A stretch of 64,000 nt of DNA, from the NCBI GenBank assembly GCA_944325635.1, contig CALVBD010000001.1, positions 434,001 to 498,000 of the forward strand, written 5' to 3'. The first letter of the stretch is position 1. Every line of letters starts with the position of its first letter. The position numbers were made by a program, and so were the translations under genes. The notes beneath the pieces were generated by a model. It did not search any database. It saw only the letters and a program-made list of their open reading frames with translations, and was not told where the DNA came from. Positions 1 through 64,000 of this stretch are shown here, piece by piece. This DNA comes from Candidatus Gastranaerophilales bacterium (GTDB lineage Bacteria; Cyanobacteriota; Vampirovibrionia; Gastranaerophilales; Gastranaerophilaceae).

Positions 1-453
1 AACCTCAGACGCTGTATGGGAATTGTCTTTCAGGATTACAAATTACTTCAAAACATGTCTGTTTATGATAACGTGGCATACGTAATCAGAACGCTTGGCA
101 TAAGTTCCAGAGAAATCAATGCCAGAGTTACCGGGGCATTAAAAATTGTAGGTTTGTATGACAAAATGCACGCTACACCTGCTGAACTTTCAGGTGGTGA
201 GCAGCAGAGAGTCGGAATTGCACGCGCAATTGTTAACGGCCCACCTTTATTGATTGCAGACGAACCTACAGGGAATTTGGATCCTAAAAACTCTATGGAA
301 ATCATGCAAATTTTAGACCAGATTAACCAGAGAGGTATAACGGTTATTGTCTCAACTCACGACAGCGCAATGGTAGACTATTTTAGAAAACGTGTTATAA
401 CTCTGGATAATGGAGAAGTTGTAAGGGATATTCAAGCAGGTACTTATGAATAA
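1..453 (+). CDS. ftsE: Cell-division ABC transporter ATPase FtsE (5' end outside window)
   Basis: The reading frame is open from base 1, so this is the C-terminal 150 residues of an ATP-binding protein whose start lies outside the window. The visible part has the Q-loop in VFQDYKLL (about residues 9-16), the ABC signature LSGGEQQR (63-70), Walker B LLIADEPTGNLD (83-94) and the switch histidine in STHD (about 120). VFQDYKLL and the following ftsX are typical of FtsE rather than LolD. FtsE drives FtsX, which controls peptidoglycan hydrolases at the septum. The stop overlaps the ftsX start by 8 bases, implying translational coupling. Confidence 0.93.
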   Translation, partial: NLRRCMGIVFQDYKLLQNMSVYDNVAYVIRTLGISSREINARVTGALKIVGLYDKMHATPAELSGGEQQRVGIARAIVNGPPLLIADEPTGNLDPKNSMEIMQILDQINQRGITVIVSTHDSAMVDYFRKRVITLDNGEVVRDIQAGTYE

Positions 454-1354
454 TTCGAAATTAAAAATAAAGAAAAAAGTAAAAAAACACATACCAAAAG
501 ACTGGCTTTGTGAATTAAGAATATTATACAGATTAACTATGGAAACTTTTTACGACATAAAAAGAACCGGAATTGTTAATCTTGTAATCATAACTACAAT
601 GGCGGCAATTTTAACCATATTCGGAGCATTTTTCAGAAGCGCCATGTCAATTTCTGCATTTGCGCACGAACTGGGCAATGTTCTTGAAATATCGGTTTAT
701 CTAAAATCAGGAACAGATACAAATATTGCCAAAAACAGAATCAAAGAATTCGAACACGTTGAAAATGTAAAAATTATTCCGAAAGAAGAGTCCTGGACAA
801 ACTTGCAGCGCGAAATGAGCCTTCCTGATATCAGCAATCCTCTGCCGGATACGCTTCATGTAAAAGTCGACAAACCGGAAAACATTTCGGCGGTATTTAA
901 TAATATAAAACAACTTCAATCCGTTGAGGATATGAGTTACGCGCAGGATCTTGCCAAGAAAATTCAGGCTTTGAACCATGTTGTCAACACTATAACGGTT
1001 ATTGTTGTTATCATTATGGGAATATTAACAATTACAATTATTAATAACACAATACAGTTAGTAATCCAATCTCGGAAAGATGAAATAGAGATTATGCGGT
1101 TAATGGGTGTTTCTAACTGGTACATAAGATTTCCGCTGATTATGCAGGGGGCTTTTTACGGATTTACTGGCTCATTAATTGCCATAATTCCGATAAATTG
1201 TGTCCAGAACGGGCTTAATCACATGCACCAATTCTTCATGGTTCCATCACCTGTGTTTGCTCAAAGTATTGTATTATTCACAATGTTTGCGATGGGAATA
1301 CTATTCGGTGCCGGCGGAAGCTTCCTGTGTATAAAAAAACACTTACAAGTCTAA
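446..1354 (+). CDS. ftsX: Cell-division ABC transporter permease FtsX
   Basis: A 302-residue membrane protein with the FtsX layout: a basic cytoplasmic N-terminus (KLKIKKKVKKHIPK), a first membrane segment at about 45-65, an extracytoplasmic loop at about 70-180, and three more membrane segments in the C-terminal half. The conserved cytoplasmic stretch RKDEIEIMRLMGVS lies at about 213-226, where FtsX proteins contact FtsE. It is the membrane partner of the ATPase encoded just upstream, with overlapping reading frames, and transmits ATPase cycles to cell-wall hydrolase regulators. Length and order are normal for the family. Confidence 0.93.
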   Translation: MNNSKLKIKKKVKKHIPKDWLCELRILYRLTMETFYDIKRTGIVNLVIITTMAAILTIFGAFFRSAMSISAFAHELGNVLEISVYLKSGTDTNIAKNRIKEFEHVENVKIIPKEESWTNLQREMSLPDISNPLPDTLHVKVDKPENISAVFNNIKQLQSVEDMSYAQDLAKKIQALNHVVNTITVIVVIIMGILTITIINNTIQLVIQSRKDEIEIMRLMGVSNWYIRFPLIMQGAFYGFTGSLIAIIPINCVQNGLNHMHQFFMVPSPVFAQSIVLFTMFAMGILFGAGGSFLCIKKHLQV

Positions 1355-1357
1355 ATT

Positions 1358-2572
1358 ATGAATATATTATTAATCACAAATGAACAGAATATTATAGAGA
1401 CATTCGGAGAAAAACTAATGCTCCTCAGAGAAACCGATGAATTGTCTTATTGTGATTATGAGGAAGCACCGGATATCGTCTTTGCTGACAAACCCGATAT
1501 TGTAATTGTTCATGAGCATAATGATAAAAATAAATCTATAAACTTAATTAAATACATAAAAACGCAAATTGATTCTATATTATTACTAATTAACAGATAT
1601 GACAGAGATTTTATACTCAATGCTTATGACGAGGGTATTGACGATTATTTTATGACGAATTCCGATCCTTCGGAAATTTCTATCCGAACCGTAAACTGTA
1701 TAAAAAAAGAAAATCTTAAAAAGAAAATCAAACAGTATCAAACTTATCTGAAACAATACGACATTCTTGATAAAACAACGGCAATCATCACGGATAAATT
1801 TTCCAAAGAAATTAACTCGAAAGAACTTTCTCTCAACGATTTTACCAGAGGAGCTCTAATGGTTATATCGCCGGATGAGGAAGGGAAACTAAAATACTCT
1901 GCCGATAAAGTAATTCAATCCGTAAAAAAAGCCGTCAGATACTCTGATATAATAACTCAGGGCGGAGGTACAAAAGTTTTTATTCTTATAAACGAAGGCG
2001 GGATTTCAGGTGCTGTAAAAATTCTGGACAAAATAAAACAGGAATTAAATAATGAAATATCAATTAAAGCAGGAATTTGCGCTATAACATCCGAGAACTT
2101 TGCCGTTCTTGAAAAAAATGCCCAGTGTGCACTTTCTGACAGTCTGCTCGGAAATCTTGATTTTTCGATTTATACAGAAACTTCTGCAATTAACGGAGAA
2201 AACTGGCTTGAACCGCAAAAAGAAAAAAATTACAAACTTTTCCGAGTTGCATTTAATAAAAAATTGGAAAAAGTTATTGCTCCTGTATTTTACAGACTGC
2301 AAAAAAGCTGGGAAGAAAAACTATTTAATACCAAAGTTGAACAATATACTGACGAAAGCCAGAGCCTTTTCAAATTGACAAATCCTAAACAAACAAGTCT
2401 TTTAAAAATAGTATATCCCGGATTTGCCAAAGTTATAGTATACATTACCCACGAAGGGCTGGACAGTCCGGAAAATACGGAAATTTCGTTGCCGCTAAAT
2501 AAGATTAATACAAAAGAAATAACAAATATTGTTGAAAAATTTATAAAAGAATTTAAGAGCACAATTGAATAA
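1358..2572 (+). CDS. Receiver-like plus degenerate GGDEF-domain protein
   Basis: A 404-residue soluble protein starting 3 bases after ftsX, so almost certainly in the same transcript. Residues 1-125 look like a response-regulator receiver fold (MNILLITNEQ, then PDIVIVHEH at the position of the phospho-acceptor strand, where the usual aspartate is not clear). Residues about 155-275 resemble a GGDEF domain (AVRYSDIITQGGGTKVFILINEGG...A..ILDKIKQEL), but the catalytic GGDEF signature is replaced by GGGTKVF, so diguanylate cyclase activity is unlikely. The C-terminal 130 residues are unassigned. The location suggests a division-linked regulatory or scaffold role; that is inference. Confidence 0.6.
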   Translation: MNILLITNEQNIIETFGEKLMLLRETDELSYCDYEEAPDIVFADKPDIVIVHEHNDKNKSINLIKYIKTQIDSILLLINRYDRDFILNAYDEGIDDYFMTNSDPSEISIRTVNCIKKENLKKKIKQYQTYLKQYDILDKTTAIITDKFSKEINSKELSLNDFTRGALMVISPDEEGKLKYSADKVIQSVKKAVRYSDIITQGGGTKVFILINEGGISGAVKILDKIKQELNNEISIKAGICAITSENFAVLEKNAQCALSDSLLGNLDFSIYTETSAINGENWLEPQKEKNYKLFRVAFNKKLEKVIAPVFYRLQKSWEEKLFNTKVEQYTDESQSLFKLTNPKQTSLLKIVYPGFAKVIVYITHEGLDSPENTEISLPLNKINTKEITNIVEKFIKEFKSTIE

Positions 2573-2583
2573 GGAGAGAATTT

Positions 2584-3129
2584 ATGAATACATTATCGGC
2601 AGAAAACAGTCTTGTTATGATAATTGATATACAGGAACGTCTTGTAGCGGCACTTGATAAAGATATAGTGGTATCAAAAGCCGTTAAAGTTGCAAGCGCG
2701 GCAAAATCCCTTGGAATACCTGTACTTGTTACAGAACAGTACCCTAAAGGACTTGGAAACACCGTACCTCAATTAAAGGCTGTTCTGCCTGCAGAGGCTG
2801 ATGTTGTTGAAAAGACATCATTTAATGCTCTTTTGGAAGAAGGAATGCCTGAAAAAATCGCCTCTTACGGGAAAAAACAGATTGTTTTATTTGGTATAGA
2901 AACCCATATTTGTGTACACCAGACCGCTGCAGCACTACTTGAAGCCGGTTATGAGGTTTACATAATAAAAGACGCCTGCGCAAGCCGGAATAAATACGAA
3001 TTCAAACAGGGAATTGAGATTATGCAGCAAAACGGCGCAAAAATATCCTGTGTGGAAATCACACTTTTTGAATGGTTAAAAGGGGCAAAGAACCCAAAAT
3101 TTAAAGAGGTTCAGGCATTAATTAAATAA
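2584..3129 (+). CDS. Isochorismatase-family cysteine hydrolase
   Basis: A 181-residue protein of the isochorismatase/nicotinamidase superfamily. The triad is visible: Asp in VMIIDIQERL (about residue 15), Lys in VVEKTSFNAL (about 78), and the nucleophile Cys in GIETHICVHQTA (about 110). The spacing and the short length resemble the YcaC/isochorismatase-like group of unknown substrate rather than nicotinamidases, which carry a metal site not seen here. The start has a good ribosome site (AAGGAGAGAATTT before ATG). It follows the previous gene by 11 bases and is followed by a strong terminator, so it is probably the last gene of the ftsEX transcript. Confidence 0.85.
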   Translation: MNTLSAENSLVMIIDIQERLVAALDKDIVVSKAVKVASAAKSLGIPVLVTEQYPKGLGNTVPQLKAVLPAEADVVEKTSFNALLEEGMPEKIASYGKKQIVLFGIETHICVHQTAAALLEAGYEVYIIKDACASRNKYEFKQGIEIMQQNGAKISCVEITLFEWLKGAKNPKFKEVQALIK

Positions 3130-3136
3130 TAAAACA

Positions 3137-3162
3137 AAAGGGCGGTCATAAAACCGCCCTTT
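3137..3162 (+). terminator. Rho-independent terminator after the ftsEX cluster
   Basis: A perfect 10-bp stem, AAAGGGCGGT paired with ACCGCCCTTT, with a 6-base loop. It lies 7 bases after the hydrolase stop and just before the end of the convergent prepilin, so it may serve both strands. Confidence 0.85.
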
Positions 3163-3870
3163 AAAATTTTACCACGGATAATCGTCTTTAATCTCCCACC
3201 CGTCCGTTTGAATTAAAGCCCCGCATGTTCTACTTGCAATAGTACCTGCAGATCTGTTACAAGTGCTTAAATAATCATTTCTATCCTTTTGATTGTTAAG
3301 AGTATAAAAATAAACAAGGTTACTGTTTCTAAAAAATCCAATGATACAGAAAAGATCTTTCCCTGTTACATTCGGTTTCTGTTTTCCATTTATGTCAAAA
3401 AATATAACAACATAAAATTTGGTTGCATCATCACCTCCAATATTTATATACATTATTGCACCATCAGCAAGTTCGAAAATTCTTATTTTGTTAGAAGAAT
3501 GAAAAGTATTAGCATCAGAATCAATTTGTCCATTTAAGGAATTCAGGCATACCCGCATTTTTCGGGCTTGTAATACCAAAATCTTTTATTATTTTAAAAT
3601 AAGGTTTAATATAATTATCTATAAAATAATTTAATGCTAATTCTTGTTCTGAATCTCCATAACTCTGTAAATAAGATAGCATTACAACTCCGTCCGGATC
3701 AGTTTCAGCCTGAGCCAAACGAAAAGCTTGCATTGTTAGAGTATAGTATTTTTTTAATTTTGTAACAGTTACCTGCTTCTGATGGTTTTGCAGTATCGAC
3801 GGAAGCGTCATTGCTGCAACTACGCCTATAATTCCAAGAGTAATTAAAACTTCCGCTAATGTAAAACCCG

Positions 3871-3896
3871 ACTTTTTTCTCAATTGAGAAAAAAGT
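3871..3896. repeat. Perfect 26-bp palindrome in the prepilin leader
   Basis: ACTTTTTTCTCAA followed directly by its exact reverse complement. It lies between the G tract and the FTLAEV segment of the broken prepilin. A possible TTG start (3883) sits at its centre. Confidence 0.9.
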
Positions 3897-3909
3897 ATTA
3901 AAAAAGTTT

Positions 3910-3957
3910 GCAGATTACACCACCTCTGTAATCCGCTCCGAATGCCGGTTAAGGAGC
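3910..3957. repeat. Two adjoining inverted repeats in the prepilin leader
   Basis: 3910-3936 pairs GCAGATTACA with TGTAATCCGC (one mismatch) around a 7-base loop, and 3935-3957 pairs GCTCC with GGAGC. With the palindrome at 3871-3896 they make three consecutive hairpins in a leader that is about 26 codons longer than that of the second G-tract prepilin, which suggests an inserted structured element. Confidence 0.7.
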
Positions 3958-3969
3958 TTAAACTACTTG

Positions 3970-3980
3970 CCCCCCCCCCC
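3970..3980 (-). repeat. G11 homopolymer, putative phase-variation tract
   Basis: Eleven consecutive G on the minus strand, 30 bases after the ATG at 4010. Only two such runs occur in the window and both are in prepilin leaders. In-frame translation needs 10 or 13 G. Confidence 0.85.
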
Positions 3981-4050
3981 GAAATTTCGCGCTATTACTA
4001 CATTTTCCATAGTTTATCCTCCTTATTTTTTCTTTACTATGAACTTTTTT

Positions 4051-4079
4051 ATTATAATCTATTCTTCACTAAATTTCAA
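4051..4079 (-). promoter_or_regulatory. Sigma70-type promoter of the first G-tract prepilin
   Basis: On the minus strand TTGAAA (4079-4074), a 17-base spacer and TATAAT (4056-4051). The start codon follows about 40 bases later. The -35 box overlaps the end of ribF. Confidence 0.75.
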
Positions 4080-4975
4080 TTGATTGAAGCTATGTCATGT
4101 TTAATTTGAGTTTTCAATTCCTCTACAGACGCAAACTTTTTCTCAGGGCGTATCATTTTTAAGAATTCAACAGAAATACTCTGCCCGTAAATATCTTCAT
4201 CAAAATCAAGAATATGAGTTTCCAGAGAACAGCGATGAGTATCGGAAACCGTCGGTCTGATACCAAAATTTGTAATGCCTTTGTATTCTATGCCTGCATA
4301 ATGGACTACCACAGAATAAACCCCGAACGGCAAATCAATAAGTTCCGGCGGATAAATTAAATTTGCAGTTCTAAAACCTATTTTACGCCCGAGCTGCTGT
4401 CCTTTTACAACCTCGCCGCTTATTGTAAAATTATAACCTAACATTTCATTTGCATTAGCAATCTGCCCTTTAGATAATGCATTACGGATTGCGGTGCTGC
4501 TGATTGTTTCATTATTAATCTTCTGCGGAGGAATTTCAAAATATTCATACCCGTAAACAGATTGCATTTTAGTGAGCAAATCAACTCCGCCCGATTTTTT
4601 TGCACCAAAGTAGTGGTTAAACCCTGTTGAAATTGATTTTGGCGAAAAATTATCAATCAAAACGTTTTTTAAATACTCATCCGCAGAAAGCAAACATAAT
4701 TTTGCGTCAAAATCAAGAATATACACATAATCAACCCCCAGAGCTTCCAAATGTTTTAATCTGTCCTCTCTTGTCAAAATATATTTCGGACAAACACCTT
4801 TGAAAAAACAGCAAGGATGATCTTTAAAGGTGATTACGGCCGACTTATTTCCGTTTTTATGAGCATAATTAACTGCCGTTGAGATTACCTTTTGATGCCC
4901 GAGATGCACTCCGTCAAAATAACCGAGCGCAAGGGATAAATCATGATTTTTATTCAGTTCCGTAAATATTTGCAT
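4076..4975 (-). CDS. ribF: Bifunctional riboflavin kinase / FAD synthetase RibF
   Basis: About 299 residues. The N-terminal FAD-synthetase (nucleotidyltransferase) half shows GYFDGVHLGHQKVI near the start, and the C-terminal riboflavin-kinase half shows GQQLGRKIGFRTANL (about 197-211), GVYSV and GITNFGIRPT. The two domains convert riboflavin to FMN and then FAD in the cytoplasm. An in-frame start at 5017 is possible, but that extension would read through the hairpin of a terminator, so ATG at 4975 (MQIFTELNK) is preferred. No strong ribosome site is visible. The length is normal for the family. Confidence 0.93.
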   Translation of the reverse strand: MQIFTELNKNHDLSLALGYFDGVHLGHQKVISTAVNYAHKNGNKSAVITFKDHPCCFFKGVCPKYILTREDRLKHLEALGVDYVYILDFDAKLCLLSADEYLKNVLIDNFSPKSISTGFNHYFGAKKSGGVDLLTKMQSVYGYEYFEIPPQKINNETISSTAIRNALSKGQIANANEMLGYNFTISGEVVKGQQLGRKIGFRTANLIYPPELIDLPFGVYSVVVHYAGIEYKGITNFGIRPTVSDTHRCSLETHILDFDEDIYGQSISVEFLKMIRPEKKFASVEELKTQIKHDIASIN

Positions 4976-4993
4976 AAGATTATTATATCCCAA

Positions 4994-5033
4994 AATAAAA
5001 AAGGTTCCCTTAGCCAAGAGAACCCTTTTTATA
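4994..5033 (-). terminator. Terminator between aspS and ribF
   Basis: On the minus strand AAAAAGGGTTC pairs with GGAACCTTTTTT around a short loop and runs into T residues. It lies just after the aspS stop and before the preferred ribF start. Confidence 0.75.
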
Positions 5034-5042
5034 TTATTTTCA

Positions 5043-6821
5043 TTACTTATGAGTTACTGTACTTTTCAAGTGAAGTTCTCTCAACTGCTGGATAGAAGCT
5101 TCACCAGGAGCATCACTCATAAGATCTTTGGCTCCTGAGTTTTTCGGGAACGCAATAACATCACGAATTGAATCAGTTCTTGCCAGCAATGCAACAAGTC
5201 TGTCCAGCCCGATTGCAAGACCTGCGTGAGGAGGTGTTCCGTATTGAAGCGCGTTCACCATAAATCCGAATTTTTCTTTTGCCTCTTCTTCAGTTAGGCC
5301 AAGAGCCTTAAATATTGCAGACTGAACTTCGGATGAATGAATTCTGACACTGCCGCCGCCAAGTTCAGTTCCGTTATACACAATATCGTAAGCAATTGAT
5401 TTAACATTGCCGAGATCTCCTGATTTAAGCTTGTCCAAATCTTCAATACAAGGAGATGTGAACGGATGGTGCATTGCCATAAACCTATTTTCTTCATCTG
5501 ACCATTCAAACATAGGGAAATCAACAACCCACAAGAGGTTATGTTTACTTTCGTCAATTAAGTTTAAAGATTTACCGAAGTGGAGTCTTAATCTTCCCAT
5601 AATGTCATAAACGAGTTTCGGTTTATCAGCGACAAAGAAGATAATATCGCCGGCTTCAGCACCTGCACGTTTCTGGATAGCTTTTGCCTGTTCTTCTGTC
5701 ACAAATTTCAAGACAGGAGATTTTGCAGTGCCATCCTCATTGTAAATAATATTTGCAAGAGCCTTCGCACCAAAAGATACCGCAAGTTTTGTAATATCAT
5801 CAATATCTTTTCTTGAATATTTAGCACCGCCAGGAATTCTTATCCCTCTAACAATTCCGCCATTCAGAAGAGTGTTTTTAACAATTTCAAAGTTTGATTC
5901 TAAGATAATATCACCGATATCAAAGAGTTCCAGCCCAAAACGTGTATCAGGTTTGTCGGAACCGAATCTGTCCATAGCTTCCTGCCAAGGCATTTGAATA
6001 AACGGAGGTTTAACTTCAACGCCTGCAGCTTTAAATGTATCAACAATCAAACCTTCGACAACTCTTATAACATCCTGCTGCTCAACAAATGACATTTCTA
6101 AGTCAATTTGTGTAAATTCAGGCTGTCTGTCAGCACGAAGATCCTCATCGCGGAAGCATTTTGCAATCTGATAATATCTTTCCAGACCGCCAACCATCAA
6201 TAACTGTTTAAAAATTTGCGGTGATTGAGGAAGTGCATAAAATTTACCTTCCTGAACACGGGACGGAACCAGATAATCTCTTGCACCTTCAGGAGTTGTT
6301 TTAATCAAAATAGGAGTTTCAACTTCAAGAAAATCCAAATTGTTCAAATAATTTCTTGCAGCCTGAACAATTTTATGACGCAACACGAGTTTATCTTTCA
6401 TAGCATCCCGTCTGATATCAAGGTATCTGTATTTTAAACGTACATCTTCAGATACGTTTTCATCGTCCAGTACGAAAGGCAATGTTTTTGCTTCAGAAAG
6501 GATTTCAATACTTTCCGGATACATTTCCACTTGACCTGTAGGGTATTTTTCATTGTAAGTTTCTTCAGGTCTTTTAGAAACCTTTCCTTTTACCGTAATA
6601 ACATATTCTGTTCTAACTTTCTCTAAAACTTTGTGAACTTCCGGATTAATCTGCGGATTTGCAACAATCTGGAAAAATCCGCTTCTGTCTCTCAATTCTA
6701 CAAACAAAATTCCGCCAAGATCGCGGATAGTAGAAGCCCAACCCGATAAAACAACTTCTTCACCGAGATTGTTAAGATTAAGCTCTCCGCAGTTATGCGA
6801 TTTCATTCTTGTTTTTATCAT
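5043..6821 (-). CDS. aspS: Aspartyl-tRNA synthetase
   Basis: A 592-residue class II synthetase of the long bacterial type. An N-terminal OB-fold anticodon-binding domain (VVLSGWASTIRDLGG, about 23-37) is followed by motif 2 (FRDEDLRADRQPEFTQID, about 219-236), the bacterial GAD insertion in the middle, and motif 3 (GLAIGLDRLVALL, about 539-551). It charges tRNA-Asp. Whether it also charges tRNA-Asn cannot be decided here. ATG at 6821 has AAGGAAG five bases upstream, and ATG at 6806 is an alternative. It ends at a terminator before ribF. Confidence 0.96.
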   Translation of the reverse strand: MIKTRMKSHNCGELNLNNLGEEVVLSGWASTIRDLGGILFVELRDRSGFFQIVANPQINPEVHKVLEKVRTEYVITVKGKVSKRPEETYNEKYPTGQVEMYPESIEILSEAKTLPFVLDDENVSEDVRLKYRYLDIRRDAMKDKLVLRHKIVQAARNYLNNLDFLEVETPILIKTTPEGARDYLVPSRVQEGKFYALPQSPQIFKQLLMVGGLERYYQIAKCFRDEDLRADRQPEFTQIDLEMSFVEQQDVIRVVEGLIVDTFKAAGVEVKPPFIQMPWQEAMDRFGSDKPDTRFGLELFDIGDIILESNFEIVKNTLLNGGIVRGIRIPGGAKYSRKDIDDITKLAVSFGAKALANIIYNEDGTAKSPVLKFVTEEQAKAIQKRAGAEAGDIIFFVADKPKLVYDIMGRLRLHFGKSLNLIDESKHNLLWVVDFPMFEWSDEENRFMAMHHPFTSPCIEDLDKLKSGDLGNVKSIAYDIVYNGTELGGGSVRIHSSEVQSAIFKALGLTEEEAKEKFGFMVNALQYGTPPHAGLAIGLDRLVALLARTDSIRDVIAFPKNSGAKDLMSDAPGEASIQQLRELHLKSTVTHK

Positions 6822-6904
6822 TTTTTCTTCCTTTTCTAGTAAATGTCTAAGAATATTTTACCAAAAACATAAAAAATGCGTTAAAATTTTGTATTTTTAT
6901 AACA

Positions 6905-8122
6905 TTATTTGAACATATAAAAATAAAAAACAGCAGGATAATAAGCTTTAACTAACCTAATACATGCATACAGCAAAAAGAGAAATAAATAGGTGATAAT
7001 AAAAATTTTATAATTTTTTACGAATTTTTCCGTGAAATATTGTTTACTCTGAGCAAATAATAAAAAGAAAAACGGAAGCACAGAGATAAAGTATCTGCCC
7101 TGAACACCTGTTACCTTCATAAAATCAACAGGCGTCCACGTTATATAAATAAGCAGATGTAAAATCGTTGTGTATAAAAATATTATAAATATTGCCCACA
7201 GGCGAAAAGAATTCTTAATTTTCGGTTCAGGAAATACAAAAAACAGACTTAAAAATACCAGACCTGTAAACAGATATACAATATTATGAAAATAATAGCT
7301 TAACCAGCCTAAGATACCGATACAGCCTTTAATATAATAGGATAAATTATAAAATATTGCTCTGGCATATTTTAACAAAAAATCCGATGGCTGGTGTAAT
7401 AGAAGATATTTATTATATGCGGCATCTGCTGCAGGATTTATAAAAGTATAATTTATTGATGACCAATAAGTCATTAATGAAAATGCCAGAATTAAACAAA
7501 AAATTGAGAACAAGTACTTATGTTTTTTCATTGGTAAAAACACATAAAGAAAAATCGGATAAATTCCACCCTTTGTAAAAGCACTCAAAACAGCCATGCC
7601 TGTCAAGAGAAATAAATGCTTACCCTGAAGTTCATCTTTGTCAAAAATAAGCTTAAAGATATATGCAAAAAACAAAAATGCAAATGCATTATTAAAGGAA
7701 TCCGCTGAATAAGACATACCTTCAAATAAAGACATTGGCAGCAAAGCACAGAATACAAACATCCATTTAAAAACAGGTGTTATATTAATCGCAAATGCAA
7801 TCATAATAATCCATATCAGCAAATTCGCAAGTCTGCCTGCATAAAAAGATACGTTTTCACCGGCAAAACTTCCTAGTTTTACCCCAGCAGCAGATGATAA
7901 ATACAAAAGCGGTGAATATCCGCTTGCTCCATGAAATTGATATCCACTTGCCGGTTGTTTAGGATTGTTATATAAAATTCCTACGGAAACTTCTCGAGCA
8001 CGTTCGAAATGCGCCGGTTCATCAGGTACCTGAAACTTAGGCGTCAAAAATAACATTATAATACCGAATACAAATGCAAATATTACAAAAATTAATTCCG
8101 GAGATTTTATATTTACTTTCAT
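6905..8122 (-). CDS. DUF2142-family polytopic membrane protein
   Basis: A 405-residue membrane protein with about 10 hydrophobic segments. After the first one, a conserved FQVPDEPAHFERAREVS motif (about 30-46) is the mark of the DUF2142 family, which resembles GT-C glycosyltransferases with an acidic loop after the first membrane span. It lies 3 bases downstream of a polyprenyl-phosphate-type GT2 enzyme, so the pair may load a lipid-linked sugar and transfer it to an envelope glycan. The ATG has GGGGAAA upstream. The function is inferred from family and neighbour only. Confidence 0.75.
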   Translation of the reverse strand: MKVNIKSPELIFVIFAFVFGIIMLFLTPKFQVPDEPAHFERAREVSVGILYNNPKQPASGYQFHGASGYSPLLYLSSAAGVKLGSFAGENVSFYAGRLANLLIWIIMIAFAINITPVFKWMFVFCALLPMSLFEGMSYSADSFNNAFAFLFFAYIFKLIFDKDELQGKHLFLLTGMAVLSAFTKGGIYPIFLYVFLPMKKHKYLFSIFCLILAFSLMTYWSSINYTFINPAADAAYNKYLLLHQPSDFLLKYARAIFYNLSYYIKGCIGILGWLSYYFHNIVYLFTGLVFLSLFFVFPEPKIKNSFRLWAIFIIFLYTTILHLLIYITWTPVDFMKVTGVQGRYFISVLPFFFLLFAQSKQYFTEKFVKNYKIFIITYLFLFLLYACIRLVKAYYPAVFYFYMFK

Positions 8123-8125
8123 AAA

Positions 8126-8785
8126 TTATTTTTCCCCAGATAAAAGCAATTTGTATATCTTTAGAGAATCTTTCAAAGGATCGAAATGAGTATTTTTGTT
8201 ATTCTTCTCATAAACAGTCTTTATGGAAAACTCCCTTATAGGAATCTTATGTTTCTTAACCTCTAATAAAAGTGCGGTTTCATATTCAAATCCGCTGCCC
8301 GGAGTATTAATAAGAACAGGCAAAATCGAGGTCGGAATTACTCTAAGTCCTGTTTGTGTATCTGAAAGCTTGATTTTATAAAGCAAATGAAGCACAAAGG
8401 AGGTTATTTTATTTCCTATATAACTTTTAATGGGAGTTGAACGAAACATAAAATTACGAGCACCGAACACAATTGTTTCTGGATTTGCAAGAAATTCTTC
8501 AGCTACTGCGATTATATCATCGGGACAATGCTGTCCGTCACAGTCCGCAGTTACAACTCCTTTATATTTATTTTCGTGCAATACGTAATTAAATGCAGTT
8601 TTTAAAGCCGCACCTTTTCCGCTATTTTTTTCGTGCCTTAATACATTTACACCCAAACTTTTAAAGTCAAAATTATTATCGCTGCCGTCATCGACAACAA
8701 TAATATCATATCCGTCAAGTCTGTTTATTAAATCCTTCAACTTATAATCAGGATTATAAGCCGGAATTACAATACACACATCCAT
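8126..8785 (-). CDS. GT2 glycosyltransferase, dolichyl-phosphate-mannose-synthase-like
   Basis: A 219-residue GT2 protein without membrane spans. It starts with CIVIPAYNP, has DIIVVDDGSDN (about 28-38) for nucleotide-sugar binding, the DxD-like TADCDGQH (about 79-86), and TQTGLRVIP (about 143-151), typical of the DPM1-like group. Such enzymes transfer a sugar to a polyprenyl phosphate on the cytoplasmic face. The next gene is a GT-C-like membrane protein, a common pairing. The short form lacks the C-terminal membrane anchors found in GtrB-type members. Confidence 0.85.
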   Translation of the reverse strand: MDVCIVIPAYNPDYKLKDLINRLDGYDIIVVDDGSDNNFDFKSLGVNVLRHEKNSGKGAALKTAFNYVLHENKYKGVVTADCDGQHCPDDIIAVAEEFLANPETIVFGARNFMFRSTPIKSYIGNKITSFVLHLLYKIKLSDTQTGLRVIPTSILPVLINTPGSGFEYETALLLEVKKHKIPIREFSIKTVYEKNNKNTHFDPLKDSLKIYKLLLSGEK

Positions 8786-8811
8786 CCATCAAACTTCCCG
8801 AGTTAAGAAAC

Positions 8812-8830
8812 GGGGCGGAAAAACCGCCCC
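8812..8830 (-). terminator. GC-rich hairpin after the SPFH gene
   Basis: GGGGCGG and CCGCCCC around a 5-base loop, between the SPFH gene and the GT2 gene on the minus strand. The following T-run is weak (GTTTCTT), so it may terminate only partly. Confidence 0.6.
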
Positions 8831-8842
8831 TGATTATAGAAA

Positions 8843-9814
8843 CTACTTCTTATCAAACATCTGTTTAATACCATCAACAGAAGATAAAATTCCCGTTGCT
8901 TCATAAGGCATGTAAACGACTTTGTTATTTTCGCCTGCTGTTATATCAGACAGAGTTTCCAAATACTTCATGGCAATTAAATATTTATCAGGCTGGCCTT
9001 TGTCAGCAAGTGCATCTATAATTCTTTGAATAGCTTCTTTTTCTGCATCAGCTTCAATTACACGAGCCTGAGCAATACCTTCGGCTTTCAAAATAGCTGC
9101 CTGCTTTTCACCTTCTGCCTGATTAATAGCTGCTTCTTTCTGGCCTTCGGCTTTGAGGATTGCAGATTTTTTCAAACCTTCCGCCTCTAAGATTGCAGCA
9201 CGTCTGTCTCTTTCTGCTTTCATTTGTTTTTCCATAGAACTTTGAATATCAGCCGGCGGAATAATATCCTGAAGTTCTACACGGTTAACTTTTACACCCC
9301 ATTTGTTTGTAGCTTCATCCAGTATGGCTCTCAATTCCTGGTTAATTTTATCACGGGAAACAAGGGTTTCATCAAGATCAAGCTGACCTACAAGGTTTCT
9401 CAAAGTAGTCTGTGTAAGTTTTTCGATCGCATCAGGAAGGTTTGCTATTGCATAAACTGCCTTTTTAGCATCGACGATTTGATAATACAAAAGTGCATTA
9501 ATGGTAATTGTTACATTATCCTTAGTGATTACATTCTGACGAGGGAAATCAAAAACGGTTTCTCTTAAATCAATTCTTGACACTTCTTTTGAATATGAAT
9601 AGACAGTTCCGTCAAGCCCGCGCTGGGTAACACGTTTTGCCATCCCTCGAGGCGCTTCCAGGATAGGAATAATAAAGTTCAACCCTGATTCAAGAGTTTT
9701 TTCATATTTTCCTAAACGTTCAATAATCATAACTTCCTGCTGTTGAACAATCAGAATACCTTTTGCGATATAAATAATCAACGCAACAAGTAAAATCCAT
9801 AATAATATTGTCAT
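8843..9814 (-). CDS. SPFH/band-7 membrane protein (QmcA/stomatin-like)
   Basis: A 323-residue protein with one N-terminal membrane segment (about 3-20), then a band-7 domain (QQEVMIIERLGKYEKTLESGLNFIIP, described from about 24) and a long alanine/glutamate-rich coiled coil (about 195-260, repeated EAEGxKxAAI units). This is the QmcA/YbbK-like layout of proteins that form membrane microdomains or cages. The NfeD-type partner is encoded 3 bases upstream. The start has an AAAGGGTG ribosome site. The length is normal for the family. Confidence 0.88.
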   Translation of the reverse strand: MTILLWILLVALIIYIAKGILIVQQQEVMIIERLGKYEKTLESGLNFIIPILEAPRGMAKRVTQRGLDGTVYSYSKEVSRIDLRETVFDFPRQNVITKDNVTITINALLYYQIVDAKKAVYAIANLPDAIEKLTQTTLRNLVGQLDLDETLVSRDKINQELRAILDEATNKWGVKVNRVELQDIIPPADIQSSMEKQMKAERDRRAAILEAEGLKKSAILKAEGQKEAAINQAEGEKQAAILKAEGIAQARVIEADAEKEAIQRIIDALADKGQPDKYLIAMKYLETLSDITAGENNKVVYMPYEATGILSSVDGIKQMFDKK

Positions 9815-9817
9815 AAC

Positions 9818-10246
9818 TTACACCCTTTCTACATACATAATTAAACTGTCATTTTTTACAATACGAACTTCTGTTCCTGCTGGAATTTCATCGTCATTTT
9901 CGACACGAGCATCCCAGCGTTCATCGTAAATTGTAATAGTGCCTGAATATTTTGTAACAGGTTCAGTTACTTTTACAATTTTGCCGATATATTCGGATTT
10001 AATACCGGTTTCTTTATCTTTTGACGGTTTTAGAGTTCTCAATAACAACGGTCTCAACAAGAATATTGAAACCAGAGACAATATAATAAAATCAATTGTA
10101 AGCATATTCGCATCATTGATAAACAATGAAATAACCGCAGTAATAAAGCCGGCAATGGACAGATTTAAGAAAAACATCGAAGGAATAATCATTTCAAGAA
10201 TGATACAAATTACCCCGATAATTAAAAATATTTGCCATAAAGCCAT
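9818..10246 (-). CDS. NfeD-like membrane protein
   Basis: A 142-residue protein with three or so hydrophobic segments in the first 75 residues and a small C-terminal beta domain (GKIVKVTEPV...GTITIYDERWDAR, about 87-112) of the NfeD OB fold. It is encoded just upstream of the SPFH gene, the standard gene pair, and probably forms a membrane complex with it. The ATG follows CAGGAG by seven bases. It is a short NfeD without the ClpP-like protease domain. Confidence 0.85.
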   Translation of the reverse strand: MALWQIFLIIGVICIILEMIIPSMFFLNLSIAGFITAVISLFINDANMLTIDFIILSLVSIFLLRPLLLRTLKPSKDKETGIKSEYIGKIVKVTEPVTKYSGTITIYDERWDARVENDDEIPAGTEVRIVKNDSLIMYVERV

Positions 10247-10388
10247 ATAAAAACTCCTGTCTCTAATACGAGGTTAATTATAACATATACCCGTAATTTT
10301 AGCAAATTGTATAAGTATTAAAATAATCCGACAATGAGTAAAATTTTTACTCATTAAAAAATATCCATATTCATTGCTGATTTATCTG

Positions 10389-10397
10389 TGCTAACAT
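10389..10397 (+). promoter_or_regulatory. Extended -10 for a leaderless NFACT gene
   Basis: TGCTAACAT ends seven bases before the ATG at 10405, leaving no room for a ribosome-binding leader. Confidence 0.5.
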
Positions 10398-10404
10398 AAA
10401 TTAT

Positions 10405-11994
10405 ATGATTACCTTTGACAGCCTTACATTAAAAGCGTGGATAAATGAAAATTCAGAATTTCTCACAGGCGCAAGAATTCAAAAAATTCAACAGCCGACA
10501 AGAAGAGATTTCGTTTTTTCTATAAGAAAATCCGGCGAAACTAAAAAATTTTATATTAATATTAATCCAAATCTTCATCATATTTGTTTTATGACTAAAG
10601 AAAACGAAAACAGACGGATGATTGAAATTCCGAAAAAGCCGCCGATGTTTTGTATGCTTTTGAGAAAATATCTTGAAAACTCTGTTATCTATAAGGTAAA
10701 CCAGCCGCCTTATGAAAGAATTCTGGAATTATACATTGAAACTTTTAATGAGCTTTCGGAAAAAATTTTTCTATGCCTTGCTATAGAATTAATGGGAAAA
10801 CATTCCAATGTCGTACTTTATAACGATGACACAAATGTCATTATCGGCTGCGCCCATAATATAGGAGCCGAAAAAAGCAGTGTAAGAGAAATGGCAGGGA
10901 CTCTGCCTTATGTTTATCCTCCTAAACAAAATAAAACTGATATTCTTGCTTACAATGGTGAAATAAATTTCGATACCATGAGTAAAGATTTTTATTGGAT
11001 ATCAAAATCTTTCGCCAATCAACTGAGAGGGAAATCTCTTGATAAAATAAAATCGTTTGTAAACCTGCGCGGGATAAAGCCTGCAATTACTTCGGATTTT
11101 AAAGAATTTTCGCTTTTTGAAGAGCTTATTTATGAACCTGTTCTGCAAAAAACTATTAACGAAATGATTGATAATTATTTTACGTACTATCAGGAAAAAG
11201 ATAAATTTCAATCAATAAAAACTCATCTTGAAAGTTTTACCAAGCAGAAAATTAAAAAGTTTAAAAATTCGCTAAATAAACTTGAAGAACAATTAAAACG
11301 GGAAGAGAATTCAGACAGATACCGTCTTTTCGGCGATTTAATAATGGCGAACCTTTATAATAACAAAGATTTTTCATTATCAATTGATGTTTTCGATTAT
11401 GAGAATAACAAAAACATAACAATTGAACTTGACAGCACAAAAACGCTGAAAGAAAACGCAAATACTTTCTACAAACTCTACAACAAAGCAAAAACCTCCA
11501 AACAAAAACTAGGGGAAATGAAAGAATTTTTAACAGAACAGCTGGCTTATTTTGAACAGGTTTTGTATTCAATAAACTGCGCCTCTAATATAGCGGATTT
11601 AATAGAAATAAAAAACGAAATCATGCCAGAAAATACGGAAAAAAATGTAAAACATGCGTCTATTGAACCTGAAAAGACCAAAATTGACGGCTATACTGTT
11701 TATATAGGAAAAAACAACCGGCAGAACGATTACATAATATCAAAACTTGCAAAAGATGATGACCTGTGGTTCCATACAAAAGATTGCGCAGGCTCGCATG
11801 TGCTTTTAAAATGTGAAAACCCGCCGGATAATGTAATTTTACATTGCGCAAAACTCGCAAAAGCATATTCTTCAGCGCCGGATTCCTCCAAAATAGGCGT
11901 AATTTATACTAAAAGAAAATACTTACGGAAACCTCCTAAAGCAAACTTAGGCTACGTAACTTACAAAAACGAAAAAGAAATCGTAATAGACTAA
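10405..11994 (+). CDS. rqcH: NFACT family ribosome quality-control protein (RqcH-like)
   Basis: A 529-residue protein with the N-terminal NFACT fold (KKPPMFCMLLRKYL, about 78-91), a central coiled coil (about 270-300 and 360-400) and the C-terminal NFACT-R/DUF814 domain (DDDLWFHTKDCAGSHV, about 451-466). In the RqcH family it binds stalled 50S subunits and recruits tRNA-Ala to add alanine tails. The conserved Asp-Arg pair of the N-domain is Glu104-Arg105 here (PPYERIL), a conservative change at a key site. It has no Shine-Dalgarno and overlaps the next gene by one base (TAATG). Confidence 0.85.
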   Translation: MITFDSLTLKAWINENSEFLTGARIQKIQQPTRRDFVFSIRKSGETKKFYININPNLHHICFMTKENENRRMIEIPKKPPMFCMLLRKYLENSVIYKVNQPPYERILELYIETFNELSEKIFLCLAIELMGKHSNVVLYNDDTNVIIGCAHNIGAEKSSVREMAGTLPYVYPPKQNKTDILAYNGEINFDTMSKDFYWISKSFANQLRGKSLDKIKSFVNLRGIKPAITSDFKEFSLFEELIYEPVLQKTINEMIDNYFTYYQEKDKFQSIKTHLESFTKQKIKKFKNSLNKLEEQLKREENSDRYRLFGDLIMANLYNNKDFSLSIDVFDYENNKNITIELDSTKTLKENANTFYKLYNKAKTSKQKLGEMKEFLTEQLAYFEQVLYSINCASNIADLIEIKNEIMPENTEKNVKHASIEPEKTKIDGYTVYIGKNNRQNDYIISKLAKDDDLWFHTKDCAGSHVLLKCENPPDNVILHCAKLAKAYSSAPDSSKIGVIYTKRKYLRKPPKANLGYVTYKNEKEIVID

Positions 11995-13223
11995 TGGCGA
12001 ACGGATTGGAAGAAATTCAAAAGATAATTGATAATATTGCTATGGCGAAAAAACACGTTATAGCACTTGTAGACTGCGATTCATTTTTTGTATCCTGCGA
12101 ACAGAAAGTCAATCCCGAACTCAAAGGCAAACCTGTCTGCGTCATGTCAGGCAGAGGACAGTGCGTAATTTCCCGCTCAAAAGAAGCAAAAGCTCTGGGA
12201 ATTCGCATGGGAATGCCTTATTTTCAGATTACGGGCAAAATGAAAGATGCAATATATATTAACGCAAGCCACGATTTGTATGGAGAGATTTCGCATGAAG
12301 TTATGAATATACTCAAACGATTTTCCCCGAAAGTTGAAGTTTATTCCATAGATGAAGCCTTTGTAGACTTAACAGGATTAGAGAGGCTTTATAAAAAAAA
12401 TTATCTCGAAATTGCTCAGATGATAAGACAAACAATAAAAGATGAAGTTGATATCCCGGTTTCTATAGGCTTAAGTTCCTCAAAATCTCTTGCAAAACTC
12501 GCCTCTGATAAAGCGAAATCACATGATGACGGAATTTTCCTTATAGGTTCAAGAAAAATTATTCCAGTGCTTGAAAAAACAAGCATTGATGAAATCTGGG
12601 GGATAGGGAAAAATCTTTCGGCACTTTTCAGACGGAACGGGATATTAACAGCCTATGAACTTGTAAGACAATCAGACATCTGGCTTAACAAGCAAATAGG
12701 AATCCGTGGACTGGAAATGAAACATGAATTACTCGGAGAAATGGTATCGCCCGTATCTGATGAGGTTAAACTTCCAAAATCAATACAGAAAACAAGCGCA
12801 ATGGCGAAATTTACATCTGATAAGGAATATATAAAGAATTCGCTGAATTATCATATTCATCGGGCATGCGTAAAACTAAGAAAAATTAACGCAAAATGCC
12901 ACGGAATAGGAATAATGCTCAGGACAAAAGACTTCAAGGTATATTACGATAAAAGAATATTAAATCAGGCAACAAGCTTTGAGCTGGAAATTTCTGATAT
13001 TATATTTGAAATGCTTGATGAATTATACAATCCTGAAATTTTATATCGCAGTACTGGAGTAATTTTAGATACTTTCGTTCATAATTCAGAAGCACAACTT
13101 TCTCTATTTACAGATAATGAACTTGAAACAAAAAAAGATAAATTATCAAAATGTTTTGACAAATTAGAAGAAAAATTCGGAAAGAATATAATCCAGACAG
13201 GCTTTATAACAAAAGACGTTTAA
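11994..13223 (+). CDS. Y-family translesion DNA polymerase (UmuC-type)
   Basis: A 409-residue Y-family polymerase. The catalytic acids are in ALVDCDSFF (Asp27, Asp29) and YSIDEAF (Asp120, Glu121). SRSKEAKALGIRMGMP (about 60-75) follows the UmuC pattern more than DinB, and a little-finger domain follows. QLSLF at 368-372 matches the beta-clamp-binding consensus exactly. No UmuD-type gene is adjacent. It is translationally coupled to the RqcH-like gene. UmuC versus DinB naming is not fully settled by the sequence. Confidence 0.85.
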   Translation: MANGLEEIQKIIDNIAMAKKHVIALVDCDSFFVSCEQKVNPELKGKPVCVMSGRGQCVISRSKEAKALGIRMGMPYFQITGKMKDAIYINASHDLYGEISHEVMNILKRFSPKVEVYSIDEAFVDLTGLERLYKKNYLEIAQMIRQTIKDEVDIPVSIGLSSSKSLAKLASDKAKSHDDGIFLIGSRKIIPVLEKTSIDEIWGIGKNLSALFRRNGILTAYELVRQSDIWLNKQIGIRGLEMKHELLGEMVSPVSDEVKLPKSIQKTSAMAKFTSDKEYIKNSLNYHIHRACVKLRKINAKCHGIGIMLRTKDFKVYYDKRILNQATSFELEISDIIFEMLDELYNPEILYRSTGVILDTFVHNSEAQLSLFTDNELETKKDKLSKCFDKLEEKFGKNIIQTGFITKDV

Positions 13224-13252
13224 ACTTAAAAATGCAGATCATACTCTAATGG

Positions 13253-13570
13253 TTACAGTATTTCTTTTAAAACCTTATATGCACATTTAAACTTTTCATC
13301 AGTACAATTTTGAAGTCGTTCTATAATTACAGACATCAATTCTGTACGGCTGTGAAGATGTTCTGTTTCCAACAAATCTGCAGCAGATTTATTTAATGCT
13401 AATGCAATCTTATCAAGCAATTCAAAAGACGGGTAACACCTGCCGCATTCTATTTTACTCATGTGCTTTGAATCAATTCCGACAAGTTCTGCAAGCTCTG
13501 TCTGCTTTAACCCCTGTATTTTTCGAATTTCCTGAATTCTTGCTCCTAAATATTTTTTTGTATCGTACAT
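13253..13570 (-). CDS. XRE-family helix-turn-helix regulator
   Basis: A 105-residue protein with a Cro/CI-type HTH over about residues 9-64 (GLKQTELAELVGIDSKHMSKIECGRCYPS). The C-terminal 40 residues are helical with no clear ligand domain. It is divergent from the intact prepilin gene and shares a 149-bp upstream region containing a 20-bp perfect palindrome (13683-13702), so it may control that prepilin or itself. The single-domain form is like phage-type or toxin-antitoxin-type regulators, but no partner gene is seen. Confidence 0.85.
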   Translation of the reverse strand: MYDTKKYLGARIQEIRKIQGLKQTELAELVGIDSKHMSKIECGRCYPSFELLDKIALALNKSAADLLETEHLHSRTELMSVIIERLQNCTDEKFKCAYKVLKEIL

Positions 13571-13636
13571 AACCTGTCCTTTTTTAAAGGATAGATTATA
13601 ATTTAAGGAATTTAAACATTCTAATTTTACTATATA

Positions 13637-13665
13637 TTGACAATTATATGCAAATAAAGCATAAT
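13637..13665 (+). promoter_or_regulatory. Promoter of the intact prepilin gene
   Basis: TTGACA (13637-13642), a 17-base spacer and CATAAT (13660-13665). A second TATAAT lies at 13672-13677 without a matching -35. Confidence 0.65.
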
Positions 13666-13682
13666 AATGTGTATAATATCAC

Positions 13683-13702
13683 ACTATTTTTATAAAAATA
13701 GT
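13683..13702. promoter_or_regulatory. 20-bp perfect palindrome upstream of the prepilin
   Basis: ACTATTTTTA followed by its exact reverse complement. It lies just downstream of the likely transcription start and seven bases before AGGAGG. It could be an operator for the divergent XRE regulator or a 5'-leader hairpin. Confidence 0.55.
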
Positions 13703-13719
13703 AATAACAGGAGGATTAA

Positions 13720-14391
13720 ATGAACAAAAATGCATTTACATTAGCGGAAGTGCTGATTACTCTTGGCATAATCGGTATTGTAGCAGCACTGACACTGCCT
13801 GCAATAACTGCTAATACAAGAAAAAAAGAAGCATCCACCAGGTTAAAAAAATTTTACAGTACTATGCAACAGGCAATTATGCGCTCAGAAGTCGATAACA
13901 GTGAAAGTATTTACTGGAACAAAACAGCAGAAATTAAAGATGAAACTGGGACATCAGATCAGACTGCAAATGCTGAAGAAAGCGAAAAATTTTTCTATTC
14001 GTATATAGAACCGTATATCAAGTATATACAAATAAAGAAAAAAACTAACGATGAAGCAGATAAAGACCTAACATTTGAACTAAAAGTTACAATGGCGGAT
14101 GGAACAACTATGTACTGGCATAACGGAAGCTGCATAGACATGACTATAGATGTTAATGGTGACAGAAACCCGAATAAATCAGGATATGACCGATTTACAT
14201 TTCTACTGTGCATGGAAAATGCAGCAGAAGGTCACTGTGGCGGGAATAAACACTTTTGCTCATATATACCAGCAAAAGCACAGACAAGAAAAGAAGCTCT
14301 CAGCCGATGTAAAACAACCCCGGCTTATTGTTCTACCTTACTTCTTTATGATGATTGGGAGTTTAAAGACGATTATCCATACAGAATTTAA
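13720..14391 (+). CDS. Type IV prepilin-like protein (intact)
   Basis: A 223-residue prepilin with a 5-residue leader, MNKNA^FTLAEVLITLGIIGIV, where the +5 glutamate and hydrophobic helix are clear. The globular part is cysteine-rich and carries DVNGDRNPNKSGYDRF (about 144-159) and the C-terminal DDWEFKDDYPY, both shared with the other two prepilins of this window. It is probably exported and processed by a prepilin peptidase as a pilin or pseudopilin. AGGAGG lies six bases before ATG. Unlike its relatives it has no G tract. No pilus assembly genes are nearby. Confidence 0.85.
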   Translation: MNKNAFTLAEVLITLGIIGIVAALTLPAITANTRKKEASTRLKKFYSTMQQAIMRSEVDNSESIYWNKTAEIKDETGTSDQTANAEESEKFFYSYIEPYIKYIQIKKKTNDEADKDLTFELKVTMADGTTMYWHNGSCIDMTIDVNGDRNPNKSGYDRFTFLLCMENAAEGHCGGNKHFCSYIPAKAQTRKEALSRCKTTPAYCSTLLLYDDWEFKDDYPYRI

Positions 14392-14420
14392 AAAAGCTCC
14401 CGTAAGTCGGGAGCTTTTTT
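14390..14420 (+). terminator. Terminator after the intact prepilin
   Basis: AAAAAAGCTCCCG and CGGGAGCTTTTTT form a strong stem that begins within the stop codon. The A/T flanks would also serve the convergent SLH gene. Confidence 0.9.
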
Positions 14421-14425
14421 ATTTA

Positions 14426-15580
14426 TTATTCGTAAATCCATCCGTTGGTTAAATCAACTTTTACAGGTTTCAAAAGTTTTATATGAACAGTATTTTCAGG
14501 GGTAACTTCAAGTTTTTCACCCTTGAATACGGCTCGTACAAATTTCATAAACCAATTTCTGTGTTTTTTAACATCACCTACACCTTGAAATGCTGCAGTC
14601 TGATCATTATTTGTTGTGATAATAGAGTTATCAAGAATCAGAACACCGTTTCGTACAAACCATTTTCCGCTTCTTACATCAATCAACTGCCCTTTTAGAG
14701 TAGAACCTTTATAAACAAGGATATATTTATCTTTTGTAATATAGTTTTGCGGAGCAACAGCCACATACAAGTCACCGGATTGAGAGGATTGAGAACTGAT
14801 ATATTTGGTCAATTGGACAGGAAGAATTGTACCTTCAGGAATTATACCGATACTACCCTGAACGGTTGCATTTTCAACAACGTACCCGTCTCCGGTTTTC
14901 TTTGTCATAGCTTCTGCAAGTTTTGCATTCGGGTTAAGTTTTGCCTGCTCCATCATGTTATAAAGTATTGCAGCGACCTCAGCTCTTGTTGCCGGTCTTG
15001 TAGGTTCAAGACTTGCTCTGCCATTAGTCGGCATTACAACAATCATTTTCAAAATTTCAGCTTTTCCTGCAGGAATTAAAAAAGATTCAGGAATTGAAGA
15101 AGCATCAGCATATTTAGCAAGAACTTCCTTTGCTTTTTCAGGGCTAATTTGTTCGGTAGTTAAGGCATTCACTGCAACCGTCATTGATTCTTCTCTGGTT
15201 ACTGTATCATCAGGTCTAAATAAACCGCCGTCAGCATCAGATGAAATCAATTCAAAATACAAAGCCTTTTGAATTGAATCATAAGCCCAATAACCGGAAT
15301 CAATATCCGAAAATTCAACAGGCTGAGCTACTGAAGCATTCTGCTGCCCTAAAGCTCTGATTGCCATTGAGGCAAATTCAGCCCGGGTAACATTATCATC
15401 AGGTTTGAAGGTTCCGTCCGGATAACCTACAATAACGCCTTTATCCGACAACTCATCAATCTGAGAGGCAGCCCAGTGATCAGCAGAAACATCCGGAAAC
15501 TGAAACGCATAAGATGCCGTTATAGTAAACATAATTACTGAAACGCCCAGTAATAATTTGATTAGATTTTTCATATCCAA
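14426..15580 (-). CDS. SLH-domain secreted envelope protein
   Basis: A 384-residue protein with a signal peptide (about 1-25, ending ASYA) and S-layer-homology repeats: one clear (FPDVSADHWA...VGYPDGTFKP, about 28-78), a second at about 88-140 (FSDIDSGYWAYDSI), and a more degenerate third at about 160-213. SLH repeats anchor proteins to cell-wall polymers, and in cyanobacteria occur in outer-membrane proteins. The C-terminal 150 residues contain a beta-rich segment (EGTILPVQLTKYISS) without a clear porin barrel, so it is more likely a wall-bound protein. It is divergent from tspO. Confidence 0.85.
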   Translation of the reverse strand: MDMKNLIKLLLGVSVIMFTITASYAFQFPDVSADHWAASQIDELSDKGVIVGYPDGTFKPDDNVTRAEFASMAIRALGQQNASVAQPVEFSDIDSGYWAYDSIQKALYFELISSDADGGLFRPDDTVTREESMTVAVNALTTEQISPEKAKEVLAKYADASSIPESFLIPAGKAEILKMIVVMPTNGRASLEPTRPATRAEVAAILYNMMEQAKLNPNAKLAEAMTKKTGDGYVVENATVQGSIGIIPEGTILPVQLTKYISSQSSQSGDLYVAVAPQNYITKDKYILVYKGSTLKGQLIDVRSGKWFVRNGVLILDNSIITTNNDQTAAFQGVGDVKKHRNWFMKFVRAVFKGEKLEVTPENTVHIKLLKPVKVDLTNGWIYE

Positions 15581-15644
15581 CCCTCCAATTTATAAGATAC
15601 ACAATTTTATATCTATGATACACGTAACAGATAAATGTAGCAAC

Positions 15645-15664
15645 TTTACATAAAGTTATGTAAA
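15645..15664. promoter_or_regulatory. Operator-like inverted repeat between the SLH gene and tspO
   Basis: TTTACATA and TATGTAAA are perfect 8-bp arms with a 4-base spacer, in the 137-bp divergent region. The binding protein is unknown. Confidence 0.4.
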
Positions 15665-15703
15665 ATATTACACTTTTGCGGAATAAATAACTATTCAAAA
15701 TAC

Positions 15704-15709
15704 TATAAA
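15704..15709 (+). promoter_or_regulatory. -10 box of tspO, likely leaderless
   Basis: TATAAA ends eight bases before the ATG at 15718, with no ribosome site. Confidence 0.4.
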
Positions 15710-15717
15710 ATATTTAC

Positions 15718-16110
15718 ATGCAAAATCTTGAATGGTATCACAGCTTAAACCTACCTGCACTTCATCCGCCGGATTGGATATTTGTACCGGTATGGACAAT
15801 TATATATATATTAATGTTATCCTCACTCATTATCTATTTAACGCAAAAGCTGACTTTTAAACAGAAATTACCGGGGATATTAATTTTTATAGTGCAGCTT
15901 GTCTTAAACATACTGTGGAGTCCTGTATTTTTTTATAATCAAAATCCTGAAGGAGCATTGATTATATGTTTTATGCTGGTTTTTGCAGTAATACTAAATA
16001 TCGGGGAATTTCACAGGCGTTCAAGACTTGCGGCATATCTTTTAATACCATACCTACTATGGTCAATATTTGCACTGTATCTAAATATTGAAATTGTCCG
16101 TCTGAATTGA
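15718..16110 (+). CDS. tspO: TspO/MBR-family membrane protein
   Basis: A 130-residue protein. The family motifs are visible: LNLPALHPPDWIFVPVWTI (about 10-28), QLVLNILWSPVFF (about 60-72) and PYLLWSIFALYLNIEIVRLN at the C-terminus. The N-terminal membrane span is shorter than in typical 150-160-residue TspO, so the start could lie upstream, but no better start is seen. TspO proteins bind tetrapyrroles and other hydrophobic ligands in the membrane. It is divergent from the SLH gene. No Shine-Dalgarno is present. Confidence 0.85.
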   Translation: MQNLEWYHSLNLPALHPPDWIFVPVWTIIYILMLSSLIIYLTQKLTFKQKLPGILIFIVQLVLNILWSPVFFYNQNPEGALIICFMLVFAVILNIGEFHRRSRLAAYLLIPYLLWSIFALYLNIEIVRLN

Positions 16111-16116
16111 ACCAAG

Positions 16117-16170
16117 TAAAAAAGACCATTTGGGCACTTATAAATGGAGGGCAGAACCAACTCGGTGGTG
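16117..16170 (-). repeat. Degenerate copy of a tRNA-Tyr tail plus terminator
   Basis: 16117-16154 resembles 16778-16816: an A-run, a degraded GACC/GGGC hairpin, CTTATAAATGG and then AGGGCAG, matching the end of tRNA-Tyr with one mismatch in 14 bases over TAAATGGAGGGCAG. It is followed by GAACCAACTCGGTGG. Confidence 0.5.
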
Positions 16171-16197
16171 AGCAACGTAGCAAAGTAGCAAAGTAGC

Positions 16198-16464
16198 AAC
16201 GTAGGTTGGGCTTTCAGCCCAACAAAAATTAAAAGAAAATTAATTGGACTCGAAATTTTCTTTGATTTTGAAAGTTTTTAGTCTAATCCGACTTGTACAG
16301 ATTGGTTCAAAGTCCTACTGTTATAAGATCCTGAAACAAGTTCAGGATGACATTTTAAAATTTGACTGCCCTATAAAGTGGACATAGGAACGTAGGTTGG
16401 GCTTTCAGCCCAACAAAAATTAAAAGGAGATTAATTGTTCTCGAAATTTTCTTTGATTTTGAAA
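16198..16464. repeat. Two direct 76-bp repeats, 191 bp apart
   Basis: 16198-16273 and 16389-16464 differ at about four positions. Each begins AACGTAGGTTGGGCTTTC, with a GTTGGGC/GCCCAAC hairpin, and ends CTTTGATTTTGAAA. They lie in the gene-free stretch after tspO. Between them, at 16330-16353, is a TCCTGAA/TTCAGGA hairpin that recurs in part near 28085. Confidence 0.85.
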
Positions 16465-16488
16465 TCCACCAGTTTAAGCCTAAAATGA

Positions 16489-16568
16489 TGGGCAGGGGTA
16501 AGGACTCCGTTCAAAAGCTGACTAAATGTCAGGTTTTGAATGGAGGGGAGAACCACCACGGTGGTAAG
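16489..16568 (-). repeat. Further partial tRNA-Tyr tail copies
   Basis: TGGGCAGGGGT at 16489-16499 matches the tRNA-Tyr 3' end exactly over 11 bases. GAATGGAGGGGAGAACCACC near 16537-16556 resembles both this tail and the copy at 16140. They suggest repeated insertion or duplication at the tRNA end. Confidence 0.4.
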
Positions 16569-16586
16569 AAACACTCCTGAACACAA

Positions 16587-16612
16587 TAAAAAAGACTTCC
16601 TTGCGGAAGTCT
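16587..16612 (-). terminator. Hairpin terminator beyond the tRNA-Tyr tail copy
   Basis: AGACTTCC and GGAAGTCT around TTGC, with T residues on the minus strand. It follows the tail copy at 16621-16636 and may be the original terminator of tRNA-Tyr. Confidence 0.7.
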
Positions 16613-16620
16613 AAAAGTAC

Positions 16621-16892
<272 letters not shown>

Positions 16893-16940
16893 ATATTAAA
16901 TTTTCATCATCACCTTGTATAACCTGCCGGAGAGCACAAA

Positions 16941-17012
16941 TGCCTTTGACGGGATTTGAACCCGTGGCCTCTCCCTTACCAAGGGAGTGCGCTACCCCTG
17001 CGCCACAAAGGC
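16941..17012 (-). tRNA. tRNA-Thr (anticodon GGT)
   Basis: Acceptor GCCTTTG with CAAAGGC, anticodon stem CTCCC/GGGAG with loop TTGGTAA, T-arm with GTTCAAATC. CCA is not encoded. Confidence 0.95.
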
Positions 17013-17030
17013 TTGCTTCAAGGTGACAAA

Positions 17031-17102
17031 AGCCGGCAATAGGAATCGAACCTACAACCTACGGTTTACAAAACCGTTGCTCTACCGTTGAGCTATGCCG
17101 GC
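17031..17102 (-). tRNA. tRNA-Thr (anticodon TGT)
   Basis: Acceptor GCCGGCA with TGCCGGC, anticodon loop TTTGTAA in stem ACGGT/ACCGT, T-arm with GTTCGATTC. CCA is not encoded. It is probably co-transcribed with the next two tRNA genes. Confidence 0.95.
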
Positions 17103-17173
17103 TAACAGAATTTATTGTATTAAGAAAATATTTAAAAGTCAAGACTTTTCTTTTGTTATATAATTTAATTGTT

Positions 17174-17515
17174 ATGATTAACTATATAGCACCAATTATT
17201 CTTTTAACAATTTCAAATATTTTCATGACTTTTGCATGGTACGGACATCTGAAATTCAAAGCTACCCCTATATTAATTGTTATCCTTGTCAGCTGGGGTA
17301 TTGCGTTTTTTGAATACTGCTTTCAGGTTCCGGCAAACAGAATAGGGCATGAAGTTTATAACGCTGCACAGTTAAAAACTATTCAGGAAGTTATAACACT
17401 CGTTGTATTCAGCTTTTTCTCTGTGCTTTACCTGAAAGAACAGTTCAAATGGAATTATCTTGTAGGATTTTTCTTTATTATCCTTGCAGTATTTTTTATA
17501 TTTAAAAAATGGTAA
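17174..17515 (+). CDS. DUF486-family small membrane protein
   Basis: About 113 residues with four hydrophobic segments, like a four-helix small transporter. The DUF486 signature is nearly complete: FAWYGHLKFK, SWGIAFFEYC.QVPANRIG and AQLKTIQEVITL. The function is unknown; the family is related in fold to the drug/metabolite transporters. A TTG start at 17153 is possible, but TATAAT at 17159-17164 lies between it and ATG 17174, so the ATG is preferred, with a very short or absent leader. It ends 2 bases before the convergent rarA stop. Confidence 0.85.
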   Translation: MINYIAPIILLTISNIFMTFAWYGHLKFKATPILIVILVSWGIAFFEYCFQVPANRIGHEVYNAAQLKTIQEVITLVVFSFFSVLYLKEQFKWNYLVGFFFIILAVFFIFKKW

Positions 17516-17517
17516 AT

Positions 17518-18834
17518 TTAATGAGATTTTTTCCAGGCTTTAATTTGCTCGAGTTTTGCTTTGTATTTTGATTCCAACCCCTGTTCCGTCGGTATGTAAT
17601 ATTCTTTTCCCAGTAAAGAATCCGGAAGGCACTGCATATTTGTTAATTTTTCTTCCGAGTCATGCGCATACTGGTAACCTTTGCCGTAGTTTAATTCTTT
17701 CATCAATTTTGTCGGTGCATTCCTTATCACAAGCGGAACGGGTTCTGCAAGTTCTTTTATAGCATCGCGCTTGGCTGTTTCGTACGCTATATATAAGGCA
17801 TTTGATTTCGGGGCAAGCGACATGTAAACAACCGCCTGCGTCAAATGAACAGAGCACTCGGGCATTCCAATAAAGTGACATGCCTGATATGCGGCAACCG
17901 CAATTTCCAGAGCATGCGGATCCGCAAGTCCTACATCTTCGCTCGCAAAACGCGTAACTCTTCTTGCAACATACAGAGGATCTTCTCCTGCTTCCAGCAT
18001 TCTGGCAAGCCAATATACTGCCGCGTCAGGGTCAGAATTTCTCATAGATTTATGCAGAGCTGAGATTATATTGTAGTGTTCTTCCCCGTTTTTATCATAC
18101 AGGAGAGATTTTTTAGAAATGCACTGTTCAAGAGTTTCCTCGGTTACGGTAATTTCACCTTCGTCCCCTACTTCTCCGTTTAAAATAACCATTTCAAGAG
18201 TTGATAGAGCATTTCGGGCATCTCCGTTTGCAAATTTTGCAATTACTTCCAACATCTCATCCGAAATATTTATCTTTTGCTCGCCAAAGCCTCTTTTATC
18301 AGTAATTGCACGCTTTAAAAGAACTACTAAATCCTCGGTTTTTAATCCTTGCAGAACAAAAACTTTACACCTTGAAAGCAAGGCGCCGTTGACTTCAAAG
18401 GATGGATTTTCCGTTGTTGCACCTATCAGAATAATACTTCCTTTTTCTACAAACGGTAAAAATGCATCCTGCTGGGCTTTATTAAACCTGTGGATTTCAT
18501 CAACAAAAACAATTGTTTTTTCACCCATTTTACGTGCTTGCTCAGCCTGAGCCATGACAGTTTTTATCTCCTTAATCCCGCTTGTTACGGCTGAAAAATT
18601 TATAAATGCGGAATTGGTCTTATGGGCAATTATGCTTGCGAGAGTAGTTTTCCCTACACCCGGAGGTCCCCAGAAAATAAGAGAGGTAATTTTATCCTCC
18701 TCAATCAGTCTGCGTAAAATTTTACCTTCCCCTATAAGGTGCTGCTGTCCCACGAATTCTTCCAGATTTCTCGGTCGCAGTCTGGACGCCAGAGGCTGGT
18801 TGTTTTCATTTTCAAAAAGCGATTTCTGCTCCAT
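17518..18834 (-). CDS. rarA: Replication-associated recombination ATPase RarA (MgsA)
   Basis: A 438-residue AAA+ ATPase. RLRPRNLEEFVGQQHL (about 18-33), Walker A GPPGVGKT (56-63), Walker B VDEIHRF (about 111-117) and sensor ATTENPSF are all present, followed by the tetramerisation domain (ALHKSMRNSDPDAAVYWLARML). RarA acts at stalled replication forks and interacts with SSB. QKSLF at residues 3-7 resembles a beta-clamp-binding motif, an unusual place for it. It starts one base after the stop of the MmcQ-like gene, so the two are an operon. Confidence 0.95.
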   Translation of the reverse strand: MEQKSLFENENNQPLASRLRPRNLEEFVGQQHLIGEGKILRRLIEEDKITSLIFWGPPGVGKTTLASIIAHKTNSAFINFSAVTSGIKEIKTVMAQAEQARKMGEKTIVFVDEIHRFNKAQQDAFLPFVEKGSIILIGATTENPSFEVNGALLSRCKVFVLQGLKTEDLVVLLKRAITDKRGFGEQKINISDEMLEVIAKFANGDARNALSTLEMVILNGEVGDEGEITVTEETLEQCISKKSLLYDKNGEEHYNIISALHKSMRNSDPDAAVYWLARMLEAGEDPLYVARRVTRFASEDVGLADPHALEIAVAAYQACHFIGMPECSVHLTQAVVYMSLAPKSNALYIAYETAKRDAIKELAEPVPLVIRNAPTKLMKELNYGKGYQYAHDSEEKLTNMQCLPDSLLGKEYYIPTEQGLESKYKAKLEQIKAWKKSH

Positions 18835-18835
18835 T

Positions 18836-19531
18836 TTATCCCTTTTTATTTTTTTTCTTACCTGCCGAAAAGTTGTAGCTTTTTTCTATCAACTCCATTA
18901 TTGTAGCGTCTTTTAAAGTTTCGTCAAGTACCACAGTAATCCAGCTTTTTTTATTCATGTGGTATGCCGGATAAAACCCGTTTTCTTTTTGCAATTCTAA
19001 AACTTCTTCAGGCGAAAGTTTTATATTTAAACATTCAATTTCCCCGCGGCGGTTTTTATCAAGTTTTGACCTGTCAATTTGCATGATAATCCCATACCAT
19101 TTCTGACTTTTTTGATTTCTAAAAACTCCGCAGTAAGGAAGTTTTTCCCACAAAAATTCAGGGATATCCGAATATTTTTCTTTTATCAAATCTGCAATTC
19201 GGTTTGACTGCGGATAAATAAAATAAGTTTCATTACAACAATGCGCGGCGATTAAATTCAGAGAGTTTTCATAGGCTTCTCTAACCTCACCCACGAAAGT
19301 CCCCGCAGCGGTTTCAACAAGATGCAGAGTGTATAAATCTCCTGTTGCGCAATCCGTAAGCTTAGTTTCAATATTATTTAATCCGCTAACAGTAACCGTC
19401 AGTTCAAACTGATTATCAAGAAGGAAGATTCTGTAGACAAACTTACCTCCTTTTTGTTTGAAGCCGAAATTCAACATTTTATCTTTATTAAAGACTTTGT
19501 TTTTAAATATTTTATTAATAAAAGAGTCCAT
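18836..19531 (-). CDS. MmcQ/YjbR-like protein
   Basis: A 231-residue soluble protein. The C-terminal half matches the MmcQ/YjbR fold (KLPYCGVFRNQKSQKWYGIIMQID about 129-152, then KLSPEEVLELQKENGFYPAYHMNKKSWITVVLDE, described to about 205), with the W-x-x-V/I and helix pattern of this DNA-binding-like family. The N-terminal 115 residues form an extra domain found only in longer members. The function is unknown. It is the first gene of an operon with rarA. A TATAGA box lies seven bases upstream of the ATG, so it may be leaderless. Confidence 0.75.
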   Translation of the reverse strand: MDSFINKIFKNKVFNKDKMLNFGFKQKGGKFVYRIFLLDNQFELTVTVSGLNNIETKLTDCATGDLYTLHLVETAAGTFVGEVREAYENSLNLIAAHCCNETYFIYPQSNRIADLIKEKYSDIPEFLWEKLPYCGVFRNQKSQKWYGIIMQIDRSKLDKNRRGEIECLNIKLSPEEVLELQKENGFYPAYHMNKKSWITVVLDETLKDATIMELIEKSYNFSAGKKKNKKG

Positions 19532-19545
19532 AATTTAATCTATAA

Positions 19546-19618
<73 letters not shown>

Positions 19619-19738
19619 GTTCCTCTTTATCTTAATACAAAATCTTTTATTGTTCAATATTATATTACGGAATTAACCCTGATGTTTAATGAAAATTTTT
19701 ATAAACTCTCTTAAAATCGCTTTATCAGGAGGTAAATC

Positions 19739-20317
19739 ATGCCTAAATTCACTATATTAGCACTTATGCTTTTATTAATAGTTTCAATTTTTGCTTTTAA
19801 TCAAATCGCTAAAGCCGAAGAAATTCATTTTAATAACGATGTTTTTACTCTTAAACAAAGTTCTATGTCTGCTATTAATAAAGGTTATGAAAATGAATAT
19901 TTCTTGAAAAATGAAAACGCTGATAACTGGACTAAAATGATAGGGATTTATTACTATCCGGAAGTTTCAAATCCTATCAAATTTGCCGATAAGGAATGTA
20001 AAAATATTGAAGGTAATGACATAAATGTTTTACTAAAATATATTGAAAATAAAAAAGCTGATAAAGCGGCTCTGAGTTATCTTCAAAACGGTTCCGTAAA
20101 CGGCAGGAATTTCTTTGAATACAATATTTTTAAATACGAGGAACATCCTGAAAAAGGCATGATGGCTTTACGCTATGCAATAAGATATTTCTTTAATAAC
20201 AACGATGAAATAACAACACTTGCACAAAAAGTCAAAGCCGAAAATGATGAATATTTGACAAAAATCATAGAATCGCCTATCCCGCCGATTGTAGAAAAAG
20301 ATATAAATCAACAATAG
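19739..20317 (+). CDS. Secreted protein of unknown function
   Basis: A 192-residue protein with a clear signal peptide (MPKFTILALMLLLIVSIFAFNQIAKA, cleavage about residue 26). The mature part is soluble, lysine- and asparagine-rich and has no domain I recognise. AGGAGG lies six bases before the ATG, so it is a well-expressed real gene. It is followed by a terminator and flanked by two tRNA-Gly genes on the other strand. The bacterial origin looks native by codon use. Confidence 0.7.
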   Translation: MPKFTILALMLLLIVSIFAFNQIAKAEEIHFNNDVFTLKQSSMSAINKGYENEYFLKNENADNWTKMIGIYYYPEVSNPIKFADKECKNIEGNDINVLLKYIENKKADKAALSYLQNGSVNGRNFFEYNIFKYEEHPEKGMMALRYAIRYFFNNNDEITTLAQKVKAENDEYLTKIIESPIPPIVEKDINQQ

Positions 20318-20363
20318 TAATAAACAGATTTTTGTCAGTTATATGCAAAAACTTATAATAAAT

Positions 20364-20392
20364 AAAAGACCCGCCTTATGGTGAGTCTTTTT
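20364..20392. terminator. Bidirectional terminator
   Basis: AAAAGACCCGCC and GGTGAGTCTTTT around TTAT with one mismatch. It ends the secreted-protein gene on the plus strand and follows the tRNA-Gly tail copy on the minus strand. Confidence 0.7.
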
Positions 20393-20399
20393 ATTTAGA

Positions 20400-20588
20400 G
20401 GGAGACGAGGCTGTCTTGACCTGCTCGCGTTAAACGGGTCTACGGACTTTCTTTTCACAAGCTTCGCTTGCTTCAAAGAAAGCGCCTTCACCCTCTGCTC
20501 GCAGGTCGCTCGAACTAAAATGAGTTCTCGCCTATGCCATCCTTAAAAATTAAAAAGGATTGGAAAAATCCAATCCTTTTTAATTAGC
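20400..20588 (-). repeat. tRNA-Gly-associated 189-bp unit (possible mini integrative element)
   Basis: GGGAGACGAGGCT at 20400-20412 is an exact copy of the tRNA-Gly(GCC) 3' end at 20589-20601, again 189 bases away. The core at 20445-20482 matches the tRNA-Tyr-associated unit at 35 of 38 positions. GACCTGC (20418) and GCAGGTC (20501) are inverted repeats, and a GAACT/AGTTC hairpin lies at 20512-20527. The unit also includes a terminator next to the tRNA. Confidence 0.55.
20553..20583 (-). terminator. Terminator of tRNA-Gly(GCC)
   Basis: AAAAGGATTGG and CCAATCCTTTT around a short A-rich loop, with T residues on the minus strand. Confidence 0.8.
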
Positions 20589-20657
20589 GGGAGACGAGGC
20601 TCGAACTCGCGACATCCTCCTTGGCAAGGAGGCATTCTACCACTGAATTACCCCCGC
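20586..20657 (-). tRNA. tRNA-Gly (anticodon GCC)
   Basis: Acceptor GCGGGGG with CTCCCGC, anticodon loop TTGCCAA in stem CCTCC/GGAGG, T-arm with GTTCGAGCC. CCA is not encoded. The gene directly follows the 3' end of dnaE on the same strand. Confidence 0.95.
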
Positions 20658-20712
20658 TTATTCGCGTTACTTTTTTATTATACATGCACAATTTTTTTTT
20701 GCAAGCATTTTT

Positions 20713-23700
20713 TTATGCTATCTGTAATTTTTCTTCTGGTGCGTCCATTGATTTTATATCTACGACAACTCTGTCATTGAAGGCCTTATGCAATCGGTTT
20801 ACCAGGTCGTTTGAAGAATTTACCCAGAACATGGATGCCGCAAGAATCTTTGACATGCCATAATCATCTTTAACTTTCAGCATGACAGGATCTGCGCCCT
20901 GATACTCACAAAGAACATTCTTTAACAGCACCAGTTCTTCAAATTTGAAATCATCCAACAGTTCAACCGTAAATATATTTGAATTATCAACTGTTTTGAC
21001 GTTATCTATCAGGATTACAGGGGCCTCATCATCTCCTCTTTTAGAAACTTTTCCAGAGATAATTACCCGCTGCTCTGGTTCAAGCAATGTACCATATTCC
21101 TGAATTTTACCGTTAAAGGCTATCAAATCTATTTTTCCTGACAAATCTTCTACGGTCACGAATCTGATAAATTTCGACGGATCTTTTTTCGTCGGAATTT
21201 GACGTGTTGCTGTAATCAGACCGCAAATTGTGACGAGTTTATCATTCGGAAGCGTCATGACCTCCGATACCTTATGCGTCATTAAAAACGGCAGTTTATC
21301 TCTTATTGTCGCAAGCGGATGGCTGGTTACATAAAATCCTAAAAATTCTTTTTCAAAATTCTGAATTTGACGCTGGTCATATTCTTCATCAGATCCTGCA
21401 AGCTGAAATTTCGCATCATCAACAACAGAAGCATCACCCAGTAAATCAAAAAGACTGCCCTGACCTGATTCTTTTGCCTTTGCTTCCTTTGAGGCGGTAG
21501 ACGTTATGTAATCTATATTTTCCCAGAGCTGCTTCCGGCTCTTTTCTATACCTGCAAAGGCGCCGGCTTTTATAAGACCTTCCAGAGTTTTTTTATTTGA
21601 GCATTTTACATCAACTCTTTTTATATAATCGTATATTGATTTAAAAGGTCCGTTTGCTTCGCGTTCTTTTATAATTTCTTCAATAACGCCTTCACCGACC
21701 TGCTTAATTGACGCAAGGCCGAAGCGGATGTTTCCTTCGTCAGGCGTAAAGGTTGACATTGAGTGGTTAATATCAGGCGGAAGAACTTTTATCCCTTTTT
21801 TCTGGGCTTCTTCTATATAAAGCTGAGTCTTATCCTGATCTCCTGCTACGCTTGAGAGTAAGGCAGATAAGTATTCAACAGGGAAATGACATTTTAAATA
21901 TGCCGTTTGATATGCAACAAAAGCGTAAGCCGCAGAATGTGACCTGTTGAAACAATATGACGCAAACGCTAATATCTGGTTAAATAAAGCTTCCGCATCT
22001 TTTGCCGTCATACCGTGCTGGGCAGAACGTTCGATGAATTTAGTTTTTTGTTTTTCCATTTCATCGACTTTTTTCTTACCCATCATTCGGCGAACCATAT
22101 CTGCTTGACCGAGAGTATAATCAGCCAGAACCTGAAAGACCTGCATGATTTGTTCCTGATACACAATCGTGCCGTAGGTATCTTTTAATACCGGTTCCAA
22201 AAGCGGGTGAGCGTAACTAATTGCCTGACGGCCATGTTTACGTTCGACGAAATCATCAACCATCCCTGAATCCAGAGGTCCCGGACGGAAGAGTGCAACA
22301 AGAGCGCCTAAATCTTCAAAAACGTCAGGTTTAAGCCTTTTTACAAGGTTTTTCATCCCTTGAGATTCAAGCTGGAAAACACCATCTGTGTCACCGGTCA
22401 TCAACATGTCGTAAACAGGCTTATCATCCAGCGGGATATCATTGATTTTTAATTCAATTCCCTGCTGCTGTTTGATTAAATCTACGGTTTTGTAAATGGT
22501 TGTAAGGTTACGGAGACCCAAAAAGTCCATTTTTAAGAGACTTAATACTTCCGTAACATCGTGAGGCGGATAACCTGTTTGAACAATACCGTCTTTTGAC
22601 GGCTGTACGGGCAGAATATGGTCTAACGGTTCAGGTGCAATAATAACCCCTGCAGCGTGCGTACCGGTGTTATTTTTTATCCCTTCAATCCCGATTGCCA
22701 AATCAACAATCTTTTTAACCCCGACGGTTTTACCCTCCATAGGATCGCCTGCCGGAAGCTGCTCGTCTTTATCATAAAGCATTTTTAATTCGGAACCGTC
22801 AACCTGCATAGCGTCTTTCAGGGTTTTTGCCTTAGGATTTGTTGCCTGAGCAAGTTCTATAGCGGGTTCTATTAAAGATGCAAGCTTGTTGCTTTCAGAA
22901 AAAGGAACCTTCAATATTCGACAGATACCTTTTAATGCAGCTTTTGCCGCATAAGTACCGAACGTAATAATCTGACAAACCTTATCTTCTCCGTACTTTT
23001 TGGTTACATAATCAATAACCTCGCCGCGGCGTTCAATACAAAAGTCGATATCAATATCGGGCATGGTGAAACGTTCAGGGTTCAAAAATCTTTCGAACAA
23101 CAGTTTATGTTTAATAGGGTCAAGATCCGTAATTTCAAGCGCATACGCAACAACAGACCCTGCTGCGGAACCTCTGCCCGGGCCTACCGGAATTCCGTGG
23201 GTTTTAGCATAGTGGATAAAGTCCCATGTGATCAAAAAGTATGCGGCAAATCCCATCTGTTCAATTACACCGATTTCGTAATCCACACGTTCTTTGAGCG
23301 CAGGTGTAATTTCACCGTAACGTTTTTTACAGCCTTCATTTACAAGGTATTCAAGATAAGATTCAATCGTATGACCTGGCGGAACTTTATAATCAGGAAG
23401 CGGACTCTTTCCGAGCTCCAGCATAAGGTGGCATTTTTCTGCGATATCAACTGTATTTTGAATACATTCATCAAATGTTTCGGAATCCATCCACTTAAAT
23501 GAATCTCTCAACTGTTCTGCTGTTTTTACGTAAAATTCATTATTCGCAAAATGGAATCTGTTAGGGTCATCTTTATCACTATTAGTCTGCATACAAAGAA
23601 GAGTATCATGCATATCTGCATCTTCTCTGTTAAGATAGTGGGAGTCATTTGTGATGACCATTTTTATATTTAACTCTTTTGCAAGTTTAATAAGCTCAGG

Positions 23701-24258
23701 ATTTGTACGCTTTTGTTCATCAAGTCCGTGGTCTTGCAGTTCAAGATAATAGTCATCGCCGAATAAATCTTTATAAGCTTGTGCAGTTTTTTTAGCGGCT
23801 TCGTAATCATTTTTCAAAAGGTTCTGAAGAACCTCTCCGCCTAAGCAGGCAGAAAGACAAATTAATCCCTCGTGGTGTTCTTTGAGCAATTCCCAATTTA
23901 TACGAGGATGCACATAACGACCCTTACACCATGCAACTGATACAAGTTTAATCAGGTTTGCATACCCTGCTTTATCTTTAGCAAGAAGAACAAGGTGATA
24001 ACATGGGTTATGCATTTTGTCTTTTTCTTCAATATCACCGTCATGGACATAGAATTCACAGCCGAGAATAGGTTTGACGCCGTTTTCTTTTGCGGTTGTA
24101 TATAACTCCATATCACCGTACATAACGCCATGGTCTGTCAGTGCAACCGCCGGCATTTCATGCTCTTTGGCAAAATTAACTAAATCTTTAATTCTTATAG
24201 CACCGTCCAGAAGGGAATATTCACTGTGGACATGCAATGGTACATAAGGTTTACTCAT
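20713..24258 (-). CDS. dnaE: DNA polymerase III alpha subunit DnaE
   Basis: A 1181-residue replicative polymerase. The N-terminal PHP domain has HVHSEYSLLDG (about 9-19) and TDHG, the catalytic acids are in MPDIDIDF (about 395), and the fingers and thumb follow. QGSLFD near residue 955 is a beta-clamp-binding motif, and the C-terminal OB fold begins with LVTICGLITATR (about 1020). The intact PHP histidines suggest a possible intrinsic proofreading activity, as in DnaE1-type enzymes, but this is inference. An extended -10 (TGGTAACAT) ends seven bases before the ATG, so it looks leaderless. Confidence 0.97.
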   Translation of the reverse strand: MSKPYVPLHVHSEYSLLDGAIRIKDLVNFAKEHEMPAVALTDHGVMYGDMELYTTAKENGVKPILGCEFYVHDGDIEEKDKMHNPCYHLVLLAKDKAGYANLIKLVSVAWCKGRYVHPRINWELLKEHHEGLICLSACLGGEVLQNLLKNDYEAAKKTAQAYKDLFGDDYYLELQDHGLDEQKRTNPELIKLAKELNIKMVITNDSHYLNREDADMHDTLLCMQTNSDKDDPNRFHFANNEFYVKTAEQLRDSFKWMDSETFDECIQNTVDIAEKCHLMLELGKSPLPDYKVPPGHTIESYLEYLVNEGCKKRYGEITPALKERVDYEIGVIEQMGFAAYFLITWDFIHYAKTHGIPVGPGRGSAAGSVVAYALEITDLDPIKHKLLFERFLNPERFTMPDIDIDFCIERRGEVIDYVTKKYGEDKVCQIITFGTYAAKAALKGICRILKVPFSESNKLASLIEPAIELAQATNPKAKTLKDAMQVDGSELKMLYDKDEQLPAGDPMEGKTVGVKKIVDLAIGIEGIKNNTGTHAAGVIIAPEPLDHILPVQPSKDGIVQTGYPPHDVTEVLSLLKMDFLGLRNLTTIYKTVDLIKQQQGIELKINDIPLDDKPVYDMLMTGDTDGVFQLESQGMKNLVKRLKPDVFEDLGALVALFRPGPLDSGMVDDFVERKHGRQAISYAHPLLEPVLKDTYGTIVYQEQIMQVFQVLADYTLGQADMVRRMMGKKKVDEMEKQKTKFIERSAQHGMTAKDAEALFNQILAFASYCFNRSHSAAYAFVAYQTAYLKCHFPVEYLSALLSSVAGDQDKTQLYIEEAQKKGIKVLPPDINHSMSTFTPDEGNIRFGLASIKQVGEGVIEEIIKEREANGPFKSIYDYIKRVDVKCSNKKTLEGLIKAGAFAGIEKSRKQLWENIDYITSTASKEAKAKESGQGSLFDLLGDASVVDDAKFQLAGSDEEYDQRQIQNFEKEFLGFYVTSHPLATIRDKLPFLMTHKVSEVMTLPNDKLVTICGLITATRQIPTKKDPSKFIRFVTVEDLSGKIDLIAFNGKIQEYGTLLEPEQRVIISGKVSKRGDDEAPVILIDNVKTVDNSNIFTVELLDDFKFEELVLLKNVLCEYQGADPVMLKVKDDYGMSKILAASMFWVNSSNDLVNRLHKAFNDRVVVDIKSMDAPEEKLQIA

Positions 24259-24265
24259 ACGTTAC

Positions 24266-24274
24266 ATGTTACCA
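24266..24274 (-). promoter_or_regulatory. Extended -10 of dnaE, leaderless start
   Basis: TGGTAACAT on the minus strand, seven bases before the dnaE ATG. No ribosome site is present. Confidence 0.45.
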
Positions 24275-24311
24275 TGCAAAAAACTTTTATAACCCGCATT
24301 GTTAACTTAAA

Positions 24312-25235
24312 TTAATCCTTATAATTTTCAAGAATTTTATCGATATTTTCAGTCATTCGGTCACGCATGAATTTTGGAGTTAAAATTACACAATTTTCTC
24401 CATATCTCATCAACCTTGACAATAAAACATCAGGATCTTCATTAGAATTTACAACAATAAGATTTCCATCTCTGTCAAACCCGTTTGAATATTCCCATTC
24501 TTTTAATTTATATGAATTAGCCAGGCGACCTTTTAATTTATAAACAACAGACATGCTAATTTCTTTTGCTGAAGAAATAGTAGGAAGCTGCTTTATACTT
24601 TTAATGTTATCTATCGGAATATCAAAGACCTGTCTGCTCAATTGATTAAACACACTGAAACAAACTTTTCTGTTAAGATATTTTATTTCTTTTGGAGAAC
24701 AAATTATAGTAGACTCTATGTCCCCCGAGACAAATAATATCTCAAGTTTTTTCTTTTCTGCACAAAGCCTTTCACATTCAACAATTTGATCCTGAAATTT
24801 TGAAAAGTAAAAGCTTAAATCAAAATGGACTTCTGATTCCAAAGAAGCTGCCACCGATTTTGCATATTCACCATATCGTATTTCAACGGAGTTTATAAAA
24901 GAATATAATGCCTCTTTATTTTTTACAGATGATAAAATTTCAGCTGCGGCTTTTAATATTTGTACGGCTTTTACATCATCTGCAGTTAAATCAATATTAA
25001 AAGGCATATTCAAAAGATGATATTTATTCTTTACTTTTTTTACCTTTATCCCAAATATCTTCAGAGTATTAAGATATTTGTTTAACACGACAGGAAAAAT
25101 CGAATTATTTACATCAGCTTCGTCGGCAAATATATTCATCACAGATGTATAATCAGCTTTATCTTCAATCAAAAGTTTTAGCAGAGAAAAAATCTTTATG
25201 CATGAGTCGTTATATTTTTCACTTAATCTAGCCAT
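24312..25235 (-). CDS. WYL-domain transcriptional regulator (second of a tandem pair)
   Basis: A 307-residue protein with an N-terminal winged-helix-like region (LSEKYNDSCIKIFSLLKLL), a central region where WYL regulators hold the ligand-binding fold (KKLEILFVSG..STIICSPKEIKYLNRKVCFSVF, about 158-195) and a C-terminal WCX-like extension (DPDVLLSRLMRYGENCVILTP, about 270-290). The W-Y-L triplet itself is degenerate. It overlaps the upstream WYL gene by 8 bases. Tandem WYL regulators recall the PafB/PafC pair of Actinobacteria, which responds to DNA damage. Identity as a PafC equivalent is inference. Confidence 0.7.
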   Translation of the reverse strand: MARLSEKYNDSCIKIFSLLKLLIEDKADYTSVMNIFADEADVNNSIFPVVLNKYLNTLKIFGIKVKKVKNKYHLLNMPFNIDLTADDVKAVQILKAAAEILSSVKNKEALYSFINSVEIRYGEYAKSVAASLESEVHFDLSFYFSKFQDQIVECERLCAEKKKLEILFVSGDIESTIICSPKEIKYLNRKVCFSVFNQLSRQVFDIPIDNIKSIKQLPTISSAKEISMSVVYKLKGRLANSYKLKEWEYSNGFDRDGNLIVVNSNEDPDVLLSRLMRYGENCVILTPKFMRDRMTENIDKILENYKD

Positions 25236-26169
25236 TTAAATACCCCTCACGCATTTTCTTTAATGTATTAATAATTTCATTGCGGAAACTATCAGGATAC
25301 AAGACTTTGCAACCGGTACCGAAAGAAAGCACTCTTTGCTTTATAATAAAAGGATTTGAGGTTGTGCTCTCTATCAAAAGCTTTCCGTCCTTTATATCAA
25401 TAAGCTTTTCTTCATCAGTAAGTTTAATCTCATTAGGATTAATATTCAATTCATAGCCAACTGTCAGAGTTTCAATATTACTTATATCTGTCTTAAACAT
25501 ACTAACGCTTACGACAGCTTTTATTCTTGAAATAGGAAAATATCCGTATTGCTTATAGTCTAAACCTGTACCGTATAGATAAAGCTTATTATTATTCAGT
25601 TCAACTTTATCAGTAATAATTTCAATTTCTTTATCACCCGACTTCGGAGAATTATACAAAAAAGTAATCTGATCTTTATTTTTACAATGTCTAATTAATT
25701 GTCCTGCAAGTTCAAGATTAACACCGCTTAGTATCGACATTTTTTCTATTGCAGCAGTAAGATCCGGATTATTAATTAGCAAAGAAATTTTTCGTAAAAA
25801 TTTTTCCAAAATAATCAGTTCATAAAGCTCTATATTTTTAGATACAGCCTTGTATACTTTTACAATACTTTTTATTTGCTCGTCAGAAACTTTTAATTCA
25901 AAAGGGTGAGAGACAAGTTTATATTTGCCGCCGTCAGCTTTACGTGTTCGGATAATTTCACATCCCACCATGCGCAGTGAGGTTAAATATACTCTCAATG
26001 TATCAATTGATACAGGTTCTTTTATAAATTCATGATTTTTAAAATATTCGTTAATTTCATCATAAGAACGCGGAGCTTCAAGCAGTAACGAAAAAACCAC
26101 AAGCGACTTAAAACCGGTAAAGGACATCAGGTTATATGTCACTGTTTTGTTTTTCATAAATTCTTTCAT
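25228..26169 (-). CDS. WYL-domain transcriptional regulator (first of a tandem pair)
   Basis: About 313 residues from ATG at 26169, which has a purine-rich AAAAGGGGAAGG upstream; an in-frame start at 26244 is less likely. The N-terminal DNA-binding part (LMSFTGFKSLVVFSLLLEAPRSYDEINEY, described up to about 40) is followed by the sensing domain (KDQITFLYNSP...ITDKVELNNNKLYLYGTGLDYKQYGYFPISRI) and a WCX-like C-terminus (TTSNPFIIKQRVLSFGTGCKVLYP). It is very probably a heterodimer partner of the overlapping next gene. The ligand and targets are unknown. Confidence 0.7.
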   Translation of the reverse strand: MKEFMKNKTVTYNLMSFTGFKSLVVFSLLLEAPRSYDEINEYFKNHEFIKEPVSIDTLRVYLTSLRMVGCEIIRTRKADGGKYKLVSHPFELKVSDEQIKSIVKVYKAVSKNIELYELIILEKFLRKISLLINNPDLTAAIEKMSILSGVNLELAGQLIRHCKNKDQITFLYNSPKSGDKEIEIITDKVELNNNKLYLYGTGLDYKQYGYFPISRIKAVVSVSMFKTDISNIETLTVGYELNINPNEIKLTDEEKLIDIKDGKLLIESTTSNPFIIKQRVLSFGTGCKVLYPDSFRNEIINTLKKMREGYLNG

Positions 26170-26450
26170 ACTTAATGCCCTTCCCCTTTTATTATTTAAT
26201 TTTATAATAAAACAATTTAAATTACCAGTTTTTAACAAAAGCATGCTATATAAATAACTGCCACAATAGTTTTCGTAGATTTACAAAATTATTAATTTCA
26301 AAAACAATAACAGAATAATGTCAAGCAAAAAAAAGTGAAATCTTTACCTAATTTCATTAAGAAAAGTTCATTAAGATTTAAGAACTTGAATTTTTTCTTA
26401 CTGCCTATAGGGGCATGGTCAATTGTAAAAAATAATTAATTTTTTTTTAC

Positions 26451-26630
26451 TTGTCAAGAAATTAACTTAGTTTTACATTAAAGAATGTGGATAGCAATTA
26501 CCCACACGGATAATAAAAGGCTACCTGCCCGGGGGAGGGTGAGAGAGAGTAGTTGAGGACAGTTGAAGAAAAAGAGGTGATGGCACAGCAGGTCCTTATA
26601 AAAATTTAAGGAAAGAAAAAGAAAAAAGAA
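26451..26630 (+). ncRNA. Candidate small RNA or long leader
   Basis: TTGTCA (26451-26456), a 17-base spacer and TACATT (26474-26479) predict a transcript from about 26486. It would fold with TGTGG/CCACA (26486/26502), ACCTGC pairing with GCAGGT (26523/26588), and GGAC/GTCC (26557/26592). The segment is not in any reading frame of note and matches no RNA family I recognise. Confidence 0.3.
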
Positions 26631-26757
26631 AAGTTATTTTGAGGTGTTTTTAAACAAGATTAGGGATTTTATTTTTAGGCGATTAGGGATATTTTTTAAA
26701 AAGTTTTTTAGTTTTGAGGAGTATTTGGGGATTAAGTTGTAAATATATTAAAATTCT

Positions 26758-26766
26758 TGCTATAAT
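26758..26766 (+). promoter_or_regulatory. Extended -10 of anmK
   Basis: TGCTATAAT, ending 29 bases before the anmK ATG. It gives a short leader without a Shine-Dalgarno. Confidence 0.5.
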
Positions 26767-26795
26767 CAAAAATTTGTCATAAAATTTTAAAAGAT

Positions 26796-27926
26796 ATGGA
26801 TGAATTAAAAAGTAAAAAGATTATAGCATTAATGTCAGGAACATCCTGCGACAGTATTGATGCAGGTTTATGCATTGTTGAACCGGACATGAGCTGCAGA
26901 CTAGTTCAGGGGATTAACTTTCAGTATCCGGAACATATAAGAGCCAAAATTTTTCGTCTGTTTTCCGGAGATGCTACAGTTAAAGATGTCTGTCAGATGA
27001 ATTTTGCCGTCGGGAAATGCTTTGCTGATGCCTGTAACGTTTTGATTTCAGAACACGGCAAACCTGATTTTATAGCAAGCCACGGACAGACAATTTTTCA
27101 TTCTCCTAAAAAAGAAAAACTCGACGGTATTCAATTGAGAAGCACTTTACAAATCGGCGAAAGTTCAGTTATTGCTGCAGAAACAGGATGCCCTGTTATT
27201 TCAAACTTTCGGGAAGCTGATATTGCAAACGGAGGAGAAGGTGCACCATTAGTCTGCTTTGCTGATGAAAAATGGTTTAAGAAATTAAAGAAAAATGTTG
27301 CAATCCAAAATATAGGCGGAATATCTAATGTCACAGTTATATCAAATTCGCACAAAACTTATGGCTTTGATACAGGCCCGGGAAATGTAATAATTGATTA
27401 CTGCATGGTAAAACTTTTCGGAAGAACTTTTGATATGGACGGTGAAACAGCAAATTCCGGAAAAATATGCGACAGTTGGATGGACTGTCTTTTGCAGGAT
27501 GAATATTATTTCAAGAACCCGCCTAAAACTACAGGCAGAGAATATTTTTCACCGATGTATATTGATACAGCTCTCAGATTTGCTCCGAAAGAACCGGAAG
27601 ATGTAATTGCGACAGTCACGGCTTTGACCGCTAAAACTATTGCACAGGCTTATGAAAGATTCATTTATCCGAAACTTGATCTGGATGAAGTTATAGTTGG
27701 CGGAGGAGGAGCTTACAATCCTGCATTGATGAAGTTCCTGCGTCATTACCTGCCAAAACATATAAATATTAAAACTCACGAAGATTATGGAATTTCGAAT
27801 AACTTTAAAGAAGTTATGGCTTTTGCACTTTTAGGTTATTGCACATACTATGGCATTCCAAATAACCTTCCGGAATGTACCGGTGCAAAGAAAAGAGTTA
27901 TTCTCGGCAAAATTACAAACATTTAA
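26796..27926 (+). CDS. anmK: Anhydro-N-acetylmuramic acid kinase AnmK
   Basis: A 376-residue sugar kinase. The phosphate-binding start ALMSGTSCDSIDAGL (11-25), SHGQTIFHSP (about 88-97), NIGGISNVT (about 172-180) and GFDTGPGNVIID (about 190-201) match the AnmK family. The enzyme phosphorylates and opens 1,6-anhydroMurNAc to MurNAc-6-phosphate, recycling peptidoglycan. No MurQ etherase gene is adjacent. The gene stands alone, with its own -10 and a strong terminator. Confidence 0.95.
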   Translation: MDELKSKKIIALMSGTSCDSIDAGLCIVEPDMSCRLVQGINFQYPEHIRAKIFRLFSGDATVKDVCQMNFAVGKCFADACNVLISEHGKPDFIASHGQTIFHSPKKEKLDGIQLRSTLQIGESSVIAAETGCPVISNFREADIANGGEGAPLVCFADEKWFKKLKKNVAIQNIGGISNVTVISNSHKTYGFDTGPGNVIIDYCMVKLFGRTFDMDGETANSGKICDSWMDCLLQDEYYFKNPPKTTGREYFSPMYIDTALRFAPKEPEDVIATVTALTAKTIAQAYERFIYPKLDLDEVIVGGGGAYNPALMKFLRHYLPKHINIKTHEDYGISNNFKEVMAFALLGYCTYYGIPNNLPECTGAKKRVILGKITNI

Positions 27927-27927
27927 G

Positions 27928-27966
27928 AAAATAGACTAGTGCACAAGAGGTACTAGTCTATTTTTA
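27928..27966 (+). terminator. Terminator of anmK
   Basis: AAAATAGACTAGT and ACTAGTCTATTTTT around an 11-base loop, followed by T residues. Confidence 0.9.
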
Positions 27967-28554
27967 TATATGGGGCTTATGCAGCCAAAAACCTCTACAC
28001 CAGTATTCTTTTTTGGGGTTGCAATAACAGAGATTTTGCCCTAGGGGACAGGGTCACAAGGCTCGTACCTTGCCTGTTCCCTTTCTCAAACAAGTTCAGA
28101 ATGACATGTTGGACAAAAGTTTTTACAACCTTTCAGCCTCACTATCGTACTTCGTGCACGTTCGGCAATTGGACTGTAAAATTCCCCTGTCCCCCTTTAA
28201 CAAAGGGGGTATAAACCTCCCTTGTAAGGGAGGTGGCGCAAAGCGCCAGAGAGTTTTTAATGCAAGCGTGCGACATAGCCGCGATAGCGAGCGTATAAGG
28301 TTGAAGGCCTGCCTTCAACTTCTTCCATTTGGTTCCGCGGCGCGCAGTGCCGCTGTTTCTTTGGCGTGTTTTTCTTTTGCGGCTCACTTTTTTTCATCGC
28401 AATAAAAAAGAAAAAGTGAACGTATAAGGGGTATTATTAACATTTGTAAACGTTAGGATATACTTTTAGCAATTTAAATTTTTATGAGTTATAAATAAGA
28501 TATAACCAAATATTTGTTACCCCGAAATTAACAAAAAATTTAAAAGGAGAAAAA
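27967..28554. other. Gene-free region with mosaic repeats
   Basis: About 590 bases with no supported gene. It holds short hairpins (CCCCCTTT/AAAGGGGG near 28192-28210), a fragment like the AAGTTCAGGATGACA repeat seen at 16340, and one copy of the interspersed repeat listed at 28216. Open frames crossing it are not start-supported and are higher in GC than the genes. Confidence 0.6.
28216..28420. repeat. Interspersed repeat family, copy 1
   Basis: It starts with a CCTCCC/GGGAGG hairpin, continues GGCGCAAAGCGCC, TAGCCGCGATAGCGAGC, a GTTGAAGGC/GCCTTCAAC hairpin and GCGGCGCGCAG, and ends in a TCACTTTTT/AAAAAGTGA hairpin. The same order of parts is found at 48874-49096. Confidence 0.75.
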
Positions 28555-28794
28555 ATGATTAGCAAAATTGGAAGCTTACAACACAGATTTGTTCAAGCTG
28601 GTATGAATTTAGAAGGCAGTGCTAACCAGAGATTAGCTAGAATTATCAAAAACCAAATACAAATGCCTAAAGATAATTCAATGGCAGAAAGAATTGACTC
28701 TCTTGTTTTAGCAAGAAAACCTTTCGCAATCCCTGTACCTAATACAAAGGCAGAAGAAATTATTCCGGAAAACAGCATTAATTATATAGGTTAA
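28555..28794 (+). CDS. Small protein of unknown function
   Basis: A 79-residue, lysine/arginine-containing helical protein with no membrane span or signal. A strong ribosome site (AAAGGAG, six bases before ATG) supports it. The C-terminus is proline-rich (PFAIPVPNTKAEEIIP). It ends against the convergent nnrD stop. I recognise no family, and it may be lineage-specific. Confidence 0.6.
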   Translation: MISKIGSLQHRFVQAGMNLEGSANQRLARIIKNQIQMPKDNSMAERIDSLVLARKPFAIPVPNTKAEEIIPENSINYIG

Positions 28795-29598
28795 TTATAA
28801 TAACGTTTTTACAGAACAAGAAATGTACCTGATCAAATCGTGAGCCATTACTCCATATTCGGTCAGGTCATTTTTTGCAATATCACCGCAAAGTCCGTGA
28901 AGATACACTCCGAGTTTTGCTGCATAAAACGGTTCGCATTTCTGCGCCAAAAGGCCTGCTATCATGCCTGCAAGAACATCGCCGCTGCCGGCTTTTGCCA
29001 TTGCACTGTTTCCTGTTGTATTTTTATAAATTTCATAGTCTTTTGAACAAACTATAGTTCTATGAGATTTTAAAACAGTGACACAATTATATTTTTTAGA
29101 AATTTCTTTAGCAGAAGCTTCCATATTATCCAAAATTTCATTAAGTTCTACTGAAAGAAGTCTCGCCGCTTCTTTTGGATGCGGTGTCAAAATTACATTT
29201 TCAGGTAAATTCGTATCCTGCATTTGCGCAAGAAGATTTAAGCCATCCGCATCTATTACAGTCGGAATCTGCCTCGTTGATGAAAAGGTTCTTTCAAAAA
29301 TTTCTTCAGCATTTCCTGAAAGTGAAAGTCCGCAGCCAATTAAAAGTACATCCGCCTGCATCAATTGAGCTTCCAACTCACTTAATGGAACAAAAACAAT
29401 ATTTTGAGTCTGCGCAGCTGCCGCATTAATTACCCTTTCTGTTGAGCATAAAAAGACATATCCGCAACCTGTTTTTAATGCGGCAAGAGAAGATAAAATT
29501 GCGGCTCCGGGCATATAATCGGAACCTGCGATATTTAAAACTCTGCCAAAAGTTCCTTTATGAGAATTTTCTGCTCTTTCGGGCATTTTAAAGTCCAT
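28795..29598 (-). CDS. nnrD: ADP/ATP-dependent NAD(P)H-hydrate dehydratase
   Basis: A 267-residue ribokinase-like protein. GTFGRVLNIAGSDYMPGAA (about 15-33), DADGLNLL (about 125), LTPHPKEAARLL (about 146-157) and AKAGSGDVLAGMIAGLL (about 210-226) are the NnrD/CARKD signature. It repairs hydrated NAD(P)H. The N-terminal epimerase domain (NnrE) found fused in many bacteria is absent here and not adjacent. It overlaps trmL by 11 bases and is last in a four-gene operon. Confidence 0.92.
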   Translation of the reverse strand: MDFKMPERAENSHKGTFGRVLNIAGSDYMPGAAILSSLAALKTGCGYVFLCSTERVINAAAAQTQNIVFVPLSELEAQLMQADVLLIGCGLSLSGNAEEIFERTFSSTRQIPTVIDADGLNLLAQMQDTNLPENVILTPHPKEAARLLSVELNEILDNMEASAKEISKKYNCVTVLKSHRTIVCSKDYEIYKNTTGNSAMAKAGSGDVLAGMIAGLLAQKCEPFYAAKLGVYLHGLCGDIAKNDLTEYGVMAHDLIRYISCSVKTLL

Positions 29599-30037
29599 TT
29601 TGTCTAATTACCTCATAGGCTACAATTGCAACGGAATTTGAAAGATTTAAACTTCTCTGACCTTCTTTCATCGGAATTGTCAAGGCATTTTTATCCTTTA
29701 CATAAATATCAGGAAGCCCCCTGGTTTCAGGACCAAATACAATAAAATCACCCTCCTGAAACTTTATATCCGTATAAAGCTTTTTTGTTTTCGTTGTCAG
29801 ATAATAAAAATTAGCACCTTTATTTGCCTCAAACAATTCTTCCATAGTATCAATTTTATGCAAGTCCACACTATCCCAGTAGTCTAATCCTGCGCGTTTG
29901 GTATATTTACTTGAAAGAGAAAACCCGAGTTTGCCGACAAGATACAAAGAAGCACCGGTACAGGCACAAAGCCTTGCAATATTCCCTGTATTTTGCGGAA
30001 TTTCAGGTTCATAAAGCACAATATTGAGTTTAGCCAT
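29588..30037 (-). CDS. trmL: tRNA (cytidine/uridine-34-2'-O)-methyltransferase TrmL
   Basis: A 149-residue SPOUT methyltransferase consisting of the catalytic domain only. LNIVLYEPEIPQNTGNIARLCA (described, about 4-25), IVFGPETRGLP (about 98-108) and IPMKEGQRSLNLSNSVAIVAYE make up the SAM-binding knot. It methylates the wobble base of tRNA-Leu isoacceptors. AAAGGAC lies upstream. The gene sits 2 bases after the CDP-alcohol transferase gene. Confidence 0.95.
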   Translation of the reverse strand: MAKLNIVLYEPEIPQNTGNIARLCACTGASLYLVGKLGFSLSSKYTKRAGLDYWDSVDLHKIDTMEELFEANKGANFYYLTTKTKKLYTDIKFQEGDFIVFGPETRGLPDIYVKDKNALTIPMKEGQRSLNLSNSVAIVAYEVIRQNGL

Positions 30038-30039
30038 GA

Positions 30040-30654
30040 TTAGTCCTTTTTATCGAATAACTTTCCGCTTTCCAACACAACAGGAATTGCTCTCACAACA
30101 CAGAAAATAATTGCAATATAAGCAACAACCACCGCAACATGATAAATTGCAGTTCTTACATAAATACTCGGTGGAATTAAAGAAGCTATTAGCAGTATAA
30201 ATGCCGCAACTTTTGCAACTGCATAACTTATTCTCATAAACTTGGATGAACAGATAAATTTACCCCAGGCAGTTGATTGCATTGATTTTTCACCAAACGC
30301 AGTCATACCTTTTGATAAAGCAACACTTCTGATACTGTCTGTAGTAAATGCTCTTGTCACACACACAATAGGGAACCACACAGGCAAAAGTCCCGTTGCC
30401 GCAAAAACAATCCAATATGATGCCTCAACTATTCTGTCCCCCATAATATCAAGAACAGACCCGAGTTCAGATGCCTGATTATATTTTCGTGCAATATACC
30501 CGTCAACTCCATCCATTGCAAAAGCAATAATCGTCAATATCAATGAAATGATAAATGCAGTCTGTGAAGGTACATACAATAAGCCGATAGCGATAAAAGC
30601 GACAAATACTCTACTTATTGAAACAATATTTGCAGTATTATTTTTTATATCCAT
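30040..30654 (-). CDS. CDP-alcohol phosphatidyltransferase
   Basis: A 204-residue membrane protein with about five spans. The catalytic motif, DGVDGYIAR...GSVLDIMGD (about 47-76), fits the family pattern D-x2-D-G-x2-A-R-x8-G-x3-D-x3-D. Such enzymes make phospholipid head groups (PgsA, PssA and relatives). The substrate cannot be told from the sequence. It is encoded between a Gfo/Idh/MocA oxidoreductase gene and trmL with short spacers. The ATG has GAGGA upstream. Confidence 0.85.
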   Translation of the reverse strand: MDIKNNTANIVSISRVFVAFIAIGLLYVPSQTAFIISLILTIIAFAMDGVDGYIARKYNQASELGSVLDIMGDRIVEASYWIVFAATGLLPVWFPIVCVTRAFTTDSIRSVALSKGMTAFGEKSMQSTAWGKFICSSKFMRISYAVAKVAAFILLIASLIPPSIYVRTAIYHVAVVVAYIAIIFCVVRAIPVVLESGKLFDKKD

Positions 30655-30666
30655 AATATTCCTCTT

Positions 30667-31665
30667 TTACTTTTTAGTCCTTGAGAGTGCAAAGTTAACT
30701 TCGTCAAGTTTTTTCCTTCTGTCGCCAAGCATAATTTTCTCAGCCTGTTCAAGAATAGCTGTAACCATAAACCCGTTATCACCATCCGAACGGGCTTTTT
30801 TACCGGTTTCACAGCAGCTTATAAAATGCTGACATTCAAGTTTAAGCGGCTCGATTTCAAGATAATCAAGAGTTATATTCTGGAGCGTATCCTTCTTGTA
30901 ATTATCATAAATAACGAGTTTATCCTCCTGAACGGTATCATCTAAGATTGCTGTAGCCTTTGTTCCTCTCACAAGAAGCTGAACATGTTTTCTCGGCGTA
31001 ATCCAACTGTCTGAAATTTGTCCAACCATTCCGTCCTCAAATTCAATCGTAATATGAGTAATATCCATAATATCATTACGTTCGGAAGAACATCCGACAG
31101 CAGAAATTATTCTCACAGGATCCTTACCTGTTACATAACTCATCATTGAAACATCGTGCGGGGCCAAATCCCACATAACACTTCTGTCGTTTTTAAAGAA
31201 ATTTACGTTCAATCTGTCGCTCTGTGCATAAATAATATCACCCAGAACGCCTTCTTCAATAAGCATTTTTAATCTGTTTACTGCGGGATGATATAAAAGT
31301 AAATGTCCTACCATTAAAACAAGCCCTTTTTGATGAGCAAGTTCCGTCAAATCCTTAGCTTCCTGGGCAACCGTTGAAATAGGTTTTTCAACATAAACAT
31401 TCTTTCCTGCTTCAAGCATAGCTTTAACTACTTTGTAATGAGTATGGCTCGGCGTCACAACTGCCACTGCCGTAATTTCGGGATTATTTATAATTTCATT
31501 AAAATCCTTTGTAGTTTTTACACCCGGATATTGCTCGTGAACTTTTGCTAAATTGCTTTCATCCAAGTCACAAACAATTTCAAGCACATTCAAATTATAA
31601 AAATTTCTGACAATATTTCTGCCCCACACTCCGCATCCGATAACTGCTATCTTTTGATGTTTCAT
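30667..31665 (-). CDS. Gfo/Idh/MocA-family oxidoreductase
   Basis: A 332-residue NAD(P)-dependent oxidoreductase with a Rossmann start (KIAVIGCGVWGRNIVRNF, about 5-22) and the EKPIS motif (about 95-99), followed by the C-terminal alpha/beta sheet domain (GVLGDIIYAQSDRLN). Members act on sugars, inositols and nucleotide-sugars, often for surface glycans. HDVSMM about 180 supplies the usual catalytic histidine. The first gene of the operon; AGGGA lies upstream of ATG. The substrate is unknown. Confidence 0.88.
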   Translation of the reverse strand: MKHQKIAVIGCGVWGRNIVRNFYNLNVLEIVCDLDESNLAKVHEQYPGVKTTKDFNEIINNPEITAVAVVTPSHTHYKVVKAMLEAGKNVYVEKPISTVAQEAKDLTELAHQKGLVLMVGHLLLYHPAVNRLKMLIEEGVLGDIIYAQSDRLNVNFFKNDRSVMWDLAPHDVSMMSYVTGKDPVRIISAVGCSSERNDIMDITHITIEFEDGMVGQISDSWITPRKHVQLLVRGTKATAILDDTVQEDKLVIYDNYKKDTLQNITLDYLEIEPLKLECQHFISCCETGKKARSDGDNGFMVTAILEQAEKIMLGDRRKKLDEVNFALSRTKK

Positions 31666-31739
31666 TTTTATCCCTAACCTTTATTGTACTAACTATATAC
31701 CTATCATACGTTACAAAAAATATTTTGCAAATTTATTAC

Positions 31740-32588
31740 TTACCCGCGCATATTCTCAACTCTTAATTTATGCATTTCTTCACAGCGTTCAAAGAAAAGC
31801 TCTTTATCTTCCGGCGGATAACAATCTGCTAATTTTTCAAGTAATTCTCTCGGAAACTCTGAGCGTTCTGCCATATATTCAAGAATCTGATCATCAAGGC
31901 GGACAAGATTTTTATAATTTTTATAAAATATGGATTTACATTCCTGTATTGCTTTTTCAGGATTTTCAAAGGCTCTTTCGCCGAGTTTATAAGTTGTATA
32001 ATTTCCGTCAAAATAAATTCCGTGATACTTTTTCATCATAAGACGAATAATCATGTCATATTCGGAAAGAATTTTAAATTTTTCATCAAAATAATTTTCT
32101 TTTTCCAGAACCGACCGTTTAAATACCATGCCCTGCCTTGCACAAGGCATTACCTGAAAAGCATTATGCATTGCAGGCTGGAAAAGAAAAACAAAACCTT
32201 CTGGATGTCTGCAATAGGCAGGAGAAAAAGTAAAATCCGCATTATTGGCTTCCATAAGATTAACAATATCCTGAATTGCAGTAATATCATGAAAGAAATC
32301 ATCAACACTTAAAAAGCAGATATATTTTCCCTTTGCACGCATAATACCTTTATTATACGCCTGCACCTTACTCGTATCCTTTTCGGAGTAAAAATTTATA
32401 TACCCCTTTGTCTTATATTCTTTTAAAAGAACATCTGTTTCATCCGTTGAGGCACCGTCAATTACAATGTGTTCAATTTCAGGATATGTTTGTTTATCCA
32501 GAAGATTAACCTGCAAATAAAAGTCATCTGTCTGATCTCTATCAATAATATTTTTTGTAGTTGTAATAATTGTAAACTTAGGATCCAT
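31740..32588 (-). CDS. GT2 family glycosyltransferase
   Basis: About 282 residues from ATG 32588, which has AAGGAG upstream; a start at 32621 is less likely. FTIITTTKN, HIVIDGASTDET (about 41-52) and the DxD-like FLSVDDFF (about 92-99) are typical of GT2 enzymes that extend cell-surface glycans. No membrane segments are present. The C-terminal part is helical. The closest style is the WcaA/SpsA-like group with the IDGASTD motif. The target is unknown. Confidence 0.85.
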   Translation of the reverse strand: MDPKFTIITTTKNIIDRDQTDDFYLQVNLLDKQTYPEIEHIVIDGASTDETDVLLKEYKTKGYINFYSEKDTSKVQAYNKGIMRAKGKYICFLSVDDFFHDITAIQDIVNLMEANNADFTFSPAYCRHPEGFVFLFQPAMHNAFQVMPCARQGMVFKRSVLEKENYFDEKFKILSEYDMIIRLMMKKYHGIYFDGNYTTYKLGERAFENPEKAIQECKSIFYKNYKNLVRLDDQILEYMAERSEFPRELLEKLADCYPPEDKELFFERCEEMHKLRVENMRG

Positions 32589-32743
32589 ATTATTCTCCTT
32601 AAATATAAGTATAACACGCAAAATTCAGTTCGCATAATTGTAACAAGATGTAAATTTCTTATAAAAAAAACAACAAAAATTTTTATTATGAGTTAACCTG
32701 TAGACAGGTTTATTAGGAGTTTACATTAATTCTGGAGGCTGAT

Positions 32744-33568
32744 ATGCGAGAATCATCCCTCACAATAAATCCTGCTGTCTCTAAAATTGCTACGGGCGGT
32801 GCCATAGGTATGTGCGTAGGGTATATTGCCGCGCCTGAAAGATATTCGTTAAAAAAACTGCTGACTCTTGATAAGGATACATTCTCAACAATATTCCCGA
32901 AGAAAAAAATGAATACTGCAGAATTAAATGCACTTGAGCAAATAAAAAATGCTGCAAAAGAATTTGTAACTTCAGGCAGACCTGAACAGGAAAAAGTCAG
33001 AGCCGCCGCTAAAGAATGGTATAAAAAATTCAAAGCAGTTCCGATTGATGAAACTCTTGCTCAAAACCTCATTAACAAAAAACAATTCTTACGCCAGGTT
33101 GCGGAAGATAATAACCTCATACTCATCAAAAAATACTACACCCTTGCGAGAGAGCTTTTACTTGAAGATTTGGACAATAAATTTATGCATGAGTATTTTA
33201 ATAAAATGAAAAAGCAATTAAAAATTGCAACAGAAAACTTAAAAACTCCGATTGAAGAATATAAAAAAGTAGTAAGAGAGGCATATACACAGCGTGTAAA
33301 AAACCTAAAACTTTTACCGAACCGGGGAGTTGACGTAAAACAATCTTTTGAAAAACTAAAAAAAGCTTATGCGGCAAAACGTACGGTTTCCGCAAACAAA
33401 TTATACGAAATTGTAAATCGTTCAGAAATAAAAAAAGCTTATAAAAACATAAGTAAATTTCTACCTAAAGCGAGAACCCGTGCAGCCTTAAACGGCGCAC
33501 TATTACTATCAACACTGACAGCAATGGGGATTATATTCTTTAATCCGTCACCCCGTCATGGCAAATAG
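32744..33568 (+). CDS. Lineage-specific helical protein with terminal hydrophobic segments
   Basis: A 274-residue lysine-rich protein. A hydrophobic segment at about 12-30 (KIATGGAIGMCVGYIAA) and another at 250-268 (ALNGALLLSTLTAMGIIFF) flank a largely helical, coiled-coil-like middle. The ribosome site (GGAGG) is strong and a terminator follows. I recognise no family. The layout, two terminal membrane segments with a coiled middle, resembles the 58117 and 59574 proteins in general style. Confidence 0.6.
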   Translation: MRESSLTINPAVSKIATGGAIGMCVGYIAAPERYSLKKLLTLDKDTFSTIFPKKKMNTAELNALEQIKNAAKEFVTSGRPEQEKVRAAAKEWYKKFKAVPIDETLAQNLINKKQFLRQVAEDNNLILIKKYYTLARELLLEDLDNKFMHEYFNKMKKQLKIATENLKTPIEEYKKVVREAYTQRVKNLKLLPNRGVDVKQSFEKLKKAYAAKRTVSANKLYEIVNRSEIKKAYKNISKFLPKARTRAALNGALLLSTLTAMGIIFFNPSPRHGK

Positions 33569-33576
33569 GTAGAATC

Positions 33577-33607
33577 AGAGTTGAAAAATAATTCAACTCT
33601 TTTTCTT
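33577..33607 (+). terminator. Terminator between convergent genes
   Basis: AGAGTTGAA and TTCAACTCT around a short A-rich loop, then TTTTTCTTTT. Confidence 0.85.
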
Positions 33608-34969
33608 TTAGTAGTAATTATAAACAGCTCTTAAAATATATTCTTCCAACATCTTTTTATCGGAAGAGGAGGACTTCGCGTCATTAATCATAATATCAAA
33701 TGCGTAAGACTTACCGCTTTTTGATGTAATATAACCGGTTATGGCGCTGATATCAGAAAGAGTTCCGGTTTTCGCTCTCAAATTATCTTTAAAATAAAGC
33801 ATTCTGTTTTGCAGAGTACCCTCGCCTGCTGTCGGCATAATATTTTTATAAACTTCAAACCCCGGAATTTTCGACAGAGCAACGAGAAAATCTGTCATAA
33901 AATCAGCACTCATAAGATTATTTTTAGACACTCCGCTTCCGTCAACGATTTTGATATGTTCACAATTAACACCGAGTTTTTTACAAAAAGCCTCAAACAT
34001 TTTTACGGCCGAGGCAACCGAACCTGTATTTTTGACATACTTTCCGCCGGCAATCTTAAATACCGATTCTGCCGCCATGTTGTTACTATTTTTCAAGATA
34101 TCTGCAACCGCAAGTTTTATCGGATGTTTTACCACAGATAGAAGATAAACATTTGAAGAAGGAAGTTTTTTCTGGGTAAAAGTTCCATAGTATTCTATTT
34201 TAGAATCAGATATAGCTTCTTCCAATCTTAATCTGAAATATCTTTTAATATTTGGAACAGGAATAGGGTATGGTTTTATTTTGGAAACATGACCTTTCAC
34301 CGTAAGCATATCTGGAGAAATAGAATTATTTCGCTCAAAATCAACGCCGTTTTCCTGAGTTGAATCCGTAACAGCCAAATTCATAAAGGTTATCGGATAA
34401 AAATATTTAGAATAAACATTTGCAGGTGCTCCGTCCGAAGTCGGCGCAACTATAATGTAAAGAAGGTTTCCGTCAATATTATAAGAACCGAATTTTGGCA
34501 TTAAATAATTTAAATCATCATCCCACTGCCAGCCTTCACCCCAGTTTACTCCATCAACAATATAATCATCTATATAAAAATTTTTAGGTGTCAGAACTTT
34601 TTTATTCTTAGCATCATCCATAAGCTTTTTAAGATCTTTTTCACGCAAATAAGGATCTGCACCAAGTTTCAAAAATAGCTCGTTATTTGTATTTTTATAC
34701 AGTGAAGTTTCAAAATTATAATCAGGCCCAAGCACCCAAAGAGAAGCAGCAAGAGTCACTATTTTTTGTGTAGAAGCAGGACTTATAAGCCTGTGCTCAT
34801 TTAATTCGTAAACAGATTTTCCCGACTCAATATTTTTTACAGAAATAGAAACAGTATCTTTTTTTATATTTGAATCAGAGAGAACTTTGTTTATATTATC
34901 CACGGCAAACGCATTCAATGAAAAATTTCCGAATAAAATCAGTCCTAAAATACACAAAAATTTCTTCAT
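33608..34969 (-). CDS. dacB: D-alanyl-D-alanine carboxypeptidase/endopeptidase, PBP4 (S13) type
   Basis: A 453-residue class C penicillin-binding protein with a signal peptide (about 1-22, ending AFA). The active-site motifs are SPASTQK (Ser about 63), SNNMAAE (about 290-296) and KTGTLSD (about 397-403). It trims or cleaves peptidoglycan peptides outside the membrane. The gene overlaps the nitrilase-family gene by 4 bases, in a three-gene operon with an acyltransferase. Inhibitor or partner genes are not seen. The length is normal for DacB. Confidence 0.92.
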   Translation of the reverse strand: MKKFLCILGLILFGNFSLNAFAVDNINKVLSDSNIKKDTVSISVKNIESGKSVYELNEHRLISPASTQKIVTLAASLWVLGPDYNFETSLYKNTNNELFLKLGADPYLREKDLKKLMDDAKNKKVLTPKNFYIDDYIVDGVNWGEGWQWDDDLNYLMPKFGSYNIDGNLLYIIVAPTSDGAPANVYSKYFYPITFMNLAVTDSTQENGVDFERNNSISPDMLTVKGHVSKIKPYPIPVPNIKRYFRLRLEEAISDSKIEYYGTFTQKKLPSSNVYLLSVVKHPIKLAVADILKNSNNMAAESVFKIAGGKYVKNTGSVASAVKMFEAFCKKLGVNCEHIKIVDGSGVSKNNLMSADFMTDFLVALSKIPGFEVYKNIMPTAGEGTLQNRMLYFKDNLRAKTGTLSDISAITGYITSKSGKSYAFDIMINDAKSSSSDKKMLEEYILRAVYNYY

Positions 34970-35790
34970 ACGGATCTTACCTCATAAGTTTTCCTGATAT
35001 CTTTCAGTATAGTACAAATTTTTCTATATTCATACATTTTGGAAAAATCAATTTTACAGGACATAATACCTTCTCTCTGATCTTTAATTTCAGCAATAGT
35101 TTCACCGCAGTAATCAAAAATTCTGGAATGCCCGATATTATATTCATTATCTTTTATTTTTCCTGATTGTGTAATCGCTATCATATAACACTGGTTTTCA
35201 ACAGCCCTTGCGCCGGTCAGATATTCCCATGGTATAGGCTTTTTAGAACCCCAGGCCGCCATATTAACAAGTAAATCTGCGCCAGCCTCTCTGTATGCTC
35301 TGAAAATTTCAGGAAACCTGATATCATAACAAATAGTAAGCCCGATATTAACACCTTCAAGATTTACCATAACAGGAGATTTCCCGACTTGAATATAATC
35401 TCCCTCTGTACATCCGCAATATGAATAAAGATGATTTTTTGAATATGTTGTAACCAGCTCTCCTTTTCTGTTAAATACAGGACATGTATTCAAACACTTT
35501 GCATTGCCCTGTTTTTGTATAAAACTGCCGCCTAAAATATTCACATTATACTTTTTTGCAATATCAGAAAGAAAATTAATTGTATCAGAACTCACAAGCT
35601 CTTCAGCCGCAGCAGGAAAATCCTCACAAGACCATCCTACAGTCCAGACTTCCGGTAATACAAGCAAATCAGTATTGGCATTTAAGTCACGAGCAAGAAG
35701 ATTTTTAACTTTATCATAATTTGCAAATCTATCACCTATAACGGAGCACATCTGCAAGGCCGCAACATTTAAACTTTTTTCTTCTTCCAT
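34966..35790 (-). CDS. Carbon-nitrogen hydrolase (nitrilase superfamily, omega-amidase-like)
   Basis: A 274-residue hydrolase with the Glu-Lys-Cys triad: Glu in LVLPEVWTVG (about 46), Lys in YSKNHLYS (about 118) and Cys in ICYDIRFPE (about 156). ICYDIRFPE and GHSRIFDYCGE resemble the Nit2/YafV omega-amidase and related groups. The natural substrate is not clear. It overlaps both neighbouring genes, so translation is coupled with the LPLAT-like and DacB-like genes. Confidence 0.88.
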   Translation of the reverse strand: MEEEKSLNVAALQMCSVIGDRFANYDKVKNLLARDLNANTDLLVLPEVWTVGWSCEDFPAAAEELVSSDTINFLSDIAKKYNVNILGGSFIQKQGNAKCLNTCPVFNRKGELVTTYSKNHLYSYCGCTEGDYIQVGKSPVMVNLEGVNIGLTICYDIRFPEIFRAYREAGADLLVNMAAWGSKKPIPWEYLTGARAVENQCYMIAITQSGKIKDNEYNIGHSRIFDYCGETIAEIKDQREGIMSCKIDFSKMYEYRKICTILKDIRKTYEVRSV

Positions 35791-36452
35791 AATTTATTTT
35801 TCTTCGCCTCCCTGAAAACGTCGGGAGCTTTTTTTTGCAAAGCTTCCAGTGATTCTTTTATCTGATTTTTAATTTCTTTAAGTTTTTCGTCATCAAGTTC
35901 TTCCGGAACGTAAATCGGTTCTCCGTAAAGGTTTACAATTTCAGCATAACCTATAGGAGTAGTCATTTTATCCCAGGATGGCAGGGTGAAGAACATCTTA
36001 TCCGTAGAATACCAGACCATAGGAACAATAGGCGCACCTGATTTTTGTGCAAGCTTAATTGCACCGTTTTTCACTGAATGAAAAGGACCTCTTGGACCAT
36101 CAACGGTAATTGCCACGCACTCTCCAGCATTCAATTTTTCAAGCATTTGCATAGTGGCTTCAACTGCTCCGCGGCTTTTTGATGAACCTCTTATTGTTTT
36201 AAACCCGAGAGATTCACAGCCTGCTGCCACAATATCCCCATCAATGGATGTGCTTATTAAAAAATTTACCTCAGACTTATTTTCAACACCGTATATTGCA
36301 AATTGATCAGAATGCCACATTGCATATATACAAGGTTTTATGTAAGGATTTCCAAACTCAATAATATGAGTTAAATGCTTCTGAACCTGCATATATGCAA
36401 TAAGAATATTCTTAAAAATTTTAATATTATCTCTGTTAACCAATCTTACCAT
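35769..36452 (-). CDS. DUF374 lysophospholipid-acyltransferase-like protein
   Basis: A 227-residue protein of the DUF374/LPLAT superfamily. The catalytic-type motif is MWHSDQF (about 44-50), the glycine-rich second motif is VDGPRGPFHSVKNGA (about 117-131), and a third motif is PIVPMVWY. DUF374 proteins in Gram-negative-type bacteria act on lipid A-like or other envelope lipids, but this one's substrate is not known. The C-terminus is helical and lysine-rich. AAGGAAAATC lies before the ATG. It is the first gene of the operon and is divergent from tig. Confidence 0.85.
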   Translation of the reverse strand: MVRLVNRDNIKIFKNILIAYMQVQKHLTHIIEFGNPYIKPCIYAMWHSDQFAIYGVENKSEVNFLISTSIDGDIVAAGCESLGFKTIRGSSKSRGAVEATMQMLEKLNAGECVAITVDGPRGPFHSVKNGAIKLAQKSGAPIVPMVWYSTDKMFFTLPSWDKMTTPIGYAEIVNLYGEPIYVPEELDDEKLKEIKNQIKESLEALQKKAPDVFREAKKNKLWKKKKV

Positions 36453-36604
36453 GATTTTCCTTATAACATAAACTCATCTTCTTTGCAAAAAATACTCAAA
36501 TCTGAATTCTCATCTCTTTGGCGGACTTGCTAAAAAAACTTTTTGAGGTATAATCGGGGCAGATACATGTATATAATTAAAGGAAAATTGATAAGGGAAA
36601 AACA

Positions 36605-37918
36605 ATGAAAGTTACAGTTGAAAATGAAAAAGAGAATTTAGTTAAATTAAATATTACAATCCCGGCAGAAGAAGCCGCCAATGCATATAATACTGCAGTA
36701 AGAAAGATTTCACAGCACGTTACTATAGACGGTTTCAGAACCGGAAAAGCCCCGAGAAATATGGTAGAAGCCAGAGTTGGTGTGGAAAGAATTAAACAGG
36801 AAGCTATTGAAGAATTAATGCCGAAAGCTGTAAACGAAGCTGTTGCTGAAAATAAATTAGATTTAATTACCCAGCCATATATCACATCATACGATTTTGA
36901 ACTGGGCAAAGATTTAAATGTTACAGTAAGTGTTGAAACAAGACCTGAAGTAAAATTAGGCGAATACAAAAACCTTACAATAGAAGCTGACGATGTTCCG
37001 GAAAGAGCTGACGCATACGAAAAAGCAATCGAAAATTTACAAACAAGATTTGCAGAAGAAAAATTAATCACAGACAGAAAAACTAGTGCAACAGATATTG
37101 TAAACATTGATTTTGACGGATATTCAAACGGAGAGAAAATCAAAGGCGGCGAGGCTAAAGGTTACAGATTAGACCTTGGAAATTCTAACTTCATTCCGGG
37201 CTTTGCAGAACAGCTTGTCGATAAAAATGCCGGTGAAGAATTTGATATCGACGTAACCTTCCCTGAAGATTACCACGATGAAAAATTAAAAGGACAAAAA
37301 GCTACTTTTAAAATAAAAATCAATGAAATCAAGGAAAGAGTTCTCCCTGAGATTAATGACGAATTTGCTCAAAAAGTAGGGCTTGAAAATCTTGATGCAA
37401 TGAAAGAAGATATAAAAAAACACCTTGAACAAACAAGAGAAAATGCTAAAAAAATTAACGCTGAAAATGCTGTATTCAAAAAAGTTATTGACAACGCAAG
37501 CGTTGACATCTCTGACAGAATGATTGAACGAGAAGCTCAATCACTTCTTGCTGAATACAAAAACAGACTTGCGGCACAGGGTGTAAGCTGGGAAATGCTT
37601 TTGAAAACCCAGAGTGAAGATGAAATAATGAAAACAATCCGAGAAGATGCAAAAAGCAGAATAAAAAATTCTCTTGTAATTGATAAAATAGCAAAAGAAG
37701 AAAAAATTTCACTTGCTCAGGAGGATATTGCTCTTAAATTTAACCAGCTTGGTGCAGCTTACGGTCTTTCACAGCAAGATATAGTAAAACAAATCAGCAA
37801 AAATCCTGAAATATTAAGTTCATTATCCCAACAGGCAATGAACGATAAGGTAAAACAGTTCTTGATGGATAACAACAAGATTAAATATGTTGAGCCAAAA
37901 GAAGTAGAAAAAGTTTAA
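36605..37918 (+). CDS. tig: Trigger factor
   Basis: A 437-residue ribosome-associated chaperone. The N-terminal ribosome-binding domain has the signature TIDGFRTGKAPRNMVE (about 40-55), the FKBP-like PPIase domain spans about 160-245 (ADIVNIDFDGYSNGEK), and the helical C-terminal arms follow. It holds nascent chains at the tunnel exit. It is the first gene of the classic tig-clpP-clpX order. TATAAT at 36548-36553 and a GGGA ribosome site are upstream. Confidence 0.96.
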   Translation: MKVTVENEKENLVKLNITIPAEEAANAYNTAVRKISQHVTIDGFRTGKAPRNMVEARVGVERIKQEAIEELMPKAVNEAVAENKLDLITQPYITSYDFELGKDLNVTVSVETRPEVKLGEYKNLTIEADDVPERADAYEKAIENLQTRFAEEKLITDRKTSATDIVNIDFDGYSNGEKIKGGEAKGYRLDLGNSNFIPGFAEQLVDKNAGEEFDIDVTFPEDYHDEKLKGQKATFKIKINEIKERVLPEINDEFAQKVGLENLDAMKEDIKKHLEQTRENAKKINAENAVFKKVIDNASVDISDRMIEREAQSLLAEYKNRLAAQGVSWEMLLKTQSEDEIMKTIREDAKSRIKNSLVIDKIAKEEKISLAQEDIALKFNQLGAAYGLSQQDIVKQISKNPEILSSLSQQAMNDKVKQFLMDNNKIKYVEPKEVEKV

Positions 37919-37957
37919 GACTACAATTATAATGAAATAAGAAAGGGAAATTAAATC

Positions 37958-38548
37958 ATGAGTTTTGTACCTGTAGTAATAGAACAATCCAGCAGAGGTG
38001 AACGTTCCTTTGATATTTTCTCAAGATTACTTAGAGAAAGAATCATCTTTTTGGGAACTCCGATTGATGATATGGTCGCAAACCTTGTTGTAGCACAAAT
38101 GTTGTTGCTGGATAGCGAAAACCCTGAAAAAGATATTATGTTATATATAAACAGCCCGGGCGGAAGCGTTACTGCAGGTTTTGCAATCTATGATACAATG
38201 CAGCACATAAGAGCTGATGTTTCAACGATTTGTCTTGGACAGGCAGCATCTATGGGTGCATTCCTTCTTTCATCAGGAGCAAAAGGTAAAAGGCTTGCTC
38301 TCCCGCATTCAAGAGTATTAATCCACCAGCCTCTTGGCGGCGCACAAGGTCAAGCGACCGATATCGAAATTCAGGCAGCCGAAATTATCAGAATTAAAAA
38401 ATCGTTGAACGAAATTCTTGCTTCAAATACAGGGCAATCTATCAAAAAAATTGAAAAAGATACGGATAGAGATTACATCATGACTCCATCAGAAGCACTA
38501 GAATACGGTATGATTGATAAAATCGTAACCCGTGATGCTATAAAATAG
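37958..38548 (+). CDS. clpP: ATP-dependent Clp protease proteolytic subunit
   Basis: A 196-residue serine protease. The catalytic Ser lies in [11 protein letters not shown] (about 98), His in [11 protein letters not shown] (about 123) and Asp in the DRDY region (about 172). It forms barrel tetradecamers fed by ClpX. The N-terminus ([22 protein letters not shown]) is the normal axial-loop region with little or no propeptide. It follows tig by 39 bases and has GGGA upstream. Confidence 0.97.
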
Positions 38549-38620
38549 GGTTATATCGTAGAAAGGATTAAACTACGTCGAATGGTTTATTCCAAAATTA
38601 ATTGAAAATATGATACAATA

Positions 38621-38773
38621 CACCACGAGCGCGACAACCGATACCGGGCGTTAATACCGTGGGAAAGGGGTAAAGCCACTGCAAGTGGCTTAGCCCGAAA
38701 GTAACGAAAATATAATAACAACATACCACGAGCGAATAAACTGTTAAAAGTAACAAAAACCGTGGGAAAGGAT
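38621..38773. repeat. Duplicated hairpin element in the clpP-clpX gap
   Basis: Two blocks, 38621-38670 and 38724-38773, each contain ACCACGAGCG, about 25 variable bases and ACCGTGGGAAAGG. CCACG and CGTGG would pair in each. Between them GGG-TAA-AGCCACT pairs with AGTGGCT-TA-GCCC (about 38667-38697). The second block runs into the start of clpX. Confidence 0.65.
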
Positions 38774-38785
38774 AAAAAGAAAGAA

Positions 38786-40093
38786 ATGCCAAAACATGAT
38801 GACAGCAGATTAAAATGTTCGTTTTGCGGAAAATCGCAGGATCAGGTAAAAAAACTTATTGCAGGACCTGATGTATACATATGCGATGAGTGCGTTGAAC
38901 TTTGTAATGAAATTCTGGATGAAGAATTTTTTGAAAACAAAGAAAAAGACGGAGAAAAAACTGACGAAATAAATGCAGAAAAACCGATTCCGAAACCGCA
39001 CGAAATAAAAGCTTATCTTGATCAATACATAATCGGTCAGGATGATGCAAAAAAAGTTCTTGCTGTCGCGGTGTACAATCACTACAAAAGATTGAAACAC
39101 AATAAATCTGCAGATTTGAAAAATAATGTAGAAATTCAAAAATCAAACATTCTTCTTGTCGGTCCTACAGGTTCGGGTAAAACGCTTCTGGCACAGACAT
39201 TAGCGAAAATGCTGGATGTACCGTTTGCGGTTGCAGATGCGACAACGTTAACTGAAGCCGGTTATGTGGGGGACGACGTTGAAAATATTCTGCTTCGTCT
39301 TTATCAAAATGCAGATTTTGATTCAGCAAAAGCTGAACGCGGAATTATTTATATTGATGAAATTGACAAAATTTCAAGAAAATCAGAAAATACTTCGATA
39401 ACCCGTGATGTATCAGGTGAAGGTGTTCAGCAGGCATTATTGAAAATGATAGAAGGAACGGTAGCCCATGTTCCGCCACAAGGTGGAAGAAAACATCCGC
39501 ATCAGGAATTTATTGAAGTTGATACTTCAAATATCCTGTTTATCGTCGGCGGTGCGTTTGTCGGCTTGGAAAAAATTATTGAAAGACGTGCTCAGGTTGG
39601 AAGCTCCGTCGGATTTGGCGCTAAAGCCCCGATGTCTCAGGCTGAAAAAGAAGCTAACGCTGCAAAATTATTGAAAAAATTGCAGCCGGATGATTTATTA
39701 AAATTCGGTCTTATTCCTGAATTCATAGGTCGTATTCCGACATACGCTGTTCTTGATCCGTTAAACGAAAAAACATTAAAAATGATTTTAACAGAACCTA
39801 AGAATGCTGTATTAAAACAGTATAAATGCTTACTGGAAATGGATGGCGTTGATCTGGAATTTGAACCGGAAGCTATTGATTTAATAGCACAGGAAGCCCT
39901 GAAGCGCAACACCGGAGCTAGAGCACTCAGAGCCATTGTTGAAGAAATTATGCTGGATGTAATGTATGACGTTCCGTCAAAAGAAAATAACGGAAAAGTT
40001 ATAGTTACGGCAGATATGGTTAAAAACAGAAACTCGGGGGAGCTGATTCAGCTGCCGACTAAAAACGACAGCTCAAAAGAAATAACAGCTTAA
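38786..40093 (+). CDS. clpX: ATP-dependent Clp protease ATP-binding subunit ClpX
   Basis: About 435 residues. The zinc-binding domain shows CSFCGKSQ...CDECVELC (about 12-38), Walker A GPTGSGKT (about 122), Walker [11 protein letters not shown] (about 184) and the IGF-type loop ([10 protein letters not shown], about 272), followed by the D2 domain. It unfolds substrates for ClpP. The start could be GTG 38762 ([14 protein letters not shown]) or ATG 38786 ([11 protein letters not shown]). The family usually begins close to the latter. Neither has a good Shine-Dalgarno, and a duplicated hairpin element covers the start region. Confidence 0.94.
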
Positions 40094-40129
40094 AACTCCG
40101 TTTTACCTGCAAAATATTAGGACTGGATA

Positions 40130-42982
40130 ATGGGAAATGAAAAAACTTTAATCTTAATAGACGGCCACGCATTGGCCTTTAGACAATATTTTGCACTGGA
40201 AAGAACAAATATGAAAACGACAGATGGCACACCGACATGGGCTGTCTATGGATTTTTTAAGGCAATATTTGACCTTTTAAAAAATACCAATCTTAAAGCC
40301 GATGCCATTGCGGTTGCGTTTGATGTAAGCCATCATACTTTCAGAACAGAAAAATATCCTGATTACAAGAATAACAGAGAAGCAATGCCTGATAATATGC
40401 AGCTTCAGATGGGATTAATTTACGAAGGGTTAAAGGCTTTTAATATACCTATTTATACAAAAGAAGGGTATGAAGCTGACGACGTTATCGGAACAATCTC
40501 CAAAAAGGCTTGTGAATTAGGGCATAAAGTTCTTATACTGACGGGAGACCAGGATGCATTTCAACTTGTGGATAAAGACGGATGCATAAAGGTTATTCTG
40601 CCGTCTAAAGGTGAGCTTATTGAATACAACTGGGACACTATTCACGATAAATTAGGGGTTTACCCGGATCAGGTCATTGATTATAAGGCTCTCAGAGGTG
40701 ATTCTTCCGATTGTATTCCAGGAGTAAAAGGTATCGGCGAAAAAATGGCACAGAAACTTCTTTCAAGATATTATACACTTGAAGAAGTACTTGACCATTG
40801 TGAAGAAATTCCGGAAAAAGCATTAAAAGCAAAACTTTGTGCTGGAAAGGATGATGCTCTTTTAAGTCAGTATCTTGCAACAATTGTAAGGGATCTGGAT
40901 ATCAATTTTGATTTTGACAACACTGTTGTAGAACTTCCTGATATTAAAAAGGTAACGGAATTCCTTAAGCAAATGCAGTTTTACAGCTACATAAAAAATA
41001 TCAACGAAATTTTGACATCTTTTAATAAAGAAGCTGTTATTATTCACAGTGATATCCCGGCACCGGTTGCGAATAACGGACAACTTCAGCTTGGAATATT
41101 CACGCAGGCTGTACAGGCAGAAATAAACAAATCCGCTCTGGATTACTCAAAAAAACTTATTACGGACAGCATTGATTTTGATAACCTTATAAAAGAACTT
41201 GAACAGCAATCTGTCTTTACTTTTGAAATAAAAGCTAATGTAAGAAGCGCAATTGATAATATCATCATAGGAATTACAATCGGATACAACAAAGGAATAA
41301 AAATCATTGAAGGAAATCTTCAAACTGATACTCCGGCTACCAGTGAAATTTTCTATATTCCTCTCCAACATACTACATTAAAAACCCAGCTTAGTACGAC
41401 TGAAGTGTTGGAAAAGTTAAAATCTGTATTTGAAAATCCTGATATCAAAAAAATAACTTATGATTCAAAAATAGAATATAATATTTTAAGAACGCATGGT
41501 ATTTTGCTGGATGGAATTATCTTTGATGTACAACTTGCAAGCTACATAAAAAATCCGTCAAGAAAACATGATCTTGAAATCCAGAGTATAGAACATTTGG
41601 AACATGCAGTATCTGAATACGCTCCGTTTGAGAAAGATAAAAAAAAGAGAATAAAATTAGAAAATGCAGATATAAATAATGTTCTTTCTCATACTGCGGA
41701 TGAAGCGGCAACTGTAACAGAACTTACAAAATTCTGGTTGAAAAATTTGGACGATTCTGAAATAAAAGTTCTATATGATATAGAAATTCCGATAGCAAAA
41801 GTTCTTGCAGACATGGAATTTACAGGAGTATCTGTAAATACAAATTATCTCGGACAATTATCCAAAAGTATGGATTATACACTGCACAGACTTGAGAGAA
41901 AGATCTATGATCAGGCTGACTGCGGTTTTAATATAAATTCTCCTCGTCAGGTCGGTGAGATTTTGTTCGAAAAAATGGGATTAAAGAGTAAGAAAAAACG
42001 CGTTAAAGGACATTACTCAACCAGTGCTGAGATACTGGAAGAACTCGCTCCTGACTACGAAATTGCAAGATTAATTCTGGAATACAGAAAATATTCAAAA
42101 TTAAAATCAACTTATACGGATGCATTGCCTGCACTTATAGATAAAGACGGCAGAATTCATACCACATACAATCAAACAATCACCGCAACAGGACGTCTTT
42201 CTTCTTCAAACCCGAATTTGCAGAATATTCCGATACGAACAGAAGAAGGCAACAAAATAAGAACGGCCTTTGTCCCTGCAAATAAAGCCAAATCTGTTAT
42301 ACTTTCTGCAGATTACTCACAAATAGAATTAAGATTGCTTGCGCATATATCAAAAGACAAACATCTGCTAGAAGCGTTCAAGTCTGGGATTGACGTACAT
42401 ACTCTTACTGCATCCAAGGTTTTTGATGTCCCTATAGAGGAAGTAACAAAAGAAATGCGCTATAAAGCAAAGGCAGTAAACTTCGGAATTATCTACGGAC
42501 AAAGTAAATACGGATTAGCCAAAGCATTGAATATTTCTAATCAGGAAGCAGAAACATTTATAAATAAGTATTTTGCAACATATCCTAAAATAAAAGCCTA
42601 TATGGAAGCAACGGTTAAACAGGCAGAAATAGACGGTTTTGTAGAAACAATTTTCGGGAGAAAAAGATACTTAAAAGATGAACTTGACAGTTCAAACGCC
42701 ATGATACGAGAATTTGCGAAGCGTGCGGCAATTAACCAGCCAATGCAGGGAACTGCTGCAGACTTGATAAAACTTGCAATGATAGATTTTTCTAAAAAAC
42801 TAAAAGAAAACAATTTAAACTCAAAAATGATAATGCAGGTTCACGATGAACTTGTAGTTGAAGTTGATAAAAAAGAATTAGACACGGTTAAAGCATTAAT
42901 TCGTGAATCTATGGAGCTTAACCAGCCTCTTGAAGTTCCGCTTGTTGTAGATATAAGTACAGGTGATACATGGAAAGAATAA
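40130..42982 (+). CDS. polA: DNA polymerase I (proofreading motifs degenerate)
   Basis: A 950-residue polymerase. The 5'-3' exonuclease is intact (LILIDGHALAFR, DQDAFQLV), and the polymerase motifs A (DYSQIELRLLAH), B (RYKAKAVNFGIIYGQS) and C (VHDELVVE) are all there. The middle domain has lost the exonuclease motif: the usual FDTET is FEIKA here (about residue 365), and the later NxxxD and YxxxD sites are not clear, so 3'-5' proofreading is probably absent. The gene overlaps the next one by 13 bases. Confidence 0.95.
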   Translation: MGNEKTLILIDGHALAFRQYFALERTNMKTTDGTPTWAVYGFFKAIFDLLKNTNLKADAIAVAFDVSHHTFRTEKYPDYKNNREAMPDNMQLQMGLIYEGLKAFNIPIYTKEGYEADDVIGTISKKACELGHKVLILTGDQDAFQLVDKDGCIKVILPSKGELIEYNWDTIHDKLGVYPDQVIDYKALRGDSSDCIPGVKGIGEKMAQKLLSRYYTLEEVLDHCEEIPEKALKAKLCAGKDDALLSQYLATIVRDLDINFDFDNTVVELPDIKKVTEFLKQMQFYSYIKNINEILTSFNKEAVIIHSDIPAPVANNGQLQLGIFTQAVQAEINKSALDYSKKLITDSIDFDNLIKELEQQSVFTFEIKANVRSAIDNIIIGITIGYNKGIKIIEGNLQTDTPATSEIFYIPLQHTTLKTQLSTTEVLEKLKSVFENPDIKKITYDSKIEYNILRTHGILLDGIIFDVQLASYIKNPSRKHDLEIQSIEHLEHAVSEYAPFEKDKKKRIKLENADINNVLSHTADEAATVTELTKFWLKNLDDSEIKVLYDIEIPIAKVLADMEFTGVSVNTNYLGQLSKSMDYTLHRLERKIYDQADCGFNINSPRQVGEILFEKMGLKSKKKRVKGHYSTSAEILEELAPDYEIARLILEYRKYSKLKSTYTDALPALIDKDGRIHTTYNQTITATGRLSSSNPNLQNIPIRTEEGNKIRTAFVPANKAKSVILSADYSQIELRLLAHISKDKHLLEAFKSGIDVHTLTASKVFDVPIEEVTKEMRYKAKAVNFGIIYGQSKYGLAKALNISNQEAETFINKYFATYPKIKAYMEATVKQAEIDGFVETIFGRKRYLKDELDSSNAMIREFAKRAAINQPMQGTAADLIKLAMIDFSKKLKENNLNSKMIMQVHDELVVEVDKKELDTVKALIRESMELNQPLEVPLVVDISTGDTWKE

Positions 42983-43395
42983 AATTTATATTAGTAATTG
43001 TAATTTGTTTATTATTTGGATATGGACTCAATGTCTGCGCTGAGGAAATGACATTGAGCGCATTAGTGACGCCGCAAAATGTTGAATTTAATGATTGTAC
43101 TAAACAATATAATATTCCGCCTGAAAAGTTATACTATCTTACAGCAGGTGCTATAAATGAAAACAGATTTGAGGTGCTTGAATTACAATCAAAAACAGGT
43201 TACATTCTGTTTAAAGCAGCAGGTAAAGAATTTCTTGCAAGTATAGTTAAACTCGGAACCCAAAAGAGCATGCTAAAAATTACACCTACTGACGGCAATT
43301 ACTATTTTGCACCTGGCATTGTCTCAAATACATTTAAATATATTGATTTAAATGTTTCGGCACCGCTTACTCAGGTTAAACCGACGACTAATTAA
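42970..43395 (+). CDS. Secreted protein of unknown function
   Basis: A 141-residue protein with an N-terminal signal peptide (MERIKFILVIVICLLFGYG, cleavage near VCAEE, about 25). The mature domain is beta-rich with GYILFKAAGKEFLASIVKLG (about 77-96) and no recognised family. The start, inside polA, has AGGTG upstream, and the end overlaps the convergent tlyA stop. Probably a small periplasmic or lipid-associated protein. Confidence 0.6.
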   Translation: MERIKFILVIVICLLFGYGLNVCAEEMTLSALVTPQNVEFNDCTKQYNIPPEKLYYLTAGAINENRFEVLELQSKTGYILFKAAGKEFLASIVKLGTQKSMLKITPTDGNYYFAPGIVSNTFKYIDLNVSAPLTQVKPTTN

Positions 43396-44201
43396 TTCAA
43401 TGTTTCAAACGCCATATTTACAATGTCCGGAATATTTATGGAAATCCCGTTCTGTTCGGTAGAAATCCAGAGAAGATATTCAATATTACCTGAGGGCCCT
43501 TTGATGGATGAAAATGTCAATCCTTTTATTGAATAACCAAGACTCAACGCAAAATTTATCACATTTTCAATAACTTCCTGGTGGGTCTTTTTAGAACGAA
43601 CAACTCCGCCCTTTTCCACTTTGTCTTTTCCTGCTTCAAATTGAGGCTTTATAAGACAGACCATTTCATGAAAATCGGGTTTCAGAAGTTTTTTTAAATT
43701 TTCAAGAACTTTAGTAAGAGAAATAAAAGAAAGATCACTTACCAGCAAATCCGCAACAGGCTCGTTTTCGGTGTAAATATCGCTGAAGGAGCAGATTTTA
43801 AGATTTGTACGCTCTATTGTTTTAACTCTTTTATCTTCACGAATTTTCCAATCAATCTGGCCGTATCCGACATCGACAGCGTAAACAAATTTCGCACCGT
43901 TTTGCAAAAGACAATCCGTAAAACCGCCGGTTGAAGCGCCGGCATCAAAACAAATACGACCTTCTACCTGCACGGGAAATGTATCAAGTGCTTTTTTAAG
44001 CTTAAACCCGCCGCGGGAAACAAAAGGCATAGATTTCACCACTATATCATATTCTTTATCCGGCGAGATTTGAAACCCTGCTTTTGTAATATATTCATCG
44101 TTAATTTTCACGTGCCCGGCAAGAATTGCCGATGCCGCCTTGCTTTTAGTTTCAAAGTAGCCCAAATCCACAAGATATTTATCCAGTCTTTCCTTTTTCA
44201 T
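43392..44201 (-). CDS. tlyA: TlyA-family rRNA 2'-O-methyltransferase
   Basis: About 269 residues. An S4 RNA-binding domain (RLDKYLVDLGYFETKSKA, about 5-22) is followed by an FtsJ-like methyltransferase domain: FDAGASTGGFTDCLL (about 84-98), VDVGYGQ and DLLVSDLSFISL. TlyA methylates 16S and sometimes 23S rRNA. ATG at 44201 is preferred over an upstream in-frame start at 44219. TGGTATTTT ends six bases before it, so it looks leaderless. Confidence 0.92.
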   Translation of the reverse strand: MKKERLDKYLVDLGYFETKSKAASAILAGHVKINDEYITKAGFQISPDKEYDIVVKSMPFVSRGGFKLKKALDTFPVQVEGRICFDAGASTGGFTDCLLQNGAKFVYAVDVGYGQIDWKIREDKRVKTIERTNLKICSFSDIYTENEPVADLLVSDLSFISLTKVLENLKKLLKPDFHEMVCLIKPQFEAGKDKVEKGGVVRSKKTHQEVIENVINFALSLGYSIKGLTFSSIKGPSGNIEYLLWISTEQNGISINIPDIVNMAFETLN

Positions 44202-44207
44202 ATTTCT

Positions 44208-44216
44208 AAAATACCA
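44208..44216 (-). promoter_or_regulatory. Extended -10 of tlyA, leaderless start
   Basis: TGGTATTTT on the minus strand, followed by six bases and ATG. Confidence 0.45.
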
Positions 44217-44262
44217 CACTAAGGCTAATTTTGCCAGCCGATAATTCCGTCCAAATAAGTAA

Positions 44263-45033
44263 TTATATAGAGTAAACAGCCTCTGCGTTACGTGAAGCTA
44301 CAACAGCAACCTCGTCAAAAGTAATTCCGCGGAGTTTGGCGATTTCTTCCGCAACGAATTTGACATAAGCCGGTTGATTTTCTTTCCCGCGGTATGGAAC
44401 AGGCGTTAGATAAGGTGCATCGGTTTCCAATAAAAGCCTGTCAAGCGGAATATCAACGGCAACCTCTTTCATCTTAACTGCGTTTTTAAAAGTCACAACT
44501 CCGCCGAGAGCGAGATACCAGCCTTCTTTTATACATTCGCGGGCAAATTCGACACTACCTGAAAAACAATGCATTACGACTTTTGAACCCTTATTATACT
44601 CTTTTAAAATATCAAAGCTGTCTTTATGCGCCTCTCTGTCGTGCACACAGATAGGCAGATTTAATTCGTTTGCGAGTTTAATCTGCTTTATAAAAATCTC
44701 TTTTTGGAGGTCGTTAAAAGATTTATCCCAGTAATAATCCAGTCCTATCTCGCCAATTCCGACCACTTTTTCGGATTTTGCATATTCTTTTATTTTCTCA
44801 ATAAGACTGTCGTCCCAGTCTTTCACCTCCGACGGGTGAACCCCTAAAAGTCCGTAGAGTTCGTCATACATATTCACAAGATTATAAATCTTATCCACAT
44901 CTTTCGGGTAAGCGCACGGAACAATAATTTTTTGTACACCTGCCTCTTTAGCGTTTTTTATAATATCTTCAACGCCAAATCCCTCTATCATATCAACATG
45001 TGAATGTGTATCAATCAAATATGTTTCATTCAT
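44263..45033 (-). CDS. tatD: TatD-family metal-dependent DNase
   Basis: A 256-residue TIM-barrel hydrolase. The metal ligands are in DTHSHVDM (about 8-15), GEIGLDYYWD (about 98-107), HDREAH (about 134), HCFSG (about 154) and LLLETDAPYLTP (about 202-213). The family includes exonucleases and D-aminoacyl-tRNA deacylases. Its promoter overlaps that of the divergent gatD. TGGTATAAT lies six bases before the ATG. Confidence 0.93.
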   Translation of the reverse strand: MNETYLIDTHSHVDMIEGFGVEDIIKNAKEAGVQKIIVPCAYPKDVDKIYNLVNMYDELYGLLGVHPSEVKDWDDSLIEKIKEYAKSEKVVGIGEIGLDYYWDKSFNDLQKEIFIKQIKLANELNLPICVHDREAHKDSFDILKEYNKGSKVVMHCFSGSVEFARECIKEGWYLALGGVVTFKNAVKMKEVAVDIPLDRLLLETDAPYLTPVPYRGKENQPAYVKFVAEEIAKLRGITFDEVAVVASRNAEAVYSI

Positions 45034-45039
45034 ATAACA

Positions 45040-45070
45040 ATTATACCACGCGGGAAATTTGTGATATAAT
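45040..45070. promoter_or_regulatory. Overlapping divergent promoters of tatD and gatD, both leaderless
   Basis: On the minus strand TGGTATAAT (-10 at 45045-45040) is six bases from the tatD ATG. On the plus strand TATAAT (45065-45070) is seven bases from the gatD GTG at 45078. Confidence 0.55.
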
Positions 45071-45077
45071 CACAGTT

Positions 45078-45812
45078 GTGGAAGAAAGAGACTTAAAAAT
45101 ATCAATAGCACACCTTTATCCTGAACTGCTGAATCTTTACGGCGATATCGGCAACATAATTGCTTTAAAAAAACGCTGTGAGTGGCGCGGAATTGGTGTA
45201 GAATATACAGAAATTCACTCCGGAGATGACATAAAAGAACATGATATATATTTTATCGGCGGAGGGCAGGACAAGCAGCAGGAAGAAGTTGCCGATGAAT
45301 TATTTACCCATAAATGGTTTCTGCACTCACAAAGAGAAAAAGGGGCTGTTTTTTTAGGGATTTGTGGCGGTTATCAGCTTTTCGGGCACTTTTATCAGCC
45401 GCATGACAAAGAAAAATTAAAAGGCATAAGCCTGCTTGATGCTTATACAATTGCAGGTGATACAAGATTTATCGGTAATGTTACAGCAAAAACGGATTTT
45501 CTGACTCCGGATACACTTGTAGGTTTCGAAAACCACAGCGGACTGACCTACCTGCAGGGAGATACCAAACCGCTCGCTACAGTAACAACAGGCAACGGAA
45601 ACAACGGTGAGGATAAAACCGAAGGCGCCAGATATAAAAATGTGTTCGGAACATATTTACATGGCTCATTTTTACCTAAAAACCCACATTTTACAGATTA
45701 TTTAATAGAACTTGCTCTTGAAAAACGTTACGGCGAACACATTCCGCTTAAACTTCTTGATGATAAGCTTGAATTGGCAACACATACATCTCTGATAAAT
45801 AAACCTTATTAA
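45078..45812 (+). CDS. gatD: GatD-like glutamine amidotransferase (lipid II amidation)
   Basis: About 244 residues from GTG 45078. A longer frame from 45000 would run through tatD and its promoter and is rejected. The class I amidotransferase has the nucleophile in FLGICGGYQLFG (Cys about 96) and HG at the end of the barrel (GTYLHGSF, about 194-201). LYPELLNLYGDIGNI (about 13-27) is typical of GatD, which supplies ammonia to MurT for D-glutamate amidation of lipid II. MurT is not adjacent here. Confidence 0.85.
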   Translation: MEERDLKISIAHLYPELLNLYGDIGNIIALKKRCEWRGIGVEYTEIHSGDDIKEHDIYFIGGGQDKQQEEVADELFTHKWFLHSQREKGAVFLGICGGYQLFGHFYQPHDKEKLKGISLLDAYTIAGDTRFIGNVTAKTDFLTPDTLVGFENHSGLTYLQGDTKPLATVTTGNGNNGEDKTEGARYKNVFGTYLHGSFLPKNPHFTDYLIELALEKRYGEHIPLKLLDDKLELATHTSLINKPY

Positions 45813-45814
45813 AA

Positions 45815-45844
45815 TTGACTTAAATTTATAATTTCAGGTATAAT
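45815..45844 (+). promoter_or_regulatory. Consensus promoter of mlaE, leaderless start
   Basis: TTGACT (45815-45820), an 18-base spacer and TATAAT (45839-45844). ATG follows after six bases, where transcription should start. Confidence 0.65.
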
Positions 45845-45850
45845 TAAAGA

Positions 45851-46660
45851 ATGGGGACATTTAGCAAATTTTTAAGACAATCCACAACCTATAAGATTTT
45901 GAAAGGTATGTCAAGAGAAATATATGATTTTCTTGATACTCTCGGAGAAATCGTTAAAGACGGATTTAAAACGCTCAGATACCTTCTCACTGGCCAAATC
46001 GACTTTAAAGAGCTTATGGAACAGTGTCATAGATTTGGTATAAGTTCACTCCCGATTACACTTTCAATTGTTGGAATGACCTCAATAATCGTAGCCTCTC
46101 AGGTAGCCTCCGAAATGGTTAAACAGGGAGGCGGTCACTTTGTAGGTCTGATGATGACGTTACTTATTGTAAGAGAAGTAGGTGCAATTATGTCCGGATT
46201 TGCAATAATTTCAATGATAGGCTCCTCTCTGGCTTCAGAGCTTGCAACTATGCGGGTTACAGAGCAAATTGACGCATTAAAGGTTTTAAAAGTCGACCCT
46301 ATAAGATATCTTTTTGTGCCGAGGGTTTTATCCGGAATTCTTATGATGCCTGTTGTCGTAATTATAGCGTCAATTGCCGGAGTTCTTGCAGGGGCTGTGA
46401 CAACAACGCTTACGACGGATTTAGGGTACCGCGCGTATTTTGATTCAGCATGGCTCGGGCTTTATATGAAAGATTTAGGTGTATGTCTTTTAAAAGCAAT
46501 ATTCTTCGGAGGAACAATTGCTTTGATTAGCTGTGCATGCGGTTATACAGCATCAGGCGGCGCAAAAGGAGTAGGGCTTGCAACAACAAAAGCTGTTGTC
46601 TGGTCATTTGTTGCCATTGTAATATGGGACATGATCTTTGCAATAGCATTTTTCTTCTAA
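45851..46660 (+). CDS. mlaE: MlaE-family lipid transport permease
   Basis: A 269-residue ABC permease of the MlaE family with five or six membrane segments and the typical EQIDALKVLKVDPIRYLFVPR coupling region (described, about 135-155). It moves phospholipids or similar lipids across the envelope with the ATPase encoded next (42-bp gap). An MCE-domain MlaD protein would be expected but is not in the window. The start looks leaderless. Confidence 0.92.
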   Translation: MGTFSKFLRQSTTYKILKGMSREIYDFLDTLGEIVKDGFKTLRYLLTGQIDFKELMEQCHRFGISSLPITLSIVGMTSIIVASQVASEMVKQGGGHFVGLMMTLLIVREVGAIMSGFAIISMIGSSLASELATMRVTEQIDALKVLKVDPIRYLFVPRVLSGILMMPVVVIIASIAGVLAGAVTTTLTTDLGYRAYFDSAWLGLYMKDLGVCLLKAIFFGGTIALISCACGYTASGGAKGVGLATTKAVVWSFVAIVIWDMIFAIAFFF

Positions 46661-46702
46661 TAATACATGCGGGATTTGCCGCAAACCAATAAGGATAAAT
46701 TT

Positions 46703-47422
46703 ATGAGTATAGAAGTTAAAAACTTAGTTAAAATATTTGATGATAAAAAAGTCATAGATGAGGTTTCATTTAAAGTTGAAGATGGTGAAACCCTCGCGAT
46801 TGTCGGGTTCAGCGGATCCGGGAAAAGCACAATCTTAAAACTCATCTGCGGGCTTATTGAAAAAGACAGCGGTGAAATTATTACATCAGAAGGCGATATA
46901 GCAATGGTTTTCCAGTATTCTGCACTGTTTGATTCACTTAACGTTGCGGAAAACATATCTTTTGCACTGAGAGAACGCAGAGAATTAAGAAATAAATATA
47001 CAGAAAAAGAATTACATGACATAGTTGCCCAAAAGCTTCAACTTGTAGGGTTAAAAGGGATAGAAAACAAATTTCCGTCAGAACTTTCAGGCGGCATGCA
47101 AAAACGTGTAAGCTTTGCCCGTGCAATAGTTACGGAGCCGAAAACTATTCTCTATGATGAACCGACGGCAGGCTTAGACCCGATATCTTCTACTCTGATT
47201 GAAGATTATATAGTAAGACTTAAAGAAGAAACCAACGCAGCCTCAATTGTTGTAACACACCAGATGTCAACTATCACAAGAACAGCGAATAAACTCATCA
47301 TGCTCTATGACGGGAAAATAGTTTTCGCCGGAACACCTGAAGAAATGCTAAGAAAAGATAATGAATATACCAAACAGTTTGTAACAGCCTCCCTTGAGGG
47401 TCCGATGAAAATGATTGCGTAA
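46703..47422 (+). CDS. mlaF: MlaF-family lipid transport ATPase
   Basis: A 239-residue ABC ATPase starting at ATG 46703, which has AAGGAT upstream; a longer frame from 46667 has no support. Walker A is GFSGSGKST (about 35-43), the signature is LSGGMQKRVSFARA (about 136-149), Walker B is ILYDEPTAGLDP (about 157-168), and VVTHQM the switch. LSGGMQKR is typical of the Mla ATPases. It pairs with mlaE upstream. Confidence 0.93.
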   Translation: MSIEVKNLVKIFDDKKVIDEVSFKVEDGETLAIVGFSGSGKSTILKLICGLIEKDSGEIITSEGDIAMVFQYSALFDSLNVAENISFALRERRELRNKYTEKELHDIVAQKLQLVGLKGIENKFPSELSGGMQKRVSFARAIVTEPKTILYDEPTAGLDPISSTLIEDYIVRLKEETNAASIVVTHQMSTITRTANKLIMLYDGKIVFAGTPEEMLRKDNEYTKQFVTASLEGPMKMIA

Positions 47423-47505
47423 TAATTATATTTGCGCTAAAATTAAAATCAGACACGCAAAAAATACCTCCTGGAAGGTAATTTAAATTGAGAGGGAATG
47501 TGATT

Positions 47506-48768
47506 ATGGATATGGAACAATTTGAAAAAAAACTGTTTAATGAAGATGTAATGACTTTGGATACATATATTATGTTTAAACTCAAAGAAATTACTGAAAG
47601 ATTAAAACCTGATTTAATTGCAAGAAACCGTGCACCGATTTCGCTTTCCATGGGTGCACCAACAGCAGCCCCTCCCAAAGAACTTATCGACAGATTAAAA
47701 GAAGTATTAACCGAGGACGGTATTCATCTTTATTCTATACCAAAAGGAGAAGCTTTCTTTAGAAAAGCAATTGCTCAGAGAATGAAAAATCGTTTCGGAG
47801 TTGCATTAGACCCTGATAAAGAAATATTCTCGCTTATGGGTTCAAAAGAAGGAATTGCAAATCTTGTAAGATTCTTAATTACGCCTAAACACGAAATTAA
47901 AGAAAAAGATGTAATTCTTGTACCTGATCCTGGGTATGCGTCATATTTACAATTTATTAAATGCTCGGGAGGATATGCTTATCCTATTCCACTGACGGAA
48001 GAAAATGATTACAAACCTGATATGGAAGAAGTCTGGAATAATTTAATCAAAGACGGATTTAAACCGGAAAATGTCAAAGCTATGATTATAAACTTTCCGA
48101 ACAACCCGCTCGGTGCAAGCACTACCAAAGAATATGTAAAATCCGTAATTGATTTTTGCAAAAAACACGAAATTCTTTTGATTTCAGATGCTGCATACTG
48201 CGATTTGTATTTTGACGAAAAAGAAAAACCTTTCAGCGTGTTTGAACGTGAAGGCGCAAAGGATATTGCAGTGGAATTTTACAGCTTTTCCAAACCTTAC
48301 GCAATAACCGGCTGGCGACTCGGCTGGGTTTGCGGAAACAGTACAATAGTCCAGCGTTTTGGAAAAGGTAAATCTACAATTGATAACGGTATTTTCAAAG
48401 CACTCCAAAAAGCCTGTGCTGAAATTTTAAATTCAAAAGCCGGCGATGATTACATAGAAGAAAGCAACAAAAATTACGCTAAAAAACAGTCAATAATGGT
48501 AAAAGGCTTTAAAGAACTTGGCTGGCCGATTGATGAGAAAAAAGTGCCTCACACAACATTCTATCTCTGGCTTCCGATACCGCCGAGATACGATTCAGCA
48601 TTCAAATTCTGTCAGGACGTTCTTGAAAAATCAGGAGTGGTTCTGGTTCCCGGTAATGCTTTCGGCGCACACGGCGAAGGATATTTCAGATTATCCTTTG
48701 TATGTTCTGATGAGCAGCTGCAGGAAGTTATAGATAGATTTAAGGCTGACGGATTTACTTTTAATTAA
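47506..48768 (+). CDS. dapL: Class I/II aminotransferase, probable LL-diaminopimelate aminotransferase
   Basis: A 420-residue PLP enzyme from ATG 47506 (GAGAGGGAA upstream). LSMGAPTAAPP (about 42-52), the substrate-side DPGYASY (about 144-150), NFPNNPLGA (about 186-194), and the lysine in YSFSKPYAITGWRLGW (about 256-271) are visible. Overall it looks like the DapL/LL-DAP family of the fold I aminotransferases, which makes LL-DAP for lysine and cell wall. lysA is later in this window. Other aspartate-family aminotransferases are possible. Confidence 0.75.
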   Translation: MDMEQFEKKLFNEDVMTLDTYIMFKLKEITERLKPDLIARNRAPISLSMGAPTAAPPKELIDRLKEVLTEDGIHLYSIPKGEAFFRKAIAQRMKNRFGVALDPDKEIFSLMGSKEGIANLVRFLITPKHEIKEKDVILVPDPGYASYLQFIKCSGGYAYPIPLTEENDYKPDMEEVWNNLIKDGFKPENVKAMIINFPNNPLGASTTKEYVKSVIDFCKKHEILLISDAAYCDLYFDEKEKPFSVFEREGAKDIAVEFYSFSKPYAITGWRLGWVCGNSTIVQRFGKGKSTIDNGIFKALQKACAEILNSKAGDDYIEESNKNYAKKQSIMVKGFKELGWPIDEKKVPHTTFYLWLPIPPRYDSAFKFCQDVLEKSGVVLVPGNAFGAHGEGYFRLSFVCSDEQLQEVIDRFKADGFTFN

Positions 48769-48873
48769 TATAACTCATCTCTCTCCCTTTTTGAGAGGGA
48801 AAAGAAAGCATACGGCACAAAATGCATCGCGCACAAAAGTATTCCAAGCATTAACAAGATGGAGACTCAAATA

Positions 48874-49096
48874 CCTTCCTTGTAAAGGGAAGTGGTGCAA
48901 AGCGCCGGAGGGCTTTCATGCGAGCATGCGGCGTAGCCGCGATAGCGAGCATATAAGGTTGAAGGCTCTGCCTTCAACTACTGCCATTTTATTTCGCGGC
49001 GCGCAGCGACGCTGAAATATTTTGCCGATTTTTCTTTTCTTTGGTTCGTTTCTTTTCTTTTTTTCCGGCTAAAAAAGAAAAGAAATGAGCATACCT
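48874..49096. repeat. Interspersed repeat family, copy 2
   Basis: Same order of parts as the copy at 28216: CCTTCC/GGGAAG hairpin, GCAAAGCGCC, TAGCCGCGATAGCGAGC, GTTGAAGGC/GCCTTCAAC hairpin, GCGGCGCGCAGCG and a final TTTCTTTTC/GAAAAGAAA hairpin. The final hairpin has different bases from copy 1 but keeps its pairing. Confidence 0.75.
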
Positions 49097-49231
49097 AAAA
49101 GAATATAAACTTATCCCTCACCCGCCCTAATGGCACCCTCAGTACAATGGATACAGGGTAACTTGCTTCGCACAGCTCAGCAGTTCCTTTTGTATCCCTC
49201 AAGGGGAGAGGGATGATTCATATATACGAAG

Positions 49232-49265
49232 ACTCCCGTTTATATAACTAACGGGAGCTTTGGTT
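49232..49265. terminator. Terminator downstream of the HEAT-like gene
   Basis: ACTCCCGTT and AACGGGAG around a 9-base loop, with T-rich sequence on both sides. Confidence 0.7.
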
Positions 49266-49300
49266 TTATATATTAAAAAAGTGATTTTCAACAAATAGGA

Positions 49301-49663
49301 TTAGCAGCTTAAAGCCATCAATGCTTTTACAGAACGAGCATTATCTCTTACTTCCTCATCAGAATGCATTTCTACTGTATCTTCAAGAATTTTAAGAGCT
49401 TCTGATTTATCTTCAAGAGCAAGTAATTCATTAATTGTACTCATAGCAACAAGAGTGCTTAAATCATTAATGCCTTTGCCTTTATTTGTAATAACAACTT
49501 CCAATGAATCGTGAACATTTTTCTTTACAAGCGCGCGAGAAGTCATTTCTCTGACTTCATCAATTGCAGAATTGGTACCTACCTCGTTCAAGACATTGAT
49601 TGAATCAGGGTCTTGGTGACGGCAAAGTGCTTCAATAATATTTTTAACTTTTCTTCTATCCAT
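49301..49663 (-). CDS. Small HEAT-repeat-like protein
   Basis: A 120-residue all-helical protein. Repeating helical pairs (NSAIDEVREMTSRALVKKN, HSDEEVRDNARSVKALMAL) look like HEAT repeats. The function is unknown, and such proteins usually bind other proteins. GGGGGAA lies five bases before ATG. It starts 10 bases after the lineage-specific 174-residue gene, so the two are co-transcribed. Confidence 0.65.
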   Translation of the reverse strand: MDRRKVKNIIEALCRHQDPDSINVLNEVGTNSAIDEVREMTSRALVKKNVHDSLEVVITNKGKGINDLSTLVAMSTINELLALEDKSEALKILEDTVEMHSDEEVRDNARSVKALMALSC

Positions 49664-49673
49664 TTTCTTCCCC

Positions 49674-50198
49674 CTATGCTACCAATCCTATAGATTGCTC
49701 AAACATTTCTTTCAAACCGTTTTCACCACGGGTTGGACGTGCCATGTAAGACTGTATCATATGCTCATCCTGCATAGCATTCCATCTGCTTTTAAACATA
49801 TCAACCACGTCAGCATTCATTGCGGAACCGAGTTTTGATTTAACTTTGTCACCGGCTTTAGAGATAAAATCTAAAGAGATTTCGGTTTGTTCAAGATTTT
49901 TCCAAAAACCTATAACACCGTTTTTCATTCTGTTACAGAAAGCACCTACAGACTCAATAGCCGCAGAGATTTTAGAGCCTGCACTTGCAAGAGAACCTAC
50001 AAGAGCGCTTGCTTTTAACTTACCTGTAAAACTTGGTTGAGCGGCTTTTTCTTTTTCAGGAGCAAATACGTCTGCTGTTAAAACATTACCTTTGAATGAT
50101 GATACGGCGAACGGATTTGAACTTCTAGCCACTGTTTGTTCGTGTTTAGTATTATTAAAAATACGTTCACGAATTGCTGAGATTGATAAATTTGCCAT
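49674..50198 (-). CDS. Lineage-specific protein with N-terminal FxG..TADxF motif
   Basis: A 174-residue soluble protein. The N-terminal part has SSFKGNVLTADVF (about 33-45) and PSFTGKLKA (about 54-62), similar in pattern to PNFTGSVVQADM of the 58117 protein. The middle is an amphipathic helical region. No family is recognised. Possibly a surface or secretion-linked protein of this lineage. AAAGGA is upstream of ATG, and a HEAT-like gene follows. Confidence 0.6.
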   Translation of the reverse strand: MANLSISAIRERIFNNTKHEQTVARSSNPFAVSSFKGNVLTADVFAPEKEKAAQPSFTGKLKASALVGSLASAGSKISAAIESVGAFCNRMKNGVIGFWKNLEQTEISLDFISKAGDKVKSKLGSAMNADVVDMFKSRWNAMQDEHMIQSYMARPTRGENGLKEMFEQSIGLVA

Positions 50199-50328
50199 TA
50201 TGTAATCCTTTCCTACCTAAATTCTTCACATATATAGGATATCATATAAGCTTGATTCGCCATCAACCTTTTGGTGTATTATTTCAAGAAAAACCTATAC
50301 TTTAGTTGCAGATTTTACATATTGTTTG

Positions 50329-50337
50329 TGGTAAAAT
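50329..50337 (+). promoter_or_regulatory. Extended -10 of mazG, leaderless start
   Basis: TGGTAAAAT ends six bases before the mazG ATG. TTGCAG lies at 50306-50311. Confidence 0.5.
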
Positions 50338-50343
50338 TTAAAT

Positions 50344-51114
50344 ATGGGATGTGTTAAAGAATTAAACGAACTTATTGATGTTATCGCAAGACTTCGTGCA
50401 CCTAACGGCTGCCAGTGGGACAGAGAGCAAACTCACAAAAGTCTCCGGCCAAATATGTTAGAAGAAGCTTATGAAGCAGTTGACGCCATTGATGACGGCG
50501 ATATGAAACATTTAAAAGAAGAACTCGGAGATGTGCTTCTACAGGTTGTGCTACATTCCCAAATAGCCTCAGAAGAAGGTGCTTTTACTATTGAGGATGT
50601 TGCAAAAGGGATTAAAGACAAGCTTATTCACCGTCATCCGCATGTTTTTGGCGATGTTAAAGTTAATTCTACCAAGGATATTATTGACAATTGGGATAAG
50701 CTTAAAGCCGAAGAGAAAAAACACAGGAAATCTGCAATGGATGGTATTTCCAAAGCTCAATCCGCCCTGATGAGTGCTCAAAAAATCAGTAAAAAAGCTG
50801 TCAAAACAGGGTTTGAGTGGCCTGATGAGAAATCTTTGTATGAGTGCATTTATTCTGAATTTGACGAATTCAAAGAGGCTGAAAAAGCACAAAATAAAGA
50901 ACAAATGGAAGAAGAATTCGGCGACATTCTTTTCGCAACGGTAAATTTAGCCCGCTGGAACAAAATTGACGCAGAACAGGCGCTTTTAAAAGCTAATAAA
51001 AAATTTATGACCAGATTCAGGAAAATGGAAGAATTAGCAACAAAACCGCTAAACGAATATTCTTTTGAAGAATATGACGCTCTGTGGAAATCTGCCAAAA
51101 ATCAGGTTGGTTAG
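50344..51114 (+). CDS. mazG: Nucleoside triphosphate pyrophosphohydrolase MazG
   Basis: A 256-residue, tandem-domain MazG. The N-terminal half has CQWDREQTHKSLRPNMLEEAYEAVDAI (about 22-48) and EELGDVLLQVVLHSQIA (about 60-76), the metal-binding helices; the C-terminal half repeats the pattern in EEEFGDILFATVNLAR. It hydrolyses non-canonical or excess NTPs to NMPs and pyrophosphate and can lower ppGpp in some bacteria. The start looks leaderless. Confidence 0.95.
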   Translation: MGCVKELNELIDVIARLRAPNGCQWDREQTHKSLRPNMLEEAYEAVDAIDDGDMKHLKEELGDVLLQVVLHSQIASEEGAFTIEDVAKGIKDKLIHRHPHVFGDVKVNSTKDIIDNWDKLKAEEKKHRKSAMDGISKAQSALMSAQKISKKAVKTGFEWPDEKSLYECIYSEFDEFKEAEKAQNKEQMEEEFGDILFATVNLARWNKIDAEQALLKANKKFMTRFRKMEELATKPLNEYSFEEYDALWKSAKNQVG

Positions 51115-51222
51115 TAAATATTTAGGGATATGTAAACAAATATTAACAAACTTATTCTTAAAAAAGCAATTTTTCAGAAAAAAAATACTTTATTAAAGTA
51201 TAAGGAAATGAGGATAAGCCAA

Positions 51223-51426
51223 ATGAAAGAACAAGAATTAAATACAATGATGTCAGTAGTAGCTGACCCTATAAAAAACGTATATAAAATTAATTCACGT
51301 AAGGATCTGGAAGAAATACAGAGAATCATTCGTATTTTTAATATAGCTGATGAACAACATAACAAACACACAATGTTGTCTATCAAAAATCTTGCGACAT
51401 TCAGACTTGTTCTCAGCAATAACTAA
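51223..51426 (+). CDS. Small protein of unknown function
   Basis: A 67-residue helical protein. ATG at 51223 is preferred because GAGGAT lies seven bases upstream, whereas ATG 51208 sits on the ribosome site itself. The charged helical sequence (SRKDLEEIQRIIRIFNIADEQ) has no match I know. It is upstream of a terminator and convergent with the G-tract prepilin. Confidence 0.55.
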   Translation: MKEQELNTMMSVVADPIKNVYKINSRKDLEEIQRIIRIFNIADEQHNKHTMLSIKNLATFRLVLSNN

Positions 51427-51492
51427 GATTTAGCGGCAAATAACGCCGCAAATAAGGTTTCGTTGGAAAAATAAGGAAAAAGGAATAGTAAT

Positions 51493-51525
51493 AAAAAGCC
51501 TGCTAACATAAAGCAGGCATTTTTA
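51493..51525. terminator. Bidirectional terminator
   Basis: AAAAAGCCTGCT and AGCAGGCATTTTT (one bulge) between the small gene and the prepilin. Confidence 0.8.
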
Positions 51526-52243
51526 TTACCAAGGGTAATCTTCTTTAAACTCCCAATTATCAAACTTCTGCAACAATACTGCACAACGGTTCTTAGAAGT
51601 CTTGCATAATGACAGCGCTTGGAATCTGGTTGAATAAGAGCTGTTGCTAGCTATCTCTGAACTCATCATCGGCTTGTTGTTTTTATAACAAAAGAAAAAC
51701 GTAAACATGTCTTTCCCGTAGGCATTTGGCTTTCTATCACCATTTGAATCAAAATAAATATCAAAACAAGAACCCATCTTTAATCGCATAGAAGAACCGT
51801 CCGGGAAATATACTTGAGGTAACGCTCCGACAATAGGCTTTCCATCAGGGCCTTCTCCAGGAGTTTGCCCTTCTGTCAACTTTAAAATTTTTAAATGTGG
51901 AAGCAGATATGAGTTAAAAATATTTACAGCCTCTTTATTGTATTTTTCATAATCATAATTGCCATTTTCATCAAGAATATACTCCTCTTTTGCCCAGTAT
52001 CTCGGATCGCCATGTTCGCTTTGTGCTGCTAATATTGCCTGATTCATTACCGAATAAAATTTCTTTAATCTGACTGTGGTTTCTAACTTTTGCTGCTTTT
52101 GGATAAGAGCCGGCAATGTCATCGCAGCAACCACGCCTATTATTCCTAATGTTATTAATACTTCTGCAAGCGTAAATGCAGGTTTAAACTTAGAAGGATT
52201 CTGCCCCCCCCCCCGTAAATTCAGTCATAGCAATGGTTTTCAT
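51526..52243 (-). CDS. Type IV prepilin-like gene, phase-OFF (G11 tract in leader)
   Basis: The real start is ATG 52243 (MKTIAMTEFTGGG...), with AGGAGG seven bases upstream and a consensus promoter. The G11 tract (52214-52204) then shifts the frame to a stop after four more codons. With 10 G the leader joins QNPSKFKPA^FTLAEVLITLGIIG, giving a prepilin of about 238 codons ending in DNWEFKEDYPW. The mature part is open and intact to its stop at 51526, unlike the copy at 3169. It carries DSNGDRKPNAYGKDMF (about 165-180). It is a candidate for slipped-strand on/off switching of a pilin. Confidence 0.8.
52204..52214 (-). repeat. G11 homopolymer, putative phase-variation tract
   Basis: Eleven consecutive G on the minus strand, about 29 bases after ATG 52243. 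It sits in the prepilin leader before the cleavage site. Reading frame needs 10 or 13 G. Confidence 0.85.
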
Positions 52244-52268
52244 ACTTATACCTCCTTTGTTATATTTA

Positions 52269-52297
52269 ATTATAACAAATTTACCTGGTTATTTCAA
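52269..52297 (-). promoter_or_regulatory. Promoter of the second G-tract prepilin
   Basis: TTGAAA (52297-52292), a 17-base spacer and TATAAT (52274-52269), the same hexamers and spacing as the other G-tract prepilin. It overlaps the dgkA stop. Confidence 0.75.
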
Positions 52298-52298
52298 G

Positions 52299-52673
52299 TT
52301 AAACCAAAGCCAACAGCTCCGGAATAAATATTAAACCGCCGATTATAACTGCAATAATCGTCACAAACATCACCGCACCTGCCGATATGTCCTTAGCCAT
52401 ACCAACCATTTTAGAGTATCTATTATGAAAAATTGCATCTAGAGAAAATTCAATAGCAGAATTCAGCATCTCTGCCGCCACAACAAGCCCTATCGCTAAT
52501 AACAGTACACTGATTTTTAACGCGCTGAATTCAAGTACAAAACCTAAGATAAGAACGAATATTGCCGCAACAAAATGAATTCTGATATTTCTTTCGCTTT
52601 TTAATACAATTCTCATACCTTTGCGCGCATTTTTGAAGGTATTTCCAAATCCTTGAGACTTAAATTTACTCAT
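52299..52673 (-). CDS. dgkA: Diacylglycerol/undecaprenol kinase family protein
   Basis: A 124-residue membrane protein with three spans. The motif AAEMLNSAIEFSLD (about 65-78) holds the catalytic glutamates and asparagine of the DgkA family. In organisms with the pgpH-ybeY-dgkA order it is usually the undecaprenol kinase type. It overlaps ybeY by 4 bases. The start is preceded by ybeY sequence with GGGGGAAG. Confidence 0.92.
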   Translation of the reverse strand: MSKFKSQGFGNTFKNARKGMRIVLKSERNIRIHFVAAIFVLILGFVLEFSALKISVLLLAIGLVVAAEMLNSAIEFSLDAIFHNRYSKMVGMAKDISAGAVMFVTIIAVIIGGLIFIPELLALV

Positions 52674-53167
52674 ACTTCCCCCAAGCTTTGAAGAGCTTTA
52701 TTTTGCTGTGCCACAACAAAATTATAATCCTCCATTGTCTGGTGGTCAAATCCTAATAAATGCATTATTCCATGGCTTATCAAAAAAGCAAGTTCAAAAT
52801 CAGGGGTTGTACCTTTTTTTTCTGCTTCTTCCCTGACCTTATCCAGAGCAATGATAACTTCTCCCAGATTAATTTCTCCGTCAAAAATAAACTTTTCCTC
52901 AGAATCGGCAAAAATTGCAAATGTAATTATATCAGCAGGATAGTCCTTGTTACGATATTCCTTATTTATTTCATGAGTTTTTATGCTATCGCAGTATAAA
53001 AAATCAAAAGAAACTGTATTAAAATCCATACCTTTTAAACAGCAGTAATCATAGATTTCCGGCTGTTTAAGGTAAAATTTTAAAATCTTCTTCGTTATTT
53101 GTATAAATTTTCGCTCATTTAATTCCCAGTCAGGAAAAATATTTTCACTGAAAACATTAATTTTCAT
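52670..53167 (-). CDS. ybeY: Endoribonuclease YbeY
   Basis: About 165 residues from ATG 53167, with GAGGG upstream. The zinc triad lies in SHGIMHLLGFDHQ (H-x3-H-x5-H). It processes 16S rRNA 3' ends and acts in ribosome quality control. It overlaps pgpH upstream and dgkA downstream, the order also seen in Firmicutes and Cyanobacteria. The N-terminal 60 residues are less conserved. Confidence 0.94.
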   Translation of the reverse strand: MKINVFSENIFPDWELNERKFIQITKKILKFYLKQPEIYDYCCLKGMDFNTVSFDFLYCDSIKTHEINKEYRNKDYPADIITFAIFADSEEKFIFDGEINLGEVIIALDKVREEAEKKGTTPDFELAFLISHGIMHLLGFDHQTMEDYNFVVAQQNKALQSLGEV

Positions 53168-55355
53168 TCTTTCCCTCATTGGAATTCTTATCTTCCAGCT
53201 GTTTTATTTTATTTTCCAAATCTTCATCCAGTTTTTTGGAAGGAAGATTAATTTTATTTTTCTTAAGTTCTTCTTCAATATTTTCCTGATATTTAATTCT
53301 GTTATGCTGCATGCCGCGCAAAATTCTACTAAAAGTTGCCGCAATGACTTTTATATCATGCAGGGTTAACGGGCTATCTGTAAGCTGACCGTCATTTAAA
53401 CGTTCAACGATGATTTTATCGATAATCTTCTCGATTTCTTCGGACGTAGGATTTTTCAAAGAACGGACAGCTGATTCGACAGCATCAGCAATCATAAGAA
53501 TAGCAGTTTCTTTGGTATTGGGTTTTGGTCCAGTATATCTGAATTGTTCTTCTTTAACATTTTCAGCACCTTCTTCTTTGACTGCCTGATTATAAAAATA
53601 ACTAGCAAGCCCCTCTCCGTGGTGTTGAAGAATAAAATTATTAATAACCGGCGGAAGCCCATATTCTTTAGCCAACTCTACACCATCTTTCGGGTGGGCT
53701 GTAATAACCATTTTACTTAATCTCGGATTCAATTTTGTATGCGGATTTTCAATTCCGAAATAAGATTGGTTTTCAACGAAAAATAACGGACGTTTAAGTT
53801 TTCCGATATCGTGATAAAAAGCTCCAACTCTTGCCAAAATAGGATTTGCGCCTATAGCCTCCGCCGCAGCTTCACAGAGGTTTGATACCATAAGACTATG
53901 ATGATAAGTCCCAGGAGCCTCAAATTGTAAACGTTTCAATAAAGGTTGGTTATGATCTGCAAGTTCAGCTAAGCCGTATGGTGTATTTATTTTAAACATA
54001 CTCTCAAAAAGAGGTAATGTTCCCAGGGCAATCATTGAACTTATTATACCGTTTAATGCAATAAATACACTGTTTTTAAAAATTAAAACATTATTTACAT
54101 CAATCAAGCAGCGCTCCAAAACATAGATAACCAGCAAAATAAGAAGCCCTGCCGCAGAAATGACAAACCCTGCCTTAATCAAATCAAAACGCCTTGAATA
54201 TCGTATTTGAGATATTGTAACCATAGAAACAAGACTTAATAAAGCGAATGTTACTATAATATGCGCAGAATATTGCGCGCCGACAGTAAGAACAGATAAT
54301 AAAACTATTGCAGCAACAATTGCGACTCTTGGATTTGTAAATATTGCCAGCAGAAGAACAAATGCCGGGACAGGCAGAACATAAGGCGAAAATCCTGTAG
54401 GCATAACGACACATATACCGGCAAGAATTAAGGCCAAAGTCGCAGATATTGCCATATATCTTGGTTCAAGAAACTGTTTTTCGAAAAATTTCATATATGT
54501 TATGAATATAAGCGTTGCGAGAAAAACCAGAATATAAATAGCAATAAGACCTTGAGCATTCAGTTCATATACGTTATAACCGGCTTGTCTTAAAGCATCA
54601 CGTTTTAATTGAGTAACAGGCTCCCCTTCAAAAAGAATTTTTTCCCCCTTTTGAAAGGTCACTTCATAAGGTTTGACAGAATTTTCGGCATTTTTACGTG
54701 CGATTTCCGTAGCGAACTCGTCTATAACCAAATTTGGGACTATAACCTGACTTAACAAAGCATTTATTATTGAAATCTGACGTTTGGAAACATTTGAAAT
54801 CAGGTTTTCACTGATTATATGATCAATACTTACAGTCTCAAAATCTTTCTCACTGATACCTTTTTGAAGAATATTGGTAAGAGTCAAATTTGCCTTATCA
54901 AACACTTCTCTCAAAGATGGGTCATCCGATTTCAAAAAGAAATTGATAACAAAATTCTTACGACTTTCACTGGAAATATCAAAAAGCAACGATAATTCTT
55001 CGAGTTTTATGTCATCCTGAACATCTTTACGACGTATTTGTATTATAGAATTTTCAAGTGTATCAAGATTTGTTTTTATAAAATTATCTTCAGCCGGTGC
55101 TAAAATAGGATCAACTTTTTGTGCGACTTCTTTCTTATGCTGTTCCGTACGCTTTACATCTATAACCGTAATTGTTTTTTGTGCAATAACATCTTTTTTA
55201 CTAATTCCGTTTTCAACTATTGTTTGAAAAAAGAAGTTTTGCGACGCTATAACCGCAGTCATTAAAATAGTAAACAACAAAAAGCCTGCTGTTTTAAAAG
55301 CCTGTGACGAAAAGAAAAAGTCACGTATTCTGGCTGCAAAAATAACTTTATTCAT
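53157..55355 (-). CDS. pgpH: 7TM-HD c-di-AMP phosphodiesterase PgpH-like
   Basis: A 732-residue membrane protein. One N-terminal membrane span is followed by a large extracytoplasmic region (about 45-255), a seven-helix membrane block (about 270-460) and a cytoplasmic HD domain with YHHSLMV, AFYHDIGKLKRP and HHGEG. This is the 7TMR-HD layout of PgpH, which degrades c-di-AMP to pApA. cdaA, the synthase, is found later in this window. The extracellular part of this family may sense a ligand. It overlaps ybeY by 11 bases. Confidence 0.9.
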   Translation of the reverse strand: MNKVIFAARIRDFFFSSQAFKTAGFLLFTILMTAVIASQNFFFQTIVENGISKKDVIAQKTITVIDVKRTEQHKKEVAQKVDPILAPAEDNFIKTNLDTLENSIIQIRRKDVQDDIKLEELSLLFDISSESRKNFVINFFLKSDDPSLREVFDKANLTLTNILQKGISEKDFETVSIDHIISENLISNVSKRQISIINALLSQVIVPNLVIDEFATEIARKNAENSVKPYEVTFQKGEKILFEGEPVTQLKRDALRQAGYNVYELNAQGLIAIYILVFLATLIFITYMKFFEKQFLEPRYMAISATLALILAGICVVMPTGFSPYVLPVPAFVLLLAIFTNPRVAIVAAIVLLSVLTVGAQYSAHIIVTFALLSLVSMVTISQIRYSRRFDLIKAGFVISAAGLLILLVIYVLERCLIDVNNVLIFKNSVFIALNGIISSMIALGTLPLFESMFKINTPYGLAELADHNQPLLKRLQFEAPGTYHHSLMVSNLCEAAAEAIGANPILARVGAFYHDIGKLKRPLFFVENQSYFGIENPHTKLNPRLSKMVITAHPKDGVELAKEYGLPPVINNFILQHHGEGLASYFYNQAVKEEGAENVKEEQFRYTGPKPNTKETAILMIADAVESAVRSLKNPTSEEIEKIIDKIIVERLNDGQLTDSPLTLHDIKVIAATFSRILRGMQHNRIKYQENIEEELKKNKINLPSKKLDEDLENKIKQLEDKNSNEGKNEN

Positions 55356-55395
55356 TATATATCACCATTTTGTTTTAAATTAAAACTACACCACA

Positions 55396-56355
55396 CTATT
55401 TTATATCTTCCTTAAAATTTTTCAAGCCTGTTGACTTGACCATCCTTTGAACATCTTCTATTAACTTTCTGTTAATTGAAATAAGTTCAGACAAAACTGC
55501 GATTAAAGAAACCTGTACACCGGTCAGCAAAAGAATTGCGGCAAGTATCAATGATTGAACATGCCCCTGCCCGCTCCCGTTTGAAAAATAATATAAAAAT
55601 CGGCCGCCTAAAATTAAACCCGCCAAAAGGAACAGAGAACCAATCATTATAAAGAAACGAAATGGTCTGTATATTATAAACATTCGGAGCATCGTAAAAA
55701 TTGAACGCCATATATACAAAAACATATTTGAAAATAAACGGGAACGTCTGAGTTCCAGGTTAACATCAATTTCAACGCATTCTGTCACAAGACCCTTTGC
55801 CTTTGCCTGAATAATGGTTTCCAGCGTGTAAGTGTAATTATCAAAAATATTCAACTGCAATGCCGCATTTCTTGAAAAAGCTCGAAATCCGCTCGGAGCA
55901 TCTTTTACATCTGTTTTACTCACACAACGCATTACAAAAGAGCCAAGTTTCTGTAAACATTTTTTCATAAAAGAAAAATGCTTAATTTTTGCGACAGGTC
56001 TTGTGCCAATTACAATATCAGCCTTACCGTCCAACACCGGTTTAACAATATCAGAAATAAATTCTGCCTTATACTGATTATCGGCATCTGTATTTACTAT
56101 AATATCCGCACCCATCTCAAGAGCTTTGTTAAGCCCTGCCGAAAACGCTTTTGCAAGACCTTTATTTGTTCCGAGCGACACAACTTCAGCTACTCCGAAT
56201 TCTCGTGCGACTTCAACAGTCCTATCTGTTGAACCATCATCAATAATGAGAATTTCAATTTCATCAATTCCATCAATATGCTTTGGAAGATCTTTTAATG
56301 TAATCGGAAGCGATTTTTCCTCATTAAAACATGGAATCTGAATTACCAGTTTCAT
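55396..56355 (-). CDS. GT2 glycosyltransferase with C-terminal membrane anchors
   Basis: About 319 residues from ATG 56355 (MKLVIQIPCFNEEKSLP). EILIIDDGSTDRTVEVA (about 33-49) and the DxD-like NTDADNQY (about 88-95) define a GT2 domain. Two C-terminal membrane segments (about 232-255 and 268-292) are those of the polyprenyl-phosphate glycosyltransferases such as GtrB-like enzymes. It probably makes a lipid-linked sugar used by a GT-C enzyme, for example the one encoded divergently. Confidence 0.87.
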   Translation of the reverse strand: MKLVIQIPCFNEEKSLPITLKDLPKHIDGIDEIEILIIDDGSTDRTVEVAREFGVAEVVSLGTNKGLAKAFSAGLNKALEMGADIIVNTDADNQYKAEFISDIVKPVLDGKADIVIGTRPVAKIKHFSFMKKCLQKLGSFVMRCVSKTDVKDAPSGFRAFSRNAALQLNIFDNYTYTLETIIQAKAKGLVTECVEIDVNLELRRSRLFSNMFLYIWRSIFTMLRMFIIYRPFRFFIMIGSLFLLAGLILGGRFLYYFSNGSGQGHVQSLILAAILLLTGVQVSLIAVLSELISINRKLIEDVQRMVKSTGLKNFKEDIK

Positions 56356-56423
56356 ACACATCCTCTCTCTGCTTTTTTTTATTATATAATTAAAATATAT
56401 AATTTACAAACGGGGATGATTAT

Positions 56424-58055
56424 ATGGGTATCTGGATAATAACTATTTTAGGCATTATTGTCAGATTATTGTTTATTAATAAGACTGAGGGTTTGTGGAA
56501 TGATGAATATGTTTCCTGGATAGTAGCTTCACAACCGTTAACAAACGGCTTTTTTGAAAATATAAAATCACAATGCCACATGCCTTTTTATTATTTATAT
56601 TTAAAAACATTTATGACTATTTTCGGACAAAGTGATCTTGTATTAAGATTATCATCCGCCCTTGCAGGTGTAGCGTCAATACCGGTTATGTATCTTGTCG
56701 GAAAGCAACAAAACAAAAAGACAGGATTACTGCTTGCATTTTTTACGGCAATAAGCTCTTTTTTGATTTACTATTCGCAGGAAGTCAGATTATATTCGAT
56801 TTTGTTTTTATTTTCGGCACTGTCGCTGTTATTTACGCTTAAAATCCTACAAAAAACAAATTTGAGAAATCTTATAGGACTAATCATCTCGGATTTTTTG
56901 ATATTGATAACTCATACAATCGGATTTGTATATGTGTTTTTTAATATAGTTCTTGTAAGTATATTCTTATACAAAAACTTTAAAAAAGCCGTATTAAAAT
57001 TATGGCTTGTAATTGCTTTATTATGCCTGAGTGCAATGCCTTTAATTTTAAAAATATTCACTACAAAAACATTCTCCCAGTGGTGGGGTAGTTTTACACC
57101 TGCAAAATTCGGATTTTTAATGACAGATTACTTCTCACCTGTTCTGACCAATCTGGTCGATTCTCCGGCAAAATTTTTCTATAATCCTTCTCCTGAATTT
57201 ATTATATTTGCACTTATACCTGCGATTATTGCTCTCATTTGGATCATAAAATCAATTATCAAAGATAAAATCAACCTGGCTCTTTTGCTAAGTACAATTG
57301 GCGTACTTTTTATAATGACATGCGCAGCCATTTGCGGGAAATTAGTATTTATAACCAAATATTCTATGGAAATTTATCCTATATTACTCTTTCTTACGGC
57401 ATGCGGAGCATTGTCGTTTCAAAAAAAACTGCCAAAATATATTTTAATAACAATTTTTTGCCTTATACAAATTACCTATCTTACAGCAAGCCCGCTTTCT
57501 GCCCCGAAAATCAGAAGAGCACAAGGGCATGCTATTGTTGCGGAATTGATAAACAAATCAAATTTGAAAAAAGACGATATTATAATTTTGGAATATTATC
57601 CGCCGTCACGATTTGAAAAATATATTGATTTTTCAGACTATAATGTTATTTCAATAGATAAGGGAAATTTCCCGCAGTATATGTCTCCGGATACGGATTA
57701 TGCAAAAGCATACAGGGAAGGGAAACAAATATACCGGGAAATGTTCGCCTCAAACCGAAACCCCTATTTGAGATACAAAATATATACAGAAGTTGTGAAA
57801 AATATGAAAAAAAATCAAAGCGTTTTAGTAGTCATGCTTAATAGTGTTGCTTTTTATCCTTCAAATGTTATGATGGCTATATCAGCTGATGATACTTTGT
57901 ATGAAAAAACACCTTTATTATTTCTGGTTTTCTCGCACATTAAAACTCAAGTGTTCTATGATTTGTCTGAAACCCTTACGAGAATAGACTTTAAGAGCAA
58001 AGGTGATTGGGCTGCAATTAAGTTCACAAAACTTAATAATCAAAGAAAGGAATAG
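56424..58055 (+). CDS. GT-C family glycosyltransferase (GT39/ArnT-like)
   Basis: A 543-residue protein with about 10 membrane segments. The catalytic-type acidic loop after the first span is EGLWNDEYVSW (about 23-33), and YYSQEVRLYS (about 112-121) is a second family motif. The C-terminal part (about 365-543) is soluble and likely periplasmic. Such enzymes use polyprenyl-linked sugars, probably from the GT2 enzyme encoded divergently. GGGG lies upstream of ATG. The acceptor is unknown. Confidence 0.8.
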   Translation: MGIWIITILGIIVRLLFINKTEGLWNDEYVSWIVASQPLTNGFFENIKSQCHMPFYYLYLKTFMTIFGQSDLVLRLSSALAGVASIPVMYLVGKQQNKKTGLLLAFFTAISSFLIYYSQEVRLYSILFLFSALSLLFTLKILQKTNLRNLIGLIISDFLILITHTIGFVYVFFNIVLVSIFLYKNFKKAVLKLWLVIALLCLSAMPLILKIFTTKTFSQWWGSFTPAKFGFLMTDYFSPVLTNLVDSPAKFFYNPSPEFIIFALIPAIIALIWIIKSIIKDKINLALLLSTIGVLFIMTCAAICGKLVFITKYSMEIYPILLFLTACGALSFQKKLPKYILITIFCLIQITYLTASPLSAPKIRRAQGHAIVAELINKSNLKKDDIIILEYYPPSRFEKYIDFSDYNVISIDKGNFPQYMSPDTDYAKAYREGKQIYREMFASNRNPYLRYKIYTEVVKNMKKNQSVLVVMLNSVAFYPSNVMMAISADDTLYEKTPLLFLVFSHIKTQVFYDLSETLTRIDFKSKGDWAAIKFTKLNNQRKE

Positions 58056-58116
58056 CAATTTTTCTTATGTTTGAACCTATATATATATAGAAGGGTTTAG
58101 TAAAGAAAATAGTGTT

Positions 58117-59577
58117 ATGAAGGTAGAAAAGATTAACTTAACAAATTACAACGGTGCGTCAAAATTACGCGTTACAAGCGGAATGCACAGTTCTAACAGT
58201 AATTTTGAGAGCCCGAATTTTACAGGTTCGGTTGTACAGGCGGACATGGTTAAAGATCTGCAAAAGTTAATGCCCAGAACTATCAGAGTAACAAATAAAT
58301 TAGCTGATAGCATGGGAGAAATTCAAAATATTATTATTAACTCCTTAGGTACAGGTTTGGTTGCCCCTATATTTATTAAATATAACCCGCTTTCTAAAAC
58401 TGATGAAGATACAAGAACTTATTCAGCATGGAGACAGCCAATTTCTGCAGTTTTGGCGGTTGCGACACAGGCAAGCATGGTTGCACCTTTTAACAACCTG
58501 ATAAACTGGATGGCAAATGTCGGAAAACTTGCAGATCCTTACAATAAAACAAATTTCCAGAGTGATGCGTATATCAGAAAATTGATACATAAAACAAATC
58601 CGGAATTAAGTAAAGAGCAATTGGACAGAGCTGTTGCCAAAGAAAAAGTAAAACAATATAACAAACTTTTAGAAAATCTTAAAAATGAAAATACAATTTA
58701 CATAAAACAATACAATGCTCCGTCCAAGAAAATGGATAATGGCTCGTTTAAAAATCTTCTTCTTGAAACAATAGACGATATGATAAAAGATGACAACGAT
58801 AAACTTAAAAATTGTGACAAAACTAGTGAAAAACGGAAGATAAGAAGCGAATTTTTCAGAAAACATAATGATAATGCCAAACAGGTTCTTACTGAAATAA
58901 AAGATAATTTAAATAATTTAAACAGCGTTCCTGATTATAAAGATTATCTATCTTCAAAAATAAAATCATTAAAAGCAGAAAATGCTGATGAAGAACTGAT
59001 TAAAATGGTAAAAGAAGTAAAAGAACGTGCGACAATTAAGACAAATGACCCTAATGCGCAAAAAGCTTTGATAGAAGAAATTCGAAACAAAATATCCAAA
59101 ATGCTTAAGCAAGCAGATACATACTCCAAAGCAATCTCAGAAGAAGATGTCTCCAAACATGTTGAAGAAAGCGTAAAAAATAAAACAACAACACTCAATA
59201 CATCTATTAAAACACTTCAAGACATAAAAACAGACATTTCCTCTACTGATGGCTGGACAATCAAAGACATCGAAAAAAGAATTTCAAATAAATTAAAAGA
59301 AGCTAATTTATCAGAAGATTGCAGTATAAAAATTCCGTTTTCAACAAAAGTAATAGAAAAATATAAATCAAATATCGAAAGCAGTCTTGACGGCTACAAA
59401 CGTTTCACCGGTTTGATTATATCATTAGCGGTTCTGCCGATTACCTGCACACTTTTGAACTGGATTTATCCGATCTTTATGGATGCAGTATTCCCGAACC
59501 TTTCTAATAAAAAACACGACAACGAAGCTTCGGCACTCGTAGCAAAAGCTCCTAAAACAGAGGAGGCTAAACGATGA
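58117..59577 (+). CDS. Lineage-specific membrane protein with FTG motif and coiled coil
   Basis: A 486-residue protein. N-terminal PNFTGSVVQADM (about 34-45) is similar to a motif in the 49674 protein. About 100-145 are hydrophobic; a long lysine/glutamate-rich coiled coil follows (about 170-420). A C-terminal membrane segment (TGLIISLAVLPITCTLLNWIYP) and an alanine/lysine tail end it. No known family. It overlaps the next gene by 4 bases. It may be a structural envelope or cytoskeleton-like protein of this lineage; that is a guess. Confidence 0.6.
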   Translation: MKVEKINLTNYNGASKLRVTSGMHSSNSNFESPNFTGSVVQADMVKDLQKLMPRTIRVTNKLADSMGEIQNIIINSLGTGLVAPIFIKYNPLSKTDEDTRTYSAWRQPISAVLAVATQASMVAPFNNLINWMANVGKLADPYNKTNFQSDAYIRKLIHKTNPELSKEQLDRAVAKEKVKQYNKLLENLKNENTIYIKQYNAPSKKMDNGSFKNLLLETIDDMIKDDNDKLKNCDKTSEKRKIRSEFFRKHNDNAKQVLTEIKDNLNNLNSVPDYKDYLSSKIKSLKAENADEELIKMVKEVKERATIKTNDPNAQKALIEEIRNKISKMLKQADTYSKAISEEDVSKHVEESVKNKTTTLNTSIKTLQDIKTDISSTDGWTIKDIEKRISNKLKEANLSEDCSIKIPFSTKVIEKYKSNIESSLDGYKRFTGLIISLAVLPITCTLLNWIYPIFMDAVFPNLSNKKHDNEASALVAKAPKTEEAKR

Positions 59578-60335
59578 GTAAAGTTTATAACGTTCTTTCA
59601 AATGCCGCTAACAAAACAGTCGAATATACACTTATAAAACCTCTGAATAAACTTTCTACAGCGCCGGGAATGGGTCATGTAAGAAAAGAATTCTGTAATA
59701 AAAATCTTAATTTTATGAACGGTGTAGGTATTACATCCATTATCCTGAAAGATGGTCTTGGCTGCTATATGTACGTTAAACAGAGTTTAAATAACGAAAA
59801 AATTCCTGCAGATAAACGTAAATTCGTGGCGGCTCTGGATCTTGCAAACGGCGGATTAATGATTGCAATGCAGATATTACTTTTCCTTACAATTTCAAGT
59901 AAAGCAATGCAGAAAAAAATGTTCCAGGGTCTCTATGGAAAATACTTCAGCAGAGGTGTAACAAAAGGTTACCAGGCCATTATTAAAAACATGGATAAAT
60001 ATAAAGGAATAACAAATAAAGAATTTGAAAAAGGCATGGATGCAATACATGACAAAGCAGTTGAAGCTTTCAGTAATATAACATCACTTGTCGCTGCTAC
60101 AATTATTGGTAAACGTGTAATTGTTCCGTTTATAGCAACACCTCTGGCAGACAAAACTAAAAAGTGGATGTGCAGAAACGATAAGCCGGAAGAAATCGAT
60201 TCCGAAACAAAAAATACATACTGCAAAGAAAAACACGACCACCGCAAGGCAAACTGCCAGCCACAAACTCAGTTGACCGCACAGGTTAACAAATTTACGG
60301 ATAAACTCAAAACCTTAACAACCCCTGAAAAATAA
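59574..60335 (+). CDS. Lineage-specific membrane protein paired with the previous gene
   Basis: A 253-residue protein. Hydrophobic stretches lie at about 47-66 (MNGVGITSIILKDGLGCYMY) and 86-108 (ALDLANGGLMIAMQILLFLTI), and another near 170-190; a cysteine/histidine-rich cluster (CKEKHDHRKANC) lies near 219-230. The start has GAGGAGG and overlaps the upstream stop (ATGA), so translation is coupled. I recognise no family. The pair probably act together. Confidence 0.6.
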   Translation: MSKVYNVLSNAANKTVEYTLIKPLNKLSTAPGMGHVRKEFCNKNLNFMNGVGITSIILKDGLGCYMYVKQSLNNEKIPADKRKFVAALDLANGGLMIAMQILLFLTISSKAMQKKMFQGLYGKYFSRGVTKGYQAIIKNMDKYKGITNKEFEKGMDAIHDKAVEAFSNITSLVAATIIGKRVIVPFIATPLADKTKKWMCRNDKPEEIDSETKNTYCKEKHDHRKANCQPQTQLTAQVNKFTDKLKTLTTPEK

Positions 60336-60596
60336 TCCGATAAATTTGCTATTAGGTCTCAAAAAATTCTGAAAAAACAAAAGTTTTAAAAAGGGCTTTT
60401 CCATAAAACTTAGAAAACTAATTGATGCGGATGCTGAAATTCAGTTTTTCAAACAATGCAACATTTTAGAGTATCGCCAGACAGCAATAATTTTCCACAG
60501 ATAGCAGCCTGCGAAGATAGGTAAAACACCAACATACTCTCATACCTCATCCGTAATAACCTATACAGATTATTTAAAAAGGGGCACTATTGTAGA
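60336..60596. other. Intergenic stretch with a short decayed reading frame
   Basis: No gene is supported. A 33-codon open stretch at 60403-60504 (including LRKLIDADAEIQFF) has protein-like composition but no start or ribosome site. It could be a gene remnant. Confidence 0.3.
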
Positions 60597-60944
60597 CTAA
60601 AACGGTTTTGTCTGGTTAAGTTTCAGACGCAAATCTCTAAATCTAGCAATATCTTCCTGAGTTTTACCGGAATCTTTAAATACAGCCTGGGCTGACGGAT
60701 GAACCATTAATACATAATCCATGTGGATTTCCAGAAAATTATATTTTCTCGGTGCCTGATTTGCATTACGCGGATAAATCTCCGCATTTGTTACTGCAAG
60801 AAAACGTCTTTCTTTATCATTTAAAAGGTCTGTCAATTCACGGTTTGTATTTGTATATTTTGAAACGTGAACAATACCTTTTATATCATGGTCAACTGTT
60901 AATATGCTAACCTCTATAGGAACCGTGTCTAAATTCTTTGCCAT
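60597..60944 (-). CDS. Conserved small protein of unknown function
   Basis: A 115-residue soluble protein, probably beta-rich in the first 85 residues (VPIEVSILTVDHDIKGIVHVS), ending in a charged helix. A DUF-type small domain is likely, but I cannot name it. AAAGGA lies upstream of ATG. It stands 63 bases from the yitT stop on the same strand and may be read from the same transcript. Confidence 0.65.
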   Translation of the reverse strand: MAKNLDTVPIEVSILTVDHDIKGIVHVSKYTNTNRELTDLLNDKERRFLAVTNAEIYPRNANQAPRKYNFLEIHMDYVLMVHPSAQAVFKDSGKTQEDIARFRDLRLKLNQTKPF

Positions 60945-61006
60945 CTTCTTATCCTTTAATTACCGATAAAATAAGTATAATATATTTTCTATGAATTGTC
61001 TATATG

Positions 61007-61888
61007 TTAAATTTTATCAATTCTTTTTTTCATGCGTGTTCCATAGACTTCGTGGACATCAACAACAGAAAGGAATGCTGAAGGATCAATTCTTCTTACA
61101 ACTTCTTTGAGTTTACTCATTTCAAGACGGGATACGACACAGTAAATGACAGTTTTATCAATTCCTGAGTAACCGCCCTTTCCATATAAATAGGTAATCC
61201 CGATTTCCAAATCTTCAACAAGAACTTTGCCGATTTCTTCAGAACAATCACTGATAATACGAACCGACTTAGAAGTATCCAGACCGTCAATAACAGTATC
61301 AATTACTCTGTATGCCACAAAATAAGTTAAAATAGAGTACATAGCCTGTTCCCATCCAAAAACTAGACCTGATGCACCGTATATAAAAATATTAAATGCC
61401 ATAATAATTTCACCGACAGAAAGTCCGAATTTTTTTGACAAAACAAGCGACATCATCTCGGTACCGTCCAGAGAACCTTCATTTTTTAAGACAATTCCTA
61501 CACCAAGCCCAAGCATCATACCGCCGAACACTGTGGCTAGTAAATGATCTCCTGTTACTTTAAAACTATGAAAAATATTCGTTGCAATACCTAACATAGC
61601 AATAGCAAAAAATGTTTGTATCACAAAATTTTTACCCATTTTTGTAAAAGCCATACAAACAAAAGGAATATTTAAAATCACGATTAAAAGACCAAGATTA
61701 TATTTAAATACGTGACTCAATATCATTGAAACACCAACAACACCGCCGTCAATCATTTCATTTGGAACAAGAAACCCCTCCAACGCAAACCCAGCTATGA
61801 ACGCTCCTAGTGCTAAAAAAATCATTTTTTTTATAACATTTAATATTGTTTTTGGCTGCGGGAGTTTTATACAATTTATGAAAGACAT
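61007..61888 (-). CDS. YitT-family membrane protein
   Basis: A 293-residue protein with five membrane segments and a C-terminal DUF2179 cytoplasmic domain (about 215-285: LEIGITYLYGKGGYSG). The DUF161/YitT signature is VPNEMIDGGVVGVSMIL (about 41-57) and NEGSLDGTEMMSLVLSK. The function is unknown; suspected to be a transporter or sensor. It is 5 bases from the cdaA stop, in the same operon, with AAAGGAATA upstream. Confidence 0.88.
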   Translation of the reverse strand: MSFINCIKLPQPKTILNVIKKMIFLALGAFIAGFALEGFLVPNEMIDGGVVGVSMILSHVFKYNLGLLIVILNIPFVCMAFTKMGKNFVIQTFFAIAMLGIATNIFHSFKVTGDHLLATVFGGMMLGLGVGIVLKNEGSLDGTEMMSLVLSKKFGLSVGEIIMAFNIFIYGASGLVFGWEQAMYSILTYFVAYRVIDTVIDGLDTSKSVRIISDCSEEIGKVLVEDLEIGITYLYGKGGYSGIDKTVIYCVVSRLEMSKLKEVVRRIDPSAFLSVVDVHEVYGTRMKKRIDKI

Positions 61889-61893
61889 ATTCT

Positions 61894-62805
61894 TTATTCC
61901 TTTTTACCGGTATTTTTTCTAATAGTAATAAAATTATTTATTTTGAATATAGTTTTTTTGTTACCTTCAAATTCATCTTCATCCTTGTAACCGAGAATAT
62001 TTTCAAGGTCGTTTTTCAAAGTAACAAGATCTTCATAGCGTTTGAGAGTTCCGTCAAGCGCAATAGAAACATCACCGGTTTCTTCCGAAACAACAAGACA
62101 AGCAGCTTCGCTTGCTTCGGACATACCGATTGCAGCTCTGTGGCGGGTACCATACTTCCAGCTAAGCTTAGGATCTTCTGTTAGCGGAAGCAGAACTCCC
62201 GCAGATATAATTTTCGGTCCGCTTATTACAACCGCGCCGTCATGAAGCGGTGTATTAGGATGGAAAATCGTAAGCAAAAGTTCTGTAGATAAATCTGCAT
62301 TCAATTTTGTTCCGACATCGTAATATGTATTACTCAAGTCATTCTGAAAAACAATCAAAGCTCCGGTATGAGATTTTGAAAGAAATCTTACGGCTTCAAC
62401 GATTTCTTTTATAACATCAATTCTTTCATCTTTATCAGATTTTGTATTATTTGAAGAAAAAGCCTTGCTTATAAAGTCAACCTGTCCCAAAAACCCGAGA
62501 AAACGACGGAGTTCCGGCTGGAATATAACGATTAGACTTAAGGAAACAAGCGTCACGATTGATTTCAGAAACATACCGAGGATTTTCAAATCAAATCTCA
62601 CAAGGATTTCACCGAACATCCAGACAAAAATTAAAATAAAAATACCTTTAACAAATTTTTCGGATTGTGTATTTTTAATAAATTTTTTATAAAATGCATA
62701 AAGAATAAGTACAATTATGCCGACTTCGAAAAGGTTTGTCCAACTAAAGGACAAATCCATAGCGCCTATTTGAGATTGTAAATAGAAAATAAAATCGTCA
62801 AACAT
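61894..62805 (-). CDS. cdaA: Diadenylate cyclase CdaA (DisA-N domain)
   Basis: A 303-residue membrane-bound cyclase. Three membrane segments in the first 95 residues are followed by the DAC domain with PLHDGAVVI (DGA 189-191) and YGTRHRAAIG (RHR 221-223), both intact. It makes c-di-AMP from two ATP. The encoding of pgpH in the same window gives both sides of c-di-AMP turnover. It lies one base after lysA and before yitT. No CdaR or GlmM gene is adjacent, unlike in Firmicutes. Confidence 0.95.
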   Translation of the reverse strand: MFDDFIFYLQSQIGAMDLSFSWTNLFEVGIIVLILYAFYKKFIKNTQSEKFVKGIFILIFVWMFGEILVRFDLKILGMFLKSIVTLVSLSLIVIFQPELRRFLGFLGQVDFISKAFSSNNTKSDKDERIDVIKEIVEAVRFLSKSHTGALIVFQNDLSNTYYDVGTKLNADLSTELLLTIFHPNTPLHDGAVVISGPKIISAGVLLPLTEDPKLSWKYGTRHRAAIGMSEASEAACLVVSEETGDVSIALDGTLKRYEDLVTLKNDLENILGYKDEDEFEGNKKTIFKINNFITIRKNTGKKE

Positions 62806-62806
62806 A

Positions 62807-64000
62807 TTACTTTAACCTATCCGGAACTACATCGTGAGAAATCAAATCCTCCAATGTCTCTCTCTTAACTATAATATCAGATTGTGAATTATTTACAAGT
62901 ACCATCTGCGGTTTTTGTACTCTGTTATAATTTGAGGCCATAGAATAGTTATATGCACCGGTATTATAAACACAGAGGATATCACCTTCTTCAATCTCAG
63001 GCAGCTCTATTCCGTTTATTAGAATGTCACCGCTTTCACAGTAGCGCCCTGCGATTGTAACATCTTCAAGATTACCTGATTGCGGTTTGTTAGCAATTTC
63101 TGCATAATATTCCGCTCTATACATTGAAGGCCGCGGATTATCTGCCATCCCGCCATCTACCGCTACATATTTTCTTCCTTTCGGAACCTGTTTTGAACTT
63201 CCTAAAGTATACAGAGTAACTCCGGCAGTTGAAATTATACTTCTGCCCGGCTCTATAAATAACGTCGGAGGATCAATTTTATATTTTTCAATACTTGCAT
63301 TCAGACTTTTTATAATAACGTCCGCAATTTTAAAAGTTGATGGTGGAACATCTTTCTCCGTATATTTAACGCCTAAACCGCCGCCGATATTTATTTCATC
63401 AAGCTTCAGAGAAAACTTTTCATCCAAACGCGCAAGCTCTTTTACAAGAATTTCAATCTCATCGTGATAAACTTTTGTCTCAAATATTTGCGAACCTATA
63501 TGAGCGTGTAGTCCGTGAAGTTTTAAGTTTGTATATTCATTTAGATTTAATTCAACAGCTTCATCAATTTGAGTCAAATCGAAACCGAATTTCGAATCAA
63601 GATGACCGGTCTGAATATATTCGTGAGTGTGGCATTCAATTCCGGGAGTTATACGCAAAAGGATATTTGCGGTTTTGTTCTTACTTTTTGCTATTTCATT
63701 TAACAAAGAAAGTTCCAAAAAGTTATCAACAGAAAATCTACCTACCCCTAAATCAAGCGCAAGATTAAGTTCGTCAACAGATTTGTTATTCCCGTTAAAC
63801 AGGACTTTATCCATAGAGGCACCGGCTTTATAGACTGTATAAATTTCTCCTGCAGAAACCACATCAAAGCCAAAACCTTCTTTTGACAGAATTGCGGAAG
63901 TTGCAAGTGTACACAAAGCCTTTGAAGCGTACATCATATTAATCTTAGGATAAGCAGAAAATGCGTCTTTATAATCCTTACAAATACTTCTTATTGTAGT
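62807..64000 (-). CDS. lysA: Diaminopimelate decarboxylase LysA (5' end outside window)
   Basis: The frame is open to the window edge, so the first residues are missing; 397 residues are visible. PLP lysine in MMYASKAL (about 22-29), HAHIGSQ (about 165), the glycine-rich INIGGGLGVKY (about 205) and EPGRSII are family motifs, and CESGDILI (about 306-313) supplies the active-site cysteine. It decarboxylates meso-DAP to lysine, the last step of the pathway that dapL feeds. It is coupled with cdaA (1-base gap). Confidence 0.95.
   Translation of the reverse strand, partial: TTIRSICKDYKDAFSAYPKINMMYASKALCTLATSAILSKEGFGFDVVSAGEIYTVYKAGASMDKVLFNGNNKSVDELNLALDLGVGRFSVDNFLELSLLNEIAKSKNKTANILLRITPGIECHTHEYIQTGHLDSKFGFDLTQIDEAVELNLNEYTNLKLHGLHAHIGSQIFETKVYHDEIEILVKELARLDEKFSLKLDEINIGGGLGVKYTEKDVPPSTFKIADVIIKSLNASIEKYKIDPPTLFIEPGRSIISTAGVTLYTLGSSKQVPKGRKYVAVDGGMADNPRPSMYRAEYYAEIANKPQSGNLEDVTIAGRYCESGDILINGIELPEIEEGDILCVYNTGAYNYSMASNYNRVQKPQMVLVNNSQSDIIVKRETLEDLISHDVVPDRLK

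Follow-up and report, generated by a model that had tools for sequence, protein, structure and literature searches.

A poly-G tract in a prepilin leader as a probable phase-variation gate resting OFF in a Gastranaerophilales bacterium

A prepilin gene on the reverse strand of the window (the whole 64,000-nucleotide stretch of DNA analysed here) carries eleven consecutive G residues in its leader. The best explanation for this tract, to which we assign a probability of about three in four from sequence analysis, is a slipped-strand translational phase-variation gate with a selected OFF resting length. Ribosomes would start at ATG 52243, and the G count would set the fate of translation. Eleven G would represent the resting OFF state, in which translation stops four codons past the tract; at 10 or 13 G, the ON lengths, ribosomes would go on to translate the prepilin leader and then the pilin. 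Since the gate precedes the predicted prepilin-peptidase site, the mature pilin would be identical whenever it is made. Selection may keep nearly all such gates in the OFF frame with an early stop, few pilins would be made at any time, and single-base slips would recruit further ones. We infer that tract lengths change in the DNA at a high rate and that ON cells make the pilin; the benefit would presumably lie in surface pili that are varied against phage, immunity or attachment sites.

Layout and product of the gated locus

The genome (2,009,151 bases in 13 contigs) is that of a cyanobacterial relative living in the gut and belongs to the Gastranaerophilales, near Candidatus Scatousia. At the target locus, all of whose elements lie on the reverse strand, a promoter-like TTGAAA-N17-TATAAT element (52269–52297; TTGAAA 52297–52292, 17 nt, TATAAT 52274–52269), recognised solely by its match to the consensus, adjoins a gene at 52299–52673. 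From the open reading frames, we take this gene to be dgkA-like and to be preceded by ybeY-like and HD-domain membrane protein genes. The ribosome binding site of the leader, AGGAGG (52251–52256), stands 7 nt 5' of ATG 52243. Ten codons separate this ATG from the G11 tract (52214–52204), which begins 29 nt after it. As assembled, the leader frame (52190–52243) reads ATG...ACG GGG GGG GGG GCA GAA TCC TTC TAA and encodes the 17 residues MKTIAMTEFTGGGAESF, with the TAA stop (52192–52190) four codons past the tract. The earlier note had described the promoter, the ribosome site, the tract about 29 bases into the leader and the stop four codons beyond it, and direct reading of the sequence finds each of them as described.

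The note had further claimed that 10 or 13 G lead into an intact prepilin frame, and translation agrees. At either length, a 238-residue frame opens, in which MKTIAMTEFTGGGQNPSKFKPA and FTLAEVLITLGIIG meet at the predicted prepilin-peptidase site and which ends in NWEFKEDYPW; downstream of the tract it is intact to its TAA (51526–52203). With 12 G, translation stops after 29 residues, so that one tract length in three yields the full prepilin frame. The G11 tract lies 5' of the predicted cleavage junction, which bears out the proposal that switching would leave the mature pilin unchanged. An alternative start with its own ribosome site, which the note had weighed as a counter-indication, is absent from the relevant stretch: a scan from the tract to FTLAEV found no ATG, GTG or TTG in the pilin frame, and the first in-frame candidate, GTG 52134, lies within the membrane helix and lacks a ribosome site. 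An intrinsic-terminator-like sequence (GCCTGCT..AGCAGGC TTTTT, 51493–51518) lies 3' of the pilin stop.

The pilin frame matches TIGR02532 above its cut-off (21.3 against 16.3 bits) and PF07963 just below it (20.3 against 21.2), and the prepilin N-terminal motif with the invariant E5 is present. The predicted mature pilin (FTLAEVLITLGIIG...KEDYPW, 216 residues, 51529–52176) is modelled by AlphaFold with a long N-terminal helix (residues 4–55), a second helix and a four-stranded sheet, at a mean pLDDT of 82. Its profile match to solved pilins is confined to the N-terminal helix, and a Foldseek search of the PDB with the model returned no match, head domain included. One prepilin peptidase gene, above the PF01478 cut-off, is found in the genome (C4:99280-99672).

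The window has a GC content of 35.7%, and its runs of G or C reach at most 5 apart from two, both exactly 11 long. Windows of eight G occur 8 times, against 0.26 expected in shuffled sequence. The low GC content, the shorter runs elsewhere and this excess together argue that the G11 tract did not arise by chance. A second gated prepilin of the window (L040, reverse strand) has G11 at 3970–3980 in the leader MENVVIARNFGGGGK, which ends at a stop, would be ON at 10 G, and has its pilin motif at 3840–3865. The window also holds an ungated prepilin on the forward strand (13735–13760), with the short ordinary leader MNKNAFTLAEVLI.

Gated pilins in the genome and the family

We inspected the genome in stretches around G tracts and prepilin motifs. 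It contains 51 tracts of at least nine G, most of them exactly 11 long, and the majority are held by a repeated leader, RBS-MKTI(D/A)MT(G/E)FTGGG, in front of a prepilin. By strict criteria there are at least 36 fused prepilin gates, and the layout of ribosome site, leader, tract and stop recurs at 35 loci besides the target. With about 92 prepilin motifs in the genome, the gated share is roughly 40% or more. Among 40 inspected motifs without a long tract, most have an ordinary leader of 4–8 codons and their own start.

Some tracts belong to other genes, named here by reading of their frames. In L097 (C5:55724), 12 G precede a Stealth-like sugar phosphotransferase in frame; in L048 (C1:691938), 11 G stand before a glycosyltransferase-like frame, one G off; and in L033 (C1:99927), 17 G stand before a secreted-protein-like frame, likewise one G off. 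At L031 (C1:29972 and 30948), two tandem gene copies carry G11 and G10 in the same coding stretch.

Of the 124 family genomes that were sampled, 67 contain one or more instances of the pattern of a ribosome site, an ATG, 19 to 40 nt and at least nine G, against 1 of 22 genomes from other families of the order, with a reversed control near zero. In Candidatus Scatousia excrementigallinarum, the closest named relative in our search, a pilin 81% identical to the target likewise lies behind G11, one base off ON. Leader sequences differ completely between genera. As far as the pattern search goes, the genera thus share the design and not the leader sequence. The leader was also considered as a conserved functional peptide, which we rejected, as synonymous change is not in excess except modestly in the relative G009. 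Given this lack of amino-acid conservation, similarity among leaders may be merely copied DNA, and the loci are not fully independent. In three relatives (G012, G024, G052), the spacers of 70–220 codons between tract and pilin resemble interspersed repeats (SGSGAGMT, CHSELVSESLN), yet are open in the pilin frame.

Near-identical paralogues that differ by one G, ON beside OFF, occur within single genomes (G052, G068 and G009). At L325 of G009, the leader is one base shorter and the tract has 12 G, which leaves the resting frame unchanged. By sequence comparison, such paralogue differences attest to length change on an evolutionary timescale and not among the cells of one culture. Loss of mismatch repair was considered as a cause of high slippage and rejected, since MutS1 and MutS2 are both present. 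Since assemblies break at repeated leaders in any case, contig ends at tracts were not taken to indicate mixed lengths.

Three loci of the genome itself look like fixed derivatives of gated loci when their tracts are compared: L190 (C1:611630-612630) has a prepilin leader with G7 in the ON frame, and at L180 (C1:343050-344050) and L202 (C3:33100-34100) the tract is broken by A or T and the OFF frame is held. The latter two, together with the truncated gated pilin L106, would fit a scenario in which the gated pilins are decayed or permanently silenced. Yet nearly all of them keep long intact frames of 148–294 codons, open from the tract onward, and of the explanations weighed here we give decay the slimmest chance. 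The 64 loci whose pilin lies at least 40 codons from the tract comprise 6,556 ON-frame codons with zero stops, against about 434 stops in each of the other frames; these loci were chosen as open, yet they make up 64 of the 73 candidates without their own start.

Resting length and reading frame

The earlier note read the target as phase-OFF, and this reading has proved general, with OFF as the rule: 2 of the 36 gates in the genome, L093 and L102, are ON (P=8e-5 against an expectation of one third). The 139 fused gates of 11 genomes comprise 90 at +1 (one G too long), 28 at -1 (one too short) and 21 that are ON. The corresponding binomial probability, P(<=21 | 1/3)=1e-6, assumes independent loci and is weakened by shared leader ancestry, which makes permutation the safer test. 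When lengths were permuted within genomes, 31.5 ON gates were expected against the 21 observed (P=0.0004), and the common phase was expected 79 times against 101 observed (P<0.0002). By both measures, tract length follows the frame of its locus. Under free drift, a third of the gates should be ON; a bias this strong towards OFF calls for a further, selective cause.

These permutations bear directly on the possibility of an assembly or sequencing error, in which the true tract would have 10 G and the gene would simply be on. Runs of 11 G are prone to errors, and the genomes seem for the most part to have been assembled from metagenomes. A sequencer, however, is blind to the reading frame, and the lengths nevertheless match the frame within genomes. 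Leaders of this genome that need 11 G for ON carry 12 or 10, never 11, and the OFF excess recurs across separately assembled genomes. We therefore regard error as highly unlikely.

The main rival to a DNA-level gate is RNA-level slippage or, more broadly, programmed recoding. Here, the DNA length would be fixed, and constant low pilin expression would come from RNA polymerase slippage or ribosomal frameshifting at the G tract. A resting phase of mostly +1 in most genomes would suit such a mechanism, as would the early stop kept in the resting frame and the constancy of length, with 29 of 41 leader tracts in this genome at exactly 11 G. The resting frame usually stops soon after the tract, at a median of 0–7 codons depending on the genome, and all three stop codons occur; in this genome the stops are TAG 16, TAA 8 and TGA 4 times and mostly fall at the third codon past the tract. 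The direction of the shift, however, is not conserved: most genomes call for +1, 10 of the 13 G033 loci for -1, and G068 for a mixture of the two, although slippage at the RNA level gives both directions. Within one genome, moreover, loci of ON and of OFF length occur side by side and have almost the same leader. On balance we consider recoding unlikely, while giving it more weight than any other alternative.

It is also conceivable that the G run serves primarily as a DNA structure from which recombination among the pilin copies is initiated, with the frame effect secondary. A G4 upstream of gonococcal pilE starts recombination of this kind, 11 G barely suffice for a two-layer quadruplex, and the leaders of a genome resemble one another as though they had spread by copying from locus to locus. 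This scenario leaves the frame-length matching, the resting stop and the attenuator design described below unexplained, and the tract is found on every copy, not on one expression locus; we consider it very improbable.

The slipped-strand design proposed in the earlier note thus gains support from comparative sequence analysis: the gate occurs at least 36 times in the genome and in many relatives, its length is co-adjusted to the frame, the ON frames are free of stops, and near-identical paralogues differ in G count.

A second leader design and known systems

In a second design (type B), the leader is not fused to the pilin. In G009, the leader with 11 G stops 11 nt past the tract; some 145 nt further on lies the pilin, equipped with a ribosome site and an ATG of its own. 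Each of the 27 loci has CCTCCG at exactly 39 nt past the tract, and folding predictions pair this element with the pilin Shine-Dalgarno sequence. The predicted probability that the latter is unpaired is 0.01; shuffled sequences give 0.39, and blocking of the leader side, as ribosomes would do, raises the value to 0.77. One G added to the resting length takes the leader through the CCTCCG element in nearly all 27 loci. Four loci of G005 and L045 of our genome use other pairing sequences or frames but share this logic: one alternative frame crosses the pairing element. In G005, the predicted effect on the Shine-Dalgarno sequence is weaker, and the start codon region is paired in three of the four loci. 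Examples with an anti-Shine-Dalgarno or anti-start element are L255, L258 and L335 in G009, L045 in our genome, and L263 and L275 in G005. G005 also has an intrinsic-terminator-like hairpin between leader and pilin.

The folding predictions suggest that type B leaders act as a slippage-controlled translational attenuator set by tract length. In attenuators of the ermC type, a short leader open reading frame is followed by an anti-Shine-Dalgarno element that pairs with the Shine-Dalgarno sequence of the next gene, and drug-stalled ribosomes serve as the switch. Type B leaders share the short leader frame and the anti-Shine-Dalgarno element acting on the next gene, but their switch would be tract length instead of drug-stalled ribosomes. 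A limited literature search found no such combination of tract length and translational attenuation. If true, this would add a new mechanism of gene control by a homopolymer. More broadly, we give even odds to the proposal that, throughout the family, much of the type IV pilin repertoire is controlled by poly-G gates whose resting length is a single base away from ON. Such gates would come in two designs, one with the leader fused to the pilin and one in which an attenuator frees the pilin start, and each cell would display a few of its dozens of pilins.

Poly-G phase variation of pilus genes is known from pilC1/pilC2 of Neisseria gonorrhoeae, which have a G9–G15 tract near the 5' end (Jonsson et al. 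1991, via PMC5320596). Their frame sets ON or OFF, and the length varies between strains and in reads (PMC5320596). The gates described here resemble them in that a pilus gene has a poly-G tract near its 5' end and the frame would decide its state. However, pilC1/pilC2 are two pilus-associated genes without a repeated leader, for which no OFF rule is reported in that source, whereas here dozens of pilin genes are concerned. Neisseria opa genes are not pilins and vary through pentamer (CTTCT) repeats at about 11 loci per strain (PMC5320596). The poly-G contingency loci of Campylobacter peak at 9–10 G, with a median of about 20 tracts per C. jejuni genome, and their ON share is described as close to the neutral expectation in a large set (PMC6321876). 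Both there and here, poly-G tracts are spread through an AT-rich genome, mostly within open reading frames; here, the peak is at 11 G, mostly one gene class is affected and ON is strongly depleted. Scale, gene class and OFF bias differ from these systems. Our search of the open-licence literature retrieved nothing on phase variation in Gastranaerophilales or any other Melainabacteria.

If our reading is right, a common gut lineage has one of the larger slippage-gated gene sets of a single class. The set would be aimed at one surface organelle, and selection for OFF would be visible in assemblies. Automatic annotation would then lose or truncate dozens of pilins in every genome, and an occasional copying slip should be enough to turn on an individual pilin.
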